Notes under the pieces: model-generated
Told to the model about the DNA's origin: nothing
Seen by the model: only the letters and a program-made list of their open reading frames with translations
Databases searched by the model: none
NCBI GenBank assembly: GCA_029210015.1
Contig: JARGOE010000019.1
Coordinates: 7,381 to 39,695, forward strand
Reading direction: 5' to 3'
DNA from: Vicingaceae bacterium
Lineage (GTDB): Bacteria > Bacteroidota > Bacteroidia > Flavobacteriales_E > Vicingaceae
Length of the DNA stretch: 32,315 nt
In this document: piece after piece, positions 1 through 32,315 of the stretch
How positions within the stretch are numbered: the first letter of the stretch is position 1
Layout: every line of letters starts with the position of its first letter
Made by a program: the position numbers and the translations under genes

Positions 1-1
1 C

Positions 2-85
2 CAAAAACCAGAAATGTTTTCAGAAAATCCGATTAAAGAAAACCATCAAACTCCATCTTCTAAAGACTGTATATTAATATCATAG
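2..85 (+). CDS. possible 3' end of a CDS truncated by the window edge (...QKPEMFSENPIKENHQTPSSKDCILIS*)
   Basis: Open frame from base 2 to TAG at 83-85 with protein-like composition; too short to assign a family. Confidence 0.3.
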   Translation, partial: QKPEMFSENPIKENHQTPSSKDCILIS

Positions 86-202
86 TAAAATTATCTTTTG
101 CTATTCATTAAAAAATAGAGAGATTATTTCTAATAGTTAAAACAAGTTTTAACATCCCTAAAATTTGTTAACTTTACAACAAACAAAGGCAATAAAGGTA
201 TT

Positions 203-1153
203 ATGGAACGCATTTTAGTCATTGGTTCTTCGGGACAAATTGGAACAGAGTTAGTCGAAACTTTAAGAACTAAATATGGAAATGAAAATGTTATTGCTTC
301 GGATATTAGGGAGCCGCAAGTTCAACAAACAGGTCCTTTTGAAACTCTAGATATTTTAAACAAGGAGCAGCTTTTAACTATCGTTAACAAACATAATGTT
401 AAAGAAGTTTATCTACTTGCTGCCTTGCTTTCTGCAACAGCAGAAAAAAATCCTGAATTTGGTTGGGATTTAAACATGAACAGCCTTTTCAATATCCTAA
501 ACCTTGCTAAGGATGGGGTTATAGATAAAATATTTTGGCCTAGTTCAATAGCAGTTTTTGGGCCAACAACTCCAAAACAAAACACTCCTCAGTACACTAT
601 AATGGAGCCAAGCACAGTTTATGGTATAAGCAAGCAAGCTGGTGAAAGATGGTGTGAATATTACCATGAAAAATATGGTGTTGATGTAAGAAGTATAAGA
701 TACCCAGGTTTAATAGGTTACAAATCTCTTCCTGGAGGAGGAACAACTGATTATGCTGTTGATATTTTTCACCAAGCACTAAAATCTAAATCATACGAAT
801 GTTTTCTTTCTGAACATACAACGCTACCTATGATGTATATGGAGGATGCTATTAATGCTACCATTAACATTATGCAAGCAAAAAAAGAAAATATTAAAAT
901 TAGATCTAGTTATAACATAGCTGGAATGAGTTTTAATCCGACAGAAATCACAACAGAAATTCAAAATGTTATTCCAGATTTTAAAATAAGTTATAATCCA
1001 GATTACAGACAAAATATTGCTGATAGTTGGCCTCAGTCTATCAATGATCAAGAGGCTCAAGAACATTGGAATTGGCAACCTCAGTACAATCTTTCACGAC
1101 TAGTAAATACCATGTTACAAAACTTGGAACAAATGTTGCTAAAAGAGAATTAA
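203..1153 (+). CDS. NAD-dependent epimerase/dehydratase family protein, probable SDR-type L-threonine 3-dehydrogenase
   Basis: N-terminal Rossmann motif VIGSSGQIGTEL, YGISK active-site motif, and YPGLIGYKSLPGGGTTDYAVDIF, typical of SDR-type threonine dehydrogenases. Confidence 0.85.
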   Translation: MERILVIGSSGQIGTELVETLRTKYGNENVIASDIREPQVQQTGPFETLDILNKEQLLTIVNKHNVKEVYLLAALLSATAEKNPEFGWDLNMNSLFNILNLAKDGVIDKIFWPSSIAVFGPTTPKQNTPQYTIMEPSTVYGISKQAGERWCEYYHEKYGVDVRSIRYPGLIGYKSLPGGGTTDYAVDIFHQALKSKSYECFLSEHTTLPMMYMEDAINATINIMQAKKENIKIRSSYNIAGMSFNPTEITTEIQNVIPDFKISYNPDYRQNIADSWPQSINDQEAQEHWNWQPQYNLSRLVNTMLQNLEQMLLKEN

Positions 1154-1289
1154 ATTTTCTTTTTTGTAACCTAAGTTATATTATAAGCGTAATAAAAGGT
1201 AAATTTGTCGAGAAAATAGCAGACTTTATCTAAAACTTATAATTGAACTATATTAAATAGTTATATTTATTAGCTGAAAACAATAAGCC

Positions 1290-2195
1290 ATGAGTAGAAT
1301 GAAAAAAATACTTTACCTTTTTATCCCTGTATTTATTTGTAGTATCAGTGTAGGTCAAGGCTTACCAACTTACGAAATAGTAGAAGGTGATACTATCAAT
1401 TATATAGATGAAAACAATTTAAAACAAGGATTCTGGAAAATTTTCGGGAGAATGAAAAAACTACCTGGTTACGCTCCTGACCAAGTTATCGAGCAAGGAA
1501 ATTATAAAAATAGTCGTAAAAATGGATTATGGACAAAATTCTTTGCTAGTGGAAAAACAAAAAGTGAGATAGAGTACTTAAATAGTAGACCAAACGGAGC
1601 TTATAAAACTTATTTCCAAAATGGGCAAGTTGAAGAAGAAGGGACTTGGAAAAACAATCGAAACACTCAAACTTTTAAACGATACTACGAAAATGGACAA
1701 GTTTCTCAAGATTTTGCCTTTAACACCAGTGGTAAAAGAGATGGAAAACAAACTTATTTTTACGAAAACGGACAAGTAATGATAGAGGCAGATATTGCTG
1801 CTGGTAAAGAGAAGTTTGTAAAAGAATATTATGAAGATGGCTCTGTAAAAGCAGAGAAAATTTTTGTTGATGGAAAACTTGACGCTTCAAAAACTAAAGT
1901 ATACGAACCTAAAACACCTGTTAAAAATAGAGATGAAGCTGAATTAGCTAAGGCTCCTGAAAAAGTAGTTAAAGTTGAAAAAGGAGAGTCTTCTAATGGA
2001 AAAGCTAAGTTTAGCGGGACAGGAAAGCATAAACTTTACAACATGAATAAACAAATTTCTAAAGATGGTATATTTAAAAACTACCGTTTAATGGAAGGTT
2101 TATGGTATAAATATGATGAAAATGGTATCCTTATTAGTATTGAGAAATATAAGAAAGGAAGATATATCGGAGAAGCTCCGTTACCAAAAGAATAA
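1290..2195 (+). CDS. secreted MORN-repeat / YwqK-like protein
   Basis: Signal peptide followed by repeated G-x-W/YxxYYENGQV-type MORN motifs (YKTYFQNGQVEEEGTW, FKRYYENGQVSQDF, QTYFYENGQVMIEA, KEYYEDGSVKAEK). Confidence 0.75.
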   Translation: MSRMKKILYLFIPVFICSISVGQGLPTYEIVEGDTINYIDENNLKQGFWKIFGRMKKLPGYAPDQVIEQGNYKNSRKNGLWTKFFASGKTKSEIEYLNSRPNGAYKTYFQNGQVEEEGTWKNNRNTQTFKRYYENGQVSQDFAFNTSGKRDGKQTYFYENGQVMIEADIAAGKEKFVKEYYEDGSVKAEKIFVDGKLDASKTKVYEPKTPVKNRDEAELAKAPEKVVKVEKGESSNGKAKFSGTGKHKLYNMNKQISKDGIFKNYRLMEGLWYKYDENGILISIEKYKKGRYIGEAPLPKE

Positions 2196-2213
2196 AAATA
2201 TTTGAATGATATT

Positions 2214-2249
2214 AAACCCAATTCTGAAAAATCAGAATTGGGTTTTTTT
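2214..2249 (+). terminator. Rho-independent terminator
   Basis: Perfect 14-bp stem AAACCCAATTCTGA / TCAGAATTGGGTTT, AAAA loop, followed by a T-run. Confidence 0.9.
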
Positions 2250-2290
2250 ATTTCAATAAGGAATAAATTACTTTTACAAAAAAAATAAAA

Positions 2291-3769
2291 ATGTCTGAGA
2301 GTAAACCACTATATATATATAACAGCTTATCAGGGAAAAAAGAAGTGTTTGAAGCTATAAACCCTCCATTTGTAGGATTATATTCTTGTGGACCTACTGT
2401 ATATAGCGATGTGCACTTAGGAAATGTTAGAACTTTTTTAACTTTTGATATAGTTTATCGATACCTCTCCTATTTAGGTTATAACGTTCGATATGTAAGG
2501 AACATAACAGATGTAGGACATTTATTAGATGATTCTGATGATGGTGATGATAAAATAGAAACTCGCGCAAGACTAGAGAAGATTGAACCAATGGAGATTG
2601 TTCAGAAATACACTAACGGATTTCACGATACTGTTAAAACATTTAACCTTATTCCTCCAAGTATAGAGCCTACAGCAACTGGACATATTATTGAGCAAAT
2701 AGAAATGGTTGAACGTATTTTAGCAAATGGATACGCCTATGAAGTAAACGGATCTGTTTATTTTGATGTGAAAAAATATGCTGAAAAATACAACTATGGG
2801 GAATTATCAGGAAGAAAAATTGAAGACCAATTAGAACAAACTAGAGATAGTTTAGAAGGAGGTAATGAAAAAAGATTTTTTGCAGATTTTGCTATATGGA
2901 AAAAAGCAAGCAAAGAAACTATTATGAAATGGCCCTCTCCATGGGGAGATGGTGTTCCCGGATGGCATTTAGAATGTTCTGTAATGAGTACTAAATATTT
3001 AGGACAGCAATTTGATATTCATGGTGGTGGTATGGATTTAAAATTTCCTCATCACGAATGTGAAATTGCACAATCAGTTGGTGCTGACGGAGTCAACCCT
3101 GTTAAGTATTGGATGCATGGAAATATGTTAACTGTTAATGGGACTAAAATGAGTAAATCTTTAGGGAATTCTTTCTTGCCTCATGAACTAATTTCTGGAG
3201 ACCACGAACTACTAGATAAAGGTTATAGCCCAATGACAATACGCTTCTTCTTTTTACAAGCTAATTATCGAAGTACTGTAGATTTTTCGAATGAAGCTTT
3301 ACAGGCAGCTGAAAAGGGATTTAAGCGATTAATGAATGCTATTGAACTATTACAAAATCTACCAAAATCGGATAAATCTTCTATCGACATTAATAAATTG
3401 ATTCAAAATTCGAATCAAAGTATGAATGACGATTTTAACACCCCTGTTACTATTGCCTATTTATTTGATGGTGTAAAAATGATAAACTCAATTAATGACG
3501 GAAAAGAAGAAATATCTGAGGCTGACCTAACAGTACTTCAAAAATTTTATAATGATTTTGTTTTCAATATTCTAGGTTTACAATCTGAAACTAGTGACTC
3601 TAAAAGCAATAATGTTTTAGAAAATGTAATGGATGTTGTTTTAAAACTCAGATCACAAGCCAAAGAGAATAAAGATTGGAGCACTGCAGATTTAATAAGA
3701 GACGAATTAAAAAGCTTAAATATTACTATTAAGGATAGTAAAGATACATCAACCTGGGATTATGAATAA
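2291..3769 (+). CDS. cysS: cysteine--tRNA ligase
   Basis: CGPTVYSDVHLGNVR (HIGH-type), GWHLECSVMS, HGGGMDLKFPHHECEIAQ and KMSKSLGN (KMSKS) motifs. Confidence 0.97.
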   Translation: MSESKPLYIYNSLSGKKEVFEAINPPFVGLYSCGPTVYSDVHLGNVRTFLTFDIVYRYLSYLGYNVRYVRNITDVGHLLDDSDDGDDKIETRARLEKIEPMEIVQKYTNGFHDTVKTFNLIPPSIEPTATGHIIEQIEMVERILANGYAYEVNGSVYFDVKKYAEKYNYGELSGRKIEDQLEQTRDSLEGGNEKRFFADFAIWKKASKETIMKWPSPWGDGVPGWHLECSVMSTKYLGQQFDIHGGGMDLKFPHHECEIAQSVGADGVNPVKYWMHGNMLTVNGTKMSKSLGNSFLPHELISGDHELLDKGYSPMTIRFFFLQANYRSTVDFSNEALQAAEKGFKRLMNAIELLQNLPKSDKSSIDINKLIQNSNQSMNDDFNTPVTIAYLFDGVKMINSINDGKEEISEADLTVLQKFYNDFVFNILGLQSETSDSKSNNVLENVMDVVLKLRSQAKENKDWSTADLIRDELKSLNITIKDSKDTSTWDYE

Positions 3770-4775
3770 CAAAATATACTTTTTAGCAATTACATTTAGC
3801 CTCTTACTTCTTAGTTGTGGAGAGGATAAACCAATAAAAAATGAAAATCCAATTCAAAACAACATTAAGGAAGTTGTAACTACCCCAAAAATTGAACGTC
3901 CCGTATTTGATAAAGATTCTGCTTATTTATATGTTAAACAACAGGTTGATTTTGGCCCTAGATTTCCAAATAATGAAGCGCATGGGAAATGTGCTATTTT
4001 CTTAAAAGAGAAACTGGAGAGCTTTAATTGGAATGCTTCAATACAATTAGGCAAAGCTAAAACCTTTAACAATAAAGACATTACTATAAAAAACATTATT
4101 GGAGAATATAAGCCAGAGTTAGAAAAAAGAATCCTCCTATTTGCGCATTGGGATAGCCGACCATTTGCTGACCAAGCTCAAAAAGAATTAACTAAACCTA
4201 TTTTAGGAGCTAATGATGGAGGAAGTGGGGTTGGAGTTTTATTAGAAGTAGCACGTCAAGTAAACATTTCTCAACCTAATATTGGAGTAGACATTATATT
4301 TTTTGATGCAGAAGATTATGGGCAACCATCCTCCGGAATGTTAACAGAACAAAATTCAGACTCTTGGTGTCTTGGTTCTCAATATTGGGCTAAAAATTTG
4401 CACAAAACTAATTACAAAGCTAATTATGGGATATTATTAGACATGGTTGGTTCTACCAATGCATATTTTACCTACGAAAGCATTTCAGTCCAATATGCAC
4501 CAGAAATACTACAGAAAGTGTGGTCAAATGCTAAAAATTTAGGTTATGGAAATTATTTTGTTCAAAAAGAAACATACTTTGTAGGGGTTGATGACCATAA
4601 ATATGTGAACGAAATTGCAGGAATAAAGAGCATTGATATTATACATCATGATAGAATATCAGGCAACTTCCACCCAACCTGGCACACCCATGATGACAAT
4701 ATGGATGTTATTGACAAAACTACATTAGGAGTTGTTGGCGAAACTCTTTTATATACTATATACAATGAAAAATAA
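3762..4775 (+). CDS. M28 family peptidase / glutaminyl-cyclase-like lipoprotein
   Basis: Lipobox LLLLSCGED; FAHWDSRPFAD, GANDGGSGVGVLLE, FFDAEDYG and HTHDDNMDVID metal-site motifs. Start overlaps the cysS 3' end by 8 nt. Confidence 0.85.
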   Translation: MNNKIYFLAITFSLLLLSCGEDKPIKNENPIQNNIKEVVTTPKIERPVFDKDSAYLYVKQQVDFGPRFPNNEAHGKCAIFLKEKLESFNWNASIQLGKAKTFNNKDITIKNIIGEYKPELEKRILLFAHWDSRPFADQAQKELTKPILGANDGGSGVGVLLEVARQVNISQPNIGVDIIFFDAEDYGQPSSGMLTEQNSDSWCLGSQYWAKNLHKTNYKANYGILLDMVGSTNAYFTYESISVQYAPEILQKVWSNAKNLGYGNYFVQKETYFVGVDDHKYVNEIAGIKSIDIIHHDRISGNFHPTWHTHDDNMDVIDKTTLGVVGETLLYTIYNEK

Positions 4776-4790
4776 GTTTTGCTGACATTG

Positions 4791-4821
4791 TTGTTATTGT
4801 TAATATATTATAATATATTTG
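4791..4821 (+). promoter_or_regulatory. Bacteroidetes-type promoter (TTG-N20-TANNTTTG)
   Basis: TTG at 4791-4793, 20-nt spacer, TATATTTG at 4814-4821; about 37 nt upstream of the lipoprotein ATG at 4858. Confidence 0.6.
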
Positions 4822-4857
4822 TAGCCTTACTTGAAAACTAACTTAAAAACTAATAAA

Positions 4858-5181
4858 ATGAAAAAAGTATTAGCTCTATTGATGGTGGCGGGAATGTTTA
4901 GCTTAGTTGCTTGCGGGCCATCAGAAGAAGAAAAAGCTGAAGCTGAAGCAGCAATGAACGAAATGGTAGAAGGTTTAGATGCTGCCATGGAAGAAGTTGT
5001 TGAAGAAGTAGAAGAAGAAACTACAGTATTAGCTGCTCACGTTTGTGATGATAAATGTGCAGATGGATGTACTGGACCACGATGTGGTGAAGAAGGACAT
5101 GAATGTTCTGATGCTTGCCATGCTGAAGGTGAAGACCATGAGCATGCAGAAGGTGAAGAGCATGATCATTCTGAAGAATAA
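4858..5181 (+). CDS. Cys/His-rich small lipoprotein, putatively surface-exposed
   Basis: MKKVLALLMVAGMFSLVACGPSEEE: signal peptide, lipobox and acidic post-Cys tract. Tail has 6 Cys and 7 His. The internal ATG at 4858 is preferred over the track start at 4831 because it begins the signal peptide and matches the paralog start. Confidence 0.75.
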   Translation: MKKVLALLMVAGMFSLVACGPSEEEKAEAEAAMNEMVEGLDAAMEEVVEEVEEETTVLAAHVCDDKCADGCTGPRCGEEGHECSDACHAEGEDHEHAEGEEHDHSEE

Positions 5182-5229
5182 TTTTAAATTTGTAAATAAA
5201 TAATCAATAACCTATAACACTTAATTAAA

Positions 5230-5496
5230 ATGAAAAAAGTATTAGCATTATTGATGGTAGCAGGTATGTTCAGTTTAGTAGCATGCGGACCATCAGAAGA
5301 AGAAAAAGCAGAAGCAGAAGCGGCAATGAATGAAATGATGGAGGGCTTAGATGCTGCCATGGAAGAAGTTGCTGAAGAAACTGAAGCAGTTGCTGAAGAA
5401 GTAACTGAAGAAGTTGCTGCTGAAGGTGAAGAAGCTACTGAAGAAGCTACTGAAGAAGCTACTGAAGAGCCATCTGAAGAAGAAGCTGCTGAGTAA
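5230..5496 (+). CDS. Glu/Ala-rich small lipoprotein, tandem paralog of the preceding gene
   Basis: First 36 aa identical to the upstream ORF; C-terminal half is TEEA/EEATEEATEE low-complexity sequence. Confidence 0.75.
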   Translation: MKKVLALLMVAGMFSLVACGPSEEEKAEAEAAMNEMMEGLDAAMEEVAEETEAVAEEVTEEVAAEGEEATEEATEEATEEPSEEEAAE

Positions 5497-5510
5497 TTAT
5501 TACTCATTCG

Positions 5511-5544
5511 AAAAAAAAGGTTCAACTAAGTTGAACCTTTTTTT
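5511..5544. terminator. bidirectional terminator between convergent genes
   Basis: AAAAAAAAGGTTCAACT-A-AGTTGAACCTTTTTTT inverted repeat between the + lipoprotein gene and - folC. Confidence 0.9.
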
Positions 5545-5558
5545 GTGCCTGTATTTTT

Positions 5559-6776
5559 TTAAACTACTTCTGCAACTACGAAAGTACTTCCACCAACAAA
5601 AATCAAATCTTCTTCATCTGAGTTATTTATTGCTTGATTTAATGCTTCTTTCACTGAAGAAAAAACAGTTCCTTTCAAGCCAATTTCTGAAGCTTGACTA
5701 TATAGCTCATTTACATTTAATGCCCTTGGAATATTAGCTTCACAAAAATAATATTCAGCAACTTTTGGCAGTAATTTTAAAACTGATGATATTGACTTAT
5801 CATTTACAACGCCAAAGACAATATGCAATCTATTATAGGTCTCCTGCTTTAATTGTTGGGATATATAAGTTATCCCGGCTTCATTATGCCCTGTATCGCA
5901 TATTACTGTAGGTTTTTTTTGCAAAATTTGCCAACGCCCCTTTAAACCAGTATTATTTACAACATTTTGTAGTCCATCAATAATATTTCGATTTGATATT
6001 TCCCAGCCCTTTTTCTGCAACACCTTAATACTACATATTGCAGTAGCAATATTTTTTTGTTGATACAACCCTTTTAAATCACAATCATACAACTCTATTT
6101 CTTGTTGATCTGCAAATAAAATTGGAACAGATAATTCTTTTACTTTTTCAATAAACACTTCTTTCGTTTCTATTTGGGTTTCACCTATTACTACTGGGAT
6201 ATTTTGCTTAATAATCCCTGCCTTTTCTATAGCAATTTGAGGTAAAGTATCTCCTAAAAACTGAGTATGATCCAACCCAATATTAGTAATTATTGAGAGT
6301 TCGGGAGTAACAACATTGGTAGAATCTAACCTGCCGCCTAGCCCAGTTTCAATAACAGCAATATCCACTCCTTGTTTAGCAAAATAATCAAATGCTAAAC
6401 CAACAGTCCATTCAAAAAAAGATAGGTTTATTAGTTCAAATTGGTTTTTAAAAAGATTCACAAAGTTTATAACCTCTTCTTCACTAATCATTTCTCCATT
6501 AATCTTAACTCGTTCTCTAAAGTCTTTTAAGTGTGGTGAAGTATAAAGTCCAACCTTATAACCTGCTTCTTGTAAAATAGATGCTAACATATGTGAAGTT
6601 GAACCTTTGCCATTAGTTCCTGCAATATGAATAGATTTAAACTTGTTCTGAGGATGTTCTAAAATTTCACAAAGTTCAATTGTGTTTTGCAAGTCGGTTT
6701 TGTATGCGGCATTACCTACCCTCTGATACATAGGTAGTTGCTTAAACAAATAATCAAGCGTTTCTTGGTAGTTCAT
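5559..6776 (-). CDS. folC: bifunctional folylpolyglutamate synthase/dihydrofolate synthase
   Basis: HIAGTNGKGSTSHMLASIL P-loop, TSPHL, ETGLGGRLDSTN and DTGHNEAG motifs. Confidence 0.95.
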   Translation of the reverse strand: MNYQETLDYLFKQLPMYQRVGNAAYKTDLQNTIELCEILEHPQNKFKSIHIAGTNGKGSTSHMLASILQEAGYKVGLYTSPHLKDFRERVKINGEMISEEEVINFVNLFKNQFELINLSFFEWTVGLAFDYFAKQGVDIAVIETGLGGRLDSTNVVTPELSIITNIGLDHTQFLGDTLPQIAIEKAGIIKQNIPVVIGETQIETKEVFIEKVKELSVPILFADQQEIELYDCDLKGLYQQKNIATAICSIKVLQKKGWEISNRNIIDGLQNVVNNTGLKGRWQILQKKPTVICDTGHNEAGITYISQQLKQETYNRLHIVFGVVNDKSISSVLKLLPKVAEYYFCEANIPRALNVNELYSQASEIGLKGTVFSSVKEALNQAINNSDEEDLIFVGGSTFVVAEVV

Positions 6777-7549
6777 TAATTCAAAATAAAAACAAAAGTC
6801 ATTGTCCCTTTTTGGTCAGTCAATGCATCTATTTTCTTAGTAAATTTTGCTTTTAATGCAGCTTCTTTAGCTTGTTTATACAAGGTTGGATTGGTGGTAG
6901 TAGAACCTCTAGCTCCAGGTGTTGCTTTTATTACTTTTCCATACTTATCTACAACAATATCTACTACTACTGTTCCGTCTTCTTGAGTTGGATTGTCTGG
7001 TTTTTTAAAACTCACTTTCCCTCTTCCTCCTAAACTATAGCCTATACCATTTGATGGACCATTACTATTACCATTGGTGTTCCCATTCCCATTACTACTA
7101 TTGGAATTGTTATTTCCATTAGAGTTACTATTGTTTTCGTTTGAATTTGAATTACTATTGCTCCATGCATTATTTAATGCTTCATTTAATGGCTCACTCG
7201 TTTCTTGTGGGTCTGAAGTTTCATTATTACTATTATTTGGCGAAGCATTCATTTCTACTGTTTCATTAGTGGTAGTTTGCACATTTTCATCTGCACTAGC
7301 AGAAGATGCTTCAGTGTTTTCAGAGGTATTATTTGATGAGCTACTTGCAGATTCACTAGATTCTGAATTTTCTTCAGAAGGGCTTCCCCCTCCTGCATCA
7401 CCAAAGTTTATCATCATTGCACCTTCATTAGGTGGAGGTGGGTCTTGGTAAGTCATTCCAAATTGGAGAAACAACAATAATAAAAGTAAGTGAAACAGTA
7501 TTGTCCCAATTAATCCTTTTCTGCTATTTTTATCTTGTACTAGTTCCAT
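6776..7549 (-). CDS. TonB-like energy transducer / cell envelope protein
   Basis: N-terminal TM (GLIGTILFHLLLLLLFLQFG), low-complexity linker, TonB-like C-terminus (GTVVVDIVVDKYGKVIKATPGARGSTT...A). Directly downstream of exbB/exbD-like genes. Confidence 0.8.
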   Translation of the reverse strand: MELVQDKNSRKGLIGTILFHLLLLLLFLQFGMTYQDPPPPNEGAMMINFGDAGGGSPSEENSESSESASSSSNNTSENTEASSASADENVQTTTNETVEMNASPNNSNNETSDPQETSEPLNEALNNAWSNSNSNSNENNSNSNGNNNSNSSNGNGNTNGNSNGPSNGIGYSLGGRGKVSFKKPDNPTQEDGTVVVDIVVDKYGKVIKATPGARGSTTTNPTLYKQAKEAALKAKFTKKIDALTDQKGTMTFVFILN

Positions 7550-7587
7550 TTTGGTTTATAGATGTGAATTATTTTATATTCCACAAA

Positions 7588-7983
7588 TTATTTAGGAGTT
7601 GTTGCTAAAACTAATTTTAATTTATTCCGATTTGCAATGTCCATAATCACAACGACATTTTCTATTGGCACCGATTTTTCAGCTCTTAAAATAACTCCAG
7701 GCTCTTCTTTGCCTTCCACTTGAGCTAATAAATAATTTTCTATCTCTTCTTTAGAAACCTCATCTTTGTTTACAAAGTATTTTAAATCTTCTGTAATACT
7801 TACGTTTACCGTTTGAGGTTGTGGTGTAGGGTTAGATGTAGCTTTGGGTAACAATACCTCCAACGCATTAGGGCTAATAAGTGTGGATGCTATAATAAAA
7901 AATACCAATAGCAAAAACACTATATCGGTCATACTCGACATATTGAAATTAGTGCTTACTCTATTTTTTGATCTTATTGCCAT
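7588..7983 (-). CDS. ExbD/TolR family biopolymer transporter
   Basis: FNMSSMTDIVFLLLVFFIIAST: TM helix with conserved Asp typical of ExbD/TolR. Confidence 0.92.
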   Translation of the reverse strand: MAIRSKNRVSTNFNMSSMTDIVFLLLVFFIIASTLISPNALEVLLPKATSNPTPQPQTVNVSITEDLKYFVNKDEVSKEEIENYLLAQVEGKEEPGVILRAEKSVPIENVVVIMDIANRNKLKLVLATTPK

Positions 7984-8699
7984 TATACTGCAGGTTCGTG
8001 TAAAATATCTAAAAATTCAGTTGTTCTAGCTTCCATTACAAAAACTATCTTCTCTACTTTGGCTACTAAAGTATTATATCCAATATATGCTATAATTCCT
8101 ACTACTAGCCCTGCCACAGTTGTCATCATTGCTGTAAAAATACCTTCAGAAAGTGTATTCAAATCTACACCTCCTCCACCTGAAGCCATTTCATGAAAAA
8201 CTAAAATCATTCCTATAACAGTTCCTAAAAACCCTATCATTGGTGCTGCTCCAGAAATAGTAGCAAGTGTAGAAAGGTTCTTCTCTAGTTTGTTTAACTC
8301 TAGTTTCCCTGTTGTTTCAACTGCAGTTCCTATATCTTGTAAAGGTTTTCCTATTCTAGAAATTCCTTTTTCTATCATTCTTGCAATTGGAGATTGATTA
8401 GCAGCGCATACACTTTTAGCAGCATCAATTTTACCTTCTAAAATATGGTCTTTTACCTGATTTAATAAATTAGCATCTTCCTTACTTGCTTTTTTTATTG
8501 CTAAAAATCGTTCAATAATAATATAAACCGCCATAATTGATAGTACCAGTAATGTTATCATTATTACTGCACCTCCAATACCTCCTGAGGTAACAAGCTC
8601 CCATAAGCTTAATGTTTTTTCTTCTGGCATAATAGCTTCAGCTGTTTCAACTGCAGCTTCATTACCAACTGTCATTTGTAATAAAAAATTCTCTAACAT
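7983..8699 (-). CDS. MotA/TolQ/ExbB proton channel family protein
   Basis: ISGAAPMIGFLGTVIGMILVF and LSEGIFTAMMTTVAGLVVGIIAYIGYN motifs. TAATG overlap with the exbD-like start. Confidence 0.93.
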   Translation of the reverse strand: MLENFLLQMTVGNEAAVETAEAIMPEEKTLSLWELVTSGGIGGAVIMITLLVLSIMAVYIIIERFLAIKKASKEDANLLNQVKDHILEGKIDAAKSVCAANQSPIARMIEKGISRIGKPLQDIGTAVETTGKLELNKLEKNLSTLATISGAAPMIGFLGTVIGMILVFHEMASGGGGVDLNTLSEGIFTAMMTTVAGLVVGIIAYIGYNTLVAKVEKIVFVMEARTTEFLDILHEPAV

Positions 8700-8828
8700 C
8701 TCTATAGTTTAAGTTGTACGAAAGCTAAAATACGATAATGGCCATGCGAGATAAGTGCTGCCTTATTGAATTTGTAAACAGTAAAATGTTAGCTTTTATT
8801 GTGTTAAAGAATTATTCAATGGGATATT

Positions 8829-9854
8829 TCATCGCTTCTTTTTAACATTAAATCGCTTTGCAAAGAAGAATTTTACGTTATGAGTACTAGGTCTTATTTC
8901 AAAGTTTTTAAATTCAAAATTTCCTGTTGTAACGTAATTGGTTAATCCTATTAAAAAATGTTTGTTTTCATAACCTAGTGCCGATCTTGCTACAAACCTA
9001 CTTGCACCACCTGTGCTTGTATTTTTCTCACCGGAACTGGAAAAAACAATTAATCGCTGAGCACCAATACCTGGAATAGCAGTTAAATTAATAAAGAATC
9101 GTTTCCAAAATACAAATGTATAGGTATACCCAAATGAAATACCATAATTGATTGATCTGTATGCGCTTAAAGCAAAACTATCTTGAACCTCTTGTGGGAA
9201 GTATTTCGGCACAAAAAAACTGGTAGCACCAGGATCAAACCCTGCATAATCTATATTATAATAGCCTCCCAATAAAAAACTACCTGCACTCTTTTTTTGT
9301 ACTGCATTTCTTACATATGCAGCTTTATAAGATAGCTTCTTATTATTAAAAACATAATAGCCTCCTACTCCAACCGAAAGAGTTTGCATTGAATCCCGCT
9401 GTGGAAATGGAATAGAATCCCAAGTCGTCAATGCAGTTGGATTACTTATGTGAAACCCTCTATAATTTTGAGCAAAAGCATCTATTACAAATTTTTTGCT
9501 GTAAATATTTAACTGAAAATCAAACCTAGAGGTCTTACCATAAATTTTTTCATCTTGAGCAGATGCAGGTAACCCAAATGCAATTCCAAGCCCCAACCAT
9601 TTATAATTAAACCCAAATCCCAAACTTGATATCCCATGAGGTTTCAACTCTAGAAATTCCATTCCATTTTTGTTTACTATTTCAAGACTATTACTCTTAA
9701 CGACCGACATCATCTTCAATAAAAGCTGATCAGAATAATCCGTATAGTATGTTGTTTGAGTAGTTGTATCTACTGGATGAGTATCCAATTCCACTTGTGC
9801 TTGAGTAGAAATAGAAAATAAAAATAGTATGAGAAAGTGTATGACTGTTTTCAA
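8829..9854 (-). CDS. DUF4421-like outer-membrane beta-barrel protein
   Basis: Signal peptide KTVIHFLILFLFSISTQAQ, then beta-barrel-like sequence ending FFFAKRFNVKKKR. Start placed at TTG 9854 because the track ATG at 9938 overlaps the upstream gene by 74 nt and precedes the signal peptide by 28 codons. Confidence 0.6.
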   Translation of the reverse strand: MKTVIHFLILFLFSISTQAQVELDTHPVDTTTQTTYYTDYSDQLLLKMMSVVKSNSLEIVNKNGMEFLELKPHGISSLGFGFNYKWLGLGIAFGLPASAQDEKIYGKTSRFDFQLNIYSKKFVIDAFAQNYRGFHISNPTALTTWDSIPFPQRDSMQTLSVGVGGYYVFNNKKLSYKAAYVRNAVQKKSAGSFLLGGYYNIDYAGFDPGATSFFVPKYFPQEVQDSFALSAYRSINYGISFGYTYTFVFWKRFFINLTAIPGIGAQRLIVFSSSGEKNTSTGGASRFVARSALGYENKHFLIGLTNYVTTGNFEFKNFEIRPSTHNVKFFFAKRFNVKKKR

Positions 9855-9864
9855 AACTAATATG

Positions 9865-12800
9865 TTACCTAAATAAATACATTTTACCAAAGCCCTTTTT
9901 AAAATAACTATCTGCCGAGGTATCGCGATGTTCAACATCTTGTGAATTAATTTTAGTTATAACATGATATAAGTAAACTCCATTTGCTAATCTATCGCCA
10001 TAGGTGTCAGTACCATCCCAAACAAAGTCACTTATATTTCGCCCTATATGAATCAACCCTAATTCATCCTTATGAATCTCCCTTACGACCTTACCTGTAA
10101 TAGTCATAATCTGTATTTTAAACACTTCTGGGATTTCCCTTCCTGTTAAAGTAAATACAAAACGTGTAGAGGTTGAAAAAGGATTGGGGTAATTTACAAT
10201 ATTCGTTATTGTTGACTTATTAATTACCTCAAACCCTATTGTGTAATCAATGTCTCCAGAATTATTATCTGTTCTGTCTGAAGCTTGAACCCTCAGTTGA
10301 TATTCTCCATCAACTAGAAATTCTCCCTGCATAATTATTTTAGAATTATTCCGAGGAAGAGATGCAGGGACAAATTGCATTATTTCTTGATTATTCTCAT
10401 AAAAATAAACTCGCTTTTCCGTCCCTCCTGGAGCAGTAATATAGACTGAATAATCAGAAGTATCATTCAACATTAAATATTGATTTTCATCTGTTAACTC
10501 AATAACAATCTCTGCTATAGGTGAAACAATATCTCCATCTAATATATGTACTCCATCAAAAGTCACATCCAATATTGGATTAATATTATCCTCTCCAACA
10601 TAGAATGGTATTTGAGCCACATTATTAAAATGATACTTTTCTAATTGGTCGTTATTTGGATTTACATCTATCAATAAACTATTTAAACCAGGAAAACCAT
10701 AGCTAGAAAAAGTAATCCTTGCTATTAAAATACTATCTGCTAATAATGGTTTTTGCCTTAGATAAGGCAAATAATGTGTTTGATTATTTTTATCTAAAAC
10801 TGCAAAGGAAATTAATAAACTATCCATATCATATCTGCTGATATTTTTAATAGCAATTTCAACTGTTATATCCTGACCTTCTTGAACTGTGTCATTTTGC
10901 AGTGAAAAATAAATATTAGGATCTAATGCTGCTTCAGGAACATCGCCATAGGTTACATGCCAACGGTCCAATTGAGGAGCAGTAAATAATGAATCATCAG
11001 ATAAGTAAGCATTCAATTTTAGGTAAGGATAAGTATTTGCATCAATCGTATTTGTTAATCGAATCTCTAAAGAATCTGTCGGCAGATTAGCTATAACTAT
11101 TGTTTCATTCCCTGAAGTATCTATTCCTATTACATTTAAAACTGAACTGTCTTGTGAGGTTGGCAATTCAATAGAACTCATTCTCCATGAAAGTGAATCC
11201 CATCGTGTTGCAGGTCCTATAACAGGTGAGTATACATTTGCATAATTTGCATTAGTAGTTAACGTTTTTGAAAGCTGTATGTTTTTGTGATTTATAGAAT
11301 CTCCTATCACTTCAATATTGGCTGCAGCATTGCCTTTTTGATGATATAATAAAAACGGTAAAGAATCTTGAATAGCAGCAATTTGATTAGCCCCCATATT
11401 CGTAAACTCCGCTTTTAAACTAAGAGGCATAGGCGTATAACCAGGGAAGGTTTTAAAGTGCCAAGTCCAAATTAACACATGGTAGCCATTCGGCACAGAG
11501 TCTGCTAACATGTTCTCCATACCAGCCATTTGTACTGGATTATTGTACCTAAAAATAAATTGGTGCCTAGTAGAGCTGTTATTAAAGCCATTTGTATTCG
11601 CTTGCCCCATATTTTTGTCATCGGCAGACCATGGTTCTAATGTTAATGAATCTAAAACTGAAACATGAAGAGCAGTTGTCGTTAACCACCCATTTTTGGC
11701 TAATAAATCTGCATCAATAAATGCAGAAATTTTATTTAGTTCACTCCATTCTGCAGCGCCATAAGTCGTTCCTCTTAAAAGTTTAACATCATTTACAAAT
11801 TCCCATCTCCAATTATTTCTATTATGATTTACAAATTGTAAATTATCATTTTCAAATTGAAAGAAATGATCTTGCTGCCACCCTTCTTTGCTCGGAATAT
11901 ATTGGAATGATCGCAACCTCCAATTATATCCCGAAGTATTTATAGAATCTTTACTAACACGCCAAAAATACACCATACTATCTGGCATATTTTGTAATAA
12001 AGTTGGTGTCCAAGAAACAATTCCTCCAGGATGATTAATAGTAGTAGTTTGTTTTATAGGGCTGTTAAAATAATCCGTGGTATCTATTTCAAACACATAA
12101 TTTTTAGCTGGTTCGAATGGAAAAGCTGTTGATGCGCTTAATGTAATTCCTTGATTTGGAACTATCATAAACTCATAAGGGTAAATAGGAACTATTTCTC
12201 CTGATTGAATATTTAAAGATTTTGTTACCGTATTATTTGTTTCAAAACTTTCAGCTACAGCATTTATAGCATCAACTGTAATGGTGAAATTATTTAATCC
12301 TAAACCTCTTACAATATCTACTGGCAAAGTAAAAGTTAAGGTATCCTTAAATTTTGTTCCTGAAAAGACTTTAATATAGGTAGTATCGGGAAAAGATTGC
12401 TCTGGAAAATCTCGTACTAATTCTAAAATAATAGAGTCATTTATTGCTCTTCCTAAATTTGTTACAACCACATTCACATCAAATGAATCTAAATCAGAAG
12501 TAACCACTGTAGGAGAAAAAGTAATTGTTGGAGCTTCAATCATATAGTCTGGCATATCAAACCCATTTAATTTTAAAGATGGGTCACCATGCAGTGTAAC
12601 AGAAGATGCTGTTACATTTTGAAAAAAACCACCTTGAGTAGAAACAATAGTGTTCTTAATCGTATTACCTATACTTCCTTTATAGTTTTTGTAGGATACA
12701 TTTTTATAAAATTCTGAAGCATACAAATGTAAATATGAAGAAACCCCTAAATCTACAGAAGCAACAAATCCAATAACTCCCTGATTATCAATAATCACAT

Positions 12801-14907
12801 AGTCTTCACTCGTGCTATTCCCATCAGTTCCATGAATATCTCCAGTAAAGCATGATAAGCCTAATAAAAGCGGATATTTCCCATTTTGGGGATACCAAAA
12901 TTGTGGGTCTTGAATATTTTGGTCAAAACCTCCAGTTGCAGAGGCATGTCCAAAAAATGTCATTAACGAAACCCCAGAAGCAATATAACTTTTAATAGAA
13001 TCTGATAAAACATTTTGAATTGGTGCAGTGGAACTTTTTGAAAAAGAAATTACATTTCCGCCAAACAAAGTATCTTCATAAGTGTTCTTATAACTATTAA
13101 GATTAGCCATAAACCCTAAAGATTCTGATAATGATGTTCCTCCTCCAAAATGAAGTGCTTGCTTCATCCATTCGTTACTTGAAGTTGGGCTTAAAGCTGG
13201 AGGGTTTTCATGCTGACTCATCTTATTTAAATACCATGTCACCTCTATACCTGACTTTGCAGCTAACCTCCCTGTAGGAAATAAAGGCTCATAATTTGTT
13301 CCATTTAATCCAGAAGTTAACATATTATCCGATGCAGGGCTACCGTAACTTGGAACTAAGTTTTCAGAAAACGCCTGTAGATTTTTTCTTGAATCTTTAT
13401 TTTTAATAGATTTCCCCATTAAAAATAAATAATGTGGTGTTGATGTCCAATTGTCCGCAATAAAATCAGAGAATCCTCTTATCGCATAAGGGTGTTTTTC
13501 TATACCATAAGCAAATTGATCATATAACTCTTCAACATTAAAAACAATAGCATTCTGAGGGTTATTCCCTGCACCAATATTTAAACGATAATTTGCATAA
13601 TCATTCGCTTGTGACATTAATGTAGGGTGGGTAACAATTAGAAATGCTGTATCTATCTGACTAGCTATATAGTCAGTGAAATTACCCGAACCATTAACAG
13701 GTGTTATGGTCAAAACATTATTTACTTGACCTACAGAACTAACATAGCACTTTTTATTTGAGGAAGAATTTGGGACTAAACATTTAAAATTACCTCCAGA
13801 TTGAACTACAGCTATTCTTTTCCCATTAGTTAAATCATAGAACAATACATTTCCCGAATTATTAAAATTTGTAAAATTTAAATATGACTTTGTTTCTGTT
13901 GGGTGGTCAGAAATATAGAAATTACTATACTCTGTTAACCCTTCCATGTTTGGAGTGTGAGGATAGGTAATATTTACATAAGCTAATGTTTGTCTATCTG
14001 CACTAGATCCTAAATCATTAATTATTTGAAAGGTTATTGGTGTAGTAATAGCTCCTAAATCACCAACAGGAACACTCATTTGAACATCGATTTTTTGATA
14101 CCCTCCAAAAATACTGTCTATAACATTACTCCCTAAAGAAACTCTTAGGTGATGATCTAATACCAAGCTTGCATAATCAGATTCTCCTAGAACAACTGCT
14201 TTAATAGTGGCATTACCTCCTAAATAATAAACATTTTGAGTAGCTAAATTTTTAGTTTTAAAATCTGGGTACCAAGGACTAAAAGCATCAAACTCATTAT
14301 CAAACCAACCTTCTGTAGGAACATAACCAAAAGATGTTCCTCCTACAGAATTTGTCTCTCCATCAAAGTATTTAGCATTATAAAACTGAACATTCTCTTT
14401 ATTAAATGAGGGGATTGGTGAGTAAGCAGTGAAATTTGTATCTGTTTCTATTAATAATCGATTATTTGAAGTGCTACTGTTCCAAGTTATAAAATAATTA
14501 ATAGTATCATTTATTAAACTATAATAAGGGTTGGGATGATTGTTTGACCCTCCATAAAATTGTGACTCATTCCAACCATCATTTTTCTCTGCAAAAAACT
14601 CTATAAAATCTGCACCATTAAATATATTATCACCTTCTCCTTCTATGTAAATAGGAATTTCAGTTCCTCGAGCAAAAACTTGTAAATTTTTAGGGTTTAA
14701 TGTAGCTATAGGAATTCCGGCATTAGCTAAAGTGGTTGAATCAATTCTATAAATGCCCGTTTGAGCTACCTTTAACTTATAATACTGTTGACTATAATTA
14801 ATCCAACTATTACCATATGGCTGAGAAAACACAGTTAGTGATGATAGAAACAACAATACGAAGAGTAAAGTGATAGACTTATATGATATGTTATATTTCT
14901 TTACCAA
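9865..14907 (-). CDS. C25-family cysteine peptidase, PorU2-like putative type IX secretion sortase
   Basis: FFGHASATGG (His654) and LLGLSCFTGD (Cys686) match the gingipain/PorU catalytic dyad with 32-residue spacing. CARDB-like repeats and C-terminal FlgD-like module (NYPNPFSTSTRFVFTL...VWDGTDTYGDRLANGVYLYHV). Confidence 0.8.
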   Translation of the reverse strand: MVKKYNISYKSITLLFVLLFLSSLTVFSQPYGNSWINYSQQYYKLKVAQTGIYRIDSTTLANAGIPIATLNPKNLQVFARGTEIPIYIEGEGDNIFNGADFIEFFAEKNDGWNESQFYGGSNNHPNPYYSLINDTINYFITWNSSTSNNRLLIETDTNFTAYSPIPSFNKENVQFYNAKYFDGETNSVGGTSFGYVPTEGWFDNEFDAFSPWYPDFKTKNLATQNVYYLGGNATIKAVVLGESDYASLVLDHHLRVSLGSNVIDSIFGGYQKIDVQMSVPVGDLGAITTPITFQIINDLGSSADRQTLAYVNITYPHTPNMEGLTEYSNFYISDHPTETKSYLNFTNFNNSGNVLFYDLTNGKRIAVVQSGGNFKCLVPNSSSNKKCYVSSVGQVNNVLTITPVNGSGNFTDYIASQIDTAFLIVTHPTLMSQANDYANYRLNIGAGNNPQNAIVFNVEELYDQFAYGIEKHPYAIRGFSDFIADNWTSTPHYLFLMGKSIKNKDSRKNLQAFSENLVPSYGSPASDNMLTSGLNGTNYEPLFPTGRLAAKSGIEVTWYLNKMSQHENPPALSPTSSNEWMKQALHFGGGTSLSESLGFMANLNSYKNTYEDTLFGGNVISFSKSSTAPIQNVLSDSIKSYIASGVSLMTFFGHASATGGFDQNIQDPQFWYPQNGKYPLLLGLSCFTGDIHGTDGNSTSEDYVIIDNQGVIGFVASVDLGVSSYLHLYASEFYKNVSYKNYKGSIGNTIKNTIVSTQGGFFQNVTASSVTLHGDPSLKLNGFDMPDYMIEAPTITFSPTVVTSDLDSFDVNVVVTNLGRAINDSIILELVRDFPEQSFPDTTYIKVFSGTKFKDTLTFTLPVDIVRGLGLNNFTITVDAINAVAESFETNNTVTKSLNIQSGEIVPIYPYEFMIVPNQGITLSASTAFPFEPAKNYVFEIDTTDYFNSPIKQTTTINHPGGIVSWTPTLLQNMPDSMVYFWRVSKDSINTSGYNWRLRSFQYIPSKEGWQQDHFFQFENDNLQFVNHNRNNWRWEFVNDVKLLRGTTYGAAEWSELNKISAFIDADLLAKNGWLTTTALHVSVLDSLTLEPWSADDKNMGQANTNGFNNSSTRHQFIFRYNNPVQMAGMENMLADSVPNGYHVLIWTWHFKTFPGYTPMPLSLKAEFTNMGANQIAAIQDSLPFLLYHQKGNAAANIEVIGDSINHKNIQLSKTLTTNANYANVYSPVIGPATRWDSLSWRMSSIELPTSQDSSVLNVIGIDTSGNETIVIANLPTDSLEIRLTNTIDANTYPYLKLNAYLSDDSLFTAPQLDRWHVTYGDVPEAALDPNIYFSLQNDTVQEGQDITVEIAIKNISRYDMDSLLISFAVLDKNNQTHYLPYLRQKPLLADSILIARITFSSYGFPGLNSLLIDVNPNNDQLEKYHFNNVAQIPFYVGEDNINPILDVTFDGVHILDGDIVSPIAEIVIELTDENQYLMLNDTSDYSVYITAPGGTEKRVYFYENNQEIMQFVPASLPRNNSKIIMQGEFLVDGEYQLRVQASDRTDNNSGDIDYTIGFEVINKSTITNIVNYPNPFSTSTRFVFTLTGREIPEVFKIQIMTITGKVVREIHKDELGLIHIGRNISDFVWDGTDTYGDRLANGVYLYHVITKINSQDVEHRDTSADSYFKKGFGKMYLFR

Positions 14908-14982
14908 GCAATATATTAGTTATAATAAATACGTAATTAACCCATAAAGTTACACATTTAACAATAAAAAATTAATTGGAAA

Positions 14983-16077
14983 TTACTGAATACTAGGTGT
15001 TCCAGTATTATTCTGCTTATTAATATCAAACCTTAAAGAAAAGATGTTTGAATATAAGGCATCAGATTGATCGCCTATGTCAGAAAAAGCATAATCTAAT
15101 GCTATCCCTTTAAACTTAATTCCAATACCAAAATTCGGCTGATAAGTAATTTTATCATTATTTAAAATATCTGTCACCTTTTGAAAGTTTCCTACTCCAA
15201 AACGCAAAAATATCATTCTACTATAACCAACTTCAACTCCCATATGAGGATCGACACTAACTGGATCTCCAGTAATTAGTACATTACGCTTACCGTCAGT
15301 ACTCATATCAAAATTAATTTCTCCTAAGGCACTAAATTTATTGCTTATCCGAACTTCTTTACCTATTCCAAAAATAAACTTAGGCAAGGTAACTTCTAGA
15401 GAGTTTTCAGGAATTTCATTATTAGTAGCATTAAACACATCTATAGTTTCTTGAGAGAGAGAAAAACTCCATGCATTAAAAGTAGATGTAACATCTCTTG
15501 CCATCAAGCCAAACTTCCATGTTTTATAATCATATTGAGCTCCTGCATCAATTCCAAAACCCCAAGCTTTTGCAAACTCTCCTACATTACGATAAATAAT
15601 TTTAACGTTTGCTCCATAACGAAGCCCTGGCAACTTTGCCTTTCGAGCATAAGAGAAAATAAAAGCATAATCAGCTACAGAGAAAGATGAAATTCTATCA
15701 TAATCAACATTTCCATCAGCATCTATTAATTGTGTAGTATTTGGAATATCATCTACTCCAAATCGAACGATAGAAAATGCAAAAGCACTAGAAGTATCAA
15801 TTCTTGCTGCAAAGGCCCCATAATCGTACTTAGCAATCCCAGCAAAATATTCTGCATGCATTAAGCTTACTTGAAAATCTTTAGTAATTTGAGTTAATCC
15901 AGCAGGGTTCCAGTACCCAGATGTAACGTCATTTACTGAAGTTACATAAGCATTAGACATTCCTAGAGCTCTAGCCCCAACACCAATAGACAAAAACTCA
16001 TTACTATACTTCCGTGATGTCTGTGAAAACACATCTACAGTTATAAAAATTAATGCTATTAGTACAATTTTTTTCAT
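14983..16077 (-). CDS. PorV/PorQ family outer-membrane protein
   Basis: FLSIGVGARALGMSNAYVTSVNDVTSGYWNPAGLTQI, characteristic of the PorV/PorQ family; immediately upstream of the C25 peptidase gene. Confidence 0.85.
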   Translation of the reverse strand: MKKIVLIALIFITVDVFSQTSRKYSNEFLSIGVGARALGMSNAYVTSVNDVTSGYWNPAGLTQITKDFQVSLMHAEYFAGIAKYDYGAFAARIDTSSAFAFSIVRFGVDDIPNTTQLIDADGNVDYDRISSFSVADYAFIFSYARKAKLPGLRYGANVKIIYRNVGEFAKAWGFGIDAGAQYDYKTWKFGLMARDVTSTFNAWSFSLSQETIDVFNATNNEIPENSLEVTLPKFIFGIGKEVRISNKFSALGEINFDMSTDGKRNVLITGDPVSVDPHMGVEVGYSRMIFLRFGVGNFQKVTDILNNDKITYQPNFGIGIKFKGIALDYAFSDIGDQSDALYSNIFSLRFDINKQNNTGTPSIQ

Positions 16078-16248
16078 CTAATAATAGAGAAACGAAAATT
16101 AATAAATTATTGCAAATTAAACCCTATTAGTTGGCTTAACGTTATTCCTCAACTGAAATAATTGGGTTTTATTGCTCTCTCCAAGAAATAAAGAAGCACT
16201 ATAATCTTCAAAAATGCTTTAAATAATTAAATTTGTTCTATTGTAATA

Positions 16249-16998
16249 ATGAAAAACGCAGTACCAAATACTATCACAATTATTAGCTTAATTTTAAGCT
16301 CTTGGTCTATTATTTTAACTTTTGAAGGTAATTTAGATTTAGCTGCTCACCTTTTAATAATTTGTTGTGTTTGTGATTTTCTAGATGGTTTTGCAGCTCG
16401 TTTATTAAAAGTAAACAACCCATTAGGAGCTCAATTAGATTCATTAGTAGACATGATTGCTTTTGGTTTAGCTCCAGCGCTTTTAATGTTTCAGTTTACA
16501 AAAAACTTGCAGGCAGAAAATCCTATTCAGATTTTAACTGATTATCCATGGCTCTTTTATATAACATTTTTAATCCCAATTTTATCAGCATTTAGGCTTG
16601 CTAAATTCAACATAGATACTAGACAAACAAAGTCTTTTATAGGCCTTGCTGTTCCTGCACATGCTACATTCTACATATTTGCTGTAATAGTTTATTTACA
16701 TCCAGACCTACCTAAATTAATAGATGTTAATCATATTATAATGCCTATTTTTTCTAACCCATTAATAATGTTAGGACTATCTATTTTACTTTCATTTATG
16801 CTTATTGCAGAAGTTCCTATGTTTTCTTTAAAAGTGAAAAATTTAAAATGGTCAGAAAATCAAACTCCTCTTACTTTCCTTTTTATTTTAATTTCACTTT
16901 CTATACTAATTAATATCGCTGCATTTCCAATAATAATATTGTTATATATTGTTTGGTCAATCATAGCCAAATACACTAGTAAAACCCAAACAGTTTAG
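16249..16998 (+). CDS. pssA: CDP-diacylglycerol--serine O-phosphatidyltransferase / CDP-alcohol phosphatidyltransferase
   Basis: DFLDGFAARLLKVNNPLGAQLDSLVDMIAFGLAP matches the CDP-alcohol phosphatidyltransferase motif. Confidence 0.9.
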   Translation: MKNAVPNTITIISLILSSWSIILTFEGNLDLAAHLLIICCVCDFLDGFAARLLKVNNPLGAQLDSLVDMIAFGLAPALLMFQFTKNLQAENPIQILTDYPWLFYITFLIPILSAFRLAKFNIDTRQTKSFIGLAVPAHATFYIFAVIVYLHPDLPKLIDVNHIIMPIFSNPLIMLGLSILLSFMLIAEVPMFSLKVKNLKWSENQTPLTFLFILISLSILINIAAFPIIILLYIVWSIIAKYTSKTQTV

Positions 16999-17002
16999 TA
17001 CA

Positions 17003-17449
17003 ATGTTGTCCGTTTTTTCTGATGAACATTTTATGAAGGAAGCTTTTAAAGAAGCTCAAAAAGCTTTTGATGAAGACGAAGTTCCGGTAGGTGCTGTTAT
17101 TGTTTGTAACAATAAAATTATTGCTCGAGCCCATAATATGACTGAACGTCTAAATGATGTTACTGCTCATGCAGAAATGTTGGCATTTACTTCTGCTACT
17201 GATTTTCTAGGTGGTAAATATTTAAACGAATGTACTCTTTACGTTACTCTTGAGCCTTGCGTTATGTGTGCTGGAGCTAGCTATTGGACTCAGCTTAAAA
17301 AAGTGGTTTATGGAGCATCTGATGATAAAAGAGGGTTTGCTAAACACTCTGAAAATTTATTACACACTAAAACAGAAATATCAAAAGGTATTTTAGAAGA
17401 AGAATCTTCAACCATTTTAAAAGATTTTTTTGCCAAAAAGAGAGGTTAA
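17003..17449 (+). CDS. tadA: nucleoside deaminase, probable tRNA adenosine(34) deaminase
   Basis: DVTAHAEMLA and TLEPCVMCAGA zinc-site motifs; 4 nt downstream of pssA. Confidence 0.9.
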   Translation: MLSVFSDEHFMKEAFKEAQKAFDEDEVPVGAVIVCNNKIIARAHNMTERLNDVTAHAEMLAFTSATDFLGGKYLNECTLYVTLEPCVMCAGASYWTQLKKVVYGASDDKRGFAKHSENLLHTKTEISKGILEEESSTILKDFFAKKRG

Positions 17450-17496
17450 TATTAGTAATTTTACTCTCTAATTATTAATCATAAAAACTTATAAAT

Positions 17497-17907
17497 ATGT
17501 ATCCACCAGAATTAGTAGCACCTATGAAAGAAGAATTAACTTCAGTAGGATTTGAAGATTTAACAACTACCGAGCAAGTTGATAAAGCTATTACTAGCGA
17601 AGGAACTGCGTTAGTAGTAATAAACTCTGTTTGTGGTTGTGCTGCTGCAAATGCAAGGCCAGCAGCCAAAATTGCTATTAGCAACGATAAAAAGCCAACA
17701 AGAATTGCTACAGTATTTGCTGGAGTTGATGGTGATGCAGTTGCTCAGGCACGTAAATATACACTACCTTATCCTCCATCTTCACCAAGCATGGCATTAT
17801 TTAAAGATGGTAAATTGGTTCATTTTATTGAACGACACCACATTGAAGGAAGACCCGCAGAAATGATTGCTGAAAATTTAGCAGAAGCTTTTAATGAGTA
17901 TTGCTAA
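17497..17907 (+). CDS. BrxA/BrxB family bacilliredoxin
   Basis: VVINSVCGCAAANARPA (CGC motif) and IERHHIEGRPAEMIAENL. Confidence 0.9.
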   Translation: MYPPELVAPMKEELTSVGFEDLTTTEQVDKAITSEGTALVVINSVCGCAAANARPAAKIAISNDKKPTRIATVFAGVDGDAVAQARKYTLPYPPSSPSMALFKDGKLVHFIERHHIEGRPAEMIAENLAEAFNEYC

Positions 17908-17924
17908 TTCTTCTTTAAACAAAT

Positions 17925-17956
17925 AAAAAAGAGCTCTAAAATTTAGAGCTCTTTTT
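17925..17956 (+). terminator. Rho-independent terminator
   Basis: AAAAAAGAGCTCTAAA / TTTAGAGCTCTTTTTT inverted repeat after the bacilliredoxin stop. Confidence 0.9.
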
Positions 17957-17981
17957 TATTATACACTTCTCTCATATTCTT

Positions 17982-17989
17982 TATCTTTG
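17982..17989 (+). promoter_or_regulatory. candidate -7 element (TATCTTTG) upstream of rpoN
   Basis: Exact TANNTTTG match 20 nt before the ATG at 18009; no clear -33 TTG. Confidence 0.35.
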
Positions 17990-18008
17990 ATGAGTAAATT
18001 ATTTAATT

Positions 18009-19466
18009 ATGGCATTAAAACAATCATTAAGTTTTAAACTTCAACAAAAACTATCTCCACAACAAATTCAGCTTATGAAACTGTTGCAATTACCTACTGT
18101 TGCTCTTGAACAGCGCATTAAGGAAGAGATGGAAAACAATCCAGCATTAGATGAAGGGAAAGATGAAGAAGAGTTAGATGAAGAACAAGAAGATGATTTT
18201 GGAAGAGAAGAAATAAGTGATGCTGAAAAAGAATTTGATTTTGATGATTATATTGGAGATGATGATACACCATCTTATAAACTGAGTGTAAACAATCATA
18301 GTGTTGATGATGAAGAAAAACAAGTTCCATTAAGTGGTGGCGCTACATTCCAAGAGCTGTTAGAAGCTCAGCTAACACTTTTTAACTTAGAAGAAGATGA
18401 TCATACTATAGCTTTACATTTAATTGGAAGTTTAGATGAATCAGGGTATTTACGTAGGGATATTGATGCAATAGTTGATGATTTAGCATTTACCCAAAAT
18501 GTAATTACTGAAGCTGATCATATTTCTAAAATATTACAAATTATCCAACATTTTGACCCACCAGGAGTTGGAGCAAAAAGTTTACAAGAATGTTTGTTAT
18601 TACAACTAAAACGCAAAAAAGATAGCTCTTTAATTATGCGTAATGCCATTGAAATAATCGAAAACTATTTTGATGCATTTACAAAAAAACATTACTCAAA
18701 AATCACTGAAGCATTAAGTATTTCAGAAGAAAATTTGAAAGAAGTTTTAGATGAAATTTTAAAACTGAATCCAAAACCAGGAAATTCTTTAAGTGATTCA
18801 GCTAAAGTAGTTCAGCATGTAGTTCCTGATTTTAATTTAACTATTGAAAATGGAGAAATCGGACTTACATTAAATGGTCGAAATGCTCCTGACTTAAAAG
18901 TTAGTAGACAGTATTCAGAAATGATGCATGGCTACAAAGCACAAAAAGAGAAACCTTCAAAATCTCAAAAAGATGCTTTGATGTTTATTAAGCAAAAATT
19001 AGATTCTGCTAAATGGTTTATTGATGCTATTAAACAAAGACAAAACACCTTGATTACTACTATGGAGGCAATTATTGAGCACCAAAAAGAATACTTTTTA
19101 GAAGGTGATGAAACTTTGTTAAACCCAATGATTTTAAAAGATATTGCTGAGGAAGTTCATCTTGATATTTCAACGATTTCAAGAGTTGTAAATAGCAAGT
19201 ATGTCCAAACTCCATATGGTACATTTTTATTAAAAACTTTCTTTTCTGAATCTTTAAGTACTGATAGTGGGGAAGAGGTTTCAACAAGAGAAGTAAAGAA
19301 AATTCTAAAGGATGCTATTGAAGACGAAGATAAGAGAAAGCCTTTAACCGATGAAAAACTTTCGAAGTTATTAAATGACAAAGGGTATAATATCGCTCGT
19401 AGAACAGTTGCTAAATACAGAGAACAATTAAACATTCCTGTAGCACGTTTAAGAAAGGAATTGTAA
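18009..19466 (+). CDS. rpoN: RNA polymerase sigma-54 factor
   Basis: Gln-rich N-terminus QKLSPQQIQLMKLLQLP, acidic region II, RpoN box ARRTVAKYREQLNIPVARLRK. Confidence 0.97.
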   Translation: MALKQSLSFKLQQKLSPQQIQLMKLLQLPTVALEQRIKEEMENNPALDEGKDEEELDEEQEDDFGREEISDAEKEFDFDDYIGDDDTPSYKLSVNNHSVDDEEKQVPLSGGATFQELLEAQLTLFNLEEDDHTIALHLIGSLDESGYLRRDIDAIVDDLAFTQNVITEADHISKILQIIQHFDPPGVGAKSLQECLLLQLKRKKDSSLIMRNAIEIIENYFDAFTKKHYSKITEALSISEENLKEVLDEILKLNPKPGNSLSDSAKVVQHVVPDFNLTIENGEIGLTLNGRNAPDLKVSRQYSEMMHGYKAQKEKPSKSQKDALMFIKQKLDSAKWFIDAIKQRQNTLITTMEAIIEHQKEYFLEGDETLLNPMILKDIAEEVHLDISTISRVVNSKYVQTPYGTFLLKTFFSESLSTDSGEEVSTREVKKILKDAIEDEDKRKPLTDEKLSKLLNDKGYNIARRTVAKYREQLNIPVARLRKEL

Positions 19467-19473
19467 GTAACTA

Positions 19474-20079
19474 ATGAAAATTGCAGCAAAAATTATTTCT
19501 AGTATTTTTCATCCTCTTTTAATGCCTATAGTAGGGGTTTTAATAATTTTCAACATTGATTCCTACATCAGTTATAGCATTCCAAATGATTTAAAAAAAG
19601 CTGTATTATTGCTTATAGGTGTATCTACTTTCATTACTCCTTTGTTAATTTCATTATTACTACTGCAACGAAAAATCATTAAAAGCCTTGACATGGAAAC
19701 GACTAAAGAACGTATTATTCCATATGCTTTTACAATTATTTTTTATGTATTTACCTTATATATGTTAAAACGTGCCCCGCTACACCCTATCATATTTTAC
19801 TTTATTATTGGAGCTACATTCTCTGTGATTTTAGCTTTTGTTATAAATATTAAATGGAAAATTAGTGCCCATATGATTGGTATAGGAGGTTTAGTTGGCG
19901 CGTTAATTGCTATTTCGTTTAGAATGGATGTCTATGTAACCCCATACATTTTAATGGCATTAATTGCTGCTGGTTTAGTTGGTACATCAAGGTTAATTTT
20001 AAATGCACACACACAAGCTCAAATCTACGCAGGATTTGTTTTAGGATTAGTTTGTCAAGTTTTAGTGATTTATTTTTAA
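19474..20079 (+). CDS. polytopic membrane protein, divergent PAP2-superfamily-like
   Basis: Multiple TM segments; KERIIPY, KISAHMIGIGGLVGA and SRLILNAHTQAQIYAGFVLG resemble PAP2 motifs 1-3. Confidence 0.55.
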   Translation: MKIAAKIISSIFHPLLMPIVGVLIIFNIDSYISYSIPNDLKKAVLLLIGVSTFITPLLISLLLLQRKIIKSLDMETTKERIIPYAFTIIFYVFTLYMLKRAPLHPIIFYFIIGATFSVILAFVINIKWKISAHMIGIGGLVGALIAISFRMDVYVTPYILMALIAAGLVGTSRLILNAHTQAQIYAGFVLGLVCQVLVIYF

Positions 20080-20082
20080 TCC

Positions 20083-20117
20083 AAAAAAAAAGCGATTGTA
20101 TATACAATCGCTTTTTT
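20083..20117. terminator. bidirectional terminator between convergent genes
   Basis: AAAAAAGCGATTGTATATACAATCGCTTTTTT near-perfect palindrome. Confidence 0.9.
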
Positions 20118-20134
20118 ACTTTTGATCTCGGTTT

Positions 20135-20356
20135 TCAATATTCATCCTCGTTAAAAAAGAAATCTTCTTTAGTAGGATAGTCAGGCCAAATATCTTCTAT
20201 AGAATCATAAATATCTTCTTCATTTTCTAATTGTTGTAAATTCTCAACAACCTCTAAAGGTGATCCTGTTCTAATTGCAAAATCAATCAATTCATCTTTT
20301 GCTGCCGGCCATGGTGCATCTTCTAGGTGTGAAGCTAATTCTAAAGTCCAGTACAT
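20135..20356 (-). CDS. small acidic protein, DUF2795-like
   Basis: MYWTLELASHLEDAPWPAAKDELIDFAIRTGSPLEVVENLQQLEN...: tryptophan- and Asp/Glu-rich small protein resembling DUF2795. Confidence 0.7.
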   Translation of the reverse strand: MYWTLELASHLEDAPWPAAKDELIDFAIRTGSPLEVVENLQQLENEEDIYDSIEDIWPDYPTKEDFFFNEDEY

Positions 20357-20400
20357 AATTTAAGTATTAATGATATTAAATCTATTTTTTAACCTTTACG

Positions 20401-20430
20401 CAAAAATAGATTTTTTGTTGACTCACACAA
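20401..20430 (-). promoter_or_regulatory. Bacteroidetes-type promoter for the DUF2795-like gene (TTG-N19-TANNTTTG)
   Basis: Minus strand: TTG at 20430-20428, 19-nt spacer, TATTTTTG at 20408-20401; expected start about 40 nt upstream of the ATG. Confidence 0.6.
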
Positions 20431-20490
20431 CTAAAAAATATAAACAATTGTTAATATCTTAAAAAGCCCAGATAAGACACTCATTTTATG

Positions 20491-21042
20491 CTACATACGA
20501 GCCTTCCACTGCACTTCATTTGCGTCTAAATCAGTAGATAACTTACGTGCTAACACAAAAAGATAATCTGATAAACGATTTAGATACTTAAAAGTTAATT
20601 CATTTACGTTATTTTCTTGTTCTGCTAATTGAATAACCAACCGTTCTGCTCTTCTGCACACACATCTTGTAACGTGGCAATAAGACACAGTTGTATGTCC
20701 TCCTGGCAAAACAAACGATCGCATTTCAGGCAAAGATTCATTCATCCAGTCTATTTCCTGTTCCAAAAAAACAACATCTGCTTCTGATAGCTGAGGAACT
20801 TTAACTTTTGTATTTCCTGGCTCGGTTGCTAAAATTGAGCCTAAAGTAAATAGTCTATCCTGTATTTCAATTAGAGTATCAAAACTTCTTTTATCAATTT
20901 CTTGGTCACGTATTAAGCCAATGTATGAGTTTAATTCATCAACTGTACCATAACCTTCAATTCTTAAATCATACTTAGGTACACGTTTACCACCAAACAA
21001 TGATGTCTCTCCTTTATCCCCTGTTTTTGTATATACTTTCAT
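20491..21042 (-). CDS. cob(I)yrinic acid a,c-diamide adenosyltransferase, PduO-type
   Basis: MKVYTKTGDKGETSLFGGKRVPK, YGTVDELNSYIG and TRCVCRRAERLV motifs. Confidence 0.92.
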   Translation of the reverse strand: MKVYTKTGDKGETSLFGGKRVPKYDLRIEGYGTVDELNSYIGLIRDQEIDKRSFDTLIEIQDRLFTLGSILATEPGNTKVKVPQLSEADVVFLEQEIDWMNESLPEMRSFVLPGGHTTVSYCHVTRCVCRRAERLVIQLAEQENNVNELTFKYLNRLSDYLFVLARKLSTDLDANEVQWKARM

Positions 21043-21137
21043 TCCTAATTTTTTGAGATTTATTTACTCCCCTAAATTAAAATTAATTTAGGACTTCTAC
21101 TCCTATTTTATGCTTGATAATCTTAAATTTGGATACT

Positions 21138-22224
21138 ATGATAACACAAGATCAGATTAAAAATTTAGTGAGCCGCCTGGATGCGTTAAGGGGGTACCTT
21201 TGACATTGATGCTAAATTAATTCAACTAGAAGAAGAAGAGCAAAAAACTCAAGACCCCAACTTTTGGGACAATCCGAAAGAAGCAGAAAAACAGCTTAAA
21301 GTGGTTCGTAATATAAAAGTGTGGACTGATAATTATAAGCAGATTGCTTCTGCGATTGGTGACCTTGAAGTGCTTTATGATTTCAATAAAGAAGGAGAAG
21401 CTAGTGACACAGAAGTAGTTTCTCAATACGACAAGTGTATTGAGTTGATTGAAGAGTTAGAGTTTAAAAACATGCTGAGTGCTGAAGAAGATTCTCTAAG
21501 TGCAGTATTACAAATTACAGCTGGTGCTGGAGGTACAGAAAGCTGCGATTGGGCTGAAATGCTTTTGCGTATGTATAAAATGTGGGCTGAAAAAAACGGT
21601 TACAAACTACAAACTTTAGACTATCAAGATGGAGATGTTGCAGGCATAAAAACTGTTACAATTGAAATTGAAGGTGATTTTGCTTTTGGATATTTAAAAG
21701 GAGAAAATGGAGTGCATCGATTAGTTCGTGTTAGTCCGTTTAATTCTCAAGGAAAACGAATGACTTCTTTTGTTTCCGTTTATGTGTACCCTTTAGTTGA
21801 TGACACCATAGAAATTAATATTAATCCTGCCGATATTACATGGGATACTTTCCGTTCTGGTGGTGCTGGTGGACAAAATGTAAACAAAGTAGAAACAGGA
21901 GTTCGTTTAAGACATGCTCCTTCTGGAATTGTAATCGAGAATACGGAAACTCGTTCTCAGTTAGGAAACAAGGAAAAAGCAATGCAATTACTAAAATCTC
22001 AATTGTATGAAGCAGAAATGCGAAAGCGTATGGAAAGTAGAGCTGAAATTGAAGGAAGTAAAATGAAAATTGAATGGGGAGCTCAAATTAGAAGTTACGT
22101 TTTAGATGATAGAAGAGTTAAAGACCATAGGACAAACTATACTGTTAATGATCCAGATAAAGTTTTAAATGGTGAATTAGACGAATTTTTGAAAGCTTAT
22201 TTAATGGAATTTGGAAAAAGTTAA
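21138..22224 (+). CDS. prfB: peptide chain release factor 2 with programmed +1 ribosomal frameshift (join 21138..21200, 21202..22224)
   Basis: ATG at 21138; frame 0 reads ...GCG TTA AGG GGG TAC CTT TGA C, and +1 shifting at CTT TGA joins the long frame. GGAGGQNVNKVE (GGQ motif). The track ORF starting at 21301 is only the downstream frame. Confidence 0.95.
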
Positions 22225-22236
22225 TTTTATAAAAAT

Positions 22237-22575
22237 ATGAAAATATACCACAACCCAAGATGCAGTAAAAGCAGACAAACCTTACAATTAATAAAGGATG
22301 CTAATGCTGATGTAGAAATTATAGAATATTTAATTGCTATTCCTAGCAAGGAGGAGCTTAAAGATATTTTAAAAAAATTAAACCTTAATGCCTTAGACAT
22401 TTTGCGTAAAGGAGAAGCAGACTATAAAGAAAACTTTAAAGGGGAAGACTTAAGTAATGATGAATGGATAGAAGCAATGATAAAGTATCCAAAGCTAATT
22501 GAGCGACCAATAGTTGTAAAAGGAAACAAGGCTATTTTAGGAAGACCTCCTGAAAATGTTTTAGAGTTAATCTAA
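22237..22575 (+). CDS. ArsC/Spx family arsenate reductase-like protein
   Basis: MKIYHNPRCSKSRQTLQLI active site and RPIVVKGNKAILGRPPENVLEL. Confidence 0.88.
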   Translation: MKIYHNPRCSKSRQTLQLIKDANADVEIIEYLIAIPSKEELKDILKKLNLNALDILRKGEADYKENFKGEDLSNDEWIEAMIKYPKLIERPIVVKGNKAILGRPPENVLELI

Positions 22576-22577
22576 GA

Positions 22578-22751
22578 TTACTCTTCTTCGACTGGCTTTA
22601 ATCCAGCTAATTCTTTAGCCCATTTAGGACCAAACTTGTTTAATAAAAACAATTTTAAAGAACCTGGTACTACAACAGTGAATAAGAATACTAGCATCCA
22701 CATTGCCATGAAGAAAATACAAAAGAATAATATAAAACCTAAACTTACCAT
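22578..22751 (-). CDS. 57-aa putative small membrane protein
   Basis: Absent from the ORF track, apparently below its length cutoff. ATG at 22751 reads MVSLGFILFFCIFFMAMWMLVFLFTVVVPGSLKLFLLNKFGPKWAKELAGLKPVEEE*. Confidence 0.6.
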   Translation of the reverse strand: MVSLGFILFFCIFFMAMWMLVFLFTVVVPGSLKLFLLNKFGPKWAKELAGLKPVEEE

Positions 22752-22820
22752 TGTTCTTAATTTTAGAATTGTTAGTGACGTAAAAGTATAAAATAATACT
22801 TATTTACACTATATTTTTAT

Positions 22821-22853
22821 AAAAAAAGCTACTCATGCGAGTAGCTTTTTTTA
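22821..22853 (-). terminator. terminator downstream of fumarate hydratase
   Basis: AAAAAAGCTACTC-ATGC-GAGTAGCTTTTTTT; U-tract on the minus-strand transcript. Confidence 0.88.
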
Positions 22854-22861
22854 ATTTTCAG

Positions 22862-24466
22862 TTATAGCTCTTGAAAAAAATCGTTGCCTTTATCATCACA
22901 AATAATAAAAGCAGGGAAATTTTCTACCTCTATTTTTCGTACTGCTTCCATCCCTAATTCTTCAAAAGCTACCACTTCAACCGACTTAATATTAGACTTT
23001 GCTAATATAGCTGCAGGGCCTCCTATAGAACCTAAATAAAAGCCGCCATTATTTTTACAAGCATCCGTAACCACTTTAGAACGATTACCTTTTGCCAGCA
23101 TAATCATAGAACCTCCTAATGATTGGAATTCATCTACATAAGGATCCATTCTATTGGCAGTTGTCGGCCCAAAACTTCCTGAAGGCATTCCTTCTGGAGT
23201 TTTTGCTGGTCCAGCATAATAAATTGGATGATTTTTAAAGTAATCTGGCATAGGCTTACCAGCATCTATCATTTCTTTAATTTTTGCGTGAGCAATATCT
23301 CTAGCAACAATTAAAGTTCCTTTCAAATTAAGTCTCGTTTTTATTGGGAATTGAGATAAAATCTTCAATTGCTCTTCCATTGGTTGATCTAAGTCTATTT
23401 CAACTGCAGGTTGCAAGTGTGGTTCATTTTCAGGAATAAATCTTCCAGGATTAGTTTCTAATTGCTCTAAAAACACTCCATCTTTCGTTATTTTCCCTTT
23501 AATGTTTCTATCAGCAGAACAGCTAACACCAATACCAACTGGGCATGATGCGGCATGTCTTGGTAAACGAATCACTTTCACATCGTGAGTAAAATATTTA
23601 CCTCCAAACTGAGCTCCTATCTTACTTTGTTGACAAATTTTTTGAATCTTATCTTCCCACTCCAAATCTCTAAATGCTCTTCCTCCAATACTTCCAGCTG
23701 TAGGTAATTCATCATAATAACCCGCTGACGCCATTTTTACTGCCTTTAAATTAGCTTCTGCAGAAGTTCCACCAACTACAAATGCTAAATGATAAGGTGG
23801 ACAAGCAGCTGTACCTAAATCTTTAATTTTAGCTGTAACAAATTCTGTTAAAGACTTTTCATTTAACAAGGCTTTTGTTTGTTGGTATAAATAAGTTTTA
23901 TTTGCTGAACCACCACCTTTAGCTAAAAACAAAAACTTATATTCATTTCCTTGTTCTGCGTAAATATCAATTTGAGCAGGAAGGTTTGTACCTGTATTTT
24001 TTTCATCAAACATATTTGAAGAAACAACTTGAGAATACCTTAAGTTTCTATTTTGATAAGTGTTAAATATTCCTTGTGATAAATACTTTGCATCATCACT
24101 TCCAGTAAAAACATTTTCACCTTTTTTACCCATAACGATTGCTGTTCCTGTATCTTGACATGAAGGCAATTGTCCTTCCACTGCAATTTGAGAGTTCTTT
24201 AATAAAGTATGTGCTACAAACCTGTCATTATCTGTAGCCTCTGGATCATCTAAAATTTTAGCTACTTTTTCTAGATGCGCTGTTCTTAACATAAACGATA
24301 CATCTTCCATTGCTTGCTGTGCCAGCAACTCAATCCCTTTAGGATCTACTTTTAAAACTTCTCTACCATCTATATCAATAGTAGATACATATTCTTTAGA
24401 AAGTAATTTATACTCTGTTTTATCTCCTTGTAACGGAAATGGTTTTTCGTAATTAAATTCTGCCAT
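22862..24466 (-). CDS. fumarate hydratase class I
   Basis: [47 protein letters not shown] and [24 protein letters not shown] motifs. Confidence 0.93.
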
Positions 24467-24485
24467 TAGTATTTTATTTTATTGC

Positions 24486-24516
24486 AAAAAAAAAGCCTCA
24501 ACAATGTTGAGGCTTT
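24486..24516 (-). terminator. terminator downstream of the peptidylprolyl isomerase gene
   Basis: Minus strand: AAAGCCTCAAC-ATT-GTTGAGGCTTT followed by a U-run. Confidence 0.9.
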
Positions 24517-24523
24517 AAATTTA

Positions 24524-26602
24524 TTAGTAAAACTTATATCTTTTGTCAACTACTCCAAATTTTTCTTTTAAAACTTCTATAACTCTACCAGCTGTTGCCT
24601 GATATGATTGCTCTAATTGTGCTTTAATAGGAGAGTAATCTACTGTTTCTGTTGTAGTCGTTTTAACTTGATTTACTTGCACTACAAATACACCTGTTTG
24701 ACCTTCGATAGGCACACTAATTTGTCCTTGTTGTAATGTTGAAACCATTCCGTTAACTCTTAATTCTTGTCCCATTCCAGGAATAGCATATGCAGCAAAA
24801 TTAACATTATCAGCAGTTTCAACAGTTCCGCCAACTTTTTGTGCTAATTCTTCTAAACTTGCTACTCCTTTCATTTCCTCAATAAACATAGCTGCTTTCT
24901 TCTTTTTCTTAGCACCTAACTCAATCTGAATTTCAACTTGATCCATTGTTGCAATCCCCTCTTCTCTAACCTCTGCTAAATGAGCAACTATAAATGTATT
25001 ATCAAATTGTTTAGGCTCACAAACAGAACCTTTATCACTTTTAAATGCCCATCTAATCACATCTCTAACATTAGGCATTCCTGCAAAACCTTTATCTCCA
25101 ACCTTTATATCAGAAGCTAACTGCTTAACATACTCACCAGTTTCAGTTGCTTTCGTAAAAGCTTCTGATGTTGCATTTATACTATAAAAAGTACTTGCCT
25201 TTGCAAACATTTCATCAAAAGTTTCATTACTTGGAGTAATTTGACGAACAATCTTCGCTAACTTAACTTTTCTAGACTTTTGAGCTTGTTCTTGTATATC
25301 TATCAAATGAAATCCATAGTTTGATGGCACAATTACTAACTCACCAACTTTACCATAAAAGCAAGCATCATTAAAAGTCGGCACCATTCTTCCTTCAGTA
25401 AACCAACCTAAATCACCACCTTCAATTGCAGAACCAACATCTTCTGAAAAATCTTTAGCTAATTGTGCAAAATCAGCTCCATTTTCAACTAATGATTTAA
25501 TACTATCTAATTTAGCTTCTAATAAAGTGTCAGATGGTTGATTAGATGTTTTCAATAAGATATGACGTGCCTTAACTGAATCAGGAATCATTTTTATTTC
25601 TGACAATTTAGCTAAAACAAAAGCCCCTTGCTCCTCATAAACTGGGAAAACTGTACCAACTTCAGCATTAAATGCAGAAGAATCTAATGCTGCTGGCATT
25701 GATTCTAAACCTAAATAAGTTTCATCCATTGGTTGCTCAGAATTATAAGCCACAAAAGAAGAATCATCTTCTGTTGTTTTAAACTCTTCTGCCGTTTCTT
25801 CCATCCACTTTTTTGCTTCAGCAATATCAGCTTCTGAAGGAGTTACTTCAAACTTAACATATTCTATATCTCTAGATGCATCTTGTTTAAATTCACTTTT
25901 GTGTTCTTCGTAGTAAGCTCTTTTTTCCTCATTAGAAATTGAAATAGTACTATCATTTACAGAAATATAACGCTTAGCAACAAACTTCAAATCTCTTTGT
26001 TCGTTTTGTTCTGTAAAAGCACGTTTTTGCATACTTGTAGTTGGATACATCCCTTTTATTAAAAGGTTATTGTACTTAGTAGCTATTCTTTCTTTTTCCA
26101 TACCCTCTTCAAATAAAAACCATTGATTACGGTTTTCAGCAGGCATAGTTTCTAAACTCTTTAAGAATTGTAAAACTTGTCCAGGATTAAAAACACCAGT
26201 ATTCGGATCTGTAAAAGCCTCCTTAACTTGTGGGTGAGGATCATTCCCTTGAACCATGTCAGCTAATTCTTCTGGACTCACAGAAAGACCTAATTCTTTA
26301 AATTGACTTTCCAATACTACCTCTCTAATAATATCATTCCATACTTGCTCTTTAAATTGATCTCTAATGTCCGTTGGAGCAGAAGTTCTATTTTGATTTT
26401 CCCAAACTAAAATAGCTTGTTCTAATCTTTGGTCAAATTCTTGTCCGGTAATTTCTACACCTCCTATCTCTCCAACACTATTATCTTGACCTCCAAAAAG
26501 ACCTGTAAGACCATCTGTTGGTAATAAAAATGCAAGCATAGCAATACCTACAACTATAAGCACTAAGCCTGATTTTTCTCTAATTTTTCCTATTACTGCC
26601 AT
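24524..26602 (-). CDS. SurA N-terminal domain / PpiD-like peptidylprolyl isomerase
   Basis: N-terminal TM anchor (GLVLIVVGIAMLAFLLPTDG), SurA_N-like region, parvulin domain KARHILLKTSNQPSD...FAQLAKDFSEDVGSAIEGGDLGWFTEGRMVPTFNDACF. Confidence 0.92.
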   Translation of the reverse strand: MAVIGKIREKSGLVLIVVGIAMLAFLLPTDGLTGLFGGQDNSVGEIGGVEITGQEFDQRLEQAILVWENQNRTSAPTDIRDQFKEQVWNDIIREVVLESQFKELGLSVSPEELADMVQGNDPHPQVKEAFTDPNTGVFNPGQVLQFLKSLETMPAENRNQWFLFEEGMEKERIATKYNNLLIKGMYPTTSMQKRAFTEQNEQRDLKFVAKRYISVNDSTISISNEEKRAYYEEHKSEFKQDASRDIEYVKFEVTPSEADIAEAKKWMEETAEEFKTTEDDSSFVAYNSEQPMDETYLGLESMPAALDSSAFNAEVGTVFPVYEEQGAFVLAKLSEIKMIPDSVKARHILLKTSNQPSDTLLEAKLDSIKSLVENGADFAQLAKDFSEDVGSAIEGGDLGWFTEGRMVPTFNDACFYGKVGELVIVPSNYGFHLIDIQEQAQKSRKVKLAKIVRQITPSNETFDEMFAKASTFYSINATSEAFTKATETGEYVKQLASDIKVGDKGFAGMPNVRDVIRWAFKSDKGSVCEPKQFDNTFIVAHLAEVREEGIATMDQVEIQIELGAKKKKKAAMFIEEMKGVASLEELAQKVGGTVETADNVNFAAYAIPGMGQELRVNGMVSTLQQGQISVPIEGQTGVFVVQVNQVKTTTTETVDYSPIKAQLEQSYQATAGRVIEVLKEKFGVVDKRYKFY

Positions 26603-26683
26603 ATCGTTAAATAATTTGGGTTGCGAATATACGAATTGTCATCCGATAAATAAAAGGGTTAAGTGAGTTTTTAAAGTGTTTAA

Positions 26684-27949
26684 TTAATTATCCAAAATTA
26701 ATCGTACAGAAATCATATCAACCTTGTTATCACTAACTTTATCAATAGTAAATTCGAAGTTTTCAGTTCTTATAATTTCTTTATTTTCAGGAATACTTTC
26801 GTTAAGGTTGATAATAAGCCCCCCTAAAGTTTCATATTCTTCTGAAACGGGAAAATCTAACTTGTACTTTTCATTCAAATAGTCTATTTCTATTCGTGCA
26901 GAAAATTGATAATGATTCTCATCAATTACCTTTTCAATAAACTCTTCTTTATCATGTTCATCTTCAATTTCCCCAAAAATTTCTTCAATAACATCTTCTA
27001 TTGTTAAAATTCCTGAAGTACCTCCAAATTCATCAACCACTACAGCGACACTTCGCCTTTCTTTTAAAGACTTTTTAAGCATGTCGTTTGCACTCATAAC
27101 TTCTGGAACAATTGAAACTGGAAGTAGTATTGATTTTATTGATTCTGGTTTTTTAAATAATTCTTTAGAATGAGCGTAACCAATTATATTGTCAATAGAA
27201 TCTCTATATATCAATATTTTAGACAAGCCTGTTTTTATAAATTTTTCTTGCAGTTCTTCTATAGGTTTTTCTACCTCCATTGCAGTTATCTCTGTTCTAG
27301 GAACCATACACTCTCTAACTTTAATGTCAGCAAAACTTAGTGCATTTTTAAAAATTTGAATTTCTGAATCTATTTCCTCTCCATCATTTTGATTCTCTTG
27401 AATATTGGCAACAAAATCTTCTAAATCTATTTTAGAAAATGCCAAATCACTCTCTGATGTATCTACTTTAAAGATCTTTAATATAAGGTTTGAAATACCT
27501 ACTGTAAAATAAGTGAAAGGATATAGCACATAATAAACTATAGTAATCGGTATAGCTGCTATTGTTAGTACTTTATTAGGGTTAATTCTGAATAAAGCTT
27601 TAGGTAAAAACTCTGCAAAAAACAAAATTAATAATGTTGAAACAATGGTTTGTAGTAACAATATAACTATCTCATTATTTACTATATGTGTTGCTATTAA
27701 TGGCTCTAAAAATTTAGCCATTAATATACTATATATTACTAAAGCTATATTATTACCTAATAACATAGCTCCAATAAATTTAGCAGGTTGCTTTAAAAAT
27801 GTTGAAAGAATTTTTGCGGAAAAATTCCCTTTACTATTATCAAGTTCTATTTTTAATTTATTAGCAGAAACAAAAGCTATTTCTAACCCAGAGAACATAG
27901 CCGAAGCTACCATTGCTAAAATTAAAAAAATCCAAAAAAGTGATATCAT
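26684..27949 (-). CDS. hemolysin family / CorC-HlyC CBS-domain protein (CNNM-type)
   Basis: N-terminal DUF21 TM region, VRECMVPRTEITAME CBS domain, VVVDEFGGTSGILTIEDVIEEIFGEIEDEHD. Confidence 0.92.
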   Translation of the reverse strand: MISLFWIFLILAMVASAMFSGLEIAFVSANKLKIELDNSKGNFSAKILSTFLKQPAKFIGAMLLGNNIALVIYSILMAKFLEPLIATHIVNNEIVILLLQTIVSTLLILFFAEFLPKALFRINPNKVLTIAAIPITIVYYVLYPFTYFTVGISNLILKIFKVDTSESDLAFSKIDLEDFVANIQENQNDGEEIDSEIQIFKNALSFADIKVRECMVPRTEITAMEVEKPIEELQEKFIKTGLSKILIYRDSIDNIIGYAHSKELFKKPESIKSILLPVSIVPEVMSANDMLKKSLKERRSVAVVVDEFGGTSGILTIEDVIEEIFGEIEDEHDKEEFIEKVIDENHYQFSARIEIDYLNEKYKLDFPVSEEYETLGGLIINLNESIPENKEIIRTENFEFTIDKVSDNKVDMISVRLILDN

Positions 27950-27982
27950 TGTTTAGAATAAAAGCCTGCTTAAAAATACGCT

Positions 27983-28177
27983 TTATTTAGACATGTTTTG
28001 CAAACGCTTAAGTTGACGCTTACGAATATAGAACAACAATAATGAAAACCCTGAGAAAAAGTAAAAGAACAAAGCGTCTTTTGTGCCAGTAAAAAATAAA
28101 TGATATGTAGCAATACAAAAAGCTACAATTGCTATAACTAACCACATCATTTGTAAAAACTTTACTACCTTAAGCAT
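27983..28177 (-). CDS. 64-aa hypothetical membrane protein
   Basis: Two TM-like segments; tightly packed between lptC-like and corC-like genes. Confidence 0.65.
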   Translation of the reverse strand: MLKVVKFLQMMWLVIAIVAFCIATYHLFFTGTKDALFFYFFSGFSLLLFYIRKRQLKRLQNMSK

Positions 28178-28180
28178 AAT

Positions 28181-28771
28181 CTATTTATTTATTGATGAAG
28201 AATCTGTTTCTTCTTTTACGTTTATAGTTCCTTTTATTTTATAAATTTTCCACTTACTAAAGTCTTGATTCGCTTCCATACCTTCTCCCATTATAATTTC
28301 GTCTTCTGTTGTAATCTTTACAAATTCATCAGAATATATTTTTGATGAATCTTCATTCCATATTAAATGTTCTGTATTTAATTGTTCTCCCTTATCATTA
28401 ATTACTACAACATCATTTTTAGCCTCCATGATCTTATCCCCAACATGATGTATAGCATATTTAGAAGTAAGTGTTGAAGTTATATTTTGTAGAGAATCGA
28501 AAAACTGCACTTTAATACCTTCTTTCATTTCCATGTATTTATCTTTATCAACGCCATATTCTTCCATTATAGGAGCTGTAACAGTAATTTTTACATCAGA
28601 TTTTTCCGAATAAATTAATGAAACATTTTTCCCTCTACTATTAGGTTCCTTTATATTTTTAGTTAGTAAAGCAACTTCTTCAACATCATTTTCACAAGAA
28701 CAAAGTATCCCGATTGCTAAAAGCATCGGGATACATTTTAATATCATATTACAGACTATTTTGAAAGTCAT
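28181..28771 (-). CDS. lptC: LPS export ABC transporter periplasmic protein LptC
   Basis: Lipoprotein signal LAIGILCSC, KEGIKVQFFDSLQNITSTLTSKYAIHHVGDKIMEAKNDVVVINDKGEQLNTEHLIWNEDSSKIYSDEFVKI, LptC-like repeats. Confidence 0.85.
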   Translation of the reverse strand: MTFKIVCNMILKCIPMLLAIGILCSCENDVEEVALLTKNIKEPNSRGKNVSLIYSEKSDVKITVTAPIMEEYGVDKDKYMEMKEGIKVQFFDSLQNITSTLTSKYAIHHVGDKIMEAKNDVVVINDKGEQLNTEHLIWNEDSSKIYSDEFVKITTEDEIIMGEGMEANQDFSKWKIYKIKGTINVKEETDSSSINK

Positions 28772-30070
28772 TTATTTCGATCTAACCGAAGTAGATTCGT
28801 TTATCCAACATCCTACAGTATAAGAATCTCCATCTTTTTTACTGTAGAAGAATAAATCTTTAGTTACAGGATAATTAGCAGATGCTCTAGCTATTTTTTT
28901 ATTAGCATCAGAAGCAACAGAACCATCAACAGCTTTTGCTTTTTGATATTTATCTACTGCAGCCCAGTAAGCACCATATCTTCCTAACTCTTTATCATCA
29001 CATGCCCCTGCACTATACATATAAGCATCTCCAATCACTAAGTAAGGCTCTCCCCATCCGCTTTTTAAACCAATAGCTTTTTGAGCATATGTTCTAGCAG
29101 AAGAATAACTTTTTGAATAAAGGTAAGCCTCTGCTATACTTAAATTATATTGAGCTTTTTCTTCATTAGACTCAGCCATTTCTTCCGCTTTTTTGAAAAA
29201 ATCAATTGCTTTAGCATAATCTTTTTTACCTAAAAACAATTTACCCATACTTTCTGCTCCCTCAGCTGATGGCTCTAACTTAAAGTATGCTTCAGCAACT
29301 TTAGCAAAAATATCAGCTTCGTAACATTTTTTATACTTCAATAACTGAACAGTTCTTCTTAACCAATCAACATCATTTTTATTTGCTTCAAAACTTTTTT
29401 CAGCTAAAGGAACTAAAACTTCACATGTTAAATAAGGTCCACTAACGTTTTGTATTTTCTCTTGAGCTTTAGCATATTTATCTGCATATTTTGAAGCTTT
29501 ATTAGCTGCACAAATTGCACTTGTATTTTCAAAAACACCAACTACCTCTTCTTTTGTCAATTTACCCTCTTTTTCTAAATTAATTGTAGCAAACATTAAA
29601 GCAACCAAAGTGCCTGCTTGTGTTTTATTTTTAGTGATAGAAACAGCTTCATTTAACAAGTCATAAATCTTTTGCTTCTCTGTCGGTCTATTCACTAACA
29701 TTGATTGCCCTTTGTAACCTAAAACAAATCCTTTTTGTCCAAACATCTCAATACGTTGGTCATAAATAGAGAGCATTGTATCTAAATACAATTCTTTCAA
29801 TTCATTATTTTTTGCTTTCTCAGCTTTCTTAGCTAAACCTTCATATAACTTAACCCCATTAATGTACAATGTTTTTTGTGATTGAGGACAGGTTTTATAT
29901 GCAACTCTCCATAAACTTAAAGCCAATTTAGGGTCATTCTTCATATAATCTTTATAAATCAAACTCTCTATACAAGTAATACTATCTTGTGGAGTTGCCC
30001 CATATTTTCCTTGAGCAAAAGATGTTATTCCAATTGTTATACCTACTAATAATAGTGCTAATTTTTTCAT
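28772..30070 (-). CDS. tetratricopeptide-repeat secreted protein
   Basis: Signal peptide MKKLALLLVGITIGITSFAQ. TPR-like repeats (AKAIDFFKKAEEMAESNEEKAQYNLSIAEAYLYSKSYSSARTYAQKAI). Start placed at the internal ATG 30070. Confidence 0.8.
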   Translation of the reverse strand: MKKLALLLVGITIGITSFAQGKYGATPQDSITCIESLIYKDYMKNDPKLALSLWRVAYKTCPQSQKTLYINGVKLYEGLAKKAEKAKNNELKELYLDTMLSIYDQRIEMFGQKGFVLGYKGQSMLVNRPTEKQKIYDLLNEAVSITKNKTQAGTLVALMFATINLEKEGKLTKEEVVGVFENTSAICAANKASKYADKYAKAQEKIQNVSGPYLTCEVLVPLAEKSFEANKNDVDWLRRTVQLLKYKKCYEADIFAKVAEAYFKLEPSAEGAESMGKLFLGKKDYAKAIDFFKKAEEMAESNEEKAQYNLSIAEAYLYSKSYSSARTYAQKAIGLKSGWGEPYLVIGDAYMYSAGACDDKELGRYGAYWAAVDKYQKAKAVDGSVASDANKKIARASANYPVTKDLFFYSKKDGDSYTVGCWINESTSVRSK

Positions 30071-30072
30071 GT

Positions 30073-31374
30073 CTAGTCGTATTTTCTTTTTTGAAACCAT
30101 ACAGCATTGATGGTTATTCCTACATTAAAGTTTATAAAATTTTCTTTTATTAATCCATTATCCGTTGTTCCTCTACTTCCATATTCAATTCCTAAATTCA
30201 ATCTTGGATAAGTACTTTCATTTCTTCTTATTGGCATCCCTACTCCAAATGTTATGCCATACTCGGTAAAATCAGTATTATTAATAGTAAGGTATGGGGT
30301 TGAATATCTCGCTCCAAACCTATATGCAATACGCTCAATATATTTACTACCATCAAAACGTGGTATAATTTGTCCACCAATAGCAATTTTATAATTAGAC
30401 TGATAGCTATATAATGGATCTGTACTTATCACAGAACCCCAATCTGCAGATTTAAAATCAGCAGCAATTAACCATTTTTTATTTTTCTCTAATGAGAATC
30501 CAAAACCTAATTCAGATGGTAATTGAATAACTCCTTCTACATCATCAATATATTCAACAGTATCTTTTACACTACCAAAATCAATATTTCCTGTAAAAGT
30601 TCTTGTTAACTCCGTGTTTGTTCCACTAACATCTGCTGACAATCCATAGGTAGCTCCTAAGGTCAATTTTATTTTTTCGTTTTCTGAATTAGAAAAAGTT
30701 TTTTGATATTGCAAACCTAAGTCTGCTCCAAAATCTGCAGCAACAAACTCTCTATACTTCCATAAATTAAAGCCTCCGGGCAAATCTCCATAAATTGCTT
30801 TTTGATCATGATTTATTGATCCGAATAAAAAGTAACCATTAAAACCAACTGAAACATTAGATGTAGAATCGATATTAACAGCAAATCCATTTCCCCAATA
30901 AACTTTATTAATAGCTCCATCTCCTTTGTTGTAAAAACTTACTAATCCTGCATTAGGATCATCAATAATCTCATCATACTCATAACCTGTATTTGCATAT
31001 GGCATAACTCCAAAGCTCATCCCCCAAGTATTTTTAACTACAGGAAAACCAAAAGCAATATGCGTAATGTGAGGATTGTTTTGATATTGTGATTGTGTAC
31101 CGTCATCTAACCATAATGCATTATTTGTAAAGCCAACATCAAAAGTTGTAACAGCAATTGCAGAATAACTTGCAGGGTTTAGAAAACCAATATCCTTATT
31201 TGATCTAATACCAATAGCGGTACCAGCCATTGCAAAATTTTGCGAAAATGTTTGAGGCCGAATAATTCCAATACCATATTTGGAATATGGGGAATTTGTA
31301 GTTGATTGAGAAAATGCAGAAGCACTAATCGTCACAACGATAATAAAAATAATAAATGCTTTATTTTTTCTCAT
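30073..31374 (-). CDS. outer-membrane beta-barrel protein (OmpP1/FadL-like)
   Basis: Signal peptide, SPYSKYGIGIIRPQTFSQNFAMAGTAIGIRSNKDIGFLNPASYSAI, barrel-like strands; overlaps the coaX 3' end by 14 nt. Confidence 0.75.
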   Translation of the reverse strand: MRKNKAFIIFIIVVTISASAFSQSTTNSPYSKYGIGIIRPQTFSQNFAMAGTAIGIRSNKDIGFLNPASYSAIAVTTFDVGFTNNALWLDDGTQSQYQNNPHITHIAFGFPVVKNTWGMSFGVMPYANTGYEYDEIIDDPNAGLVSFYNKGDGAINKVYWGNGFAVNIDSTSNVSVGFNGYFLFGSINHDQKAIYGDLPGGFNLWKYREFVAADFGADLGLQYQKTFSNSENEKIKLTLGATYGLSADVSGTNTELTRTFTGNIDFGSVKDTVEYIDDVEGVIQLPSELGFGFSLEKNKKWLIAADFKSADWGSVISTDPLYSYQSNYKIAIGGQIIPRFDGSKYIERIAYRFGARYSTPYLTINNTDFTEYGITFGVGMPIRRNESTYPRLNLGIEYGSRGTTDNGLIKENFINFNVGITINAVWFQKRKYD

Positions 31375-32083
31375 TAAATCTTAAAATTTTATTCAATCCC
31401 TTCAGTACCAAAAATTCGTCTGCAAAGATGCGATTTTTTGGCTCTAAATCAAATAAGTTTCTATCACCACCTGTAACAACTATTTTTAAGTTTTTATATT
31501 GCAATAAATAGTTGTTTATAATTCCTTGAATTTCGTTTCTCAACCCATTATAAACACCAGAAATTATTGAGTTTTCGGTAGAATTACCAACTAACATTAA
31601 TTTGTCCTTATCAAATTTAATTAAAGGTAATTTCCCTGTAAAAATATTTAGTGCCTTAAAACGCATTTCAAATCCTGGAGAAATAGCTCCACCTAAGTAT
31701 TCATTATTATCATTTACAAAATCATACGTAACGCATGTTCCCATATCAATAACTAAAACATTTTCAAATATTTCCTTTTTTGCTGCCACAACCGCAGCAA
31801 TTCTATCTAAACCTAGTGTTTGTGGTGTTTTATATTTAATTTGTAAAGGTAAAGGGGTCGTATAACTTAATTCTAAAAAATTATAGTTTTTTAACAGTTC
31901 TATAGTTTCATTTTTAGCTGATACTGATGAAATAATACCTTTTTTGATGTTAAACTCGCTAACCAATGTACTAAACTCAGCATTTGCTACTTCTTTTTTT
32001 GAGATGACTTTTAAAACCTTATCGCCCTCAAAAACAGCAAGTTTAACTAATGTATTCCCTATATCTACAGCTAAAATCATCAT
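31361..32083 (-). CDS. coaX: type III pantothenate kinase
   Basis: DIGNTLVKLAVF, LGLDRIAAVVAA, VIDMGTCVTYDFV and GGAISPGFEMRFKAL motifs. Confidence 0.95.
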   Translation of the reverse strand: MMILAVDIGNTLVKLAVFEGDKVLKVISKKEVANAEFSTLVSEFNIKKGIISSVSAKNETIELLKNYNFLELSYTTPLPLQIKYKTPQTLGLDRIAAVVAAKKEIFENVLVIDMGTCVTYDFVNDNNEYLGGAISPGFEMRFKALNIFTGKLPLIKFDKDKLMLVGNSTENSIISGVYNGLRNEIQGIINNYLLQYKNLKIVVTGGDRNLFDLEPKNRIFADEFLVLKGLNKILRFNEKK

Positions 32084-32120
32084 TTAAAAACGTCTAAATT
32101 ACAAATTGTATAAATTTTGC

Positions 32121-32151
32121 TTTACAGGAATAAAAAATATTTCTACATTTG
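32121..32151 (+). promoter_or_regulatory. candidate promoter for tRNA-Phe (TTTA-N19-TACATTTG)
   Basis: TACATTTG at 32144-32151 matches TANNTTTG; near-match TTTA at 32121-32124 with 19-nt spacing. Confidence 0.45.
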
Positions 32152-32165
32152 CCGACCAATTAATT

Positions 32166-32238
32166 GGTGCCTTAGCTCAGTTGGTAGAGCAATGGACTGA
32201 AAATCCATGTGTCCCTGGTTCGATTCCTGGAGGCACCA
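32166..32238 (+). tRNA. tRNA-Phe (anticodon GAA), 3' CCA not encoded
   Basis: Cloverleaf: acceptor GGTGCCT/AGGCACC, D-stem GCTC/GAGC, anticodon stem ATGGA-CTGAAAA-TCCAT, T-loop TTCGATT, discriminator A. Confidence 0.95.
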
Positions 32239-32245
32239 CTTACCG

Positions 32246-32280
32246 AAAGCCTTGAACAGTAAATGTTTGAGGCTTTTTTG
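32246..32280 (+). terminator. terminator after tRNA-Phe
   Basis: AAAGCCTTGAAC / GTTTGAGGCTTT 12-bp stem (two G-T wobbles) followed by a T-run. Confidence 0.85.
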
Positions 32281-32315
32281 GTTTTATACTCTTTTTAGCG
32301 GAGTGGACTTTTTTT

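Follow-up and report, generated by a model that had tools for sequence, protein, structure and literature searches.

A conserved porV2-porU2 gene pair encoding a candidate surface sortase module of type IX secretion

PorU is treated as the sortase of the type IX secretion system (T9SS), in which it is paired with the outer-membrane barrel PorV, while in a second pair the barrel PorQ is thought to hold the surface protein PorZ through an uncleaved C-terminal domain (CTD). PorU2 is already listed by NCBIfam as a putative family (NF052324), as is a barrel family, PorV2 (NF052325); both are named there as putative only, and a literature search found no paper in which PorU2 or PorV2 was tested biochemically or genetically. 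Members of both families are encoded side by side in the window analyzed here, a stretch of DNA of 32,315 nucleotides.

Layout of the locus and conservation of the gene pair

The locus consists of three genes:

14983..16077, minus strand: porV2, PorV/PorQ-family outer-membrane beta-barrel, 364 aa
9865..14907, minus strand: porU2, C25-family putative T9SS sortase/peptidase, 1680 aa, TTG start
8829..9854, minus strand: gene for a DUF4421 protein (PF14391), probable outer-membrane barrel, 341 aa from the TTG at 9854

An earlier note on this DNA had described three co-directional minus-strand genes with little space and no terminator between them, and this description holds: the open reading frames lie where it placed them, the PorV/PorQ-family, C25 and DUF4421 identities were confirmed, the gaps measure 75 bp (porV2-porU2) and about 10 bp (porU2-DUF4421), and a scan, which is a weak kind of evidence, found no terminator-like site in either. 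The longest DUF4421 reading frame spans 8829-9938 on the minus strand (369 aa). Since the starts of its relatives show about equal spacing, the true start is probably at 9854, giving a protein of 341 aa with a signal peptide that begins 10 nt past the porU2 stop.

The barrel matched the PorV2 profile NF052325 ('putative PorV2', 'PorVQ2') over its full length with 516.9 bits (cut-off 325) and the general PorV/PorQ-family profile NF033709 with 106.4 bits, while it stayed below the cut-offs for PorV (NF033710, 33.8 vs 250 bits) and for PorQ (NF033711, 70.3 vs 220 bits); its best solved relative is PorV (6h3i, E 0.001). At C94 the same genome encodes the canonical pair, PorU with 1387 bits and PorV with 503, so that the window carries a second pair, and a genuine PorQ is encoded at C113 (384.6 bits). 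The profiles for CTDs gave about 82 matches of type A and 31 of type B above their cut-offs, which together with these proteins points to a T9SS with CTD cargo in this genome. Another PorV-family paralogue (L343) sits 40 bp after the gene for a 1352-aa protein.

The genes porV2 and porU2 form a conserved unit, and the third gene lies outside it. When the co-occurrence of the three genes was examined, as the earlier note had proposed, 64 of 68 named loci had porV2 directly upstream of porU2, as did 19/19 loci of the order sample and 9/21 of the class sample. Cultured carriers of PorU2 include Crocinitomix algicola and Taishania pollutisoli (L271, L303). The pairing is not obligate, as PorV2 occurred in 19 genomes in which no PorU2 passed the cut-off and PorU2 in 5 in which no PorV2 did, and tandem porU2 copies flank a single porV2 at L156 and L159. 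Since PorV2 is the commoner of the two (above cut-off in 36 vs 22 of 198 genomes) and its pssA-like neighbour is kept in Flavobacteriaceae-like genomes that lack PorU2, PorV2 might have a role of its own as a shuttle or anchor for other cargo, with PorU2 riding in the operon and sharing no function with it. However, the tight, overlapping order of the two genes in most PorU2 genomes and their joint absence from G150 make such independence improbable.

The assignment of the third gene is clear (PF14391, 168.4 bits against a gathering cut-off of 32.1), and in 13 genomes from two genera of the order it follows porU2 directly at short spacing, an arrangement that would suit a single complex of three proteins with DUF4421 as obligate third component. 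Nevertheless, DUF4421 was found downstream of porU2 in only 2 of 65 named loci, in 5 of 20 loci of the window's own order and in none of the 39 loci of the wider class and phylum samples. G219, which belongs to the window's own genus, lacks it; elsewhere in the phylum the two genes, where both are present, lie on different contigs, and the second DUF4421 copy of the window's genome is located within an arsenic-type operon. On these neighbourhood counts we rejected DUF4421, which the earlier note had named as a candidate third component, as a conserved one, and an obligate three-gene complex is very improbable; DUF4421 is a lineage-specific local addition. A structure model built from a three-sequence alignment gave a barrel at low confidence (pLDDT 63), and the structures it matched, OmpT-, OmpG- and FadL-like barrels, were unspecific (TM mostly 0.2-0.45). 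DUF4421 is probably a generic outer-membrane barrel. A scan of viral contigs yielded no further DUF4421 relatives, and a literature search on DUF4421 gave no hits.

Catalytic residues and domains of PorU2

The window's C25 protein matched the PorU2 profile NF052324 with 718.1 bits (cut-off 450; profile positions 2-879 of 879), while its match to the PorU profile NF033707, 206.9 bits in three stretches, remained below the cut-off of 420. Searched alone against the PDB with phmmer it gave no match at 0.01, and the family profile was needed to recover the PorU crystal structure 6za2 (positions 36-761, 8.9e-32), to which the match was stronger than to gingipains. In a tree of C25 proteins PorU formed a separate clade with a support of 1.0, and PorU2 is therefore no recent copy of PorU. 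The features assigned within the protein are:

12568..13644, minus strand: C25 peptidase domain, aa 422-780 (PF01364, 160 bits)
12946..12948, minus strand: codon of putative catalytic His654, invariant in 137/137 PorU2, His aligned in 20/20 PorU
12850..12852, minus strand: codon of putative catalytic Cys686, invariant in 137/137 PorU2, Cys aligned in 20/20 PorU
12220..12504, minus strand: CARDB Ig-like domain, aa 802-896 (PF07705, 26.7 bits, cut-off 22.7)
11296..11868, minus strand: FAM3/ILEI-like domain, aa about 1014-1204 (PF15711 via relatives and profile)
9868..10221, minus strand: C-terminal T9SS-signal-like domain (CTD), aa 1563-1680 (FlgD_ig, Por_Secre_tail)

By sequence alignment, PorU2 has the Cys/His dyad of a sortase in His654 and Cys686. 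From the size of the peptidase the earlier note had suspected a second, dedicated sortase complex. A second PorU/PorV-like pair is indeed encoded, the pair is conserved and its dyad invariant, and sortase activity is predicted for it. The 1680 aa are a normal length for PorU2 (1630-1900 aa, most close relatives 1630-1760 aa).

Part of the extra length relative to PorU is due to the FAM3/ILEI (POMGnT1-stem-like) domain, which was not detected in 7 PorU proteins. PF15711 matched this region in 42 of 54 PorU2 members (best 1.7e-10), although the window's own copy searched alone gave no PF15711 match, and a profile of the region matched the POMGnT1 stem and FAM3A/B/C structures in the PDB. In POMGnT1, Asp179 and Arg207 take part in GlcNAc binding (PMC9802357). 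Glycan binding by the PorU2 domain was an attractive idea, but the two equivalent columns are mostly N/Y/T and N/S/G and thus unconserved, and we rejected it. A Foldseek search with a 901-aa model of the C-terminal part of PorU2 returned mostly multi-Ig proteins at TM <0.2, which shows only an Ig-rich architecture.

The CTD, in which FlgD_ig was found in 24/24 members and Por_Secre_tail weakly in 9/24, is the most conserved region of PorU2, with a mean pairwise identity of 0.51 vs 0.34 for the C25 domain. In 12 matched genomes the CTD was more conserved in PorU2 than in PorU in 51 of 66 pairs, while the C25 domain was less conserved in 65 of 66. Strong conservation of the CTD would be expected from a fixed binding partner. 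It would also be expected if PorU2 were itself T9SS cargo, namely a C25 protease anchored at the surface that acts in the maturation or breakdown of other proteins and removes no CTDs, with PorV2 as its private shuttle and anchor, as PorQ is for PorZ. The tandem porU2 genes around single porV2 genes, the cognate barrels that PorZ and type B cargo are known to have, and the placement of the paralogue at L343 behind its 1352-aa neighbour are consistent with such a protease, which we regard as a distinct possibility. However, the CTD cannot discriminate, because PorU too has a retained one, and the N-terminal half of PorU2 is PorU-like and not gingipain-like.

Loss of porU in genomes that keep PorU2

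A second line of evidence against a role as mere cargo came from one family of the class, of which 7 genomes were sampled. No PorU over cut-off was found in the near-complete genomes G007 (2 contigs), G091 and G126, which retain PorU2 (best copies 815, 844 and 824 bits, respectively) and PorV2, as well as PorV (432, 404 and 357 bits) and 10, 48 and 90 type A CTD matches. No porU remnant was detected between their adjacent gldJ and porV genes (367-535 bp). In a gldJ+PorV tree the three genomes were interleaved with PorU-bearing ones (supports 91-100), which implies that porU was lost three times independently, and PorU2 outlived each loss while cargo was retained.

Conversely, PorU is present in G150, which lacks both PorU2 and PorV2, and in G115, in which porU2 is interrupted; none of the 7 genomes lacks both enzymes, a reciprocal pattern that falls short of significance when judged on the counts (hypergeometric about 0.29). 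Both are absent from G130, G134 and G182, which may or may not have a T9SS, and from G147, which nonetheless has PorV and 14 CTD matches, so that a loss of porU need not be compensated. Taken with its sequence relationship to PorU, these data are consistent with PorU2 as a functional alternative that may stand in for PorU. As it persists where PorU was lost, 'accessory', the term used in the earlier note, may be too weak for this putative second sortase.

Proposed role and comparison with known systems

PorU2 would be exported through Sec and then the T9SS and would keep its own CTD, which, docked in PorV2, would hold the enzyme on the surface. There it would cleave the CTD off cargo and may also transfer cargo to a surface acceptor, acting alongside PorU where both occur and replacing it where porU was lost. 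That PorU2-PorV2 is such a surface CTD-cleaving sortase pair, beside PorU or in its place, we consider an even prospect. A further-reaching version, in which the pair is a second self-sufficient sortase that has replaced PorU on three or more occasions, the C25 enzyme hence being exchangeable and the FAM3/ILEI-like domain serving an acceptor or cargo set unlike that of PorU, is rather unlikely and is put forward tentatively.

If PorU is not the only enzyme able to do this work, views would have to change on how cargo is sorted for release or for anchoring, on residual processing in PorU mutants, and on whether PorU is a suitable drug target throughout Bacteroidota. In G007, G091 and G126 no PorU-type protein other than PorU2 was found, which makes the question directly testable.

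In comparison with PorU-PorV, the N-terminal region and the C25 domain with its Cys/His dyad are homologous between P. gingivalis PorU (6za2) and PorU2, which likewise has a CTD and a gene beside that of a PorV/PorQ-family barrel. PorU2 differs in belonging to a separate clade, in carrying the FAM3/ILEI-like domain, in having PorV2 and not PorV as its barrel, and in gene order (porV2-porU2 beside pssA, as opposed to gldJ-porU-porV). With PorQ-PorZ it would share the holding of a surface protein by a PorV/PorQ-family barrel through an uncleaved CTD; however, PorZ does not belong to the C25 peptidases, and the window's barrel is distinct from the PorQ encoded elsewhere in the genome. The gingipains (RgpB, C25) have the C25 catalytic fold and a CTD in common with PorU2, but their match is weaker, and PorU2 has the N-terminal region of PorU and many extra C-terminal domains. 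FAM3/ILEI proteins and the POMGnT1 stem (PF15711) contain a domain homologous to that of PorU2, in which Asp179 and Arg207 of POMGnT1 are not conserved. Relative to the NCBIfam entries, the operon structure, the ILEI-like domain, the independent losses of porU and the DUF4421 add-on are newly described here.

The porV2-porU2 operon and its neighbours

The run of three minus-strand genes described in the earlier note is present in the window at 8829-16077, where porV2, porU2 and a DUF4421 gene are consecutive:

14983-16077, minus strand: porV2, putative PorV2 (NCBIfam, 517 bits; cut-off 325)
9865-14907, minus strand: porU2, putative PorU2 (NCBIfam, 718 bits; cut-off 450)
8829-9854 (ORF from 9938), minus strand: DUF4421 gene (Pfam DUF4421, 168 bits; cut-off 32)

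The neighbours of this run are ordinary, with exbB and exbD downstream and, upstream and divergent, a CDP-alcohol phosphatidyltransferase gene (pssA-like), beyond which lie deaminase, sigma-54, fumarase and other genes. Among the named loci with enough flank, porV2 lies directly upstream of porU2 in 64 of 68, its stop often overlapping the porU2 start as in translationally coupled genes, and the same order was found in 19/19 loci of the window organism's order and in 9/21 loci of the wider class sample. The PorU2 model matched all 46 genomes of the order, 38 of them over the cut-off, several of the remainder being fragments in incomplete assemblies. No porV2 turned up next to the PorU2-like genes from other parts of the phylum, which are longer and more distant. 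The pairing is not obligate: among 198 genomes across the phylum PorU2 exceeded its cut-off in 22, PorV2 in 36 and both in 17. PorV2 is kept beside pssA, without PorU2, in genomes that we read as Flavobacteriaceae-like (L323-L327); at L323 the gene next to it encodes a distant Lnb-like (lipoprotein N-acyltransferase) protein, under the Lnb family cut-off. Two further loci (L156, L159) carry one porV2 with tandem or flanking duplicate porU2 genes.

The proposal that DUF4421 completes a conserved three-gene cassette did not hold, since DUF4421 follows porU2 in just 2/65 named loci and 0/39 wider class and phylum loci; within the order it does so in 13 genomes, all of two genera. A second DUF4421 gene of the window's genome (L345:3658-6879, contig C119) sits within an arsenic-type operon, among genes for an ArsR-type regulator, DUF6428, an SBF-family (arsenite-carrier-like) transporter and a low-molecular-weight phosphatase. 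DUF4421 seems to be an outer-membrane barrel of a generic kind which came to adjoin porU2.

Canonical T9SS components and porU losses

The window is part of contig 110 of a 2.43-Mb assembly (82% complete), in which contig C94 encodes canonical PorU (1387 bits) and PorV (503 bits), adjoining a gldJ-like gene recognised from position and homology without a family model, and C113 encodes PorQ (385 bits). CTD matches over the cut-offs (about 82 of type A and 31 of type B) accompany these components, so the window pair is a second PorU/PorV-like pair in a T9SS genome, as the earlier note had suspected. On contig C55 (L343:2392-7573), a further PorV-family paralogue (360 aa, 146 bits) comes directly after a 1352-aa protein, for which no Pfam match was found, and a 783-aa ORF; paralogue and preceding protein may be another cargo-plus-barrel pair.

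In one family of the same class (f3), PorU over the cut-off is missing from three genomes (G007, G091 and G126). These genomes keep PorU2 (815, 844 and 824 bits, respectively; two copies each in G091 and G126), PorV2 and PorV (432, 404 and 357 bits), and their type A CTD matches number 10, 48 and 90. The usual locus order elsewhere is gldJ-porU-porV followed by an ispF-like gene; in these three (L359, L360, L361) gldJ adjoins porV, and no porU remnant was detectable in the 367-535 bp between them. Because PorU-bearing genomes (G150, G033, G115) separate the three on the gldJ+PorV tree (supports 91-100), three independent porU losses are indicated. G150 has PorU and lacks both PorU2 and PorV2; in G115 PorU is intact and porU2 is interrupted, split at L158 into four ORFs with one TGA and one TAG inside, which could be decay or assembly error. 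None of the seven f3 genomes sampled lacks both PorU and PorU2, a pattern that is suggestive at n=7, statistically not firm (hypergeometric ~0.29). Outside f3, PorU-less genomes without PorU2 do occur (G130, G134, G182, G147), G147 having PorV and 14 CTD matches.

Domains of PorU2 and its proposed role

NCBIfam (June 2026) already lists PorU2 and PorV2 families, both as putative, and the papers searched contained no mention of PorU2. New here are the porV2-porU2 operon, a FAM3/ILEI-like domain and an unusual conservation of the PorU2 CTD, as well as the independent losses of porU and the removal of DUF4421 from the conserved unit. Behind C25, PorU2 carries CARDB and other Ig-like domains and then a region (aa 1014-1204) matched by ILEI (PF15711) in 42/54 relatives (best 1.7e-10), whose profile found the POMGnT1 stem and FAM3A, B and C as top solved structures (1.8e-4 to 4e-3); the domain was not detected in the seven PorU searched (0/7). 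The POMGnT1 stem binds GlcNAc via Arg129, Asp179 and Arg207 (PMC9802357); PorU2 lacks conservation at the columns corresponding to Asp179 and Arg207, and therefore sugar binding cannot be claimed. An AlphaFold2 model of aa 780-1680 is multi-domain and confident (pLDDT 86.5).

In the canonical system, the attachment complex receives type A cargo by way of the shuttle PorV, PorU cleaves the CTD and links cargo to A-LPS, and PorU and PorZ each retain a CTD, which is bound to PorV and PorQ, respectively (reviewed in PMC10202324). By analogy, PorU2 would be seated on PorV2 through its own CTD, and cargo would be processed by the PorV2-bound PorU2. No other part of PorU2 is as conserved as its CTD (mean pairwise identity 0.51 vs 0.34 for C25), and in the 12 genomes with both proteins the CTD of PorU was less conserved than that of PorU2 in 51/66 pairs and the C25 domain of PorU more conserved in 65/66. 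This would be expected if the PorU2 CTD must fit one fixed partner, with PorV2 as the natural candidate. Sequence supports the parts, the operon and an overlap with PorU, and cleavage and transpeptidation by PorU2 are putative. The strongest rival explanation is that PorU2 is a surface protease held by PorV2, without sortase activity. With regard to a sortase-like PorU2, a profile of 24 PorU2 matched PorU of P. gingivalis (crystal structure 6za2; positions 36-761, 8.9e-32) and gingipains more weakly (9.5e-12), and H654 and C686, invariant in 137/137 PorU2, align with the His and the Cys in 20/20 PorU.
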